NCBI RefSeq assembly: GCF_002155965.1
Contig: NZ_MUMH01000104.1
Coordinates: 1 to 47,724 of the forward strand
Source of the DNA: Allokutzneria sp. NRRL B-24872
GTDB taxonomy: Bacteria > Actinomycetota > Actinomycetes > Mycobacteriales > Pseudonocardiaceae
Direction of reading: 5' to 3'
DNA length: 47,724 nucleotides
Numbering within the stretch: position 1 is the first letter of the stretch; every line of letters starts with the position of its first letter. Below are positions 1 through 47,724 of this stretch, piece by piece. The position numbers were made by a program, and so were the translations under genes. The notes under the pieces were generated by a model. The model saw only the letters and a list, made by a program, of their open reading frames with translations, was not told where the DNA came from and ran no database searches.

Positions 1-1
1 C

Positions 2-85
2 GACGGGACGCACACCTGGACAACGCCGAACGGGAAGACCGAAGACGTCCACCCCACGCCCATCGCCGAACCGGCGCTGTTCTAG
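2..85 (+). CDS. C-terminal end of a probable HNH endonuclease (DUF222-type) protein, partial
   Basis: An open frame enters from the left edge and ends at TAG 83-85. The last 27 residues contain DGTHTWTTPNGK followed by a His-Pro pair. This resembles the tail after the HNH motif in actinobacterial DUF222/HNH proteins, where a W-T-(T/S)-P-x-G strand is common. The catalytic part lies outside the window, so the call rests on this tail alone. The gene converges on the ATPase gene, with the two stop codons overlapping by a few bases. It could be any protein with a similar tail. Confidence 0.4.
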   Translation, partial: DGTHTWTTPNGKTEDVHPTPIAEPALF

Positions 86-2004
86 GGCTCGTCCAGGCGG
101 GAACGGAGAGAGGCGACATCGGGGTGCTTCGACGCCTCGTACACCTCGAGCAGTCGCTCCAGGTGGACCCGGACCGACGCGGTGTCCGCGCGGGACTCGG
201 CGAGGGCGATCAGGCGGACGAGGACACCGGCCTCGTACTTGAGCATGCCGCGCGCACGGTAGATCTCCACCGCCTTGAGCAGCCACGGGCGCGGGTCACC
301 GTCCACTTCGGACAGTGACTCCATGACGCGGGCCTCGGTCCGGGGATCACCTTCGCCCTGGCGGGCCAGCGGGAGCGCGGCGTGCAACAGGAGGGAGGCC
401 TCCTCGGTGCGACCGTCGAGGGCGGCGAGGCGGCCGAGGTAGTGGGTGGCGATGGCCTGCGGAGCGGCACCGATGCCCTTGGCGATCTCCAAGAAGCGCT
501 CGTAGGCGCGACGCGACGCCTCGTACTCACCGCGCTCGAACAGCACCCGGCCGGTCAACTCCCACACCGAGCCCTGGAGACGCAGGTTGGTCGAAGCCTC
601 GGCGAGCGCGCGGGCCTCCTCGATGCCCACGAGAGCGGCGTCCTGATCACCGTGGTCCAGGTCGAACCGAGCACGCTGACTGAGCATCCTTGCCTCTGCC
701 TCCCTGTTGCCCCAACGCCGTGCCGCTTCGAGGCCGAGCGCGTCCAACTCCTCCCACACCAGCTGGTGCGGCCGGTTCATGTGCAGCGCGAACATCGACT
801 CGGCGATCGCAACTACCTGCTCGAACCAGCTGTGCCGCAACGCGATCGCGGCGATACCGACCAGCGTGGTGCGCTCCGACTCCAACCAGTCCAGCCCGGC
901 GACCGCGTCCCTGGCGAAGGGATTGGCGCCGGACGGCTCGGTGAGCCGGAGGCGGTCCTTGCCCGCGCGGTCGGCGAACTGGGCGCGGCTCGCGAAGAAG
1001 TCGGTGAGGCGGCGGATAGCGGCTTCACGGTCGTCCTGGCTGAGGTTGCCACTGGCGCGGGACGCGTGTTCGCGGACGGGGCCCAGGAACCGGTAGCGGC
1101 CGGTGCGGTCCTCGATGACCAGGCTCGCCTCGACGACCTCGTCGAGCGCGTCGGCGGCGGAGGTGCCGAGAAGGGCCTCGGCGGAGTCCTCGGTCCACGC
1201 GGTGCCGGGGTGCAGCGGGAGCAGCTCGTACAGGCGCCGCGCCTCGCCGCTGAGCTGGGAGTAGGGCACGTCGAAGAGGTCCACGAAGAGCTTCCCTCCG
1301 TCGAGGGCGCGCACGAGGCGAGCGATCTCGTGCGCGGGGTGCTTGCGGAGCCTGGCGCCCACGGTGCGCAACGGCAGCGGCAGGCGCCCGCACTTCGCGA
1401 TCAGCTCGGCGACGGCGTCGGGTTCCCTGTCGAGCCGGTCCTGCGGGCAGAACCACGCCAGCAGCTGCATCGCGTGCTCGGGGCTCAACTCGGTGAGCGA
1501 CAGGTTCTCCGCGCCCCGGCTGAGCACGTGGTCGAGCTGCCAGTGACTCGCGACGAGCACCGCGCTGCGCGCCGAACTGGGGACGAGCGGGGAGATGTCG
1601 TCGTGCAGCTTGACGTTGTCCAGCAACACCAGGACGCGCCGGTGCGCGCTGCTCTGCCGGTACTGGTCCTTGCGGGCGGGCAGGCTCGGCGCCACCCACT
1701 CCCGCCCGATCCCGAGCTGGACGAGGAGATCACCGAGAACGCCGCCGTAGTCGGCGACCTCGTCGTGGCGGTAGTCGTCGAGGTCGGCGAAGAGCACGGC
1801 GTCGAAGTCGGCCTCGTTGCCGCACTCCACGAGCAGCGCCGTCTTGCCGGAGCCCTGCGGCCCGGACACCAGCGCGACCAGGGGCGCGCCCTCGCGCGGA
1901 GCCTCCAGGTGCCCGCGGAACCAGGCGCGCTCGGCCTCGCGGTTCACGAAGCCGGGTTGCCGGGGCGGCAAGCCCCAGGCGGTGGGAGGCGGTGATCCGG
2001 ACAT
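82..2004 (-). CDS. NB-ARC/STAND-type ATPase with TPR-like C-terminal repeats
   Basis: The protein has 640 residues. A Walker A motif GPQGSGKT lies at 48-55 and a Walker B strand LVLLD at 125-129. A GLPLA-like RLPLPL sequence and a winged-helix-like segment follow, giving the order of an NB-ARC switch ATPase. Residues of about 350-640 are helical and alanine/arginine rich with TPR-like spacing (for example ALVGIEEARALAEAS and GEYEASRRAYERFLEIA). Unlike AfsR/SARP regulators it has no N-terminal DNA-binding domain, so it probably senses or scaffolds rather than binding DNA. The ATG has a GGGGAG ribosome site. It lies 65 bp downstream of the PucR gene on the same strand and is probably co-transcribed with it. 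The ligand is unknown. Confidence 0.75.
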   Translation of the reverse strand: MSGSPPPTAWGLPPRQPGFVNREAERAWFRGHLEAPREGAPLVALVSGPQGSGKTALLVECGNEADFDAVLFADLDDYRHDEVADYGGVLGDLLVQLGIGREWVAPSLPARKDQYRQSSAHRRVLVLLDNVKLHDDISPLVPSSARSAVLVASHWQLDHVLSRGAENLSLTELSPEHAMQLLAWFCPQDRLDREPDAVAELIAKCGRLPLPLRTVGARLRKHPAHEIARLVRALDGGKLFVDLFDVPYSQLSGEARRLYELLPLHPGTAWTEDSAEALLGTSAADALDEVVEASLVIEDRTGRYRFLGPVREHASRASGNLSQDDREAAIRRLTDFFASRAQFADRAGKDRLRLTEPSGANPFARDAVAGLDWLESERTTLVGIAAIALRHSWFEQVVAIAESMFALHMNRPHQLVWEELDALGLEAARRWGNREAEARMLSQRARFDLDHGDQDAALVGIEEARALAEASTNLRLQGSVWELTGRVLFERGEYEASRRAYERFLEIAKGIGAAPQAIATHYLGRLAALDGRTEEASLLLHAALPLARQGEGDPRTEARVMESLSEVDGDPRPWLLKAVEIYRARGMLKYEAGVLVRLIALAESRADTASVRVHLERLLEVYEASKHPDVASLRSRLDEP

Positions 2005-2069
2005 CTCGACACTCTCCCCACTCCGACGCGTTCGGTGATGATCATTTCACGGTCCGCAACGTGCAGCAC

Positions 2070-3482
2070 CTAGCCTGGGCGAATGCCAAGGTGCTGGTCG
2101 GGCAGCCAGCGCAGCGCCAACCACAGCTCAGCCCGCGTGTCGGGGTCCGCGAGATCGCGCCCGAGCAGCTCCCCGATTCGGGTGATGCGGTGCCGGACGG
2201 TGTTGCGGTGCACGCCGAGCGCGTCGGCGGCGGCGTCCCACCCGCCGTGGTGCGCGAGCCACGCGTGCAGCGTGCCGTGCAGGCCCGCCTCCACGACGGG
2301 GGACAGGCTCCGCCACGCGAACGACCGCGCGTCCACAGAGGACACGAGCGAGTCCACGGTGGAGTCGTCGATCCGCGAGCGGCCCTCGACCACCGCTTCG
2401 GCGAACAGCCGCTCGGCGCGCACGGCAGCGGAACGCAGGTCTGCCAACGGAACCGGGCCGCTCGCGCCCACGAGCCAGCCCTTCGGCTCGAACGGCCGAT
2501 CTTCCGGCAGCACAACGAGAATCCCGCCTGCCGCAGCGGGGGCGGACAGCGGCGTGTCGAACTCCGCCGCGGACTTGTGCCGGCGGCGCGCGCGAACGAC
2601 CCGCCACTGCGTGCCCGGCGGGGCGTCCAGGACTTTTTCCAGCAGTGAAGCCGAATCCACGCCGTCGACCGCCAACCCGAGCAGGCCGGCGGTGAGCTCC
2701 GGCGACGATCGACTGGACGCGACGAGCAGCGAGAGCAGCGCGACACCCACGCTGAGCACCGCGCGATCGGCCGCCTGGAAGGAATCCCCTGCCACCAGAA
2801 CGGATCGCGGCCCGGACCCGGCTCCGCGCAACGCGTGCGCGACGAGCTGGCGCGAGCCCTGGTGAGCCGTCGCCGCCAACGGACCTTTCGGCGCGCGAAC
2901 CCGATCCGCCAGGCGGAGTTCGTCATCCGGCGGCGCGTCCCCACCGCTCGCGACTCGGCGACCGGACGGGTCGAACAGCACGGCCCAGCCCTTGAGCAGG
3001 CCCGCGAGGCGACGCACCACCGCCGTCGGTCCTTCGCTCGCCGCCGCTTTGGTCAGCGCCGCTTGCGCGGTGGACAGCTTCCGCATGCCCTCGCGCTCCG
3101 CCTCCGCGAGCATCAGCGACACCTCTTGGCCGATGCGCAAGAACGTCACGTCGATGGCCACCACCAGCAACGGCAGCCCGTGGCGCTCGCACGCGGAGAT
3201 CAGCAACGGCGGCACCGTGTCGTGCACCGGCGTCACCCCGAAGCCCAGCGCCGCAGCGCCCGCCTCGGCCAACCTCCGCGCGTAGACGTCGATTTCCTGT
3301 GCGCTGGAAGGGAAATCCACGCCTGCGGTGAAGAGGAGTTCGTTGCCGATCAGGTAGCGCCCCGGATCACGCAGCTCGCTGACGTGCACCCAGCGCACTC
3401 TGCGCCCCTCGATCGGCCCCACCAGCACCGACAGCCCCAGGTCGGCGCGCCCCACCAGATCGCTGAGCGCCACCGTCGGCAT
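2070..3482 (-). CDS. PucR-family transcriptional regulator
   Basis: The product has 470 residues from the chosen ATG. The N-terminal PucR domain starts at PTVALSDLVGRADL and includes the family-typical WVHVSELRDPGRYLIGNELLFTAG region. The middle is a GGDEF-like/CdaR-type sensor segment. The C-terminus carries the HTH_30 DNA-binding domain (DALGVHRNTVRHRITRIGELLGRDL). The frame stays open to a GTG at 3548, but homology begins just after the ATG at 3482; the ribosome site there is very close to the start, so an upstream GTG remains possible. The gene is divergent from the symporter/aminotransferase pair, which it probably controls through the palindrome at 3660-3677. PucR proteins typically control nitrogen-compound catabolism; the inducer here is unknown. 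Confidence 0.85.
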   Translation of the reverse strand: MPTVALSDLVGRADLGLSVLVGPIEGRRVRWVHVSELRDPGRYLIGNELLFTAGVDFPSSAQEIDVYARRLAEAGAAALGFGVTPVHDTVPPLLISACERHGLPLLVVAIDVTFLRIGQEVSLMLAEAEREGMRKLSTAQAALTKAAASEGPTAVVRRLAGLLKGWAVLFDPSGRRVASGGDAPPDDELRLADRVRAPKGPLAATAHQGSRQLVAHALRGAGSGPRSVLVAGDSFQAADRAVLSVGVALLSLLVASSRSSPELTAGLLGLAVDGVDSASLLEKVLDAPPGTQWRVVRARRRHKSAAEFDTPLSAPAAAGGILVVLPEDRPFEPKGWLVGASGPVPLADLRSAAVRAERLFAEAVVEGRSRIDDSTVDSLVSSVDARSFAWRSLSPVVEAGLHGTLHAWLAHHGGWDAAADALGVHRNTVRHRITRIGELLGRDLADPDTRAELWLALRWLPDQHLGIRPG

Positions 3483-3575
3483 CTCCCCCGCCGACCCCGG
3501 CACCGCTGGCACCGTCACCGCGATCCCGCCCCTTCCCGCGCCACCCACGCCCGCGAAACCCGCCGACCCAAGGCG

Positions 3576-3615
3576 CCATTGGTTACGTCTCGCGAAACAA
3601 ATGCCACATTGGGTA
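3576..3615 (-). repeat. Dispersed repeat, family A copy 1
   Basis: Read on the minus strand this begins GTACCCAATGTGGCATTTGT and ends in GACGTAACCAATGG. About 37 of 40 bases match the plus-strand element at 39154-39193. It lies in the divergent PucR/symporter intergenic region. The short hairpin at 14788-14810 contains the same ACCAATG core. Confidence 0.8.
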
Positions 3616-3659
3616 CAACCCCGCTGGTACGAAACATCCTAAACAAGGGTCGCCGTTGT

Positions 3660-3677
3660 GCGAAGTGTCCACTTCGC
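3660..3677. promoter_or_regulatory. Perfect 18-bp palindrome, candidate PucR operator
   Basis: GCGAAGTG-TC-CACTTCGC is a perfect 8-2-8 inverted repeat between the divergent PucR and symporter genes. A possible symporter -10 hexamer TACGGT lies at 3696-3701, which would put the palindrome over or next to the -35 region. Operator function is inferred from symmetry and position only. Confidence 0.55.
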
Positions 3678-3744
3678 GGTGGGGCGCGGGGTGCCTACGG
3701 TCGGCCCATCTCGACGGCAACGGCCGGACGGCACTGGAGGCAGC

Positions 3745-5157
3745 ATGCCGATCGACTCCCTGGTGATGGTGGCCTACCTGCTCGCGATGGTCGCGGTGGG
3801 CTGGTGGGCGGCCAGGCGCGCGGGCACGAAGAGCGAGTTCCTGGTGGCGGGGCGCAGGCTCGGCGGCCCGATGTACTCGGGGACGATGTCGGCGGTGGTG
3901 CTGGGCGGCGCGTCCACGGTGGGCGGGGTGCGGCTGGGCTACCTGTACGGGATCTCGGGCGCGTGGCTGGTGCTGACGATCGGCCTCGGCGTGCTGGGGC
4001 TGAGCCTGTTGTTCGCGCGGCGGATCACCCGGCTGAAGGTGTACACGGTCTCGGAGATGCTCCAGCTCCGCTACGGCGGGAGCGCGGCGACGATCTCCGG
4101 GGTCGTCATGTGGATCTACGCGCTGATGCTGATGGTGACCTCGACGATCGCGTGCTCGACGATCTTCGGGGTGCTCTTCGGCATGGGCCGGGTGTCCTCA
4201 GTGGTCCTCGGCGGCGGCATCGTGGTGCTGTACTCGGTGCTCGGCGGGATGTGGTCGATCACGCTCACGGACATGGTGCAGTTCGTGGTGAAGACGGTCG
4301 GCATCCTGTTCGTGCTGTTGCCGATCGCGGTGGCGAAGGCGGGCGGCTTCGACGGACTCGTCACAGCCCTCCCCGAGGACTACTTCTCGTTGTGGCACAT
4401 CGGCGCGGAGACGATCCTGACCTACGTCCTGGTGTACTTCTTCGGCCTGCTCATCGGCCAGGACATCTGGCAGCGCGTGTTCACCGCCCGCGACGACAGG
4501 GTGGCCAGGGTCGGCGGCACGTTCTCCGGGCTGTACTGCCTGGTCTACGCCTTCGCGGGCGCGGTGGTCGGCATGGCGACGAAGGCGCTGTTCCCGAACC
4601 TTGCCTCGCCGGACGACGCCTTCGCGACAATCGTCACCGAAGCCCTGCCGACGGGCATGCGCGGCTTGGTGCTCGCGGCGGCGTTGGCGGCGGTCATGTC
4701 GACGGCGAGCGGAGCGCTGATCGCGTGCGCGACCGTTGCCAGCAACGACATCTGGCCGCGACTGCGCCGATCGGAGAGCCAGGACGAGGTCCGCACGGCA
4801 CGGATCTTCACGCTGGTGCTGGGCATCGTGGGGATCGCGATCGCCTCGATGCTCCAGGACGTCGTGGGCGCGCTGACGGTGGCCTACAACCTGCTCGTCG
4901 GCGGTCTGCTGGTGCCGATCCTCGGCGGGCTCATGTGGCGGCGCGGGACCCGGCAGGGCGCGCTCGCGTCGATCGCGGTCGGCGGGATCACGGTGGTGGT
5001 GCTGATGTTCACGCACGGCATGCTCGCCAACGAACCGATCCTGTGGGGCCTGCCGCTCAGCCTGGTGACCTACGTGGCGGTGAGCCTGGCCAGCCCGCCG
5101 ACCGACGCCGAGAAGCTCGCGCAGTGGCAGTCCCGCCTGACAGGAGAACCCCGATGA
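3745..5157 (+). CDS. Sodium:solute symporter (SSS) family transporter
   Basis: The protein has 470 residues with about 13 hydrophobic segments, starting with MPIDSLVMVAYLLAMVAVGW. The family-typical FLVAGRRLGGPMYSGTMSAVVLGGAS region lies near residues 32-58. Proteins of this family couple sodium entry to uptake of organic solutes in the cytoplasmic membrane; the substrate cannot be read from sequence. The ATG at 3745 is preceded by GGAGG at the right distance, so the longer frame from 3658 is not used. Its stop overlaps the aminotransferase start (ATGA), implying uptake and transamination of one nitrogenous substrate, probably under control of the divergent PucR gene. Confidence 0.88.
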   Translation: MPIDSLVMVAYLLAMVAVGWWAARRAGTKSEFLVAGRRLGGPMYSGTMSAVVLGGASTVGGVRLGYLYGISGAWLVLTIGLGVLGLSLLFARRITRLKVYTVSEMLQLRYGGSAATISGVVMWIYALMLMVTSTIACSTIFGVLFGMGRVSSVVLGGGIVVLYSVLGGMWSITLTDMVQFVVKTVGILFVLLPIAVAKAGGFDGLVTALPEDYFSLWHIGAETILTYVLVYFFGLLIGQDIWQRVFTARDDRVARVGGTFSGLYCLVYAFAGAVVGMATKALFPNLASPDDAFATIVTEALPTGMRGLVLAAALAAVMSTASGALIACATVASNDIWPRLRRSESQDEVRTARIFTLVLGIVGIAIASMLQDVVGALTVAYNLLVGGLLVPILGGLMWRRGTRQGALASIAVGGITVVVLMFTHGMLANEPILWGLPLSLVTYVAVSLASPPTDAEKLAQWQSRLTGEPR

Positions 5158-6320
5158 TCCCCCGCATCAGCAGCAAGGTCGCCTCGTTCACCGAGTCGGT
5201 GATCAGGGAGATGACGCGGGAGGCGGACGCGCACGGCGCGGTGAACCTCTCGCAGGGGCTGCCGGACTTCCCGTGCCCGCCGGAGCTCAAGCGCGCGGTG
5301 GCCGACGCGGTGAACGCCGACCTCAACCAGTACCCGACGACCTTCGGTGAAGCGGCGCTGCGCGAGGCGATCGCGGTCAAGACGGCGGCGGCCTACCCGG
5401 GCTGGCAGGTCGACGCGGAGACCGAGCTGTGCGTGACCTGCGGCGCCACCGAGGCGATGGTGGCCACCATGCTCGCGCTGCTCGAACCGGGTGACGAGGT
5501 GGTCATGTTCGAGCCGCGCTACGAGAACTACGGGCCGGACGCGATCTTCGCGGGGGCGAAGCCGGTGTTCGTGCCGCTGCACCGTCCTGATTGGACGATC
5601 GACGAGGCGCAGCTGCGCGCCGCGTTCAGCGACCGCACCAGGGCGATCGTGGTCAACACCCCGCACAACCCGACCGGCAAGGTCTTCTCCGCCGAGGAGC
5701 TGGCGCTGATCGCCGAGCTGTGCCAGCGCCACGACGTGCTGTGCTTCACCGACGAGATCTACGAGCACATCCACTTCCTCGGCGAGGGCGGCCACATCCC
5801 GCCCGCCACCGTGCCGGGGCTCGAAGACCGCACGGTCACGATCAACAGCCTGTCCAAGACCTACGCGGTCACCGGCTGGCGGGTCGGCTGGACGATCGCG
5901 CCCGCGTGGGCGACCAAGGCGATCCGCACCGTGCACGACTTCCTCACCGTGGGCGCGCCGACACCGTTGCAGGCCGCCGGGGTGACCGCGATGCGGCTCC
6001 CGCGCGGCTACTACACCGACCTGGCCGAGCACTACCGGCGGCTGCGCGACCTCCTGTGCCCGGCGCTGGCCGACATCGGCTTCGAGCTGCGCGTGCCGGA
6101 CGGCGCGTACTACGTGCTGTGCGGAACGGGGAAGTTCGACCCGGCGAAGGACGATGTGGCGTTCGCCCGAAAGTTGATCACCGAGGTGGGCGTGGCGACG
6201 GTGCCCGGCTCCTCCTTCTACGCCGAGCCCGCCAAGGGCGGTGACCTGGTCCGCTTCGCCTTCCCGAAGCGCGAGGAGACGCTGCGCGCGGCGATCGAGC
6301 GGCTGAGCACGCTTGGGTAA
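5154..6320 (+). CDS. Class I/II PLP-dependent aminotransferase
   Basis: The 388-residue product has the fold-type I signatures NTPHNPTG (168-175), an Asp/Tyr pair in FTDEIYEH (about 200-203) and the Schiff-base lysine K235 in NSLSKTYAVTGWRVGW. The overall pattern resembles the methionine/kynurenine/DapC-like branch (YbdL type). The ATG overlaps the symporter stop and has an AGGAG site. The substrate is probably the solute brought in by the symporter. Specificity cannot be assigned: an amino-acid:2-oxoacid aminotransferase is the safe level. Confidence 0.88.
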   Translation: MIPRISSKVASFTESVIREMTREADAHGAVNLSQGLPDFPCPPELKRAVADAVNADLNQYPTTFGEAALREAIAVKTAAAYPGWQVDAETELCVTCGATEAMVATMLALLEPGDEVVMFEPRYENYGPDAIFAGAKPVFVPLHRPDWTIDEAQLRAAFSDRTRAIVVNTPHNPTGKVFSAEELALIAELCQRHDVLCFTDEIYEHIHFLGEGGHIPPATVPGLEDRTVTINSLSKTYAVTGWRVGWTIAPAWATKAIRTVHDFLTVGAPTPLQAAGVTAMRLPRGYYTDLAEHYRRLRDLLCPALADIGFELRVPDGAYYVLCGTGKFDPAKDDVAFARKLITEVGVATVPGSSFYAEPAKGGDLVRFAFPKREETLRAAIERLSTLG

Positions 6321-6397
6321 AGATCATCGCGTCACACCGCGCCCGCGGTTTCCCCCTGGTACTACGGAAAAAGATCATCGTAGAGACGGGGGTCGGC

Positions 6398-7012
6398 GTG
6401 AGCGGTATGAGCGTTTCCCGGACCGAGGGCCCCGGACGGTGGCTTGCCAAAGCGGCCACCGAGGTGCTTTCCCCCTACACCGTGCTGATCGCGATGCCGT
6501 TCGCGGTCGGCGCGGCCACACAGGAACGACAGACCGAGGCGCTGTGGTGGGCAGCGGCGCTGGCGGTGTTCTCCAGCTTCATCCCCTGGGTGCTGATCAT
6601 GCGCGGAGCGCTGCGCGGGCGCTGGGAGGGCCACCACGTGCGCAACCGCGAGGGCCGCAGGACACCGCTGATCATCTGCGGCAGCTCGGTGATCGCGGTG
6701 ACCGTGCTGATGGCGGTCTTCGACGCGCCGTCGAGCATGCAGGCGCTCGGCGCGGCCGAACTCGTTTTACTGGCCGTGACGGTAGGAGTGACCTTCGGGT
6801 TCAAGTGGAAGATCAGCATCCACGCTGCGGTCGCCTCGGCCGCGGCGCTGGTCACGGCGGTGCTCTACGGGCTCGCGTGGCACTGGTTGTGGCTGCTCGT
6901 GCTGCTCGTCGGCTGGTCGCGGGTTCGGGTGAACGACCACGACCTGCCCCAGGTCATCGGGGGCACGCTGCTCGGCCTCGTCGGCGGCGCGCTCTTCGTC
7001 GGGATCGCCTAA
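6398..7012 (+). CDS. PAP2-like integral membrane protein
   Basis: The product has 204 residues with about six membrane segments. The C-terminal half has a PAP2-like layout: KISIHAA resembles the P-S-G-H motif, and GWSRVRVNDHDLPQVIGG resembles the S-R-(x)-H-(x)-D-(x)-G motif. The upstream arginine motif is weak. PAP2 enzymes remove phosphate from lipid phosphates such as undecaprenyl or phosphatidyl substrates. The GTG start follows a G-rich stretch. The gene stands between the aminotransferase and the HxlR gene, and neither neighbour explains its role. Confidence 0.6.
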   Translation: MSGMSVSRTEGPGRWLAKAATEVLSPYTVLIAMPFAVGAATQERQTEALWWAAALAVFSSFIPWVLIMRGALRGRWEGHHVRNREGRRTPLIICGSSVIAVTVLMAVFDAPSSMQALGAAELVLLAVTVGVTFGFKWKISIHAAVASAAALVTAVLYGLAWHWLWLLVLLVGWSRVRVNDHDLPQVIGGTLLGLVGGALFVGIA

Positions 7013-7013
7013 G

Positions 7014-7019
7014 TAAGCT
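7014..7019 (+). promoter_or_regulatory. Candidate -10 element of a leaderless transcript
   Basis: TAAGCT ends six bases before the GTG of the HxlR gene, and no ribosome site is visible. A TAnnnT hexamer 6-8 bases before the start codon is the usual arrangement for leaderless actinobacterial mRNAs. Confidence 0.4.
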
Positions 7020-7025
7020 CTGCGC

Positions 7026-7655
7026 GTGCGGAGCTACCGGCAGTACTGCGGACTCGCCGCCGCTTTGGACGCGGTCGGCGAGCGGTGGACGCTGTTGGTC
7101 GTGCGGGAGCTGCTGATCGGCCCCCGCCGCTACGGCGAACTGCTCGCCGACCTGCCGGGCATGGGCACCAACCTGCTGGCGGAGCGACTGAAGTCGTTGT
7201 CGCACTTGGGGATCGTGACCAAGGACGACCAGCTCTACCGCTTGACCGAGCGCGGCAGGGGGCTCGGCGCCGCCGTGGGCTCGCTGACTCGGTGGGGGCT
7301 CGCCGAACTGGACGAGCCGGAGTCCGGCACGGCCTGCCGCGCGCACTGGGGCTTGGGCGGACTGCGCGCGATGGCCGACGCGAGGCGCGTGCCGGGCCTG
7401 GAGGAGAGCTACGAGTTCCACGTTGACGACGAGGTCTTCCACCTGCGCGTCTCCGGCGGCGCGGCGACCGTCGGGCGCGGGCCCGCTGAACGGCCCACGA
7501 TGACCATGACCACCGACTCGAAGACCTTCGTGCGCCTGGGATCGGGCGACTACTCCGCGCGCACCGCTCAGGCCGAGGGAAGGCTGACGATCGAGGGCGA
7601 CCCGCAGGCCGCACGACGCTGCGCCCTCGTGCTCGGGCTGGACGGTTCCGCATGA
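7026..7655 (+). CDS. HxlR/winged-helix regulator with a C-terminal SCP2-like domain
   Basis: The 209-residue protein begins with the HxlR winged-helix pattern: Y-C-G-L-A-A-A-L-D-A-V-G-E-R-W-T, then RRYGELLADLPGMGTNLLAERLKSL, ending near residue 85. Residues of about 125-209 (VFHLRVSGGAATVGRGPAERP and a later RLTIEGDPQAA) resemble the sterol-carrier-like tail of this regulator class, which may bind a hydrophobic ligand. Its stop overlaps the start of the beta-lactamase-like gene, so the two are co-translated. Transcription may be leaderless. Confidence 0.82.
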   Translation: MRSYRQYCGLAAALDAVGERWTLLVVRELLIGPRRYGELLADLPGMGTNLLAERLKSLSHLGIVTKDDQLYRLTERGRGLGAAVGSLTRWGLAELDEPESGTACRAHWGLGGLRAMADARRVPGLEESYEFHVDDEVFHLRVSGGAATVGRGPAERPTMTMTTDSKTFVRLGSGDYSARTAQAEGRLTIEGDPQAARRCALVLGLDGSA

Positions 7656-8722
7656 TCGCCCCGGGTTTCCAGCCGCTGCGCGACGCCTTCGACGACCTGC
7701 TCGAAGCCCGGCCCGGGTGGAGCGGAGCGCTGGCCGCCCACCACCGCGGCGAGCTCGTCGCGCACCTGCACGGCGGCCCGGACTACCGCTCCGACAGCGT
7801 GCAGCTGATCTGGTCCTCCTCCAAGGGTGTCGCCGCGCTCGCCCTCGCGGCGCTGATCGACGACGGCAGGCTCGACCCGGAAGCTCCCGTCGCGGCGTAC
7901 TGGCCGGAGTTCGCCGAGGGCGGCAAGGCGGGCGTCACGGTGCGCCTGCTGCTCTCCCACCAGGCCGGACTGTCCTCAGTGGACGGTGGATTCAGCGTGG
8001 ACGACGTGATCGAGCACGACCGGCTCGCGAAACGGCTCGCGACTCAGGAGCCCTTGTGGGAGCCGGGAAGCGCGCACGGCTACCACGCGCTGACCTTCGG
8101 CACGCTCGTCGGCGAGCTGTTCCGGAGGATCACCGGCAGCACGGTCGGCTCCTGGCTCGCGGCGGAGTTCCCGGAGCTGGACGTGTGGTTCGGCCTGCCG
8201 GAATCCGTCGAGCCGCGACTGGTCCCGCTGTTCACGCCCATCGGCTTCGACCCCAAGAGCCCGATCGTGCACGCGCTGCTCACGCCCGACACGTTGACGC
8301 GGCGGGCGTACAGCCTGGACTTCGGCGCGCGGGTAGGCAACGAGCGCAGGCTTCGCGCGGGCGAGGTGCTGTCGGTCGGCGGAGTGGCTTCGGCGAAGGG
8401 GCTCGCAGGGTTGTACGCGGCGTTCTTGGAGCGACTGTCGCCGTCAACGCTAGACGTGATCGCGCGACCGCACGCGTCCGGGCATGATCTTATCCTGTTG
8501 CAGGACAACGCTTACGGCTTGGGATTCCAGGTCGAGGGCGGGACGTTCGGCCACGACGGGCTCGGCGGCTCGCTGGCTTTCGCCGATCCGACCGCCGAGC
8601 TGTCGTTCGCGTTCATCACCAATCACATGCCCGTGCGCGGCTTCGCCGACGAGTGCACGGGCCCGCTCGTCGAGGCGCTACGCGGATGCCTCCCGGAGCC
8701 AGACAGCGGCGTCCGGGGCTAG
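7652..8722 (+). CDS. Serine hydrolase of the beta-lactamase (class C/EstB) family
   Basis: The 356-residue protein has the nucleophile motif S-x-x-K at 55-58 (WSSSKGV) and the L-L-S-H-Q-A-G-L segment of this family. A GYHALTFG segment stands where the catalytic Tyr (Y-x-N or variant) is expected, and HDGLGGS is the likely third motif. There is no signal peptide, so a cytoplasmic esterase is more likely than an exported beta-lactamase. It is coupled to the HxlR gene by an ATGA overlap. Its last 45 bases overlap the convergent glucosidase gene. Confidence 0.85.
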   Translation: MIAPGFQPLRDAFDDLLEARPGWSGALAAHHRGELVAHLHGGPDYRSDSVQLIWSSSKGVAALALAALIDDGRLDPEAPVAAYWPEFAEGGKAGVTVRLLLSHQAGLSSVDGGFSVDDVIEHDRLAKRLATQEPLWEPGSAHGYHALTFGTLVGELFRRITGSTVGSWLAAEFPELDVWFGLPESVEPRLVPLFTPIGFDPKSPIVHALLTPDTLTRRAYSLDFGARVGNERRLRAGEVLSVGGVASAKGLAGLYAAFLERLSPSTLDVIARPHASGHDLILLQDNAYGLGFQVEGGTFGHDGLGGSLAFADPTAELSFAFITNHMPVRGFADECTGPLVEALRGCLPEPDSGVRG

Positions 8723-10228
8723 CTCCTCGCCCTCGACCGCGCCCGGACCGCTCGCGAGCAGCACGCTTTCGTGCTCCGGCAAGGAGATCGGCGTGCACCC
8801 GAGGTTGACGACGCAGCAGAAGCCGTCTTCGCGGCGGAACGCGAGCACGTCCGGGCCGAGGTCGATCCACTCCATCGCACCGTCGCCAGGGCGCAACGCC
8901 AAGGCTTTCCGGTAGAGGTGGAGCATCGAGTCCGGCCGGGACTCCTGGACCTCGGCGGTGTAGCCGGCCCACTCCGCGGGCATCGGCAGCCAGCTCTCAC
9001 CGAACGGCGCGGACCACGGAATCGGAATCCGGCAGCCGTCCCGCCCAGGATCAGAACCCTTGGTGCGCGCGAAGACCGGGTCCTGGCGAAGCTCGTCGGG
9101 AAGGTCCTCGATCTCCCACAGGCCGAGTTCCTCCCCTTGGTACACATAGACTCCGCCGGGCAACGCCATCGTCAGCAATGCCGCCGCGCGAGCCCGGCGC
9201 GTGCCGAGTTCGCGGTCGACGGGCGTGCCGTGCCTGCGGTCAGCGAAGTCGAAACCCGTGTCGCCGGAACGGCCGTAGCGCGTCACGTGCCGGGTCACGT
9301 CGTGGTTGGACAGCACCCAGGTCGCCGGAGCGCCGACCGGAGCGTGAGCGTCCACAGTGGACTGGATCACCGCGCGCAGGCGGTCCGGCTCCCACGGGCA
9401 GGCGAGGAAGTCGAAGTTGAAGCCGGAGTGCAGCTCGTCGGAGCGCAGGTAGAGCGCGAAGCGTTCCGGGTCGGGCAGCCACATCTCCCCGACGAAGATC
9501 CGCTTGTCCGGGTAGGAGTCGGCGATCTTGCGCCAGGCGCGGTAGATCTCGTGCACGCCGTCCATGTCGGAGTACGGCAACCGCTCGGCGGCACCGCCGA
9601 CGTCCGGCAGCTCCGGGTCCTTGACCAGGCCGTCCGCGACGTCGATCCGGAACCCGTCGACGCCCCGGTCGAACCAGAAGCGCAGGACGTCCTCGAACTC
9701 CTCGTGCACCTCCGGCTCGGTCCAGTTCAGGTCCGGCTGCTCCGACGCGTACAGGTGCAGGTACCACGACCCATCTGGAACGCGAGTCCACGCGGGACCG
9801 CCGAAGCGCGACTGCCAGTCGTTCGGCGGCAGCTCGCCGCGTCCTTCGCGGAACCAGAACCGCTTGCGCGCCGAGGGGGAACGCAGTGCCTCGGCGAACC
9901 AGGGGTGCTGGTCGGAGCAGTGGTTGGGCACGATGTCGATGATGATCCGGATGCCGAGCGCGTGCGCCTCGGTGATCAGCGCCTCCGCGTCGGCGAGCGT
10001 GCCGAACGCGGGGTCGATGTCGCGGTAGTCGGCGACGTCGTAGCCACCGTCGGCCATCGGCGACGGGTACCACGGGCTGAACCAGATCGCATCGATACCC
10101 AGTTCCGCCAGGTACGGAAGCCGCGCGCGGACACCGGCCAGGTCACCGATCCCGTCCCCGTTCCCGTCGGCGAAGCTGCGCGGGTACACCTGGTAGATGG
10201 CGGCACCGCGCCACCAGTCGTCGGTCAC
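8678..10228 (-). CDS. Alpha-glucosidase (glycoside hydrolase family 13)
   Basis: The 516-residue enzyme has all GH13 signatures: DIVPNH (region I), GFRIDVADG with the Asp nucleophile near 196, FVGEMW with the Glu acid/base near 248, and LSNHDVTRH with the transition-state Asp near 310. The start AIYQVYPRSFADGNGDGIGDL is typical of oligo-1,6-glucosidase/alpha-glucosidase subfamilies. Two GTG codons are possible (10234 and 10228). The GGGGAG site is seven bases from the second and only one from the first, so 10228 is preferred. It has no signal peptide. It is the last gene of the ABC sugar operon and would hydrolyse imported alpha-glucosides in the cytoplasm. Confidence 0.93.
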   Translation of the reverse strand: MTDDWWRGAAIYQVYPRSFADGNGDGIGDLAGVRARLPYLAELGIDAIWFSPWYPSPMADGGYDVADYRDIDPAFGTLADAEALITEAHALGIRIIIDIVPNHCSDQHPWFAEALRSPSARKRFWFREGRGELPPNDWQSRFGGPAWTRVPDGSWYLHLYASEQPDLNWTEPEVHEEFEDVLRFWFDRGVDGFRIDVADGLVKDPELPDVGGAAERLPYSDMDGVHEIYRAWRKIADSYPDKRIFVGEMWLPDPERFALYLRSDELHSGFNFDFLACPWEPDRLRAVIQSTVDAHAPVGAPATWVLSNHDVTRHVTRYGRSGDTGFDFADRRHGTPVDRELGTRRARAAALLTMALPGGVYVYQGEELGLWEIEDLPDELRQDPVFARTKGSDPGRDGCRIPIPWSAPFGESWLPMPAEWAGYTAEVQESRPDSMLHLYRKALALRPGDGAMEWIDLGPDVLAFRREDGFCCVVNLGCTPISLPEHESVLLASGPGAVEGEELAPDAAVWLREASA

Positions 10229-10240
10229 TGTCACACTCCC

Positions 10241-11110
10241 CTATCCCTTGATGCTTCCGGCGGTCAGGCCGGCGAGGATCTGTCGCTGGAAGACCAGGAA
10301 GATCGCCACCATGGGCAGGCTGGCCAGCACGAGCCCGGCCAGCAGCAGGTTCAGCGGCATGTCCGGCTCCACCCGTTGCAGCGCGACGCTGAGCGTCTGC
10401 GCCCCGGGGTCCGGGAACACCAGCAGCGGCCAGATGAAGTCCTTCCAGGCGGCCACGATCGCGAAGATCGAGACCACCGCGAGGACCGGCCGCGACATCG
10501 GCAGCACGATGCGCGTGAGGATGCGCACGGGCCCGGCCCCGTCGAGCGTCGCGGCCTCGATCAGCTCTTCGGGGATCTGGTCGAAGAACCGCTTCAGCAG
10601 GTAGATGTTGAAGGCGTTGGCCGCGGCGGGAAGCCAGATAGCGGCCGGTGAGTTGATCAGGTTCGCGTGCACGATCGGAACGTCCACAATGGTCAGATAC
10701 GTCGGCACGAGCAGCGCGGACGCGGGCAACATCAAGGTCGCCAGCATCAAGCCCATGATCGCGTTGCCCAGCACCGGCCGCAGCTTCGACAGCGCATAGG
10801 CTGCCGGAACATCCACCGCCAGCTGGAAAAGCCACGCGCCGCCCGCGACGACCAGCGTGTTGAGGAAGTAGCGCGCGAGGTCCATCTCCTGCCATGCCTG
10901 CGCATAGCTCTCCGGGTGCCAGACCTCCGGCACGATCGGCGACGGCACGCGCGCCAGCTCGGGAGCTGACTTCATCGCACCCGTCACCGCCCAGTACAGC
11001 GGGAACAGGAACGCGGCTGTGAAGACCAGCAACACCAAGGAGAACACGGTCCAGTAGGCGGCTTTTCCCTTGGGGCTGCGCAACCTCGCCGGAGACACGA
11101 GCGTCCTCAT
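10241..11110 (-). CDS. Carbohydrate ABC transporter permease (MalG type)
   Basis: The 289-residue protein has six predicted membrane segments. The family's cytoplasmic EAA loop reads EELIEAATLDGAGPVRILTR. The C-terminus ends in QRQILAGLTAGSIKG, the usual MalG tail. The start overlaps the stop of the upstream permease (ATGA), and the glucosidase follows closely. It forms the membrane channel with the MalF-type partner. No ATPase gene is present in the operon, so a shared MsiK-like ATPase elsewhere is expected; this is usual in actinomycetes. Confidence 0.93.
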   Translation of the reverse strand: MRTLVSPARLRSPKGKAAYWTVFSLVLLVFTAAFLFPLYWAVTGAMKSAPELARVPSPIVPEVWHPESYAQAWQEMDLARYFLNTLVVAGGAWLFQLAVDVPAAYALSKLRPVLGNAIMGLMLATLMLPASALLVPTYLTIVDVPIVHANLINSPAAIWLPAAANAFNIYLLKRFFDQIPEELIEAATLDGAGPVRILTRIVLPMSRPVLAVVSIFAIVAAWKDFIWPLLVFPDPGAQTLSVALQRVEPDMPLNLLLAGLVLASLPMVAIFLVFQRQILAGLTAGSIKG

Positions 11111-11988
11111 GCTCTCCCCTTCGTCAGGCGGACGTAGGTGGCCGAGAAGACGCCGAGCACCACGAACAGCAGCAGGCTCATCGCGCTCGCCGTGCCGAAG
11201 TCGTTGTAGACGAAGGCATAGCGGTACAGCAGGAGCAACACCGTGAGCGTGGAGTCCTCAGGCCCGCCGCCCGTCATGACGTACGGCTCGGTGAACACCT
11301 GCATGGTCGCGATGACCTGCATCAGCATCAGCACGACCAGCACGAACTTCGTCTGCGGCACCGTGACGTGCCACAGGCGCTTCCACAGGCTCGCGCCGTC
11401 GAGCTCGGCCGCCTCGTACAGCTCACCCGGGATCGTCTGCAACGCCGCGAGGTAGATCAGCGTGGCGCTGCCCATGTTCGCCCACGTGGAGACGATCACC
11501 AGCGAGATCATCGCCGTGTCGCCGGAGTCCAGCCAGTGCAGCGGCGGCGCTCCGATCGCGCGCAGTCCGTCGTTGAACAGGCCGGGACCTGGGTTGTAGA
11601 ACCACTTCCACAGCAACGAGGTCACCACCGGCGGCAACATCACCGGCAGGTACACCAGCAGCCGGAAGTAGGCGCGCGCGTGCCGCATCTCGTTGAGCAC
11701 CACGGCGGTGATGAACGGGACGACGAACCCCAGCAACAACGCCAACGCGGTGAACAGCACCGTGTTCCGCCACGCGACGCCGAACAGCGGGTCCGCGAAC
11801 AGGCGCTCGAAGTTCGCGAAGCCCACCCACGTCGGCTCGTTGACGAAGTCCACCTGCTGAAAGCTCAGCAGCACGCCGCGGATGATCGGCCACCACGAGA
11901 ACAGCGCGAAGCACAGCAGTGCGGCGGAGAGCAGCCCGTACGCCGTCAGGTTCCGCCGCGCTACCTCACCCAGCCTGGGCGAGCGCAC
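11107..11988 (-). CDS. Carbohydrate ABC transporter permease (MalF type)
   Basis: The 293-residue protein has six membrane segments and the EAA loop ELYEAAELDGASLWKRLWHVTVP. The best start is a GTG at 11988, inside the end of the binding-protein gene (23-bp overlap), preceded by a GAAGG-like site. It pairs with the MalG-type permease encoded directly downstream. Confidence 0.92.
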   Translation of the reverse strand: MRSPRLGEVARRNLTAYGLLSAALLCFALFSWWPIIRGVLLSFQQVDFVNEPTWVGFANFERLFADPLFGVAWRNTVLFTALALLLGFVVPFITAVVLNEMRHARAYFRLLVYLPVMLPPVVTSLLWKWFYNPGPGLFNDGLRAIGAPPLHWLDSGDTAMISLVIVSTWANMGSATLIYLAALQTIPGELYEAAELDGASLWKRLWHVTVPQTKFVLVVLMLMQVIATMQVFTEPYVMTGGGPEDSTLTVLLLLYRYAFVYNDFGTASAMSLLLFVVLGVFSATYVRLTKGRA

Positions 11989-13294
11989 TGTTGACCTTCG
12001 TCTCCGCCTCGGCGAGCAGCCGGTCCAGGTCCGCGTCGCGATCGGTCAGCACGGCCTGCATCAGCCCGTCCAGCGCCGCGTAGACCCGCTGCGCGTTCGG
12101 CGGCTCGATGTTGCCCTTCACGTTGGCGTCCACAAAGGACTGGTAGTTGCGCACGGGAACTGTGGCGTACTTGGCTTTCAGCGCCTCCTGCTTCTCGCGC
12201 ACCGCTCCGGCGTAGAGGTCGGAGAAGGGCGAGACCGGCAGTCCGACCGGCTGCTTGAGGTCCACGTAGCGCTTGAGGTTGCTCTCGATGCGGTCCGGGT
12301 TGAGGTACTTCCAGCGCAACCACGTCAGCCCGGCCTTCACCTTCTCCGGGCTGGCCTTCGGGTTGATCATGTAGCCCTCGCCGCCGATCAGCGTGCCCCC
12401 GCCGCCCGGCATCGGCGCCATGCCGTAGTCGGTGTAGGAGCCCCCGAACTGGTTGACCAGCGTGGGGATGTTGTCCGGCGCCGCGAGGTACATGCCGAGC
12501 TGGCCCGCGCCCATCATCCGCTGCACGTCACCGATCTCCAGCAGCTGCTTGTCGCCCATGCTGTTGTCGGTCCAGCGCATCTCCCTGAGTTGGCGCAGCA
12601 CTTCGCGTCCCTTGGCGTTGGCGAAGTCGGCCTTCCAGCCGTCGCCGTCCCAGCGCGCCACCTGCCCGCCGACCGAGTACAACCAGCTCGTCAGGTGCCA
12701 GCCGCCCTGGTTGTTCTTGCTGAGATCCGCGAACCCGACCGTGCCGTTGCCCAGCGCGCTGATCTTCTTCGCCGCTTCGCGGACCTGCTCCCACGTCGTC
12801 GGCGGGCGGTCCGGGTCGAGCCCCGCCCTGGTGAAGAGCGCGCGGTTGTACAGCAGGCCCATCGAGTAGTTCGCCGTCGGCAGGCCGTGCACGCGACCCT
12901 TGCCGTCCTTGAAAACGTCCAGCAGGCCCGGCTGGATCTCCGGGAGTTCGCGGAGTTCGTCGGTGATGTCCTTGGCCTGGCGGCGCGCGATGATCTGCGC
13001 CGGGTCGGTGAAGTACACGTAGAAGACGTCCTCCAGCTGCCCGCTCGCGAGCTTCGCCGAGAACACCTTCGGGTCCATGAACCCCTCGCGGGGCTGGATG
13101 TCGATGTCCGGATGGGCCGCCTCGAACGCGGCCACGTCCTCGTCGAAGATCCGCCGCTCGAACGCCTGCGTCTGCGGCGCCTGCCCGTTCACCGTGATCA
13201 CGACCTTGCCGCTGCTCGCCGGTGCGGTCGCACCGCAGGCGACCGCGCTCAGGCAGCACAACAGGCCGAGCGTGACGCGCCAACCTCTGGCCAT
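11966..13294 (-). CDS. Sugar ABC transporter substrate-binding lipoprotein
   Basis: The 442-residue protein has a lipoprotein signal ending in the lipobox LSAVAC, so it should be anchored to the outer face of the membrane. The rest matches family 1 extracellular solute-binding proteins (VVITVNGQAPQTQAFERRIFDEDVAAFEAAHPDIDI near the N-terminus and an AAKKISALGNG segment later). The ATG at 13294 is chosen over an in-frame upstream codon because AGGAGG precedes it and the signal peptide starts there. It is the first gene of the operon. A promoter candidate is at 13353-13381. The substrate is probably an alpha-glucoside, judging from the GH13 gene. Confidence 0.93.
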   Translation of the reverse strand: MARGWRVTLGLLCCLSAVACGATAPASSGKVVITVNGQAPQTQAFERRIFDEDVAAFEAAHPDIDIQPREGFMDPKVFSAKLASGQLEDVFYVYFTDPAQIIARRQAKDITDELRELPEIQPGLLDVFKDGKGRVHGLPTANYSMGLLYNRALFTRAGLDPDRPPTTWEQVREAAKKISALGNGTVGFADLSKNNQGGWHLTSWLYSVGGQVARWDGDGWKADFANAKGREVLRQLREMRWTDNSMGDKQLLEIGDVQRMMGAGQLGMYLAAPDNIPTLVNQFGGSYTDYGMAPMPGGGGTLIGGEGYMINPKASPEKVKAGLTWLRWKYLNPDRIESNLKRYVDLKQPVGLPVSPFSDLYAGAVREKQEALKAKYATVPVRNYQSFVDANVKGNIEPPNAQRVYAALDGLMQAVLTDRDADLDRLLAEAETKVNSALAQAG

Positions 13295-13352
13295 GGGGGA
13301 GCCCTCCTCAGCGTCGGTGCTGTGGCGGCGCGGTCCAAGCTGTGGCTCGCCC

Positions 13353-13381
13353 ACCATAGGTTCCCGCACACATCAGCGCAA
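13353..13381 (-). promoter_or_regulatory. Promoter candidate for the sugar operon
   Basis: On the minus strand TTGCGC and TATGGT are separated by exactly 17 bases, close to the vegetative sigma consensus. The predicted start leaves a leader of about 50 bases before the AGGAGG site of the binding-protein gene. Confidence 0.55.
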
Positions 13382-13541
13382 GATCTCGACATCCAGCCGC
13401 AATATCCACACAACTGTGGCGCAGCATTGCCGTTGCCCCCGTTCAGGGCTTCCGCTCTGGCACGAGCCAAACGGAAGGCAGCCGACCCCCACCTGAAGGC
13501 ATACCGTCAGGCAACGGGGAGTCCAGGTTCCGGGGGCAGCC

Positions 13542-14288
13542 ATGTCGGGCTCGATCACAGAAGTCATCGCGGCCGTGCACCACGTACAGGAACTGCTCAG
13601 GAGTTCCCACGAGAGCTTGGCGCGGGCCGAAACCACCCTCGAGGAAGCCAGGGATTCCTACAACCAGGCCACCGAAGGCACGTCACGCGGGGAAACGTCC
13701 GCCTTGTTCGAGCAGGTCAGTGGAGAGCTTGCGCAGATCTGTCGGCTCGTTGACCGAGCATCGAACTCGCTCCAGTCATTCATCCACCACCTGCGCGGCA
13801 CCTCCTCTTCCTCCGCCGCGTCTCCAGCGAGCTCGCACGTGTGGTCGCCACCTTCCACATTCGCCCCGCAAGGATTCACCGAGCGAAGCTTTCGCCACTT
13901 CCGCAGGGCGCTACGCCAGTTGGTCACGCGAGCTGGACTTCCGGACGGCGACCTCGTGCTCCAAGGGAGCCGCGTGAGCCACAAGGCGAAGCTCAACGAG
14001 TCCGACATCGACATCGCACTGCGCGTTGACAACGCCACTTTCTTCGACCTGGCCGAGGAGTCGTTGGCCAACGCACCGCTGGGAACGAAGCTGCGCGCGA
14101 AGAAGCTGCGACGCATTCGGACAGGGCAACTTTCCACTTTTGACCTGGGCACAGAATTCCGTGAGCTGCGCGAGGAACTTGTAGACTCGCGCGTGCCGTT
14201 CGCCGTGCAGTTCAGCGTGTTGAGGATGGGCAGCAAACTGGACACCGCACCGCAGTACCCGATCAACAAGGGGGCTCAGCGTGAGTGA
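13542..14288 (+). CDS. Helical N-terminal domain plus nucleotidyltransferase domain, possible toxin
   Basis: The protein has 248 residues. Residues 1-85 are helical and hydrophilic (two long amphipathic helices around ATEGTS), resembling small carrier domains seen at the N-terminus of actinobacterial polymorphic toxins (DUF6244-like; my pattern match). After a Ser/Ala-rich linker (86-105) comes a minimal nucleotidyltransferase core: GS at 142-143, then D155 and D157 (ESDIDIAL), with the spacing typical of the superfamily. A third acidic residue is not obvious; Q223 stands on the strand where it might be expected. Its end overlaps the next gene by 8 bp. It could be a toxin, an MNT-like antitoxin component or a housekeeping transferase. 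Confidence 0.6.
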   Translation: MSGSITEVIAAVHHVQELLRSSHESLARAETTLEEARDSYNQATEGTSRGETSALFEQVSGELAQICRLVDRASNSLQSFIHHLRGTSSSSAASPASSHVWSPPSTFAPQGFTERSFRHFRRALRQLVTRAGLPDGDLVLQGSRVSHKAKLNESDIDIALRVDNATFFDLAEESLANAPLGTKLRAKKLRRIRTGQLSTFDLGTEFRELREELVDSRVPFAVQFSVLRMGSKLDTAPQYPINKGAQRE

Positions 14289-14616
14289 TCTGCAATTCAT
14301 GGCGATGGTGGACGGCGCGTCCAGCAACGACATCGTCCGCGTTCTCGTGGAGGTCGGCGCGGAAACGAAGAAGGAGCGCACGCTTCTCCTGTCCGGCAAC
14401 CTCATGGACGTGCGAGCGAACGAGGACGCGGACCCGTCCCTCGTTGACGGCTCAGATGATGAATGGCAGCACTACGCGTGGGTGGTCGAGTCGTACCCGA
14501 CAGCCAAAACCATCACGGAAGACGACCAGGTCCTGCTCGCGCGAAAGATTCGCGAGGCCCTGCGCGACGAGGGCATGTCGGTGGAGATCGCGGCGAGCTT
14601 CGAGGCGCGCCTGTGA
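14281..14616 (+). CDS. Small acidic protein coupled to the nucleotidyltransferase gene, possible immunity/antitoxin
   Basis: The 111-residue acidic protein has no membrane segment or signal. It has an N-terminal strand-rich part (QFMAMVDGASSNDIVRVLVEVG) and a C-terminal helix-strand (LLARKIREALRDEGMSVEIAASFE). I do not recognise the family. The GTG start lies inside the upstream gene with an 8-bp overlap, so the two proteins are made together. Size, charge and coupling fit an immunity protein or antitoxin, but this is inferred from context only. Confidence 0.6.
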   Translation: MSDLQFMAMVDGASSNDIVRVLVEVGAETKKERTLLLSGNLMDVRANEDADPSLVDGSDDEWQHYAWVVESYPTAKTITEDDQVLLARKIREALRDEGMSVEIAASFEARL

Positions 14617-14730
14617 CGCGAAGCCACGCTTGAAGACACCCAAACCTTGGCCTGCGCGCACCAGCGGCGAGCGGAACGCGGCGGCTCAGGGATCGACGAG
14701 GTGCGCCAACGGCTCCTTTGACGCGTTGAA

Positions 14731-14755
14731 CGCACTGAACGGGTCGTTCAGTGCG
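14731..14755. repeat. Palindrome, family B copy 1
   Basis: CGCACTGAACG-GGT-CGTTCAGTGCG is a perfect 11-3-11 inverted repeat in the convergent gap between the small partner gene and the LacI gene. It shares its TGAACG core with the clusters at 29424-29627 and the related TGAATGA units at 47641-47716. It may act as a bidirectional terminator, although no T-run follows. Confidence 0.75.
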
Positions 14756-14787
14756 TCCCGACGCGGAGCGCGAGCAGGGGTTGGGGC

Positions 14788-14810
14788 GTAACCAATGCGG
14801 CATTGGTTAC
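14788..14810. repeat. Palindrome, family A copy 2
   Basis: GTAACCAATGC-G-GCATTGGTTAC is a perfect 11-1-11 inverted repeat. The same hairpin, with one arm base changed, occurs at 39184-39206, and half of it at 3576-3590. It lies 33 bp after the family B palindrome in the same convergent gap. Confidence 0.8.
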
Positions 14811-14885
14811 GTCTGGCGCAACGACGTGGGCTGGGGTCGTGTGTCCTGCGCCGACGGTCGTCGACGGCGAAAGCCCCGGCGCGGG

Positions 14886-15893
14886 TTAGCGCGGGGCGGG
14901 GGCGGTGGAGCCTCGGACGACGAGTTCGGGTTCGTAGAGGAGTTCTTCCGCGGCGACCTCGGCGCCGTTGATCTGGACGGTGAGCAGGTCGACGGCGGCG
15001 CGGCCCATGGCCTCGATGGGCTGGCGGATGGTGGTGAGCGGCGGGTCGGTGCAGTTCATGAACGCGGAGTCGTCGTAGCCGATGACGGAGAGATCGTGCG
15101 GGACGGCGAGGCCGCGGCGGCGGGCGGCGCGGACGGTGCCGAGTGCGAGGGGGTCGCTGGCGCAGACGATGCCGGTGACGCCGCGTTCGATCAGGCGCGC
15201 GGCCGCGGCCTGGCCGCCTTCGAGGGAGAACATGGCGTGGCCGACCCATTCTGCGGGGACGTCGAGGCCGGTGCGGGAGGCGGCGGCGGTGAACGCGGCG
15301 AGCTTGCGGCGGGAGGGGACGTGGTCGGGCGGGCCGAGGACCATGCCGACGCGGGAGTGGCCGAGCGAGGTGAGGTGGGTGAGCGCCTGCTCGGCGGCGA
15401 CGGCGTCGTCGCAGGAGACGCGGGGGAAGCCGAGGTCCTCGACGGCGGCGTTGACGAGCACGGTGGGCAGGTTGCGCTCGGTCAGCAGGTGGTAGTGCTC
15501 GTGCGAGGCGTCGGCCGAGGCGTAGGCGCCGCCGGCGAAGAGCACGCCGGAAACCTGTTGGGCCAGCAGGAGTTCGACGTAGTCGGCCTCGGAAACCCCG
15601 CCGGCGGTGCGGGTGCAGAGCACGGGGGTGAACCCCTGCTGGGCGAGCGCGTTGCCCATGATCTCGGCGAAGGCGGGGAAGATCGGGTTCTGGAGCTCGG
15701 GCAGCACGAGGCCGACCAGCCGCGCCCGCTCGCCGCGCAGCTGGGTGGGGCGCTCGTAGCCGAGCACGTCGAGCGCGGTCAGCACGGCGGCGCGGGTGGA
15801 GGAGGAGACGCCGGGTTTGCCGTTGAGCACGCGGCTCACGGTCGCCTCGCTCACCCCGACCTTGCGGGCCACCTCGGCCAGTCGTCGCGTCAT
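14886..15893 (-). CDS. LacI-family transcriptional regulator
   Basis: The 335-residue protein begins MTRRLAEVARKVGVSEATVS, continues with RVLNGKPGVS and has the hinge-helix region typical of LacI repressors. A periplasmic-binding-protein-like sensor domain follows (VGLVLPELQNPIFPAFAEIMG). The ATG at 15893 is chosen because the helix-turn-helix starts there; the open frame upstream to 16082 has no homology. It is divergent from the lux-type operon and 1.6 kb from the sugar ABC operon, so either or both could be targets. Sugar-responsive repression is the family norm; the effector is unknown. Confidence 0.92.
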   Translation of the reverse strand: MTRRLAEVARKVGVSEATVSRVLNGKPGVSSSTRAAVLTALDVLGYERPTQLRGERARLVGLVLPELQNPIFPAFAEIMGNALAQQGFTPVLCTRTAGGVSEADYVELLLAQQVSGVLFAGGAYASADASHEHYHLLTERNLPTVLVNAAVEDLGFPRVSCDDAVAAEQALTHLTSLGHSRVGMVLGPPDHVPSRRKLAAFTAAASRTGLDVPAEWVGHAMFSLEGGQAAAARLIERGVTGIVCASDPLALGTVRAARRRGLAVPHDLSVIGYDDSAFMNCTDPPLTTIRQPIEAMGRAAVDLLTVQINGAEVAAEELLYEPELVVRGSTAPAPR

Positions 15894-16162
15894 GCCGCCA
15901 TGGTGACGCAAGTTCCTGCAAGACGGCCACATTTCTTGCGCGCGCTTGCGGTTGCTGCGTTCGGCGTAAGCCGGTCCCGAGGGTAGGTGTCGGCCGAAAG
16001 CAGGGTTGCCGGGGTCAAAAGGATGACAGTGTCTGGACTCGGCGCACCCCGGTTTGTTCAGATTCCAGGCCGGGAATTCCAAGCCCCGGGACGACTTACC
16101 CGAACGGCCTACCAGCTGAATATCGAGTGCCCGTTACCTGATGTGAGGATACTCGCCGCGAG

Positions 16163-16193
16163 TTGCGATCCTTGCAGGTCAAGAGCGTATAAA
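16163..16193 (+). promoter_or_regulatory. Promoter candidate for the lux-type operon
   Basis: TTGCGA (16163-16168) and TATAAA (16188-16193) are separated by 19 bases, longer than ideal, and lie in the only A/T-rich patch of the region. The -35 hexamer abuts the ACTCG-CCG-CGAGT inverted repeat, a plausible operator. A transcript would have a leader of about 140 bases. Confidence 0.35.
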
Positions 16194-16233
16194 GAATTTT
16201 TCTAAGGTTTCGGGCCCTAGGATGGGAAGGGTC

Positions 16234-16251
16234 TTCGGTCCGCCGACCGAA
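16234..16251 (+). promoter_or_regulatory. Leader hairpin upstream of the lux-type operon
   Basis: TTCGGTC-CGCC-GACCGAA is a perfect 7-4-7 inverted repeat flanked by GGG and CCCCC and followed by a pyrimidine-rich stretch. It could be an operator, an attenuator or an upstream terminator. Confidence 0.45.
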
Positions 16252-16291
16252 CCCCCTTATCCACTTCTCTTCCTTCCCGCGCGGGCGTCTG

Positions 16292-16320
16292 TTCGAGTGC
16301 GCTCAACGGGATTCGAGTGC
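16292..16320 (+). repeat. Direct repeat TTCGAGTGC x2, 20-bp period
   Basis: TTCGAGTGC occurs at 16292-16300 and again at 16312-16320, exactly 20 bases (about two helical turns) apart and just before the ribosome site of the first lux-type gene. Such spacing is common for regulator half-sites; function is unproven. Confidence 0.5.
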
Positions 16321-16337
16321 TGCCCGAAGGAGACGCG

Positions 16338-17468
16338 TTGACCGCCGTTTTCGACCGTGCCCGCGTCGAGGACATCGACGAGCTGCTGCGGCTCTACCGA
16401 CGGGTCTACGGCGCCGCCTACGCACTCCCGCTCGGCACCGAGCCCGCCGTGATGGCCAGGGAGATCGCCTCGGAGCTGACCACCTGGCTGGTTGCCCGCG
16501 ACGAGCGCGGTGAGCTGATCGCCTCGATCGTCGGCAACGTGGACCCGGTCGACCGGCTGGGCAAGATGCAGGGCCTGGTGGTGGACCCGGCGTGCCGCGG
16601 CGGGGGCATCGCGCAGCACGCGGTCAGCTCGATGAGCGACGAGATGCTGGCAGACGGCCGGATCGACTCCGTCTACGCCACCGCGCGCACCACCTCGACC
16701 GCGCCGCAGCGGATCTGCCTGCGCGCCGGGTTCCGCGCGCTGGGCTTCTTCCCCAACCTCCGCAAGGCCGCCAAGCACGAGACGATGGTGCTGCTGGCGC
16801 GCCACCGGGACGGCGTCATCGAGCGCAGGCACCCGGTCGAGCGCGTCCCGGCCAGCCTCGGCCCGTTCGTCGAGGCGCTGGACACCGTCGCGCGCATGCC
16901 CGTGCGGCCGGAACTGGTGCCGGACAAGGAAGTTCCCGCGCAGCAGGCGCCCTCCCCCGGCGTCGAGCTGATCAACGCGCCCGAGTTCGTGCTGCGCCGC
17001 TTCGCCGAGGTGGTGGAGCCGGACCGCGCGTTCTACCCGTTCCACAAGCCGAACATGCTGCTCGCGGCGGCCGACGGCTCGTACGAGGTGTACACGCACC
17101 TGAGCATCAGCGACGGTTACTGCACGCTGATCGGCGCCGCGCCGAACCCGATGGCCGTCGACCCGCACATGGACCAGCTGATCGGCCAGCTCGGCAACTT
17201 CGGCGCCTTCTACGTGGAGACGCTGGCCCCGCTGGACGCCTTCGACGAGCTGTCCTCCCTGCTGGCGCACGGATTCCTCCCCGCCGCCGCCTACCCGGCG
17301 ATGCGCAGGGACGGCGAGGGGTTCCGCGACTACGTGATCATGGCGCGGACCATGCAGCCGCTGGACTTCCGCGGCCTCGCGATCGACGCGGCGTTCCGGC
17401 CGTTCGTCGAGCAGTACATCGACCTCTGGAAGCAGAAGTACCTCAACACGATCGGGGTGTACCGGTGA
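16338..17468 (+). CDS. GNAT-family acyltransferase, first gene of the lux-type operon
   Basis: The product has about 376 residues. The N-terminal half is a GNAT domain with the CoA-binding loop (MQGLVVDPACRGGGIAQHAV) and a final Y-A-T-A-R-T/GFRALGF region near residues 110-135. The C-terminal half (after about residue 195) is less conserved and may be a degenerate second GNAT domain. A TTG at 16338 is preferred because GGAG lies five bases upstream; a GTG at 16317 in the same frame has no good site. The stop overlaps the LuxE-type gene (GTGA). Its likely role is to transfer an acyl group to an amine or protein within the pathway set by the downstream enzymes; the acceptor is unknown. Confidence 0.75.
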   Translation: MTAVFDRARVEDIDELLRLYRRVYGAAYALPLGTEPAVMAREIASELTTWLVARDERGELIASIVGNVDPVDRLGKMQGLVVDPACRGGGIAQHAVSSMSDEMLADGRIDSVYATARTTSTAPQRICLRAGFRALGFFPNLRKAAKHETMVLLARHRDGVIERRHPVERVPASLGPFVEALDTVARMPVRPELVPDKEVPAQQAPSPGVELINAPEFVLRRFAEVVEPDRAFYPFHKPNMLLAAADGSYEVYTHLSISDGYCTLIGAAPNPMAVDPHMDQLIGQLGNFGAFYVETLAPLDAFDELSSLLAHGFLPAAAYPAMRRDGEGFRDYVIMARTMQPLDFRGLAIDAAFRPFVEQYIDLWKQKYLNTIGVYR

Positions 17469-18625
17469 GCAGCTACCTCGGACCGGTCACGGTGCCGAAC
17501 CCCTCGGCACTCGCCGAGGTCCAACGCCTGTGCGATCTCGCGAAGCCCTACGACGTGGGCCCGGACGCCGACGCGTTGTTCGTCTCCGCGATGAACGAGT
17601 CCAACCGCTGGCACGCCGAGCGCTCACCGTTCTTCAAGAACCTCTGGGACGCGCGGGAACCGCTGGAGTCCATAGAGGACATCGCGCGGCAGCCCTTCGT
17701 GCACGCCAACTTCTTCAAGATGCACGAGGTCGTCTCGATCCCGCGCGAGGACGTCAAGCTGCACGTGACCTCCTCCGGAACGACCGGGCAGAAGTCGCAG
17801 ATGTTCTTCGACGACTGGACGTTGCGCTCCGGTCAGCGCATGGTCGCGCGGATCTTCGAGCACTACGGCTGGATCGACCCGAGCCGCCCGGTGGACTACC
17901 TGATCTACACCTACCAGCCGAAGCCCGGCGTGAACCTCGGCGCTTCCTTCACCGACCACTACCTGTGCGACTTCGCCCCGGTGCGGCGCGTGGAGTACGG
18001 CCTGCCCAGCACGGGCACCGGCCACGAGTTCGACGCTTTTGGCGCTGTGCGGTCACTTCTGCGCTCGGCGGAGGACGGCGTGCCGGTGCGGATCTTCGGG
18101 TTCCCGGCATTCCTGTCCTTCACCCTGGACCGCATGCGCTCGCTCGGCCTGCCGCCGGTGGACCTCTCCGACGACTCGCTGGTGCTCTTCGGCGGCGGGT
18201 GGAAGGGCAACGCGGACAAGCAGATCAGCAAGCGCGAGCTGTACGCGAAGATCACCGACCAGCTCGGCATCCCGGACGAGCGCATTCGCGACGGCTTCGG
18301 TTCGGTCGAGCACTCCGTGCCCTACATCGAGTGCGCGCGGCACAACATGCACGTGCCGGTGTGGTCGCGGGTGCTGATCCGCGACGTGCGCACGCTGGAG
18401 CCGGTTCCGCACGGAGAACCCGGCTACCTCCAGTTCGTCTCGCCGTTCATCACCTCCGCGCCCGCGCAGAGCGTGCTCATGGGTGATCTCGCGACGCTGC
18501 ACACCCCGGCCGAGTGCGGCTGCGGCCTGGACACGCCGTGGTTCGAGATCCGCGGCCGTGCCGGGTTGAGCCGCAACAAGAGCTGCGCCATCGCCGCCGC
18601 CGAACTCCTGAAGGACAAGTCGTGA
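17465..18625 (+). CDS. LuxE-type acyl-protein synthetase (adenylating)
   Basis: The 386-residue protein has the LuxE hallmarks. The ATP-binding loop SSGTTGQKS is at 103-111. The FGSVEHSVPYIEC motif follows at about 280-292. Near the C-terminus, NKSCAIAA places a cysteine at residue 374 of 386. In Vibrio LuxE a cysteine close to the C-terminus (Cys364 in V. harveyi) carries the acyl group before transfer to LuxC, so the position fits. The reaction is acid + ATP to acyl-AMP, then an acyl-thioester. The start overlaps the GNAT stop and the end overlaps the LuxC-fusion start, so stoichiometric translation is expected. The chain length or type of acid is unknown. Confidence 0.88.
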   Translation: MSSYLGPVTVPNPSALAEVQRLCDLAKPYDVGPDADALFVSAMNESNRWHAERSPFFKNLWDAREPLESIEDIARQPFVHANFFKMHEVVSIPREDVKLHVTSSGTTGQKSQMFFDDWTLRSGQRMVARIFEHYGWIDPSRPVDYLIYTYQPKPGVNLGASFTDHYLCDFAPVRRVEYGLPSTGTGHEFDAFGAVRSLLRSAEDGVPVRIFGFPAFLSFTLDRMRSLGLPPVDLSDDSLVLFGGGWKGNADKQISKRELYAKITDQLGIPDERIRDGFGSVEHSVPYIECARHNMHVPVWSRVLIRDVRTLEPVPHGEPGYLQFVSPFITSAPAQSVLMGDLATLHTPAECGCGLDTPWFEIRGRAGLSRNKSCAIAAAELLKDKS

Positions 18626-21141
18626 ACCAACACTACTGGCAGGGCGAGTGGGTCGAGGACGCCGAGGCCGACCGCCGACTGTCCACTTTGGAGGAAGCGA
18701 CGCAGGCGGTCCTGGCGAAGGAGCCGCTGAGCCCGCTGATCGTGATGGCGGCGGCGGAGCGCGTCGTCGCCCACCTCCAGAACCCGGAAAGCCCTGTGCG
18801 CCAGCGGCTCGCGCAGCGCCTGGTGGACTGGAGCGTGCCGTCGGAGGAGATCGAGCAGACGCTGGGCGGGCTCTCCGGAGCGCTGGCGCGGCCGACGATC
18901 GAGAAGAAGGTCGTCCGCGAGCTGGGCAGCGTCGACCCCAACCGCCTGGCGCGCTTCGACTTCCGCAAGCAGGTCTTCGAGGCGTGGGTGCCGGTCGGCC
19001 TGCTCGCGCACATCGCCCCGGGCAACGCGCCCGCGGCCGGGGCGCTGAGCTGCCTGGAGGGCCTGCTCTCCGGCAACCTCAACGTGGTCAAGACCAGCGG
19101 TGAGGACTCGCGCTTCACCGCCGAGCTGCTGTCCGCGCTGGCTGAGGCCGACCCGACCGGGCAGATCGCCGAGCGCGTGATCGTGCTGCACTTCTCCTCC
19201 AGCCGCCGCGAGTGGCTGGAGCGGATGTGCGCCCCGGCCGACGCGGTCGCCGCATGGGGTGGCGAGGAGGCCCTGGCAGGCGTCGCGTCGGTGCTGCGCC
19301 CGGGCTGCCGATTGGTGGACTGGGGCCCGAAGCTCTCATTCGCCTACCTGACAAGCGATTCCTGGTCGGACGAAGAGATCCTGCGCGCGGTCGCTGCGGA
19401 CGTCTGCGCGATGGACCAGCAGGCGTGTTCGAGCCCACAGGTGGTCTACCTGGACACCGAGAACGACGCCGAGGTCTTCGCATTCGCCGAGCGCTTCGCC
19501 GCCGTGTTGGACGACCTTGTGTCCACTGTGGAGCGTCGCGAGCCCAGTGCCCCGGAGTGGGCGGAGATCACCAACACCGTGCTCGTCACGGAGCTGGAGC
19601 AGCACCTCGGTCTCACGAAGGTTCACAAAGGCAACGACTGGCGCGTGCTGGCCGACACCCGCTCAGCGCTGCGTGCTTCGCCGCTCTACCGCACGGTGTG
19701 GGTTAAGTCTTTGGCGCGCAAGGAGATCTCCGCCGTTCTGCGCCCGATGCGACGCTACCTCCAGACGGTCGGGCTCGGCGCGAACCGCCAGGACACCGCA
19801 GTGCTCACGCGGGGCCTGATCGCGGCGGGCGTGCAGCGCGTCACCGTGCCGGGCGCGATGCTCGGCAGCTACGACGGCGAGCCGCACGACGGTGTGTACG
19901 CGTTGCAGCGCTACAGCCGCCGCGTGGACGTGCAGCTCGACGAGCGGTTCAACCGCGACGCGTGCCTGGACGACCTTGTGAGTGCACGGCAGCTGCCGCC
20001 GCCGACGGTTGAGGTCACCACGAAGGCGCACTTCGACCAGCTCCAGGACGACCTCAGCCGCGCGGAGGTGTTCTTCCGCAGCGGTGGCACGAGCGGCGCG
20101 CCGAAGCTGTCCGCGTTCAGCTGGGCCGACTACGACGAGCACATGCGCCACGGCGCCGAGGGCATGATCGCGGCCGGGTTCGACCCGCGCACCGACCGCA
20201 CGATGAACCTGTTCTTCGGCGGCCAGCTCTACGGCGGTTTCCCGAGCTTCTTCTCCGTGCTGGAGCGCCTTGAAGCCGTGCAGTACCCCATGGCCGGCCA
20301 GCAGAACGAGCACGAGATGGTCGCCAAGTCCATTGTGGACAACAAGGTGGACACGCTGCTCGGGATGCCGAGCTACCTGCTGCGCCTGTTCGACGAGGCG
20401 GGCGAGACGCTGCGCGCCTACCGTGGCGTCCGCAAGATCTTCTACGGCGGTGAGCACTTCAGCGAGCAGCAGAAGCGCTGGTTCGCCGAGGAGTTCGGCG
20501 TCGAGCTGATCCGCTCCGCCGCGTACGGCAGCGTGGACGGCGGCCCGCTGGGCTACCAGTGCCTGGAGTCGCCGTCGCGGGTGCACCACCTCTTCGCGGG
20601 CATCCAGACCCTGGAGATCCTGGACCAGGAGGCAGACCGCCCGGCGGCTCCCGGCGAGACCGGTCGGCTGGTCTTCACCGCGCACACCCGGCGCGGGCAG
20701 CGGCTGGACCGCTACGAGATCGGCGACCTCGGCCGCTGGCTGGACGAGGACTGTCCCTGCGGCAGAAGGACTCCGCGCTTCGAGCTGCTGGGAAGGGTCG
20801 GCGACGTGTTCCGCGCGGGCGGGCACTTCCTCAACTACCGCAGGTTCGTCGCGGCGGCTGGTGAAGCCTTCGACTACACCGGCGAACTCCAGATCGTGCT
20901 GGACGAGGTCGGTGACCAGGAGCGGCTGACGATCCGGCTGGACCGCGAGCGGGCGCCCGCCGACACCGACAAGGTGTGGACGGAGGTCGTGCAGCGCTAC
21001 GCCGACCTGGAGACCTCGGCCGTGCGGGACCAGTTGGTGTCGCTGCACATCGAGCTGGTCGGCGCCGAGGACTTCAAGCGCACCAGCACCAGCGGAAAGC
21101 TCATCGCCGTCGTGGACAGTCGGGAGCGCAACAGTGCTTGA
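18622..21141 (+). CDS. LuxC-type acyl reductase fused to a LuxE/PaaK-like adenylating domain
   Basis: The protein has 839 residues. Residues of about 1-455 are a LuxC acyl-CoA/acyl-protein reductase: the NADPH-site region APGNAPAAGALSCLEGLLSG (132-151) is followed by the active-site cysteine C269 in DQQACSSPQ. Residues of about 470-835 are a second adenylating domain with the ATP loop SGGTSGAPK (487-495) and a YGSVDGG motif, both as in LuxE/PaaK proteins. Classical LuxC ends near 480 residues, so the fusion is unusual. It should reduce a thioester to an aldehyde with NADPH, with the fused domain loading it or activating a second acid. Starts and stops overlap both neighbours. Confidence 0.88.
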   Translation: MNQHYWQGEWVEDAEADRRLSTLEEATQAVLAKEPLSPLIVMAAAERVVAHLQNPESPVRQRLAQRLVDWSVPSEEIEQTLGGLSGALARPTIEKKVVRELGSVDPNRLARFDFRKQVFEAWVPVGLLAHIAPGNAPAAGALSCLEGLLSGNLNVVKTSGEDSRFTAELLSALAEADPTGQIAERVIVLHFSSSRREWLERMCAPADAVAAWGGEEALAGVASVLRPGCRLVDWGPKLSFAYLTSDSWSDEEILRAVAADVCAMDQQACSSPQVVYLDTENDAEVFAFAERFAAVLDDLVSTVERREPSAPEWAEITNTVLVTELEQHLGLTKVHKGNDWRVLADTRSALRASPLYRTVWVKSLARKEISAVLRPMRRYLQTVGLGANRQDTAVLTRGLIAAGVQRVTVPGAMLGSYDGEPHDGVYALQRYSRRVDVQLDERFNRDACLDDLVSARQLPPPTVEVTTKAHFDQLQDDLSRAEVFFRSGGTSGAPKLSAFSWADYDEHMRHGAEGMIAAGFDPRTDRTMNLFFGGQLYGGFPSFFSVLERLEAVQYPMAGQQNEHEMVAKSIVDNKVDTLLGMPSYLLRLFDEAGETLRAYRGVRKIFYGGEHFSEQQKRWFAEEFGVELIRSAAYGSVDGGPLGYQCLESPSRVHHLFAGIQTLEILDQEADRPAAPGETGRLVFTAHTRRGQRLDRYEIGDLGRWLDEDCPCGRRTPRFELLGRVGDVFRAGGHFLNYRRFVAAAGEAFDYTGELQIVLDEVGDQERLTIRLDRERAPADTDKVWTEVVQRYADLETSAVRDQLVSLHIELVGAEDFKRTSTSGKLIAVVDSRERNSA

Positions 21142-22372
21142 TCAGCTCGTCAAACTCGTCCGTCACAGCTCGCCGTTCTACGCGGAGCTGTACGGGGACC
21201 TGCCGGACGCGCCCGCGCTCGAAGCGCTCCCCGTCGTGGAGCACGCCGCGTACTGGGCCGCGAACACCTTGCAGGACAACAAGCTCCGCACAGGCGAGCA
21301 CGTCGGCGGGATCATCTTCAAGAGCGGTGGCACCACGAGCGCGCCCAAGGTCTCGGTGTACACGCGCGCCGAGTGGCGGGAGATGAGCGAGACCTTCTCC
21401 AAGGGGCTCGTCGCCGCCGGGCTGCGCGAGGGCGACCGCGTCGCGAACCTGTTCTACGCCGGGGAGCTGTACTCCAGCTTCATCTTCACCCTGAACGCGT
21501 TGCAGGACGCGCCGGTGGACACAGTGCAGCTGCCGATCGCGGGCTCCGCGACGCAGGAGTTCGTCACCAACGCGCTGCTGGAGTTCGACGCGACGGTGCT
21601 CACCGCGCCGCCCACCTCGCTCTGCCAGCTCGCCCAGCACGTGATCGACACCGTCGGCTCGCTGCCGCTGATCCACCTGGTGCTGTTCAGCGGTGAGGCG
21701 TTCTACGGCGATCAGCGCGAGCTGCTGGCCTCGGCGTTCCCGAACGCCGCCGTGCGCTCCATCGGCTACGCCAGCGTGGACGGCGGCATCATCGGAGCGC
21801 CCGTGCACGGCGAGGACGACGCGCGCGTCCACCAGGTCTACCCCGGCCGGATCATGGAGATCCTGGACGAGGACACCGGAAACCCCATCGAGGAGCCCGG
21901 CCGCGCGGGGCGGATCGTCGTCACCGACCTGGTCCGGACGCTCCAGCCGGTGCTGCGCTACCCGGTCGGCGACCGCGCCGAGTGGGTGGACTTCGGGGCT
22001 CGGACCTTCCGCCTGCTCGGCCGTTCCGGCGAGGGCGCGCGCGTCGGCCCGGTGACCCTGTACCTGGACGACCTGCTGGAGATCGTGCGCGATGCGGCCG
22101 GCGGTCAGGGAATCACGGGCGGCCAGGTCGTGCTTCGCCGTCACCGGGCCAAGGACCAACTGGTACTGCGTCTCTCCGGGGATGTGACGGGCACCGACGA
22201 GCTGACCGAAGCGATCGCGAAGCGGCTCGACGAGACCCGGCCGATGTTCGCCGACCACGTGGCGCGCGGGCTGATCCAGCCGCTCGCGATCGAATGGGTC
22301 GGCACCACCGAGCTGACCACCAACCCGCGCACGGGCAAGCTCGTTCGCCTGATCGACGAGCGTGGCGCATGA
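21134..22372 (+). CDS. LuxE/PaaK-like AMP-forming acid:ligase
   Basis: The 412-residue protein has the ATP loop SGGTTSAPK (64-72) and a GYASVDGG motif, matching the adenylating domain of the preceding fusion more closely than the first LuxE. The C-terminal part includes a TTNPRTGKLVRL segment typical of the final lysine motif in PaaK-type ligases. It probably activates a carboxylic acid as the adenylate. The GTG start overlaps the upstream stop by 8 bp. It is the third adenylating unit of the operon. Confidence 0.82.
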   Translation: MLDQLVKLVRHSSPFYAELYGDLPDAPALEALPVVEHAAYWAANTLQDNKLRTGEHVGGIIFKSGGTTSAPKVSVYTRAEWREMSETFSKGLVAAGLREGDRVANLFYAGELYSSFIFTLNALQDAPVDTVQLPIAGSATQEFVTNALLEFDATVLTAPPTSLCQLAQHVIDTVGSLPLIHLVLFSGEAFYGDQRELLASAFPNAAVRSIGYASVDGGIIGAPVHGEDDARVHQVYPGRIMEILDEDTGNPIEEPGRAGRIVVTDLVRTLQPVLRYPVGDRAEWVDFGARTFRLLGRSGEGARVGPVTLYLDDLLEIVRDAAGGQGITGGQVVLRRHRAKDQLVLRLSGDVTGTDELTEAIAKRLDETRPMFADHVARGLIQPLAIEWVGTTELTTNPRTGKLVRLIDERGA

Positions 22373-23595
22373 CCACCTCCACGCGGCAACGGCCGCTTCT
22401 GTTGCGCAACAAGAACTTCGCGCTGGTCTGGATCGGCCAGGTGCTCAGCCAGGGCGGCACCCGGATCTACCAGATCGCGCTGCTGTGGTGGCTGCTCGGC
22501 CAACTCCCGGAGAACGTGCGTGGCGTCGCATCCGGCGCGTTCCTGGTGATGGGCGCGCTGCCGCCGCTAATGCTGATGCGCCACATCGGCAAGCTGATCG
22601 ACCGGATGCCCAGCCGCAAGGTGATGCTGCGCGCCGAGCTGACCGCCTGCGCCGTCGTCACGGTGCTCGCCGTTTTCGCTTGGCAGGACGCGGTTCCGGT
22701 GTGGTCGGTGTACGTGGTGGCGCTGATCGTCGCGGTGTGCCAGGCGTTCTTCGACCCGTGCCTGCTCAAGGCGATGCCGGAGCTGGTGGAGGGCAAGGAC
22801 GTCGAGCGCGCGGTGGGCTTCGGCACCTCCACGCAGTCCGTGGCGAACTTCGCCGGAGCGGCCTTCGGCGCGGTCCTGCTGGCCACGGTCGGCTTCACCG
22901 GCGCGGTCCTGATCAACGCGGCGACCTACGCGGTGGCCGCGGCGTGCCTGTACTTCGCGCGCTTCACCCCGCTGCCCGCCTCGCCGCCCCCTCCTCCGGG
23001 CGAGGAGGCCCCGCAGGAGCACAAGAGCACGTGGAAGTTCCTGGGCTCCATGCCTTCGGTGCGCCCGCTGCTGGTGTGCTTCGCGACGGCGAACTTCTTC
23101 TCCGCGCCGACGCTGCTGGTGCTGCCGCTGTACACCAAGCTCGTGCTGGAGCGGGAGGCCGGGACGCTCGCGATCCTGGAAGCGGCGCTGTGGCTGGGTT
23201 TGCTGCTCGGAGCGTTCAGCGCGGCACACATCCCGACGGCGGGCCGCACGGTGCGCTTCGGAGCGCTGTGCATCGCCGCGTTCGGGATCTTCCTGGCCAT
23301 TCCGGGTCTGGTGGCGAACACGGTGATCTACGCCGTGGTGCTCGCGTTCGCCGGGCTGTGCCTGGGCGTGTCGAACGTGAAGTTCACGACGCTGTTCCAG
23401 ATGGCGGTGCCGAACGAGGTCAAGGGCCGGTTCTTCGCCGCGCTCCAGGCCGCGATCAGCTCGACGTTCCCGGTCGCCTTCCTCGCCTTCGGAGCGTTCG
23501 GCGACGCCATCGGCCCGCAGCTGTTGACCCTCGTCCAGGGCGCGGGGTTGCTGGTGTTCGCGTTCGTCCTGGCTCGCGTGCCAGAACCCAAGTGA
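22369..23595 (+). CDS. MFS transporter, probable exporter of the operon's product
   Basis: The 408-residue protein has about 12 membrane segments. It has the NFALVWIGQVLSQGGTRIYQIAL start and the GKLIDRMPSRKVMLRAEL loop of the drug/enterobactin-type MFS exporters, plus a Pro-rich central loop with PPPPPG. The ATG overlaps the ligase stop (ATGA). Its place as last gene of a biosynthetic operon suggests export of, or self-resistance to, the product. Confidence 0.88.
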   Translation: MTTSTRQRPLLLRNKNFALVWIGQVLSQGGTRIYQIALLWWLLGQLPENVRGVASGAFLVMGALPPLMLMRHIGKLIDRMPSRKVMLRAELTACAVVTVLAVFAWQDAVPVWSVYVVALIVAVCQAFFDPCLLKAMPELVEGKDVERAVGFGTSTQSVANFAGAAFGAVLLATVGFTGAVLINAATYAVAAACLYFARFTPLPASPPPPPGEEAPQEHKSTWKFLGSMPSVRPLLVCFATANFFSAPTLLVLPLYTKLVLEREAGTLAILEAALWLGLLLGAFSAAHIPTAGRTVRFGALCIAAFGIFLAIPGLVANTVIYAVVLAFAGLCLGVSNVKFTTLFQMAVPNEVKGRFFAALQAAISSTFPVAFLAFGAFGDAIGPQLLTLVQGAGLLVFAFVLARVPEPK

Positions 23596-23641
23596 GCGAT
23601 TTGGCGTACAGGAGGGCAGCCGAACGGGCAGTATCACCGGC

Positions 23642-25513
23642 GTGAAGCTTGGTGTACTGGGGATCGCGATCGCGCTGGCGGGGGCTGTGTTGAGCCCCGC
23701 CGCCGCGCCCGCCAAAGCGGCAGCGGTGGAGCCGTGCACGCGTGTGTCGACCGGCCCGGCGCAGGTCGTCGTCGACAACGCGACGCGGCTGAGGCTCGGG
23801 CTCAAGGGCTGGCCGGACACCGCGTTCGGCTTGCTGCCGGAGGGCAACAGCAACTACAAGTTCCTCTCGACGGCCGCGCTGGCCAGTTCTGGCGGGCAGG
23901 CGCAGAGCGTCGCGGTCACGCGCGGCACGCTCGACAACCCCGTCGCGGGCGGCGTGGTCAGCATGAAGCCGGTGGTCGGGCTCGCGCCGCCCTACCAGTA
24001 CGGGGGCGGCGGGCCGGTGTACCGCGACCCGGGCAGCGGCTTGGTGCTGCACGTGCTGCACTTGGAGCGCCAACTGAGCCCGCAGCACCACTTCTACTCC
24101 GACCTGCACCTCGGCGTGCACGACCCGGCGTCGGGCGTGACCACGCTGCTCGGCGAGATCGTGGCTCCGGACATGGACTTCGCCACGGCCGACCAGCACG
24201 ACCTGACCGCCGACATCGGCACGTCCTCACTGGTGGCGCGTGACGGTTACTTGCACGTGTACTTCCCGGACTACTCCTTCGAGAACGGCGCTTTCAAGGC
24301 GACCGGGCTCTCCGTCGCGCGCGCTCCGCTGACCGAGGTCATCGACGCGGCGAAGCGGAAAACCGTGACGCCGTGGGCGAAGTACCACAACGGCGCGTGG
24401 AACTCCCCCGCCAAGAACGGCCCGTCGACGTCGCTGCGCGAGGCGGTCGGACCTTGGCACCCCAACGTCCTGCGCACCACGCGCGGCGGCACGGTCATGG
24501 TGGCGGGCAACAGCATCACGGAGTTCGACTTCTCGCACTCCGCGAACGGCATGACCGATTGGACGCCCCCGCAGCAGCTGTTCCGCGACCCGGAGCGCGG
24601 CAACGCCTACCCCACGGTCGTCGGGCTCGGCCCCGATCCTTCGATGGTGGACGACAAGTTCTACGTCTACTACATGCAGTGGGCCAAGGTGGGTGACTGG
24701 GCCGACGCCGTGGTGATGCGCCGCCTGATCACCTGCGTCGGCGGGCGCACCGCCGGGCAGAGCACGCTGACCGGCTACTCCAACGGCACGCAGAACCGCA
24801 CCACGACGGCTACCGAGCGCACCGCCGGTTTCGCTCCTGTGGAAGGAAAACTGTGGGGTCTCGCCGACGCTCCGGCCGACGGGACCACAGGAATCTACAG
24901 CTGCCTCAACGGGACCACCGACCAGTTCCTGTCGAAGGACCCGGGCTGCGAGGGCAAGCAGAACTCGATCCTCCAGACGGAGGGCTGGCTGTACAACACG
25001 CCGCCAACCGCCCCGTCGACGCCGTTGTACCGTTGCCGCGTAGGCGGTTCGCACTACACCGCGACCACGGAAGCCTGTGACGGCAAGGCTGGCGCGATCT
25101 CGGACGGTCTCCTCGGACACGCGCTCACCACGTCCAAGCGCGCGTTCTCCCGCTTCTACGACGGCCGCGAGCACTGGGACACCAGCGGCGCGGTCACCGC
25201 GCGCTACTCGTTGGAGCACCGCTACTTCCTGGAGAGTTCGGCCAAACCCGGCACGGTCCCGCTCTACGGCTGCTCCTACACGAGCGTCAAGGGGCTCAAC
25301 CACTTCACGTCGCTGCGCGAGGACTGCGAGGGGCAGACGAAGCACCGCGTCGAGGGGTGGATCTACACGGCCAAGCCGTCAGCGCCCTCCGTCGAGCTGC
25401 ACCGGTGCTACTGGAAGGACCAGGACGACCACTTCCTGTCGCCGTTCCGCAACTGCGAGAACGTGCCCAACCACGTCTACGAGAGCCAGTTCGGCTTCGC
25501 GCTCACCAGCTGA
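23642..25513 (+). CDS. Secreted beta-propeller protein with C-terminal Cys/aromatic repeats
   Basis: The 623-residue protein has a Sec signal peptide (to about residue 27, A-x-A-rich). Residues of about 35-360 resemble five-bladed propellers related to glycoside hydrolases (Y-x-Y-G-G-G-G-P-V-Y, HVYFPDYSFENG, DPSMVDDKFYVYYMQW). Residues of about 415-620 hold about four repeats with the pattern YxC...HF(L/T)S...C-E-G...GW(I/L)Y, resembling DUF5648-type repeats. It probably binds or processes an extracellular carbohydrate or wall polymer. It starts 46 bp after the MFS gene and could be read from the same transcript. The 3' end overlaps the terpene-synthase-like gene by 37 bp. Confidence 0.65.
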   Translation: MKLGVLGIAIALAGAVLSPAAAPAKAAAVEPCTRVSTGPAQVVVDNATRLRLGLKGWPDTAFGLLPEGNSNYKFLSTAALASSGGQAQSVAVTRGTLDNPVAGGVVSMKPVVGLAPPYQYGGGGPVYRDPGSGLVLHVLHLERQLSPQHHFYSDLHLGVHDPASGVTTLLGEIVAPDMDFATADQHDLTADIGTSSLVARDGYLHVYFPDYSFENGAFKATGLSVARAPLTEVIDAAKRKTVTPWAKYHNGAWNSPAKNGPSTSLREAVGPWHPNVLRTTRGGTVMVAGNSITEFDFSHSANGMTDWTPPQQLFRDPERGNAYPTVVGLGPDPSMVDDKFYVYYMQWAKVGDWADAVVMRRLITCVGGRTAGQSTLTGYSNGTQNRTTTATERTAGFAPVEGKLWGLADAPADGTTGIYSCLNGTTDQFLSKDPGCEGKQNSILQTEGWLYNTPPTAPSTPLYRCRVGGSHYTATTEACDGKAGAISDGLLGHALTTSKRAFSRFYDGREHWDTSGAVTARYSLEHRYFLESSAKPGTVPLYGCSYTSVKGLNHFTSLREDCEGQTKHRVEGWIYTAKPSAPSVELHRCYWKDQDDHFLSPFRNCENVPNHVYESQFGFALTS

Positions 25514-26463
25514 GCGTTCTCGCGCTGGACCCACTGCTGCGCCCCCGCGGTGAACTGGCGGAGGCGGTCTATGTGCCGGAGCAGCCGCTCGCCGTCGGCA
25601 AGGCCAAGGCCGAGCTCGACGGCGAGCGCGGGCACTTCGGTGATCGCCAGGTTCTCGAAGCGGCGCAGGCGTTCCGTGCCGAGGTTGTTCAGGATCTCGC
25701 CCGCGCGCTGCGACGAGCAGCCCAGGAACCGCGCGTACACGTTCACGCCGTTGTTGGTCTTCTCCGCGCGGCTCGCGTCCTCCTCGTAGCTCCACGCGTC
25801 CCACTGGAGCCCCAGTGTCTCGGAGAAGGCGTCCAGCAACGCGCGCATCGGCCACGTCGCGAAGACCTGCTGCGGCAGCTCGTCGTCGATCAGGTGCCGG
25901 ATCAGGTCGTGCGCCCAGTGCGCGCCAACGGTCCGCGTGCGCGTCGCCAGGTAGCTGCTCGGGTCCGGCACGCGGTTCTGGCAGAGGTTGGACAGCTCCT
26001 CCACGTGCGCGTCCGCACATTCCTGGAGGTGGCGGCGCAGGCGCTCGCGCAGCTCGTCGGGCATCGTGCGCGTGGTGCGGGGCCACAGGTCCGCCAAGCC
26101 GCGCTCCACCGCGTTGCCCGGTGTCAGCGACTCCGTCGTCGTGCACGCGGCCAGTCGGCGGGCGAGCAGCTTCGCCGCGCCGACGTCGCGTGTTCGCCGG
26201 AACTCGCCGAAGTGCTCGACCAGCGCGAAGCCCCAGATGTGCCACTCGCTGAGCAGGAACAACGCGGGCTCGGCGGCTTCGGGGTGGGTGTGCGCGGCGA
26301 AGGTGGCCGCGCCCAGCTCCTCGATGTCGTGCTCGGTCCAGAGCGCCTTGAGCATGCCCGTCCGGCGTGCCCAGTCCGTGGCGTGCGCCGCCGCTTCCGA
26401 CGTCCGGGGGTTGCTCCGCAGCGGGTAGGGCCGGTACATCTCCGGTCGTCGATACGCCGACAT
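25477..26463 (-). CDS. Class I terpene synthase homologue with degraded metal-binding motifs
   Basis: The 328-residue length and helical pattern match bacterial terpene synthases. The pyrophosphate-sensor segment SYLATRTRTVG (R175) is kept, as is the late WVQR segment. The aspartate-rich DDxxD motif is replaced by LVEHFGE (81-87), losing the first and last Asp. The second metal motif, normally N-D-x-x-S-x-x-x-E, reads W221-D-A-W-S-Y-E-E-D229, keeping only D222 and S225 with Asp for Glu. Ordinary ionisation by three magnesium ions therefore looks unlikely; another role or a different chemistry is possible. The ATG at 26463 is chosen for its AAAGGGG site. Distant neighbours give no substrate clue. 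Confidence 0.7.
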   Translation of the reverse strand: MSAYRRPEMYRPYPLRSNPRTSEAAAHATDWARRTGMLKALWTEHDIEELGAATFAAHTHPEAAEPALFLLSEWHIWGFALVEHFGEFRRTRDVGAAKLLARRLAACTTTESLTPGNAVERGLADLWPRTTRTMPDELRERLRRHLQECADAHVEELSNLCQNRVPDPSSYLATRTRTVGAHWAHDLIRHLIDDELPQQVFATWPMRALLDAFSETLGLQWDAWSYEEDASRAEKTNNGVNVYARFLGCSSQRAGEILNNLGTERLRRFENLAITEVPALAVELGLGLADGERLLRHIDRLRQFTAGAQQWVQRENAQLVSAKPNWLS

Positions 26464-26667
26464 GACGCGCACCCCTTTCGACGGCGTCAGCACCTGCCCG
26501 ATCCAAGCGCAGTGCCGCTGGGCCGGACACCGTGGCAAACGGGTGACACGTGCGGGAAATGCCGATCAGTCCACTGAGGACGGTGCTGCCGTGGTTCCCG
26601 GTCTTGTTTCACCCTGTGGACGCCGCGCGTTCAGGACGCGGCCATTCCTCCCGGGTTCGGTGTCGCC

Positions 26668-28218
26668 ATGAGACAGCTGAACCGCCGTGACCTCCTCCGC
26701 TCCGCCGCCGCAGCCGGGGCGCTCGGCACGGTCTGGCCGCTGAGCGAGGCCCTGTCCCCCGCCCAAGCCATGGCCGCCGCCACCGAGCTCGGCGCCTCCT
26801 TCGACCCCGCGCCGTTCACGCTGGGCGTGGCTTCCGGCGACGCGTTGCCGGACGGGGTCGTGCTGTGGACCAGGCTCGCGCCGGAGCCGCTCTCCCTGAC
26901 GCAGCCGCTCGCGGACTCCGTCGACGTGACGTGGGTGGTCGCGGAAGATCCTTTGTTCCACCGGAAGATCGCGCGCGGCACGGTCGCCGCGACGGCCGCG
27001 CAGGGCCACAGCGTGCACATTCCGGTGCGGGGCCTGCGACCGGGAAGGCGCTACTACTACCGCTTCTCCGCGCTGGGGAAGACCAGCCGCGCCGGGCGCA
27101 CGAAGACCGCTCCGCTCGGTCCCGTCGCCAAGGTCCGCTTCGCGTCCGCGAACTGCCAGGCGTTCCACGACGGTTTCTACGCCGCGCACCGGGGCATCGC
27201 CGGTGAAGATCTCGATTTCGTCGTCCATCTCGGGGACTACATCTACGAGCACGGCCAGGTCGGCGGTCAGCACGTCCGCGACCACGAAGGCCCCGAGGTG
27301 TTCACGCTGCCCGACTACCGGCGGCGGCACGCGCTCTACAAGGGAGACCCGTCGCTGCGCGCGATGCACGCGGCGCACCCCGTCTACCTGACCTGGGACG
27401 ACCACGAGGTGGCCAACGACTACAGCGGCACCACCGCCAACGAGCCCTTCCGCAAGCGCCGCGCCGCCGCCTACCAGGCGTACTACGAGCACATGCCGCT
27501 GCGCGACGGCTCCGGCCCGCAGATCTACCAGACCCGGCGGTGGGGCGACCTGCTGGAGCTGGACGTGCTCGACCTGCGCCAATACCGCTCCGCGCAGAAC
27601 CTGCCCAACGGCACGATCCTCGGCGCCGAGCAGAAGGGCTGGCTGAAGAACCGCGTGGACACCGCTGGCGACTCCTGGCACTGCTGGGTGAACTCGATCA
27701 TGCTCAGCCAGCTGGCCAAGCCCGGCGGCGGCCACTACTTCACCGACCAGTGGGACGGCTTCCGCGCCGAGCGCAACGAGGTGCTGGGCCACGTGCACCG
27801 CAGCGGGATGCAGGACCTCGTGGTGATCACCGGCGACTGGCACTCCGCGTTCGTCGACGACGTGGTCCCGGACTTCGACGAGCCCGACGCGCCCGTGATC
27901 GGCACCGAGTTCACCGCGCACTCCATCACCTCCGGCGCGTACTCGGCGGAGTGGAACGCCACGAACGGCCCGGTGATGGGCGGTGCCAACCCGCACCTGA
28001 AGTACTTCGAGGGCAACCGGTACGGCTACGACGTCTACGAGGTCACGCCGAGGCGGTGGAGCACGCACATGCGGGTGATCGAGGACCGCCGCGACCCCTA
28101 CTCGCGGGTAAGCACGCTCACCACCTTCCACGTGGACCGCGGCCGCCCCGGCAGCCGCGAGGACCGACGCGGCGCTTCGTCGCCCGCGCAGTACCGCCGT
28201 GGTGCGCCAAGTGGATGA
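26668..28218 (+). CDS. PhoD-type alkaline phosphatase/phosphodiesterase, Tat-exported
   Basis: The 516-residue protein has a Tat signal (NRRDLLRSAAAAGALG) followed by the PhoD layout: N-terminal beta domain (FTLGVASGDALPDGVVLWTRL), then metal motifs FASANCQ, HLGDYIYE, TWDDHEVANDY and ITGDWHSAF. These ligate iron/calcium in PhoD enzymes, which remove phosphate from extracellular esters. It is a monocistronic gene on the plus strand. A PHO-box was not identified in the 200-bp upstream region, so phosphate control is unproven. Confidence 0.92.
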   Translation: MRQLNRRDLLRSAAAAGALGTVWPLSEALSPAQAMAAATELGASFDPAPFTLGVASGDALPDGVVLWTRLAPEPLSLTQPLADSVDVTWVVAEDPLFHRKIARGTVAATAAQGHSVHIPVRGLRPGRRYYYRFSALGKTSRAGRTKTAPLGPVAKVRFASANCQAFHDGFYAAHRGIAGEDLDFVVHLGDYIYEHGQVGGQHVRDHEGPEVFTLPDYRRRHALYKGDPSLRAMHAAHPVYLTWDDHEVANDYSGTTANEPFRKRRAAAYQAYYEHMPLRDGSGPQIYQTRRWGDLLELDVLDLRQYRSAQNLPNGTILGAEQKGWLKNRVDTAGDSWHCWVNSIMLSQLAKPGGGHYFTDQWDGFRAERNEVLGHVHRSGMQDLVVITGDWHSAFVDDVVPDFDEPDAPVIGTEFTAHSITSGAYSAEWNATNGPVMGGANPHLKYFEGNRYGYDVYEVTPRRWSTHMRVIEDRRDPYSRVSTLTTFHVDRGRPGSREDRRGASSPAQYRRGAPSG

Positions 28219-28291
28219 TTGCGCCCGGTCAGGCGGCTTTCACCCCTACGATTGATGGCACTGCCGCCTGCCCCGAGATTGCGAGTGGATC

Positions 28292-28519
28292 ATGTCGTCT
28301 CCGCTGTCCCCCGACGCCGGTGGTCCCGGCCGGGCGCTCGCCCGGTTCATCGGCGGGCCGCTGGACGGGCGCGAGGACGCGATCCCGGTGGCCAGGGCGG
28401 TCGCGGGCAGCACGGTGACGCACACCTACCTGCACGGCGGGCCGAAGATCGAGACCCACTACCAGCTGCACCGCACCCCCGAGGGCGGCTGGGAGTACCG
28501 GCTCAAGCCCTGCAGCTAG
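28292..28519 (+). CDS. Small conserved protein with FIGGPLDGR motif
   Basis: The 75-residue protein contains ARFIGGPLDGREDAIPV and a later THTYLHGG, a pattern I recognise in actinobacterial hypothetical proteins but without known function. It has no signal peptide or membrane segment. A TACGAT -10-like hexamer lies at 28247-28252, and a strong hairpin terminator follows at 28559, so it appears to be a single-gene transcript. Confidence 0.7.
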   Translation: MSSPLSPDAGGPGRALARFIGGPLDGREDAIPVARAVAGSTVTHTYLHGGPKIETHYQLHRTPEGGWEYRLKPCS

Positions 28520-28558
28520 TTCGCCTGGGTAACTATCCATCGCGTTTTCGATACAGAC

Positions 28559-28601
28559 GCCCCGCACCGGCCCTCCAGGACCCCCTGGATCGGTGCGGGG
28601 C
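28559..28601 (+). terminator. Long hairpin terminator after the small gene
   Basis: GCCCCGCACCG (28559-28569) pairs perfectly with CGGTGCGGGGC (28591-28601). A second inner stem TCCAGG/CCTGGA (28574-28579, 28584-28589) closes the loop. No clear T-run follows, as is common for actinomycete terminators. Confidence 0.7.
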
Positions 28602-29001
28602 CACGTATTTCGGGCATAGGTGCGCCCATCCGGTCTCCGACCGGTCACGAGACTGACCCGATCGGGTTGCTACCGGGCAGGCGCGGGCCGTCCCGGACCC
28701 CCTCCGGACGGGGGACGCCGGTCGTGTTTGAGCGCCGAAACAAGCTGTCGACCTGCGATAACGCGGATGTGTACAAATGTGTGATTTCGGTTTCCTGATG
28801 GGCCCTACATATCAGGGTTGTCTCTGCCGATTCCCTTTTCAGCTCGGGGTACAACAGAATTCCGGCAGGCTTCTCCAGACGGTCGTGGCGGAAGCCGACA
28901 AGCACCGGAAAGGACCACAGGCACGCAGCGGCGTCAACGTGAATCCAAGACTCGCAAGTTCAGGTTTAGGTTCAGCTTCAGCTGTTCGACGGGGAGAGTT
29001 C
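28602..29001. other. Non-coding leader region with short inverted and tandem repeats
   Basis: No gene is supported between the hairpin terminator and the GTG at 29002. It contains an inverted repeat CCTGAT (28794-28799)/ATCAGG (28811-28816) in A/T-richer DNA around 28765-28860 and the TTCAGN hexamer tract at 28959-28982. The A/T-rich part is a likely promoter area for the next gene. Confidence 0.45.
28959..28982 (+). repeat. Four tandem TTCAGN-like hexamers
   Basis: TTCAGG, TTTAGG, TTCAGC and TTCAGC follow each other without gaps and end eight bases before the GGGGAGA ribosome site of the gene starting at 29002. Confidence 0.65.
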
Positions 29002-29406
29002 GTGAAGCACTCCAAGGACCTCGGAACCCATCGCGCGCTGCCGCACGGCACCAGGGGGCTGCCGAGCGGGCGCGCCGACATCACGGTCGGCCGCTGGTAC
29101 CTGGCGGCGGCGGAGGCCCATGAGGGCACCGACCGTGGGCGCTCGCTGCTACGCGCCGAACAGGCCGTGCAGAGCCTGGAAAACGCCCTGAACTCGTTGA
29201 CCGACAACGACGAGTACGAGCTGGCCATCGTGATGCACGGCCTCGGCCGCGCGCACCGCGTGCTCGGCCAGCCCGAGATCGCCCGGCACTGCATGGAGTT
29301 CGCCGACCGGTCACTGCACCGCTTCGGCATGTCCGTGGACCAGGTCGTGGCCGCCGCCGTCGACCCGCGCGCCGACGCGGTCCGCCGGCACCACGCCACC
29401 GCCTGA
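29002..29406 (+). CDS. Small helical protein of unknown function
   Basis: The 134-residue protein starts at a GTG with a GGGGAGA site four bases upstream; a longer open frame from 28777 has no ribosome site. Residues 34-110 form TPR-like helices (RWYLAAAEAHEGTDRGRSLL, then VQSLENALNSL and ELAIVMHGLGRAHRVLGQPE). I do not recognise a family. It might be a small TPR adaptor. The gene is followed by clusters of family B palindromes. Confidence 0.6.
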   Translation: MKHSKDLGTHRALPHGTRGLPSGRADITVGRWYLAAAEAHEGTDRGRSLLRAEQAVQSLENALNSLTDNDEYELAIVMHGLGRAHRVLGQPEIARHCMEFADRSLHRFGMSVDQVVAAAVDPRADAVRRHHATA

Positions 29407-29423
29407 CCCAGGCCACAGCTTCC

Positions 29424-29504
29424 GCCCTGAACGGGTCGTTCGGTGCGTCCCAACGCCCTGAACGACCCGTTCAGTGCGCTCAACGCGTCAAACGAGCCGT
29501 TCAC
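29424..29504. repeat. Family B palindrome cluster, copy 2
   Basis: The units CTGAACGGGTCGTTCGG, CTGAACGACCCGTTCAG and a weaker CAAACGAGCCGTTCAC follow each other within 80 bases, directly after the small helical gene. Each is a short near-perfect inverted repeat with a variable centre. Confidence 0.75.
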
Positions 29505-29535
29505 CCACCCGCGCGCTCTCTCCCACCTCCGCGAC

Positions 29536-29627
29536 ACCACCTGAACGAGTCATTCGCGTGGTCCACCGTGCTGAATGACTCGTTCAGGTGGTTGAACGTG
29601 CTGAATGACTCGTTCAGCACGTTCAAC
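29536..29627. repeat. Family B palindrome cluster, copy 3
   Basis: A perfect 20-bp inverted repeat occupies 29536-29555 and 29573-29592, with a GTGG-T-CCAC mini-palindrome in its loop. Overlapping its end is a second hairpin with a perfect 15-bp stem, 29591-29605 with 29613-29627, and a seven-base loop. Both are built from CTGAA(C/T)GA(G/C)T(C)-type units. Just after it, at 29630-29646, a sequence containing GCGGCATTGG resembles half of a family A repeat. Confidence 0.8.
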
Positions 29628-29748
29628 GGACCAAACGCGGCATTGGCGGGGGCGGATGTGGGGGCGAGCCGGGCAAGTGGGCCTGGTGGAGGACACCTCC
29701 GGGGCTAACGTGAATCTCGTTCACCACCGCGAGTCGTTGGAGGCCGGG

Positions 29749-30669
29749 ATGCGTCGATGGCCCTTGCTGATCACCGTGCTGATGCTGAGCGCGCCGCTAC
29801 CGGCGAGCGCGGCGGAGTCCCCGCCGGTGCGCGTGCTCACGCACAACGTCAAGTTCCTGCCGAAGATCGCCGCCCCGACGGACGCCCAGGACACCCGAGC
29901 CGGGCTCATCGCGGCGTCGAGCTACGTCAAGGGCTACGACGTGGTCGTGCTCAACGAGGTCTTCGACAACCCGGCGTCGGAGAAGCTCCTCCAAGGGCTG
30001 CGCGCGGAGTACCCGTACCAGACACCGGTGGTCGGCCGGGGCGACGCGGGCTGGGACGGCACCTACGGCGACCCGCAGTTCGACCTGGAGGACGGCGGGG
30101 TCGCGATCGTCAGCAGGTTCCCGATCGCCACGCGCAACCAGTACATCTTCACCAACGGCTGCGGCGCGGACGGCTTCTCCAGCAAGGGCTTCGCCCACGC
30201 GAAGATCACTGTGCGCGGGCTGGCGGTGAACGTGGTCGGCACGCACGTCCAGGCCGACGACAGCACGTGCCCGGCCGGGCGGGCGAAGGAGCTGCGCGCG
30301 GAGCAGTTCCGCGAGATCGACTCCTACCTGGACCAGCACGCCAGCGGGACCACGATCATCGCGGGCGATCTCAACGTGCACCGCGACGGGCCGGAGTACG
30401 CGGGCATGCTCGGCGACCTCGACGCGCTCGCGCCGACCTCCTACTCCGGCCCGCCCTCGTGGTCTCCGTCGCGGAACTCCATGGCGGGCGGCTCGGTCGA
30501 GGAGCACCTGGACTACGTGCTGCTGCGCCGCGGCTCCGGGACCACGGCCTGGCGCAACGAGACGCTGCTGGTGAAGTCGCCGGAGTGGAAGGTGCGGGTG
30601 CTCGGCGTGGTCGTGCGCACCGACGACGAGTACTCCGACCACTTCCCCGTCGCCGGCTCGCCCGGCTGA
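29749..30669 (+). CDS. Secreted sphingomyelinase-C-like endonuclease/exonuclease/phosphatase-fold phosphodiesterase
   Basis: The 306-residue protein has a Sec signal peptide (to about residue 22, P-A-S-A-A). It carries the DNase I-fold motifs of bacterial sphingomyelin phosphodiesterases: THNVKFLP (N33), VVLNEVFD (E70), DGGVAIVSRFPI, VVGTHVQ, AGDLNVHRDGPEY, EEHLDYVLL and the final SDHFPV. These ligate magnesium and hydrolyse phosphodiesters of phospholipids. The ATG has GGAGG five bases upstream. A GTGAA-TCTCG-TTCAC inverted repeat at 29710-29724 may be an operator. Substrate could be sphingomyelin or another phospholipid. Confidence 0.88.
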   Translation: MRRWPLLITVLMLSAPLPASAAESPPVRVLTHNVKFLPKIAAPTDAQDTRAGLIAASSYVKGYDVVVLNEVFDNPASEKLLQGLRAEYPYQTPVVGRGDAGWDGTYGDPQFDLEDGGVAIVSRFPIATRNQYIFTNGCGADGFSSKGFAHAKITVRGLAVNVVGTHVQADDSTCPAGRAKELRAEQFREIDSYLDQHASGTTIIAGDLNVHRDGPEYAGMLGDLDALAPTSYSGPPSWSPSRNSMAGGSVEEHLDYVLLRRGSGTTAWRNETLLVKSPEWKVRVLGVVVRTDDEYSDHFPVAGSPG

Positions 30670-30715
30670 GACGGCTTTGAGACGCTCTTGGACGTTTTCG
30701 CAGCTCAGAGGCCCA

Positions 30716-30721
30716 TAGCCT
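30716..30721 (+). promoter_or_regulatory. Candidate -10 element of a leaderless transcript (MocR gene)
   Basis: TAGCCT ends seven bases before the ATG at 30729, and no ribosome site is visible. The same hexamer has the same placement before rocD. Confidence 0.4.
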
Positions 30722-30728
30722 GGATCGC

Positions 30729-32078
30729 ATGACTGAACTGCGCCTGCCGATCACGGTCGACCGCGACCGCGGCGTCCCGATCCACCGGCAGATCGCCGAG
30801 CAGCTGACCGATCTGGTCGAGCGCGGCGTGCTCTCGGCGGGCACGCGGTTGCCGTCCACGCGCACCCTCGCCGCGTCCTTCGGGGTCTCGCGCGGAGTCG
30901 CCGTCGCCGCGTACGACCTGCTCTTCGCGGCGGGGGTGCTGCGCGGGCGGCGCGGCGCGGGCAGCTACGTGCAGGGCCTGCCGAACGGGCGGAGGACGAC
31001 CGGGCCGATGCGCGGTCTGCCGCCGCCGATCGACCTCCGCCCGGGGCAGAGCAACCTGACGCGCTTCCCCCGCGAAGCCTGGCGGGCGGCATGGCGCGCG
31101 GCCGGGCACGTGCTGCCGCGACCCGCGCCGCCGCTGGGCCTGCCGCGGTTGCGAACCGCGCTGACCGCGTACCTGGAGCGCAATCGCGGCCTGGCGATGT
31201 CCAGGCACGAGGTGATCGTGACCGCCGGGCCGAGCCATTCGGCGGAGCTGCTCGTCCGCGCGGTGTGCAGGCCCGACGACGTCGTCGCGGTGGAGGACCC
31301 GGCGCCGTGGCCGCTGCGCGCGTTCGCCGGCGCGCTCGGCCCGATGGCCCGGCCGGTGCCGGTGTGGCCGGACGGGCTCTGGCTGGACCTGCCGTCCAGG
31401 GCTCGCCTCGTGTTCACCTCGCCCGACGGCCACGACCCGCTCGGCACGCGGATGCCGTTGTGGCGACGGCGCGCGCTGCTCGACTGGTCGCGGGCGTCCG
31501 AGGCCGTGCTGGTCGAGCTCGGTCAGGAGGTGGACGAGCGGCGCGATCCGCCGCCGAGCCTGCTCCAGCTCGACGACCGTGCGTCCGTTGTGCACATCGG
31601 TTCACTGCGTGCGCTGTTCGGACCGGCGCTGCCGTTGGGCTACCTCGTGGTGCCGCGGCGATTCGTGCCGCGCTTGGAGATGGTGCTGACCGAGGCCGCA
31701 CGTCCCGCCCTCGTCCCGCAAGAAGCCGCGGCTGAGCTGTTGCAACGCGGAGCCGTGCAGCGCTACCGCACGCGGCTCGCCGACCTGCACGCGTCGCGGC
31801 TGGCTTCGATCCGCGCCGGGCTGGCCGACGTGCCGGTGGAGGTGCGCGGCTCACTCGGCGCGGGCACAGCCACTGTGCTGCTGCCGCCCGGGATCACCTC
31901 GGGCGCGGTGCTGGAGCGGCTGCGCCCGAAGCTCGTCGTCGACCCGATCGTCTTCGCCGGCGGCGAGGGGTTGGTGCTCGGCTGCGCCCACCTCGACGAG
32001 AGCGCCATGCGCACCGCGATCTCCTTGCTGGCCAAGGCGATCGCCGACGTGCAACCCCTGCTCAGCCGAGCCGGTTAG
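30729..32078 (+). CDS. MocR-type GntR regulator with an aminotransferase-like domain lacking the PLP lysine
   Basis: The 449-residue protein has an N-terminal GntR winged helix (GVPIHRQIAEQLTDLVERGV and LPSTRTLAASFGVSRGVAVAA) joined to a fold-type I aminotransferase-like domain. At the Schiff-base site, normally G-(T/S)-F-S-K-T-L, the sequence reads GSLRALFGPALPLGY, so the lysine is Ala295 and the later phosphate-binding Arg is Pro302. The D-D-Y-D-x-E-F motif is also lost (VELGQEVDER). PLP binding as an internal aldimine therefore seems impossible. It may bind another ligand or be constitutive. It lies 59 bp after the sphingomyelinase-like gene. Confidence 0.88.
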   Translation: MTELRLPITVDRDRGVPIHRQIAEQLTDLVERGVLSAGTRLPSTRTLAASFGVSRGVAVAAYDLLFAAGVLRGRRGAGSYVQGLPNGRRTTGPMRGLPPPIDLRPGQSNLTRFPREAWRAAWRAAGHVLPRPAPPLGLPRLRTALTAYLERNRGLAMSRHEVIVTAGPSHSAELLVRAVCRPDDVVAVEDPAPWPLRAFAGALGPMARPVPVWPDGLWLDLPSRARLVFTSPDGHDPLGTRMPLWRRRALLDWSRASEAVLVELGQEVDERRDPPPSLLQLDDRASVVHIGSLRALFGPALPLGYLVVPRRFVPRLEMVLTEAARPALVPQEAAAELLQRGAVQRYRTRLADLHASRLASIRAGLADVPVEVRGSLGAGTATVLLPPGITSGAVLERLRPKLVVDPIVFAGGEGLVLGCAHLDESAMRTAISLLAKAIADVQPLLSRAG

Positions 32079-32115
32079 CCCCGGAGTCCCCAGGCCGCGC
32101 TCAACGCGTGATCAC

Positions 32116-32130
32116 CCTGGTCGCACCAGG
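32116..32130. terminator. Small hairpin in the convergent MocR/CutA gap
   Basis: CCTGGT-CGC-ACCAGG is a perfect 6-3-6 hairpin 38 bases after the MocR stop, in the 149-bp gap between two converging genes. It may end both transcripts; no T-run is present. Confidence 0.35.
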
Positions 32131-32227
32131 CCCTGCTCGGCTCCGCGCTCGCGGGTGCGGCGCTGACAAACCCGCCATCAAATAGCGAGAGCGATAGACC
32201 GAGCCACACGACGCGCGGGACGGGGCC

Positions 32228-32548
32228 TCAGGAGGGGCGGGTCTGGGCGGTGACCCAGGCGAGGTAGTCGGCGGAGCCGTCGGTGATCGGCACGGCGACG
32301 ACCTCGGGCACCTCGTAGGAGTGGTGCGCGTGCACGTGCTTGGTCAGCGCGTCCAGGCGGTCCTCGGCGGTCTTGATCACCAGCTGCCACTCCTGGTCCG
32401 CGCACACCTCGCCCTGCCAGCGGTAGACGCTGCGCACGGGGCCGACGACCTGCACGCACGCGGCGAGGCCCTCGGTGACCAGCGAGCGCGCGAGGTCCTC
32501 GGCCGCGTCGGCGCTGTCCAGGGTCGTGAAAACCATCAGGTGTCCCAC
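32228..32548 (-). CDS. cutA: CutA-type divalent ion tolerance protein
   Basis: The protein has about 106 residues. The family pattern is clear: LVTEGLAACVQVVGPVRSVYRWQGEV, then EWQLVIKT and HSYEVPEVVAVPI. CutA proteins form small trimers linked to metal tolerance, with an unclear direct role. The start is a GTG at 32548; an ATG at 32536 is also possible and has a GGGA site. It follows the YidC-type gene by 10 bp on the same strand. Confidence 0.9.
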   Translation of the reverse strand: MGHLMVFTTLDSADAAEDLARSLVTEGLAACVQVVGPVRSVYRWQGEVCADQEWQLVIKTAEDRLDALTKHVHAHHSYEVPEVVAVPITDGSADYLAWVTAQTRPS

Positions 32549-32558
32549 AGCGACGAGG

Positions 32559-33251
32559 CTAGGACGAAGCACTGTGCTTGTCACGCAAGAGGATCGCTCG
32601 TTGTACAGCGGTCCACGCCGTTGTGACCAGTAGGTAGACACCCGCCGCGAGCGGGACGAAAAGGGCGATCACGACAGTCACGTAGTGCACCAGGCGCAGG
32701 CATCCCGGCCCGCCCGGCGGTTGCCTGCGCGCGGTCCACCAGCCGACCAGGAAGATCAACCCGAGCAGCGCGCCGAAGACCACGACGGCTTCGAGGGTGA
32801 AGCCGACACCGAAGACGTAGGCGCCAAGAGGCACGCCGAGCACGTCCTCGGTGAGCAGGTCGTTGGCGTGGCCGTTGACGGCGGGCATGCTGAACAACCG
32901 GTACATCACCACGAAGAACGGGATCTGCGCGAGCGTCGGCAGCATCCCGACGAAGATCCCCGACGAGCGGTAGAACTCCATCGTCTCGCGTTGCAGGCGC
33001 TCCGGGTCGTCCTTGTGCTCTTCCTGGAGCTTCTTCAGCTGGGGCAGCAGCACCTCGCGCTTGCGCTCCGCCTTCGCCTGGGCAAAACCCAAGGGCAGCA
33101 ACAGGATGCGCACGGCCATGGTGAACAGCACGATCGCGGTGACCGTCGCGGCACCGCCGAGCAGCGGCCGGACGGCCCCCGCGATGGCGCTGACGAGGTG
33201 GTGGGCGCCGTCGACCGGGGCGCCGAAGATCGCGTCGAGCAGGTCGCTCAT
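32559..33251 (-). CDS. YidC/Oxa1-family membrane protein insertase
   Basis: The 230-residue protein has about five membrane segments. It has the Oxa1 core: VRILLLPLGFAQAKAERK with basic residues before the first loop, the coiled loop KKLQEEHKDDPERLQRETMEFYR, and then FVGMLPTLAQIPFFVVMYRLF. It is shorter than the main actinobacterial YidC and is not beside rpmH/rnpA, so it is probably a second paralogue. It lies between the methyltransferase and cutA genes on one strand. Confidence 0.9.
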   Translation of the reverse strand: MSDLLDAIFGAPVDGAHHLVSAIAGAVRPLLGGAATVTAIVLFTMAVRILLLPLGFAQAKAERKREVLLPQLKKLQEEHKDDPERLQRETMEFYRSSGIFVGMLPTLAQIPFFVVMYRLFSMPAVNGHANDLLTEDVLGVPLGAYVFGVGFTLEAVVVFGALLGLIFLVGWWTARRQPPGGPGCLRLVHYVTVVIALFVPLAAGVYLLVTTAWTAVQRAILLRDKHSASS

Positions 33252-33305
33252 CCGCCGACCGCCCGGCTGCTACGTCCACAGTAGACGGTCACGCGCTCCC
33301 CCAGT

Positions 33306-33875
33306 TCAGCTCTTGTGCGCCCGGAACCGCATCTTCTCCTTCGGGCGCACGGTCATTTCTACCCTGTCGAAGCCCGCGTCGCGCAGCCTCGCGGGCAGCG
33401 TGTCCGGGTCGACCGGGTTGAAGGTGTCACCGATGTGGATCAAGCGGAAGCCCAGCGAGTGAACGCCGTCCGAACCGGTGAACACCCCGCCTGGCCGCAG
33501 CACCCGGAAAGCCTCGGCGAAGAGCTTGTCCTGAAGGCGCGTCGTCGGAACGTGGTGCAGCATCGTGAAGCACACGACCGCACTGAAGTCCTTGTCCGGC
33601 AAGGGAAGCGCGGTCCCGTCCCCCTGGAGCACGCGCACCCGGTCCCCGTGCAGCCGCTCCAACCGCGCCGCCATCTCCTCGTCGATCTCCACCGAGGTCA
33701 GCCTGGGCACGAGGTCCACGAGCGCGCTCGTCGTCGCGCCGTAACCCGGCCCGATCTCCAGCACGTCCTCGCCGAGCTCCGCCCCCTCCAACGCCCACGG
33801 GATCTGCGCGTCCCGCACGTCCTTCGCCCACTTCTCGGAGCTGCACAGCCACTGGTGGAACCGGTTCATGCCCAT
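33306..33875 (-). CDS. Class I SAM-dependent methyltransferase
   Basis: The 189-residue protein has the SAM-binding motif VLEIGPGYGATTSALVD near residues 37-53, the acidic end of strand 2 (TSVEIDEEMAARLE), the motif II region VLQGDGTALPLPDKDFSAVVCF and a post-II HHVPTTRLQDKLFAEAFRVLRPGGVF. The acceptor is unknown. An ATG at 33869 is an alternative start. The gene is first of a short minus-strand group with the YidC-type and cutA genes. Confidence 0.9.
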   Translation of the reverse strand: MGMNRFHQWLCSSEKWAKDVRDAQIPWALEGAELGEDVLEIGPGYGATTSALVDLVPRLTSVEIDEEMAARLERLHGDRVRVLQGDGTALPLPDKDFSAVVCFTMLHHVPTTRLQDKLFAEAFRVLRPGGVFTGSDGVHSLGFRLIHIGDTFNPVDPDTLPARLRDAGFDRVEMTVRPKEKMRFRAHKS

Positions 33876-33916
33876 GCCGCGACCGTAGGGACGAGCCCGC
33901 TGTGACCGCTACGAGC

Positions 33917-33922
33917 TACGCT
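33917..33922 (+). promoter_or_regulatory. Candidate -10 element of a leaderless transcript (AraC gene)
   Basis: TACGCT ends eight bases before the GTG at 33931, and no ribosome site is visible. Confidence 0.35.
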
Positions 33923-33930
33923 GCCAAGCT

Positions 33931-34698
33931 GTGTCGCTGAACGGCCACCTGGTCCCCGTCCCCGAACCGTCCTTCAACGTGATCATGGTGGGCAGCCTGG
34001 ACATGCCGGGCGGGCTGCGCTTCGAGCGGCACACCCACCCCGTGCACCAGCTGAACTGGGCATCGGACGGCGTGATCACCGTGACCGCGGAGAGCGGGAC
34101 GTGGGTGCTGCCGAGCACGCGCGCGCTGTGGATTCCCGCCGACGTCGAGCACAGCACCGCCGCGATCGGCCCCGCCGTCATGCGCAGCGTCTACTTCCCG
34201 CTCCAGGACTGCCCGGTCGACTGGACGGAGCCGACAGTGATCGCGGTCGGCCCGTTGCTGCGCCAGCTGATCGACCACCTCAGCCGCGACGGCATCGCCC
34301 CGGAGGCGCGGACGCGGGCCGAGGCCGTGGTCTTCGACCTGCTGGAGCCGATGTCGGTGACCACGCTGGACCTGCCGACCCCCGTCGACGAGCGCGCCCG
34401 GCTGGTCGTCGACGCGCTGCGCGCCGATCCCGCCGACGACCGCGACCTGGCGAGCTGGGGTCGCTTCGCCGGAGCCAGCGAACGGACGCTGGCCCGGCTC
34501 TTCGTCGGCGAGACCGGCATGACCTTCGGCAACTGGCGCGCGCAGCACCGCATGTGCGCCGCCCTGCCCCTGCTCGCGGAGGGCATGGCGGTGGGCACGG
34601 TCGCCCGCCGCGTCGGCTACGGCACCGCCAGCGCGTTCGTCGCCGCGTTCCGCCGCGCGTTCGGGGTCTCCCCCGGCAGCTACTTCGCGCAGAGGTAG
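33931..34698 (+). CDS. AraC-family regulator with an N-terminal cupin domain
   Basis: The 255-residue protein has a cupin sensor (HTHPVHQLNWASDGVITV and LWIPADVEHST) and a C-terminal double helix-turn-helix (GASERTLARLFVGETGMTF then VARRVGYGTASAFVAAFRRAFGVSPGSY). This resembles the NimR/YdeO-type cupin-AraC group. Such regulators often control a neighbouring transporter; here the divergent neighbour is the methyltransferase gene. The 3' end overlaps the convergent small gene by 19 bp. Confidence 0.9.
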   Translation: MSLNGHLVPVPEPSFNVIMVGSLDMPGGLRFERHTHPVHQLNWASDGVITVTAESGTWVLPSTRALWIPADVEHSTAAIGPAVMRSVYFPLQDCPVDWTEPTVIAVGPLLRQLIDHLSRDGIAPEARTRAEAVVFDLLEPMSVTTLDLPTPVDERARLVVDALRADPADDRDLASWGRFAGASERTLARLFVGETGMTFGNWRAQHRMCAALPLLAEGMAVGTVARRVGYGTASAFVAAFRRAFGVSPGSYFAQR

Positions 34699-34937
34699 GT
34701 GTCTGTTCGTTCCTTGGCCAGCGCGAAGTCGTCGGCCGCGGCGAGGAGGTCTCCCGCCGCCGCGCCCAGCAGAGCCATGGCGTCCTGGAGTTCGTAGCCG
34801 GTTCCCGGTTCCATCACCGAGTTCAGCTGCGGTCGCAGGTCGTCGAGGATGCGTTCGGCCAGCTCGCGCAGCTGCTCCTCGGGGAGGGTGCCGCGCGCGG
34901 TGCTCAGGCGGTGCAGCAGCGCGCCGACGGTGGTCAT
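34680..34937 (-). CDS. Small helical protein, second of a coupled pair
   Basis: The 85-residue protein is helical (TVGALLHRLSTARGTL, ELAERILDDLRPQL, AMALLGAAAGDLLAAADDFALAK). The pattern of a PGT turn between helical segments ending in a TYL tail is similar to residues 1-85 of the protein at 13542, but here no enzyme domain follows. The ATG overlaps the upstream stop (ATGA) and has a GGAGGAGG site. Function unknown; it may be an orphan carrier domain of a toxin system. Confidence 0.6.
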   Translation of the reverse strand: MTTVGALLHRLSTARGTLPEEQLRELAERILDDLRPQLNSVMEPGTGYELQDAMALLGAAAGDLLAAADDFALAKERTDTYLCAK

Positions 34938-35218
34938 TCGCCCTCCTCCCGCGCGAGGTGTTCGCGGACGGCGGCCTCGCGCAGCAGCTCGGCCGCGCGG
35001 TGCAGCCGGTAGACCGCGTCGTTGATCTTCTGGACGCCCGTCGCGGCGTAGGCCTGGGCGGTCGCGGCTTCCGGATGGGACGAGCCGACCCACGCCAGCA
35101 CCATCTCGGCGTGCGCGTGTTCGGCGGCTTCGCGGTGCGCCGCGGTCTCCCCGGCGCACTCCCCGGCACGGTCGGCGAGGGCGTACAGCACCTCGGTCCC
35201 GGTCTCCAGCGTCGTCAA
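34934..35218 (-). CDS. Small helical protein, first of a coupled pair
   Basis: The 94-residue protein is almost all helix, rich in Ala, Glu and His (LYALADRAGECAGETAAHRE, MVLAWVGSSHPEAATAQAYA, INDAVYRLHRAAELLREAA). I do not recognise a named family. The start is a TTG with AGGAGG eight bases upstream. It is translationally coupled to the next gene. The 250-bp region upstream holds no gene; TTGACT-like and TTGACC-like hexamers lie there on the minus strand near 35343-35353 and could belong to its promoter. Confidence 0.6.
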   Translation of the reverse strand: MTTLETGTEVLYALADRAGECAGETAAHREAAEHAHAEMVLAWVGSSHPEAATAQAYAATGVQKINDAVYRLHRAAELLREAAVREHLAREEGE

Positions 35219-35410
35219 CGCCTAACCCTCCTCGCCAGCTCCCGGCCCCGGACGCGTACCCCTTGATCGTGCCAGCTCCGGCCGCTCCCGCGCGCGCGGG
35301 TCACCGCTACGGAGTACTCGCGGAAAAGAATGGGACCGACGCGGTCAAGTCAAGACTTTCTCCTCAGAAGAAAAACGACTAGCCGGTTTGGCGCAATCCA
35401 TTCACAGAGT

Positions 35411-35460
35411 GTTCACAAAAAACCGCCGCCGCCCTCGACGAGGACGGCGGCGGAGTGAAC
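35411..35460 (-). terminator. Rho-independent terminator of the SGNH esterase gene
   Basis: On the minus strand a G/C-rich stem (35453-35440 with 35436-35423, one mismatch) with a three-base loop is followed by six T residues. GTTCAC/GTGAAC flanks (35411-35416, 35455-35460) extend it. It starts about 15 bases after the esterase stop codon. This is the clearest intrinsic terminator of the window. Confidence 0.9.
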
Positions 35461-35468
35461 GTGAAAAC

Positions 35469-36263
35469 TCACCCGATAGCGGCCTTGAACGCCGCGAGGT
35501 AGCCCTGGGAATGCCCGTTGGTGTTCGGGTGGTAGGACTCGTTGATCGGCCAGGACAGCCCGTTGAGCCATTCCGAGCTGGAGCAGATGCCGTGCCCGTT
35601 GAACCGGTCGCGGATGTCGGCGAAGCGGAAGCCCGCCGCGGCGACCCGGCCGGAGATGATGCCGGAGAGGGTGTCGGCGGCCTGGTTCAGCCGCTCCCGC
35701 TTGGCCTTGCTCAGCCCGCCGAGGCCGCAGCTGCCCAGGTCGAACAGGCGCGGGTAGTTGAAGACGACGACCTTGGCCGACGGCGCCTTCGACTTGACCT
35801 TGGAGTAGGTGGCGTCGAGCCTGCCGGGCAGGGTGGTGCGCGCCTGGTTGACGGCCTCGGCGACCTTGTCGAAGCAGCTCTGGTCGCTGCCGAGCTGGCA
35901 GGAGGTGAGCACGCTGGCGAAGCCGATGTCGTTGCCGCCGGCGGACAGGCTGACCAGCGAGGTGGACGCGGAGAGCTGGTCGGCCTGGTTCTGCACGTCC
36001 GCGGTGCGCGCGCCGGAGCAGGCGAGGAACTTGAAGGAGGCCGGGCTGTTGGCCTTGGCCCACAGCTGCGCGTAGGCCACCGGGCTCCTGCGGCAGTCAC
36101 CGCTGGAGGAGTCGTAGGTCCGGGTGCCCACCCCGGAGTCATACGAGTCGCCGAGCGCTACATAGTTCTCCGCTGCCTTCGGAGCCGCAATTGCGGGCGT
36201 CGCTGCGACAATGCTTAACGAGATGGCCGCGGCTGCCACCGCGAAATATGCCTTTGCGCCCAC
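35469..36263 (-). CDS. Secreted SGNH/GDSL esterase-lipase
   Basis: The 264-residue protein has a Sec signal peptide (cleavage after A-I-A-A near residue 27). The SGNH blocks are GDSYDSGVG with nucleophile S40, LACSGA (block II), SAGGNDIGF (block III) and SYHPNTNGH with H245 (block V). Six cysteines suggest disulfides, as in the Streptomyces SGNH lipase family. The GTG start has a GGGGAGG site. It acts outside the cell on ester lipids. A strong terminator follows, so it is transcribed alone. Confidence 0.93.
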   Translation of the reverse strand: MGAKAYFAVAAAAISLSIVAATPAIAAPKAAENYVALGDSYDSGVGTRTYDSSSGDCRRSPVAYAQLWAKANSPASFKFLACSGARTADVQNQADQLSASTSLVSLSAGGNDIGFASVLTSCQLGSDQSCFDKVAEAVNQARTTLPGRLDATYSKVKSKAPSAKVVVFNYPRLFDLGSCGLGGLSKAKRERLNQAADTLSGIISGRVAAAGFRFADIRDRFNGHGICSSSEWLNGLSWPINESYHPNTNGHSQGYLAAFKAAIG

Positions 36264-36300
36264 AAGGGCCTCCCCACGACGTTGTGTGACCTAGCACATA

Positions 36301-36310
36301 ACTCATGAGT
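36301..36310. promoter_or_regulatory. Ten-base palindrome upstream of the esterase gene
   Basis: ACTCATGAGT is perfectly symmetric and lies 38 bases before the GTG of the SGNH esterase. It is a possible operator; its short length makes this uncertain. Confidence 0.3.
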
Positions 36311-36421
36311 AGCACGCGCCGTCTCGGCGAGGGAAGATGCAGAATTCGCGGGTCATCCGAAATTAGCCTGAACAGCTGTCCGCACCTGCTCCATCCGCCT
36401 GACGACTTCAGGCTGGCCGCG

Positions 36422-37576
36422 TCACGCCGGCAGCACGCAGACCGGCCTCGGCGTGCTCAACCGGCCACCGACCTGGGTGAGCCCGCCGGTGCCGCGATCC
36501 ACCTTGAACAGGGCGACGCCGGGCGAGCGCTCGTTGGCCACGTAGAGGAAACGGCCGTCGTTGGTGAGCACGATGTGCCGGGGCCACGCGCCGCCGCACG
36601 AGGGCGTCGCGACCGGCTTGAGCGAACGCCCGGAGCCGCCGACGGCGAAGATCGCGATGCTGTCGTGGCCCCGGTTGGAGAGGTAGACGAAGCGCCCGTC
36701 CGAGGACACGGTCACCTCAGCCGGGTAGTTGCGCACCGAGCCGCCGGCGGGCGCGGTCGGCAGGCTCGCCCCCGGCGTGAGCTTGCCGGTCGTCGCGTCC
36801 CACGCGCACACGGTGATCGTCGAGTCCAGCTCGTTGGCCACGTAGGCCGCGGTTCCGTTGGGGTGGAAGGCGATGTGCCTCGGCCCGGCGCCGGGCTTCA
36901 GCTTCGCCTGCGAGTGGCGCTGCAACTTCCCGGTGCCCAGGTCCAGCCGGTAGACGTGGACCGAGTCGGTGCCGAGGTCGACCGCGTGCACCCAGCGACC
37001 GCTCGGATCGGTGAGCACCTGGTGCGCGTGCGGACCCTTCTGGCGGTCCGGGTCCGGCCCAGAACCCTTGTGCTGCAACAGATCTGTCGCTGGACCGAGC
37101 GCGCCGGTCTCGCGGATCGGGTGCACCGCGACCGAGCCGGAGGAGTAGTTCGCGGTCAGCACGTAGCGCCCAGTGGGGTGGACAGCGAGGTGGCACGGGT
37201 CGGCGCCGAGCGCGGACTGCGAGCCGAGCGCCTTGAGTCCGCCGCTCGCGTCCACCGCGAAGGCGCTGACCCGGCCCTCAGTGGTCTCGTTGACCGCGTA
37301 GACGGTCCTGCGGTTCGGCGCGAGGGCCAGGAAGGACGGGTTGACCACGCCCTCCAGGGTCGAGACGACCTTGAGCGCTCCGGTCTGCGCGTCGGCGTCG
37401 GCCAGGCCGATCCCCTTGCCGCCACCCGCGCCCAGCGTGTAGCAGCCGAGGTACACCCGCCGCGTCGCCACGCCGTAGGTGGAGGCCTGCGCCCCGTGCG
37501 TCATGAACGCGCTCCCCCCGACCACTCCGCCGAGCACCCCGAGGAACTTCCGCCTGTCGAAGCCGTCCCGCATCAT
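36422..37576 (-). CDS. Lactonase-family seven-bladed beta-propeller protein, Tat-exported
   Basis: The 384-residue protein begins with a Tat signal (DRRKFLGVLGG, A-x-A site near residue 32). The blades match the lactonase (6-phosphogluconolactonase Pgl/YkgB) family: YLGCYTLGAGGGKGIG, FLALAPNRRTVYAVNE, PCHLAVHPTGRYVLTANY, AGPRHIAFHPNGTAAYVANE and WPRHIVLTNDGRFLYVANE. Since it is exported, cytoplasmic 6-phosphogluconolactone is not its likely substrate. The ATG at 37576 has GGAGG eight bases upstream; a second ATG follows directly. It is divergent from rocD. Confidence 0.88.
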   Translation of the reverse strand: MMRDGFDRRKFLGVLGGVVGGSAFMTHGAQASTYGVATRRVYLGCYTLGAGGGKGIGLADADAQTGALKVVSTLEGVVNPSFLALAPNRRTVYAVNETTEGRVSAFAVDASGGLKALGSQSALGADPCHLAVHPTGRYVLTANYSSGSVAVHPIRETGALGPATDLLQHKGSGPDPDRQKGPHAHQVLTDPSGRWVHAVDLGTDSVHVYRLDLGTGKLQRHSQAKLKPGAGPRHIAFHPNGTAAYVANELDSTITVCAWDATTGKLTPGASLPTAPAGGSVRNYPAEVTVSSDGRFVYLSNRGHDSIAIFAVGGSGRSLKPVATPSCGGAWPRHIVLTNDGRFLYVANERSPGVALFKVDRGTGGLTQVGGRLSTPRPVCVLPA

Positions 37577-37608
37577 CCCGACACCCTCCGCTCGTTCCGC
37601 AGCAGTGA

Positions 37609-37626
37609 CAGTGGACTGGACCACTG
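37609..37626. promoter_or_regulatory. Inverted repeat in the lactonase/rocD divergent region
   Basis: CAGTGG-N6-CCACTG is an 18-bp interrupted palindrome 33 bases before the lactonase start. It may be an operator. The remaining 220 bp up to rocD hold no gene. Confidence 0.4.
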
Positions 37627-37838
37627 ATCTTTGGGAAGGGGTCTTGGCAAACATTGCGCGACGGGCAACCCCGGGGAGCGGCGGATGCCTGCCAACGGCC
37701 CAGCGGATGACGCCGGAGGGGCGCAGAACCGAACATGAACCACCTTGACACAACAGATCGCCGCGATATCACCCGATAGCGCAACAAACCGCTGCCTTGA
37801 GCAATGCCTGACGGCTGAAATCGTCGGCTGGCGCGGCT

Positions 37839-37844
37839 TAGCCT
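37839..37844 (+). promoter_or_regulatory. Candidate -10 element of leaderless rocD transcript
   Basis: TAGCCT ends six bases before the rocD ATG, and no Shine-Dalgarno sequence is present between them. Confidence 0.45.
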
Positions 37845-37850
37845 TACGCC

Positions 37851-39089
<1,239 letters not shown>

Positions 39090-39101
39090 CCGACCACCCT
39101 C

Positions 39102-39138
39102 AACGGGCCCGTCCACCGCACCGGTGGACGGGCCCGTT
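39102..39138 (+). terminator. Strong hairpin terminator after rocD
   Basis: AACGGGCCCGTCCACCG (39102-39118) pairs perfectly over 17 bp with 39122-39138 across a three-base loop, beginning 12 bases after the rocD stop and followed by a short T stretch. Confidence 0.88.
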
Positions 39139-39153
39139 TCCGCGCGCGGCGAC

Positions 39154-39209
39154 GTACCCAATGTGGCATTTGTTTCGCCAGACGTGACCAATGCCGCATT
39201 GGTTACGTC
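39154..39209 (+). repeat. Dispersed repeat, family A copy 3 (longest copy)
   Basis: The element begins GTACCCAATGTGGCATTTGT, continues through CGCCAGACG and ends in the hairpin ACCAATGC-C-GCATTGGT (39187-39203) plus TACGTC. Its first 40 bases match the reverse complement of 3576-3615 at about 37 positions, and its hairpin matches 14788-14810. It lies between the rocD terminator and the amidase gene. Confidence 0.82.
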
Positions 39210-39292
39210 TGTGACGGGGAGCGCACGCGCGGCTGGCCCACGGGTGGGTGATGTGGACGGCGGAGTGTGCGGGGGTGGCCCACTGTGTGGGG

Positions 39293-40120
39293 ATGACTAC
39301 GCGGCGGGCAGTGCTGGGCGGGATCGTTGCGGCTGCGGGTGGCCTGGTGACGGGTGCCGCGGCCGCGAGCGCGGCGGCGGGAGCTGCGGGCCCTGCGGCA
39401 ACGGGCAAAGCGGGGGCTGCGAAGGGGAAAGCGCGCAACGCGGGGGCGTTGACGCCGCCGGGGCGCAGCGACCTGACGATCACGGCGCGCAAGCGGGCGG
39501 AGTGGGGCGCGAACGAAGCGGTCAGGGTGAAGCCGGACGGCTCGGAGGCGTGGGCGCTGCGGTTCTCACCGGTGCAGGGGCTGGTGGTGCACCACTCGGC
39601 GCTGCCGGTGGAGGCGGACCGGAACGCGACGGTGCGCGGCATCCACGAGCTGCACGCGGTGCGCAGGCAGTGGGCGGACATCGGCTACCACTTGGTGATC
39701 GATCCGGAAGGCGTTGTGTACGAAGGCCGTTACTCTGGCCGCGACGCGGTGCCGATCTTCGACGCGCACCCGGTCCAGGGCCGCAAACCCCTGGTGGTGA
39801 CCGGAGGGCACGTGTCGGGCCACAACATGGGCAACATCGGGATCTGCCTGCTGGGCGACATGACGGCGGCGCAGCCCGGCGCGGGCGCGCGGTCGAGCCT
39901 GGTGCGCACCCTGGCCGGGCTGAGCGTGCTGTGCGGGTTGGACCCGGCGGTGGACTTCGAGTACGTCAACCCCGACAACGGTGCCCGCGTCACGAAACCG
40001 ACGATCAGCAGGCACCGCGACTGGGTCGGCACGGCGTGTCCGGGCGAGGCGTTCGCCACGCAGTTCGACACGGTGCGGGCCGAGGTGGTCAGACTGGTGA
40101 AGGGTCAACGTGCGCGCTGA
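39293..40120 (+). CDS. PGRP/N-acetylmuramoyl-L-alanine amidase-like protein, Tat-exported
   Basis: The 275-residue protein starts with a Tat signal (TTRRAVLGGIVAAAGG), then an Ala-rich spacer. The amidase_2/PGRP domain runs from about residue 65: ITARKRAEWGANE, VVHHSALP (zinc His), WADIGYHLVIDPEGVVYEGR, SGHNMGNIGICLLGD, and the final zinc ligands H and C in SRHRDWVGTACPGE. It should cleave the muramoyl-L-alanine bond of peptidoglycan outside the cell. The ribosome site before ATG 39293 is weak. Its end overlaps the convergent ABC-F gene by 16 bp. Confidence 0.88.
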   Translation: MTTRRAVLGGIVAAAGGLVTGAAAASAAAGAAGPAATGKAGAAKGKARNAGALTPPGRSDLTITARKRAEWGANEAVRVKPDGSEAWALRFSPVQGLVVHHSALPVEADRNATVRGIHELHAVRRQWADIGYHLVIDPEGVVYEGRYSGRDAVPIFDAHPVQGRKPLVVTGGHVSGHNMGNIGICLLGDMTAAQPGAGARSSLVRTLAGLSVLCGLDPAVDFEYVNPDNGARVTKPTISRHRDWVGTACPGEAFATQFDTVRAEVVRLVKGQRAR

Positions 40121-41736
40121 ACCCGGGCCTCGTCCCAGACCGGCTCATCCGACTCGACCACCGAACCGTCCGAGCGGAACACCACGAAACGGTCGAACGA
40201 CCGAGCGAACCACCGGTCGTGCGTCACCGCGACGACGGTGCCGGTGAACTGCTCCAGCGCGTTCTGCAACGCCTCCGCCGAAGTCAGGTCGAGGTTGTCG
40301 GTCGGCTCGTCGAGCAGCAGCAGCGTGGCGCCGGTCAGCTCCAGCAACAGGATCTGGAACCGCGCCTGCTGACCGCCGGACAGCGTCTCGAAGCGCTGAT
40401 CACCAGAAGCTTCGAGCCCGTAGCGCCGCAGCGCGCCCATCGCCTTGCCGCGATCGAGCCCTGTGCGCTGATCATCGCCGTGCCACAACACCTCGGTGAG
40501 CGTCTTGCCGATCCACTCCGGGTGGTCGTGCGTCTGCGCGAACAATCCCGGCTCCACGCGCGCGCCCAGCCGACAGTCGCCCGTGTGCGGCACAGAACCC
40601 TTGTCCGCCAACAACCTCAGGAAGTGGCTCTTGCCGGAGCCGTTAGAGCCCAACACCGCGACGCGGTCGGTGAAGAAGACCTCCAGGTCGAACGGCTTCA
40701 TGAGCCCGGTCAGCTCCAGCCGCTCACACGTGATCGCGCGAATGCCGGTGCGACCACCGCGCAGGCGCGGCGTGACCTTCTCCTCCTGTGGCATCTCCGG
40801 AGGCTTCCCGGCCTCCTCGAACTTCCGCAGGCGCGTCTGCATCGCGCGGTACCGCGAAGCCATGTCGGGGCTGCTCGCGGCCTGGTCGCGCAGGGTGCGC
40901 ACGAGGTCCTTGAGCTTCTGGTGGTCCTCGTCCCAGCGCTTGTGCAGCTCAGCGACGCGCTCCCACCGCGCTTCCCGCGCAGCGTGCCAGGTGCCGAAGC
41001 TGCCGACGTGCGTCCACGCTGTCCGCGCCTCCACGGTCACCACGTGGGTCGCCGCGATCGCGAGCAGTTCGCGGTCGTGCGAGACCACCAGGACGGCCTT
41101 GTCGGTCTCGGCCAGCTTCTGTTCCAGCCAACGCTTTCCGGGCACGTCGAGGTAGTTGTCCGGCTCGTCGAGCAACAGCACCTGCTCGCGTCCCCGGAAC
41201 AGCGTCTCCAGCACGAGCCGCTTCTGCTCGCCGCCGGAGAGCGTCTTCACGCCACGGTGCTGGGCTCGGTCGAAGGGCACGCCCATCGCCGAAACGGTCA
41301 CGGTGTCCCAGAGCACCTCGGCGTCGTAACCGCCGACCTCGCCCCAGTTCGCGAGCGCGTTGGCGTAGCGCATCTGCGTCGGCTCGTCGTCGACGTCCAT
41401 CAGCTTCAGCTCGACCTCGTCGAGTTCCGCCGCCGCGGTGCGAAGTGCTTGCGGTGAAACGGAGAGCAGCAGATCGCGCACGGTCTGCTCGTCGCGAACG
41501 GAGCCGATGAACTGCGACATGACCGCGAGCCCGCCGTGCACGGCCACGGAGCCCTCGTCGGGCTTCAGCTCGCCGGAGAGCAGTCGCAGCAACGTCGTCT
41601 TACCGGCGCCGTTGGAGCCGACGAGCGCGACGACCGAGCCCGCGTTGACCTTGATGGCGACGTCCCGGAACAGCTCCCGTCCATCCGAGAGGTGATAGGA
41701 CAGACCAGCCGCGTCGAGATATCCCACGGTCCCCAT
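40105..41736 (-). CDS. ABC-F family ATPase (two nucleotide-binding domains)
   Basis: The 543-residue protein has two ATP-binding cassettes and no membrane segment: Walker A GSNGAGKTTLL with signature LSGGEQKRLVLE in the first half, then a charged linker (residues of about 235-310) and GSNGSGKSHFL with LSGGQQARFQILL in the second. This is the ABC-F layout of ribosome-associated translation or antibiotic-resistance factors. Which of these applies cannot be told from the short linker. It lies 21 bp after zapE. The ATG has little ribosome site; a GTG nine bases later is possible. Confidence 0.92.
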   Translation of the reverse strand: MGTVGYLDAAGLSYHLSDGRELFRDVAIKVNAGSVVALVGSNGAGKTTLLRLLSGELKPDEGSVAVHGGLAVMSQFIGSVRDEQTVRDLLLSVSPQALRTAAAELDEVELKLMDVDDEPTQMRYANALANWGEVGGYDAEVLWDTVTVSAMGVPFDRAQHRGVKTLSGGEQKRLVLETLFRGREQVLLLDEPDNYLDVPGKRWLEQKLAETDKAVLVVSHDRELLAIAATHVVTVEARTAWTHVGSFGTWHAAREARWERVAELHKRWDEDHQKLKDLVRTLRDQAASSPDMASRYRAMQTRLRKFEEAGKPPEMPQEEKVTPRLRGGRTGIRAITCERLELTGLMKPFDLEVFFTDRVAVLGSNGSGKSHFLRLLADKGSVPHTGDCRLGARVEPGLFAQTHDHPEWIGKTLTEVLWHGDDQRTGLDRGKAMGALRRYGLEASGDQRFETLSGGQQARFQILLLELTGATLLLLDEPTDNLDLTSAEALQNALEQFTGTVVAVTHDRWFARSFDRFVVFRSDGSVVESDEPVWDEARVQRAR

Positions 41737-41757
41737 GATGCAGGAGGCCGCGAACGG

Positions 41758-42780
41758 TTATCCGTTCGCCATCCGCGAGAGCGCCGTGAGCCTGCTGATC
41801 GCGCGCAGGTACTTCTTGCGGTAGCCGCCGCGCAGCATCTCCTCGGTGAACATCGCCGACAACGAGCTGCCGGACACCGCGATGGGGATGTTGCGGTCGT
41901 ACATGCGGTCCGCGAACACCACCAGCCGCAGCGCCACGTCCTGGTCGGCCGCCGCGCGCACGCCGCTGATCAGCACGAGCGGCACGCCGTCGACGAGGCG
42001 CCCGTAGCGCGAGGGGTGCAGGCGAGCCAGGTGCGCGCACAGCTCGTCGAAGGAGTCCAGGGTCGCGCCCTCGGTCTCCTTGGCCCGCAGCGCGAGGTCT
42101 TCGTCACTCAGCGGCTCCGGCGCCTCCGGCAGGCCGCGGTGGCGGTAGTCGGGGCCGTCCACGCGCGCCACGTCGAAGCGCGCGGACAGCGCCTGGATCT
42201 CGCGGAGGAAGCTGTCGGCGGCGAAGCGGCCCTCGCCGAGCTTGTCCGGCAACGTGTTCGAGGTCGCGGCCACGTGCACCCCGGCGTCGGTCAGCTCCGC
42301 CAGCAGGCGCGTGACCAGCATGGTGTCGCCGGGGTCGTCCAGCTCGAACTCGTCGATGGCCAGCAGCTTGTGCGCGGACAGCCGCCGCACCGCCTCGCCG
42401 AAGCCGAGCGCGCCGACTAGGTGGGTCAGCTCGACGAAGGTGCCGTAGGACTTGGGCTCGGGCGCGGCGTGCCAGATCGAGGCCAGCAGGTGCGTCTTGC
42501 CGACGCCGAAGCCCCCGTCGAGGTACAGGCCGGGCTTGCCGCCCTCGGCCTTCCCGCCGCCGAAGAGGCTGCTCCACCACGACTTCGCTCGCTCGTCCTC
42601 GACCACCCGCTCCGCGAAGGACCTCCCCCGTTCGAGTGCCGTTGCCTGGCTGGGCTCGGACGGGCTCGGCAGGTAGGTGTCGAAGGAGACCGAGTCGAAC
42701 ATCGGGGGCGGGACCATCGCCGCGACCAGCTCATCGGTGCTGACCTCAGGCAACCGGTCCACCAAGCGGGGCGCGGACAT
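41758..42780 (-). CDS. zapE: ZapE/AFG1-like ATPase
   Basis: The 340-residue protein has the AFG1 ATPase core: GLYLDGGFGVGKTHLLASIWH (Walker A), KLLAIDEFELDDPGDTMLVTRLL (Walker B), a TSNTLPDKLGEGRF sensor and the later FDELCAHLARLHPSRYG region. ZapE proteins interact with the division ring in E. coli, while AFG1 acts in membrane-protein quality control. It is divergent from the RibD-like gene with 67 bp between starts. The same pairing occurs in Mycobacterium tuberculosis (Rv2670c/Rv2671), from memory. Confidence 0.92.
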   Translation of the reverse strand: MSAPRLVDRLPEVSTDELVAAMVPPPMFDSVSFDTYLPSPSEPSQATALERGRSFAERVVEDERAKSWWSSLFGGGKAEGGKPGLYLDGGFGVGKTHLLASIWHAAPEPKSYGTFVELTHLVGALGFGEAVRRLSAHKLLAIDEFELDDPGDTMLVTRLLAELTDAGVHVAATSNTLPDKLGEGRFAADSFLREIQALSARFDVARVDGPDYRHRGLPEAPEPLSDEDLALRAKETEGATLDSFDELCAHLARLHPSRYGRLVDGVPLVLISGVRAAADQDVALRLVVFADRMYDRNIPIAVSGSSLSAMFTEEMLRGGYRKKYLRAISRLTALSRMANG

Positions 42781-42847
42781 GGGCGCGAGCCTATCCCGGG
42801 GCCTCCCGGGCGAGCGGGCCCGCCGGTGCCCGTGCTGGGATGGGCCC

Positions 42848-43603
42848 GTGGACAGCCTCTGGTCAGCGCAACCCGACGAGCCCTTCGACGAGGGCCGGAT
42901 CGAGGAGTTCTACGCCTACCCGTCGCCGCTGGAGCGGCCGTGGGTGCGGGTCAACTTCGTGTCCAGTGTGGACGGTGCGGTGTCGGTGTCCGGCCGTTCG
43001 CGCGGACTGTCCACGCCGGCCGACCACAGGGTGTTCCAGCTCGGCCGCGACCTGGCCGACGTCGTCCTCGTCGGGCTGGGCACGGCGGTGGTCGAGGGCT
43101 ACGGCGGCGTACCCGTGACGGAACGGCGCGCTGAGCGGCGCAAGCGCCTCGGGCTGTCCCCCGTGCCGCCGATCGCGCTGGTGACCGGACGCTGCGCGCT
43201 GGCCCCGGACTCCCCACTGCTCACCGACACGGCCGTGCCGCCGCTGGTGTTCACCTCCGCGTCGGCCCCCGCCTCCGCGCGCAAGGACATCGCCGCCGCA
43301 GGAGCTGAGGTGATCGTCGCCGGGGAGGACCGGGTCGACCTGCGCGTGGCACTGGCCGAGCTGGGTGAGCGCGGCCTCCACAAGATCGACTGCGAGGGCG
43401 GGCCGACGCTGTTCGGCAACCTCATCGCCGAGGACCTCGTCGACGAGCTGTGCCTGACGATGTCCCCGCTGCTCGCGGGCGGGGACGCCGGGCGGATCGC
43501 GACGGGTCCGCTGCCGGAGCAGCCGCGCGCGCTGTCGCTGGTGTCCGTGCTGCACGAGGACGACGCGCTGCTGCTGCGCTACGGCCGGGGACGCGCGCCG
43601 TGA
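42848..43603 (+). CDS. RibD C-terminal-like pyrimidine/dihydrofolate reductase-fold protein
   Basis: The 251-residue protein has the RibD reductase pattern: RPWVRVNFVSSVDGAVSVSGRS, then VFQLGRDLADVVLVGLGTAVVEGYG, and the C-terminal IDCEGGPTLFGNLIAEDLVDELCLTMSPLL. The M. tuberculosis relative Rv2671 is known to act on dihydrofolate when overexpressed, so the substrate need not be a riboflavin intermediate. The GTG at 42848 is the likely start. Its stop overlaps the sigma-factor start (GTGA), tying it to the stress operon downstream. Confidence 0.88.
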   Translation: MDSLWSAQPDEPFDEGRIEEFYAYPSPLERPWVRVNFVSSVDGAVSVSGRSRGLSTPADHRVFQLGRDLADVVLVGLGTAVVEGYGGVPVTERRAERRKRLGLSPVPPIALVTGRCALAPDSPLLTDTAVPPLVFTSASAPASARKDIAAAGAEVIVAGEDRVDLRVALAELGERGLHKIDCEGGPTLFGNLIAEDLVDELCLTMSPLLAGGDAGRIATGPLPEQPRALSLVSVLHEDDALLLRYGRGRAP

Positions 43604-44148
43604 CCGGCGACGACCGGGAGCTGATGACAGCGGCGGCGGGCGGCGACGTCGCGGCCTTCGACGCGCTCGTCCGGCGGCACACCACCAAGCTCTACCGCGT
43701 GGCGCTGCGCATCGTCGGGGACCCGGCAGACGCCGAGGACGTCGTGCAGGAGGCGTGGGTCTCGGCGTGGCGGTCGATGGCGGGCTTCCGGGGCGAGGCC
43801 GCGCCGACCACGTGGCTCTACCGGGTGGTCACCAACGCCGCGCTCGCGCACCTGCGCAGGCGCAGGCCGACCGTGCCGCTGGAGCAGGAGGGCCATGCCG
43901 AGTCCACGTTCGCCGACAGCTCCCCGACCCCGGAGCAGGCGGCGCTGAGCCGGGAGAAGGTCGACGCGGTGCTGCGCGCGATCGCGCTGTTGGAACCGAG
44001 CCAGCGGGTACCCCTGGTGCTGCGGGAACTGGAGGGGATGAGCTACGAGGAGGTCGCGTCCGTGCTGGAGGTCAGCGTCGCGGCCTTGCGCTCACGACTG
44101 CACCGGGCAAGGGTTGCCCTGCTCGCCAAGTTGGAGGAGCTGCGATGA
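43600..44148 (+). CDS. ECF-type RNA polymerase sigma factor
   Basis: The 182-residue protein contains sigma region 2 (ALVRRHTTKLYRVALRIVGD, then DAEDVVQEAWVSAWRSM and TTWLYRVVTNAALAHLRRR) and region 4 (RVPLVLRELEGMSYEEVASV, then LEVSVAALRSRLHRAR). It lacks region 3, as expected of ECF factors. It overlaps the RibD-like stop and the anti-sigma start (ATGA), so it is made together with its likely inhibitor. Target promoters are unknown; the operon itself is a plausible target. Confidence 0.93.
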   Translation: MTGDDRELMTAAAGGDVAAFDALVRRHTTKLYRVALRIVGDPADAEDVVQEAWVSAWRSMAGFRGEAAPTTWLYRVVTNAALAHLRRRRPTVPLEQEGHAESTFADSSPTPEQAALSREKVDAVLRAIALLEPSQRVPLVLRELEGMSYEEVASVLEVSVAALRSRLHRARVALLAKLEELR

Positions 44149-44726
44149 GCGGATCAGCGCTGCCCTGCGGCCACACCGTCGGCGAGCTGCTCGACCTGGT
44201 CGTCGACGGCGGGTTGGAGCCCAGCGACACCGCGCTGGCCGCGCACGCGCGCACCTGCGAGCACTGCCGCGCCGAGATCGCGGCCCTGGAGAACCGCTGG
44301 GGTCCCGTGCGCGCGGCGGCGGCCGCCCCGGTCGAGATGCCGGAGGGCCTGATGTCCCGGGTGCTCGGCACCGTGCGCGGACTGCGCGAGCACGCCTTCT
44401 CCGAGCCCGCCGAGGTCGAGCAGGAGGGCGGCACGCTCCAGGTGAGCAGGCGCGCGCTGCTGCTGCTCGCCCGGGGGCACGCGGCCGACGTGCTGCTGGA
44501 GCTGCCCGGAGTCCACCTGCGCGGTCTGTCCACAGTGGACAAGGTCATCCGGGTGGAGATCGCGGTGCGCTACGGCGTGCCCGCCGTGGAGGTGGCCGAC
44601 ACGATCGCGCGACGGGTGGTGGAGCGGCTGCGCGAGTCCGTCGGTGCGGCGGCCCCGGAGGTGTCGGTCGAGGTCATCGACGTGCTGCCGCCACGACCGG
44701 AGCTTCGTCTACCCCCGTTCGAGTGA
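44145..44726 (+). CDS. Zinc-finger anti-sigma domain fused to an Asp23/Gls24-like domain
   Basis: The 193-residue protein starts with a ZAS-type zinc motif (H34-x3-C38-x2-C41; C8 and H10 are further candidate ligands). Residues of about 100-193 (RVEIAVRYGVPAVEVADTIA through VSVEVIDV) match the conserved half of Asp23/Gls24 proteins. It has no membrane segment, so it is a soluble anti-sigma factor. The fusion suggests that the sigma factor responds to the Asp23 assembly rather than to a membrane sensor. It is coupled to the sigma gene. Confidence 0.8.
   Translation: MSGSALPCGHTVGELLDLVVDGGLEPSDTALAAHARTCEHCRAEIAALENRWGPVRAAAAAPVEMPEGLMSRVLGTVRGLREHAFSEPAEVEQEGGTLQVSRRALLLLARGHAADVLLELPGVHLRGLSTVDKVIRVEIAVRYGVPAVEVADTIARRVVERLRESVGAAAPEVSVEVIDVLPPRPELRLPPFE
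44528..44540. repeat. GTCCACAGTGGAC palindrome inside a gene
   Basis: This is one of two perfect copies of a 6-1-6 palindrome in the window (the other is at 9350-9362). Nine more sites differ at one arm base. It lies within the anti-sigma/Asp23 gene. The GTCCACA half resembles the core of the actinobacterial DnaA box (consensus like TTGTCCACA), so the word may reflect DnaA or another chromosomal DNA-binding protein. Confidence 0.55.
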
Positions 44727-44832
44727 CAAACCGAGATGTTCTCCGGCCGAGGGGCATCCATTCCGATGTGAGTGTCGAACTACGCGTCGACGGCTCCACA
44801 CACCACGAGGCGTGATCGGAAAGGGAACTCCC

Positions 44833-45324
44833 ATGGCTCAGAGCAGCCCCACCAAGACCGAGTCGACCACGGCCCCCGCGCAGCGGATGGCCTCGGCGGC
44901 TCCGGCCCGGCTCGCCGACGACACCTCTCAGGGCAAGACCAGCATCGCCTCCTCGGTGGTGCAGAAGATCGCGGGCATCGCGGCGCGGGAGATCTCCGGC
45001 GTGCACGCGATGGGCGGCGGCGTCTCCCGCGCGTTCGGCGCACTGCGCGAGCGCATCCCCGGCGGCGGCACCTCGGTCAGCACCGGCGTGGCGGTCGAGG
45101 TCGGCGAGAAGCAGGCCGCGATCGACCTGGACATCGTCGTGGAGTACGGCGCGTCCATCGTGGACCTCGCGCGGGCCGTGCGCCGCAACGTGATCACCGC
45201 GGTCGAGCGGATGACCGGACTGGAGGTGATCGAGGTCAACATCTCGGTCAACGACATCCACCTGCCGGACGGCAACGACGACGACTCGTCCGCGGGTGAC
45301 TCGGGCAAGTCCCGGGTCGAGTAG
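44833..45324 (+). CDS. Asp23/Gls24-family envelope stress protein
   Basis: The 163-residue protein carries a complete Asp23 domain: SSVVQKIAGIAAREISGVHAMG, then AAIDLDIVVEYGASIVDLARAV and VNISVNDIHL, with Ser/Thr-rich and acidic tails. In Gram-positive bacteria, Asp23 proteins form a membrane-associated layer held by AmaP. It follows a 106-bp gap that may hold its own promoter. The ATG is preceded by a weak AAGGGAA site. Confidence 0.92.
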   Translation: MAQSSPTKTESTTAPAQRMASAAPARLADDTSQGKTSIASSVVQKIAGIAAREISGVHAMGGGVSRAFGALRERIPGGGTSVSTGVAVEVGEKQAAIDLDIVVEYGASIVDLARAVRRNVITAVERMTGLEVIEVNISVNDIHLPDGNDDDSSAGDSGKSRVE

Positions 45325-45326
45325 CC

Positions 45327-45620
45327 GTGAGCGGCACCCAGCTGGCCGACGCCATCGCCGAGACCGTGCTCGCCCACCCCGCCGTGCACCGGCTCGACCC
45401 GGGGCAGTTCGGGGCGCTGGCCTCCTACCTCCCGGGCCGCCGGGTGGAGGGGGTCAGGGCGGCCGGTCCCGGCGAGCCGGTGGAGATCGGCGTCGTGCTC
45501 ACCCTCGGCGGCTCGCTGCCCGAGGTGGTCGACGACCTCCGGGCGCGGGTCCGGCTGGTCACCGGGGACGTCCGGGTGGACGTCACGGTGACCGACGTGG
45601 TCCTGGCCGGTGATGGCTGA
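45327..45620 (+). CDS. Short Asp23-like protein
   Basis: The 97-residue protein aligns by pattern with the strand-helix-strand second half of Asp23 (VEIGVVLTLGGSLPEVVDDLRARVRLVTGDVRVDVTVTDVVL). The first-half helices are only partly kept. It starts with GTG two bases after the preceding stop. It may join the Asp23 layer as a smaller subunit. Confidence 0.7.
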   Translation: MSGTQLADAIAETVLAHPAVHRLDPGQFGALASYLPGRRVEGVRAAGPGEPVEIGVVLTLGGSLPEVVDDLRARVRLVTGDVRVDVTVTDVVLAGDG

Positions 45621-45882
45621 GCCCACGCCGTCCGATGGTGCGGACCGAGAACGAGAACGGCGCGCGGCGATCCGCGACTTCGTCCGCGCGCACCACCCCG
45701 ACGTCGGGGGTGATCCGGAGGAGTTCGTCGCCGGGCTGGCCCGGCTGCGAGCGGAGTTCGATGAGCCCGAGAAGAGCGCCGCCCCGGCCGACGAGGTCTT
45801 CTTCGTCGTCCGGCGGCGGGGCGCGCGGGGGCTGCTGCGGCGCTGGTGGTCCCGGCGCCGCCGCCCGCCCCGCGTCCGCTGA
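45610..45882 (+). CDS. Small J-domain-like protein with HPD motif and basic tail
   Basis: The protein has about 90 residues. Residues 20-48 (RAAIRDFVRAHHPDVGGDPEEF) hold an H-P-D triplet followed by G-G-D, the core of DnaJ J-domains, but the usual flanking helices are shortened. The C-terminus is very basic (residues 70-90, with many Arg). Start GTG 45610 or ATG 45613, both inside the upstream gene. It may recruit DnaK to this locus's proteins; that is inferred from the motif only. Confidence 0.65.
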   Translation: MMAEPTPSDGADRERERRAAIRDFVRAHHPDVGGDPEEFVAGLARLRAEFDEPEKSAAPADEVFFVVRRRGARGLLRRWWSRRRRPPRVR

Positions 45883-45912
45883 GAACACCCGTCACGAGAA
45901 GGCAGGGAAGTC

Positions 45913-46092
45913 ATGAACACATCCCAGATCGGTCTGCTCGCCGGTCTCATCCTCGGGGCCGCCGGAGCCGTCGGCGGGTTCTCCGCCGTGATCATCGCAC
46001 TGGCGGTCGGCGTGCTCGGCCTGGTCATCGGCCGGGTGCTGGACGGCGAGCTGGACCTCGGCGAACTGCTCGGCAGGGGCCGGGACAGGTGA
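45913..46092 (+). CDS. Small membrane protein, DUF2273-like
   Basis: This 59-residue protein contains two short hydrophobic segments (IGLLAGLILGAAGAVGGFSA and VIIALAVGVLGLVIGRVL) and a charged C-terminal tail (DGELDLGELLGRGRDR). That is the layout of the small integral membrane proteins (DUF2273) encoded beside Asp23 and AmaP genes. It begins with ATG after a GGGAAG site, and its stop overlaps the next start. Confidence 0.72.
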   Translation: MNTSQIGLLAGLILGAAGAVGGFSAVIIALAVGVLGLVIGRVLDGELDLGELLGRGRDR

Positions 46093-46511
46093 GCGCCCCG
46101 GCAACCGCCGTCGAGGTCCCGGAGCAGCGCGCCGCGCTGCCGGAGGACTCCCCCGCGGAGCAGGAGGTCGTGCTCGCCGAGGAGTCCGAACGCGGCTCGC
46201 TGGAGATCCACCCGGCGGTGCTGCGCAAGCTCGTGCAGCGGATCGTCGACGACTGCCCGGACACCGTGCGCACGCGCGGGCGGCTCGGCGGCGAGCACGG
46301 CGCGACCGCGCGGATCAGCGGCGACGCCCGCGAGATGGACATCGCGGTCGAGCTGGCGCTGCGCTACCCCTCCCCGGTCCGCGAGGCCGTGGAGTCCTTG
46401 CGCACCAAGCTCGTCGACGAGATGGGCCGGATCACCGGGCACCGCGTGCGCGCGGTCGACGTGACCGTGTCCGCGCTGCTGCCGGAGAACCGGCCCGCCA
46501 AGGTGGAGTGA
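46089..46511 (+). CDS. Second full Asp23/Gls24-family protein
   Basis: The 140-residue protein has the Asp23 pattern (LEIHPAVLRKLVQRIVDDCPDTV, then MDIAVELALRYPSPVREAVESLRTKLV and VDVTVSALL). It begins with GTG overlapping the stop of the small membrane protein (GTGA). It is the second full-length Asp23 protein in the operon, apart from the anti-sigma fusion. Confidence 0.85.
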   Translation: MSAPATAVEVPEQRAALPEDSPAEQEVVLAEESERGSLEIHPAVLRKLVQRIVDDCPDTVRTRGRLGGEHGATARISGDAREMDIAVELALRYPSPVREAVESLRTKLVDEMGRITGHRVRAVDVTVSALLPENRPAKVE

Positions 46512-47053
46512 GGACCATGCGACTACTGCTCCGACTGCTCTCCACGGTGCTCGGCCTCGCCGTCGCCGCCGGGGGCGCGGTGCTCGCGGTGGAGATGACC
46601 TGGTCGCTGGCCCAGCCGGGCTCGCGCGAGGCGCTCGTGCCGTGGCGCCAGTGGCTGGCGACCGTGGAGTCCTACTCCTGGTCGCGCGAGCCCGTGCTGT
46701 GGCTGGCCGGCGGGGTCGTCGCGCTCGGGCTGTTCCTGCTGCTCGTTGCCGCGACCGCCCGCCGCAAGGACGTCCGCCTGTCCGATCCGGTCGACGGTGT
46801 CGTCGTGACCACCTCGCCGCGCACGCTGGCCAGGCTGGTCGGCACCAAGGTGCGGGCCGCCGAGGGCGTCAGCGGTGCCACCGTCGTCGCGACCGGCAAG
46901 AAGGTGAAGGTGCGCGCGAGCGGCAGGTCCACCGAGCTGCGGCCCGGGCTCGCGGAGCTGGTGCGCGGCACCGTCCAGGACCTGCCGATGCCCAGGCACC
47001 CCAAGGTGCGCGTGGCCGTTGCCGCGCCGAAGAACTCCAGGGAGTCCTCGTGA
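46508..47053 (+). CDS. Two-segment membrane protein, DUF6286-like
   Basis: The product has about 181 residues. It has two membrane segments (residues of about 5-30 and 62-84), then a soluble C-terminal part (DPVDGVVVTTSPRTLARLVGT to PKVRVAVAAPK). It resembles the DUF6286 proteins seen in actinobacterial Asp23 clusters. Start GTG 46508 overlaps the upstream stop; an ATG at 46517 is an alternative. Probably another membrane anchor of the Asp23 layer. Confidence 0.75.
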   Translation: MRTMRLLLRLLSTVLGLAVAAGGAVLAVEMTWSLAQPGSREALVPWRQWLATVESYSWSREPVLWLAGGVVALGLFLLLVAATARRKDVRLSDPVDGVVVTTSPRTLARLVGTKVRAAEGVSGATVVATGKKVKVRASGRSTELRPGLAELVRGTVQDLPMPRHPKVRVAVAAPKNSRESS

Positions 47054-47643
47054 GGAGCCCGGTCAAGGCCATCGCCCGCTCCGCCCGCGCCGAGCGCGTC
47101 CTGACGTCGCTGTTCGGCCTGCTCGCCGTGGCGGCGGGCGCGCTGGCGATCGTCGTCGGGCTCGGCTGGCTCGGCACTTTTCGGTCGCAGCGCTCGGTTT
47201 TCGACCCGATGCTCGCCGAGTGGATCGCCGCCAATCCACAGTGGACAAAGCTGATCGGCATCGGGCTCGGCCTCGTGCTGCTCGTCGTCGGTCTCATGTG
47301 GACGGTCCGCTCGCTGCGCCCCGAGCGCCAGCCCGACATGCTCCTGGACAACTCCGCGGCTGGGCGGCTCAAGGTCACTTCCGGCGCCGTCACCGACGCG
47401 GTCAGCGCCGACGCCGAATCCCTCTCCGGGGTCAGCCGCGCCAAGGCCCGCCTGGTCGGCTCCGCCGAGGAACCCGCGCTGCGCCTGTACCTCTGGCTGG
47501 CCGACGGCACCGACATCCGCCGCATCTGGCAGACCCTCGACACCGACGTGCTCGCCCGCGCCCGCTCCGCACTCGGCGTGGACACCCTCCCCACCGCCAT
47601 CCGCCTCGAACTCGACACCGCCAAACCGTCGCGAGTGAGCTGA
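47050..47643 (+). CDS. AmaP-like Asp23 membrane anchor
   Basis: The 197-residue protein has two membrane segments (about residues 19-42 and 66-86), the second followed by a soluble domain (LKVTSGAVTDAVSADAESLSG and LRLYLWLADGTDIRRIWQTLD). This is the plan of AmaP, which anchors Asp23 to the membrane in staphylococci. Its start overlaps the previous stop (GTGA). The stop codon lies within a palindrome at the window end, probably close to the operon terminator. Confidence 0.8.
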   Translation: MRSPVKAIARSARAERVLTSLFGLLAVAAGALAIVVGLGWLGTFRSQRSVFDPMLAEWIAANPQWTKLIGIGLGLVLLVVGLMWTVRSLRPERQPDMLLDNSAAGRLKVTSGAVTDAVSADAESLSGVSRAKARLVGSAEEPALRLYLWLADGTDIRRIWQTLDTDVLARARSALGVDTLPTAIRLELDTAKPSRVS

Positions 47644-47716
47644 ATGACTCATTCATGTGGTTCAACGGACTGAATGAGTCATTGAGGTGGTTGGGCCACC
47701 CCAATGACTCATTCAG
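47641..47716. repeat. Family B palindrome cluster, copy 4
   Basis: TGAATGA-C-TCATTCA (47641-47655) is a perfect palindrome that includes the AmaP-like stop codon. It is followed by a long hairpin: CTGAATGAGTCATTG (47670-47684) pairs perfectly with CAATGACTCATTCAG (47702-47716), and GGTGG/CCACC inside extends the stem. Probable terminator for the stress operon. Confidence 0.8.
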
Positions 47717-47724
47717 CACGTAAG

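Follow-up and report, generated by a model that had tools for sequence, protein, structure and literature searches.

A probable actinomycete leup-type operon in Allokutzneria sp. NRRL B-24872, proposed to make an N-acylated peptide aldehyde

The window, the whole analyzed stretch of 47,724 nucleotides from Allokutzneria sp. NRRL B-24872, carries at positions 16338–23595 five + strand genes that encode, in this order, a GNAT acyltransferase, LuxE, a LuxC–ligase fusion, a PaaK-like ligase, and an MFS protein (Table 1). Successive genes overlap by 4, 4, 8, and 4 bp. A first-pass annotation, made from the letters and translations, had described these five overlapping genes, and the coordinates and Pfam matches confirm it. 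Its further statement that luciferase, LuxD, and an electron-transfer partner are lacking agrees with a Pfam scan of 35 of the 47 called window proteins, in which no luciferase (luxA/luxB of the lux bioluminescence operon), no LuxD-like, and no electron-transfer family was matched. A fatty-aldehyde or bioluminescence function was rejected because luciferase and LuxD were not found among these 35 proteins and the LuxE and LuxC scores lie far under equivalog cut-offs. Anti-phage defence was likewise discarded, with no PADLOC match for the five operon proteins.

Table 1. Genes of the window operon with their matches; the Leup letters are putative.
Feature	Positions	Strand	Signals and matches
GNAT acyltransferase, putative LeupD counterpart	16338..17468	+	TTG start after GAAGGAG; Pfam Acetyltransf_1 1.1e-6
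LuxE acyl-protein synthetase, putative LeupA counterpart	17465..18625	+	Pfam LuxE 2.2e-26; P-loop TSSGTTGQKS; C374
LuxC–ligase fusion, putative LeupB counterpart, 839 aa	18622..21141	+	Pfam LuxC 3.6e-84, AMP-binding 8.2e-7
Stand-alone PaaK-like AMP-dependent ligase, putative LeupC counterpart	21134..22372	+	Pfam AMP-binding 1.6e-6
MFS exporter, proposed product efflux	22369..23595	+	Pfam MFS_1 6.7e-28

The GNAT protein features an N-terminal GNAT domain (approximately residues 5–140), and the fold of the roughly 230 residues that follow is unknown. The acetyl-CoA motif of GNAT enzymes reads (R/Q)xxGxG/A; the RGGGIA of the window protein fits it, and its central G is kept in 24 of 25 aligned rows, L063 being the one that departs. 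The fusion consists of a LuxC reductase domain (approximately residues 1–438) and a PaaK-like ligase domain (approximately residues 440–839). The catalytic C269 of LuxC and the C-terminal relay C374 of LuxE align with the solved LuxC–LuxE complex 7xc6 and are invariant in 25/25 and 26/26 aligned proteins, respectively, which bears out the earlier call of a LuxC-type reductase with its active-site cysteine. The Pfam AMP-binding scores of the fusion's ligase part (28.6 bits) and of the stand-alone ligase (27.7 bits) lie below the 29.9-bit cut-off. NCBIfam models of the PaaK type recognize both units (paak_haloarch, 1.7e-21 and 1.1e-17), and the ligase part of the fusion matches the solved PaaK 4r1l (1e-21); the NCBIfam matches of the ligases, LuxE, and LuxC all fall far below equivalog cut-offs (77 vs 550 and 85.9 vs 750 bits for the LuxC–LuxE pair). 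P-loop, RYxxGD, and C-terminal lysine motifs are found in both ligase units; RYxxGD and the lysine occur in 25/25 rows of each ligase alignment, and the P-loop is present with some letter changes. The first reading was right about three adenylating units, LuxE and two PaaK-like ligase units.

Of 31 compared stretches, 29 carry all four enzyme genes together (27 of 29 after two duplicate genomes were removed), a co-occurrence of GNAT, fusion, and ligase genes that had been proposed as a check. In Streptomyces, all five genes adjoin on one strand at 18 of 20 loci. The MFS gene is linked at all 20 of these loci and in 11 of the 31 compared stretches, and so accompanies many relatives, not all. 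The full fusion is present in 44 of 392 sampled Streptomyces genomes, and the operon in approximately 30 of 390 sampled Pseudonocardiaceae genomes. Chance does not explain the gene set, whose conservation extends over several genera and two phyla; very probably the operon is a real, conserved biosynthetic unit, but with chemistry of a known kind. The MFS aside, no neighbor family is common to more than 11/31 stretches of the broad set or 6/23 of the set including the Streptomyces loci. The most shared are F5 and F6 (11/31 each), mostly at Lentzea-like loci and also at Crossiella L005 (both), L006 (F6), and L043 and L048 (F5), and, in the second set, S5 (6/23). These three families are taken as neighborhood, and a larger cluster was rejected. 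The same counts bear on a reading in which the operon would encode a carboxylic acid reductase like GriC/GriD that acts on an aromatic or fatty acid, with the other ligases and the GNAT making an amide or ester of a nonpeptide acid. This assignment is improbable: a ligase with a separate reductase is known to give an aldehyde in the case of grixazone (described in the available text of PMC10179220), and the ligase units show weak matches to BagE/FevW models, but no precursor pathway accompanies the tetrad, as judged from the sharing of the unannotated neighbor families.

The same tetrad is found on two Salmonella enterica plasmids, CP054717 and CP053580 (L041 and L042), in the order LuxE–fusion–ligase–GNAT; over the whole operon, the second is 99.8% identical in DNA to the first. 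The window proteins share 49% (LuxE), 39% (fusion), and 39% (ligase) identity with their Salmonella relatives. The GNAT proteins are only 18% identical, with no BLASTP match at 1e-3, and are related by profile (E 1.9e-5). In CP053580, the GNAT gene is unannotated.

The leupABCD operon is reported from Klebsiella michiganensis, Photorhabdus, and Xenorhabdus (Li et al. 2020, doi 10.1002/anie.202005506, as cited in passages of PMC8283571, PMC11480411, PMC11212599, and PMC10548850). According to these passages, PMC11212599 among them, leup operons make leupeptin, acetyl-Leu-Leu-argininal, via separate AMP-dependent ligases and a reductase. The available part of PMC8283571 gives coordinates and primers for Klebsiella leupABCD, and a figure legend there places a transporter next to it. 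From these data, the distance between the leupB reverse primer site and the locus end is 4,564 bp; in Salmonella, the corresponding fusion codon, chosen after the primer had been seen, lies the same 4,564 bp from the GNAT stop. The leupB primer translates to EQLKDH, compared with EPLHDT in Salmonella; for the leupA primer, the Salmonella stretch offers no good counterpart (best 14/21). The span from LuxE start to GNAT stop is 5,759 bp in Salmonella and that from leupA start to locus end 5,781 bp in Klebsiella. From the 4,564-bp agreement and the primer reading, we infer that leupA corresponds to LuxE, leupB to the fusion, leupC to the ligase, and leupD to the GNAT—a four-gene content read from the coordinates in PMC8283571. 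The window has the clustered tetrad expected of such an operon and, as there, an adjacent transporter. The window is thus tied to leup by way of a Salmonella intermediate, through gene content, published coordinates, and a single primer.

When the two ligase types are placed in one tree, each group includes its Salmonella member (11/11 rows), and the split has a support of 100/100; support for the fusion-ligase fork is 93/97 if the outgroup is counted, with long branches flagged by the tool. Fused and stand-alone LuxC do not come apart in the LuxC-domain tree, which places the LuxC of L045 inside and recovers one origin in 0 of 200 bootstrap trees; this tree is uninformative for the leup reading and partly against it. 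That the system is undescribed, its product unknown, and its likeness to leup one of enzyme classes only is very improbable: the comparison with the window is indirect, through a Salmonella relative, but the exact 4,564-bp agreement of that relative with Klebsiella leup, the same four-gene content with a gene order equal up to rotation, and the separate orthology of both ligases argue against it. On the leup match, the undescribed lux-like system that the first-pass annotation had favored was rejected. That annotation had stated that it would be refuted if the operon matched a cluster whose product is characterized, and leup, via Salmonella and the published coordinates, is such a cluster. Of the alternatives it offered, the one in which a chain undergoes activation, condensation, and reduction was right. 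Substrate and product, which it had held to be unpredictable, can on present evidence be predicted as those of a leupeptin-type peptide aldehyde.

The window operon is with high probability an actinomycete leup operon (D–A–B–C plus exporter) for an N-acylated peptide aldehyde protease inhibitor. The predicted product is most likely leupeptin, acetyl-L-Leu-L-Leu-L-argininal, or a close congener, with somewhat better than even confidence in leupeptin itself; the gene count matches one acetylation, two peptide bonds, one activation, and one reduction. In the route proposed here, which builds on the observed enzyme classes, catalytic residues, and co-conservation, the GNAT—putatively an acetyl-CoA:leucine N-acetyltransferase—would acetylate leucine. 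One PaaK-like unit would adenylate acetyl-leucine and couple it to leucine, and the other would adenylate acetyl-Leu-Leu and couple it to arginine, so that the fusion would provide one amide bond together with reduction of the peptide acyl group and the stand-alone ligase the other amide bond. LuxE would then adenylate acetyl-Leu-Leu-Arg and take the peptide acid onto its C-terminal cysteine; the acyl group would move to the LuxC cysteine, NAD(P)H would reduce it to the aldehyde, and the MFS protein would export the product. The earlier reading of LuxE-to-LuxC acid reduction, acyltransferase, and exporter as parts of one biosynthetic operon was correct.

Inside the leup class, the same enzymology may instead serve another N-acyl di- or tripeptide aldehyde with other residues or another acyl group, which is less likely: at 39–49% identity to Salmonella in LuxE, fusion, and ligase and 18% in the GNAT, specificity could have changed, leup operons are reported to give both a lysine analogue and a pyrazinone derived from homoarginine, and actinomycete N-acyl peptide aldehydes are diverse, according to the available text of PMC10548850. 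Against this, the sequence gives no pointer to another residue, and numerous Streptomyces are said to make leupeptins.

As a protease inhibitor leupeptin is in wide use, and it has been known since 1969 from Streptomyces and relatives. In the accessible parts of the literature, leupeptins are described as discovered in actinomycetes, and Streptomyces leupeptin is attributed to NRPSs (PMC10548850, citing Maxson 2016); an antipain NRPS cluster is linked to antipain-like aldehydes including leupeptin in the strains of PMC11212599. Both attributions count against the leup reading, and that of PMC11212599 lowers confidence in leupeptin itself and in the operon as actinomycete source. Leupeptin mass features in Streptomyces appear in PMC13273461, PMC11865988, and PMC13364919, whose available text names no leupeptin genes; the genes named for leupeptin in the sources at hand are gammaproteobacterial. 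The mostly open-access literature searched yielded no actinomycete leup operon, and Li et al. 2020 may already name copies; a leup-type operon as source of actinomycete leupeptin is possibly new. It is suggested, tentatively, that such operons are a main source of leupeptin in Streptomyces and relatives and that peptide length depends on how many PaaK-like units are present. LuxE–LuxC alone would represent zero ligases, an MFS–GNAT–LuxE–fusion variant one, and the full operon two, giving tripeptide aldehydes. One complete genome with the variant, G1021, has no second LeupC-like ligase; the variant, predicted to yield acetyl-aminoacyl-argininal dipeptide aldehydes, may be a new dipeptide aldehyde maker. 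This natural series offers a test bed for peptide length set by carrier-free ligases, and a compact operon at the Streptomyces and Pseudonocardiaceae frequencies given above would make the question of leupeptin origin directly testable.

Compared with the lux fatty acid reductase LuxC–LuxE (7xc6), the window system features the same cysteine relay from LuxE to the LuxC reductase, with both cysteines aligned, but its LuxC is fused to a ligase, and luciferase and LuxD were not found in the part scanned. GriC/GriD of grixazone, likened by enzyme class, also combines adenylation with subsequent reduction to an aldehyde (PMC10179220, available text) but acts on a single aryl acid. In the Salmonella operons all four enzyme types are likewise united; these operons differ in a 121-aa upstream ORF that lacks a Pfam match and in a GNAT of 294 aa, compared with 376 aa in the window. 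With leupABCD, the window shares the number of four genes, a reductase next to discrete AMP-dependent ligases, an adjoining transporter, and, with the letters as inferred, the order A–B–C, whereas its GNAT gene comes first (D–A–B–C), its genes overlap, the MFS gene follows, and the host is an actinomycete.

The five-gene operon is very probably an additional member of the already known leup class, i.e., of the leupABCD operons for leupeptin (acetyl-Leu-Leu-argininal) of Klebsiella michiganensis, Photorhabdus, and Xenorhabdus. In the available part of PMC11480411, leup operons give rise to leupeptin, a lysine analogue, and pyrazinones, and the accessible text of PMC11212599 traces Xenorhabdus bovienii leupeptin to separate AMP-dependent ligases and a reductase. 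The class is represented in known collections, as judged by these leup papers, a region typed "Leupeptin" for Photorhabdus khanii in a table of PMC12542766, and a MIBiG entry cited in PMC10548850 (each as far as the available sections go). The initial suggestion of an undescribed system is dropped on the leup match.

Positions of the operon genes in the window and of related operons lacking the stand-alone ligase
Feature	Position	Strand	Remark
GNAT	16338-17468	+	Pfam/NCBIfam class support
LuxE	17465-18625	+	Pfam/NCBIfam class support
LuxC-ligase fusion	18622-21141	+	Pfam/NCBIfam class support
PaaK-like ligase	21134-22372	+	Pfam/NCBIfam class support
MFS	22369-23595	+	Pfam/NCBIfam class support
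MFS-GNAT-LuxE-fusion, without stand-alone ligase	L117:8158-14499		genome G1021
MFS-GNAT-LuxE-fusion, without stand-alone ligase	L119:5195-11330		genome G1074
MFS-GNAT-LuxE-fusion, without stand-alone ligase	L132:3034-9175		genome G944, contig only 10.9 kb

Successive genes overlap by 4, 4, 8, and 4 bp. Both ligase units fall slightly below the Pfam AMP-binding cut-off and are matched by PaaK-type NCBIfam models with E-values of 1.7e-21 and 1.1e-17, far below the equivalog cut-offs. Both the cysteine of LuxC and the relay cysteine of LuxE have aligned counterparts in 7xc6, the solved LuxC-LuxE complex, in agreement with the LuxC-type reductase with an active-site cysteine read by the first-pass annotation. 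Between window positions 16050 and 24000, no consensus sigma-70 promoter is found, and terminator-like sites occur at the expected frequency (3 versus 3.0). A 623-residue protein without a Pfam hit is encoded 46 bp past the MFS gene (23642-25513, +), with a counterpart (86%) only in L004 among the eight relative loci. A terpene synthase family 2 protein (25477-26439, −; Pfam 3.5e-34) is 82% identical in Allokutzneria sp. L004.

The source genome comprises 8.19 Mb in 475 contigs, and its nearest relative at the operon locus is Allokutzneria sp. A3M-2-11 16 (92%). That relative (G082) is listed in the same genus, pointing to an Allokutzneria-like representative of Pseudonocardiaceae as the probable host. 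A search of genome contigs finds GNAT, LuxE, fusion, and ligase in 8/8 relatives; except for L004 and, mutually, the pair L005/L006, these relatives have few or no other neighbours in common, either with the window or among themselves. Of the 31 stretches fetched, the window among them, all 31 have LuxE and the fusion, 30 the GNAT, 29 the ligase, and 11 a same-family MFS. L056/L011 and L060/L010 look like same-genome pairs, leaving 29 distinct stretches, 27 of which carry all four enzyme genes. The operon is real and conserved. In L065, LuxE and the fusion are cut short and the remaining genes missing, and in L066 (genome G184) the ligase match lies just outside the fetched stretch. Several loci have the ligase gene inverted and separated from the rest. 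In Streptomyces, ligase-MFS-GNAT-LuxE-fusion is contiguous on one strand in 18 of 20 loci, drawn from 19 of the 44 genomes with a full fusion. The Herbihabitans LuxE (L007:8851-10001) lies in two overlapping frames, by frameshift or sequencing error.

Two Salmonella plasmids (CP054717 and CP053580) carry LuxE, fusion, ligase, and GNAT together in one operon, the first three being 49, 39, and 39% identical to their window counterparts. For the GNAT, the putative orthology link is less firm: identity is 18%, and the profile comparison gives E 1.9e-5 with a probability of 77.5%. According to the available text of PMC8283571, leupABCD of K. michiganensis CAV1374 spans 315,353-321,183 with an adjoining transporter; the leupA forward primer starts with ATG at 315,403, and the leupB reverse primer lies at 316,620-316,639. 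From these coordinates, the leupB primer site is 4,564 bp from the locus end. The same distance, 4,564 bp, separates the corresponding codon (E23) of the Salmonella fusion from the GNAT stop; the match presupposes that leupD ends at the published locus end. In frame, the primer reads EQLKDH versus EPLHDT in Salmonella; because E23 was picked with the primer already known, the similarity of the two peptides carries little weight by itself, and the stronger argument is the equal length. A 22 bp difference before the primer point would be about seven additional residues at the LeupA start. For the leupA primer, even the best match in the Salmonella stretch is poor, at 14/21. Upstream of the CP054717 operon, a 121-residue ORF (L041:10470-10835) without a Pfam hit resembles, by eye, a fragment of an MFS transporter.

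In a tree built from 22 ligase units (11 of 25 aligned loci) and an outgroup, fusion ligases are separated from stand-alone ligases (split 100/100), with one Salmonella member in each group. The fusion fork has a support of 93/97 with the outgroup counted, under a long-branch warning that includes the Salmonella rows. In the LuxC-domain tree, a stand-alone Streptomyces LuxC falls inside the fused group, and 0/200 bootstrap trees place the fused rows on one side of a branch; a single fusion event is not supported by this tree.

Gene count and chemistry match leupeptin assembly: the GNAT would account for acetyl transfer, the two PaaK-like units for two amide bonds, LuxE for acid activation, LuxC for reduction, and the MFS for export. 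Enzyme classes, motifs, and co-conservation are direct observations; substrates, step order, and product we infer. The three fusions lacking a stand-alone ligase partner are 53-54% identical to the form on the Streptomyces sp. NBC_00158 plasmid (L043). Only G1021 is a clean one-ligase case, because G1074 holds a full operon at another place (plus one further relative at 41%) and G944 also holds one; in G1021, a single-contig genome with a listed completeness of 100%, the fusion's own ligase is the sole ligase match at 1e-20. The predicted product of this variant is a dipeptide aldehyde. Acetyl-leu-arginal is in the compound list of PMC10548850, as far as available.

In Pseudonocardiaceae, 43/390 genomes match at 1e-30: 28 with a one-piece fusion of at least 751 residues, 13 with partial matches only, one truncated (G238), and one in two pieces (G239; L064:8732-11205, frameshift or sequencing error). 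In what is taken as the genus Streptomyces, 45/392 sampled genomes match at 1e-60, 44 with a full-length fusion and G787 with the LuxC part only. The phylum sample yields 2/396, source genome included. Among 72,556 plasmid records, 10 match at 1e-20 and six of these cover at least 80% of the query, including Streptomyces, Streptantibioticus, and the two Salmonella plasmids. At the search sensitivity used, none of 5,426 E. coli genomes matches the Salmonella operon. On L043, one gene away from the leup-like operon, is a group of three genes (15235-16602) whose annotation is peptidase inhibitor family I36. A Streptomyces europaeiscabiei plasmid (NZ_CP109155.1; L045:2886-11344) carries MBL-fold and DUF692 genes, then LuxE and an unfused LuxC, with YcaO and MFS divergent, an arrangement suggestive of a RiPP cluster that includes a reduction step. 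The same LuxE-LuxC pair (54-68%) occurs in L133 and L134, with L045-type neighbours absent within 19 kb. On the Chloroflexota plasmid CP069395.1 (L044:6868-9269), a LuxE-LuxC pair is accompanied by neither ligase nor GNAT, and a heliorhodopsin gene lies roughly 3 kb away.

Against the operon as the source of Streptomyces leupeptin, the available text of PMC10548850 places this compound among NRPS-made aldehydes, and that of PMC11212599 ties antipain-like aldehydes including leupeptin to the antipain NRPS cluster in the strains studied. Such a route in certain streptomycetes would leave room for the operon in others. Work on Streptomyces roseus around 1980 reportedly described three activities (leucine acyltransferase, leupeptin acid synthetase, and leupeptin acid reductase), which would map onto genes of the operon. 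The plasmid copies of the operon fit the available passage on S. roseus conjugation.
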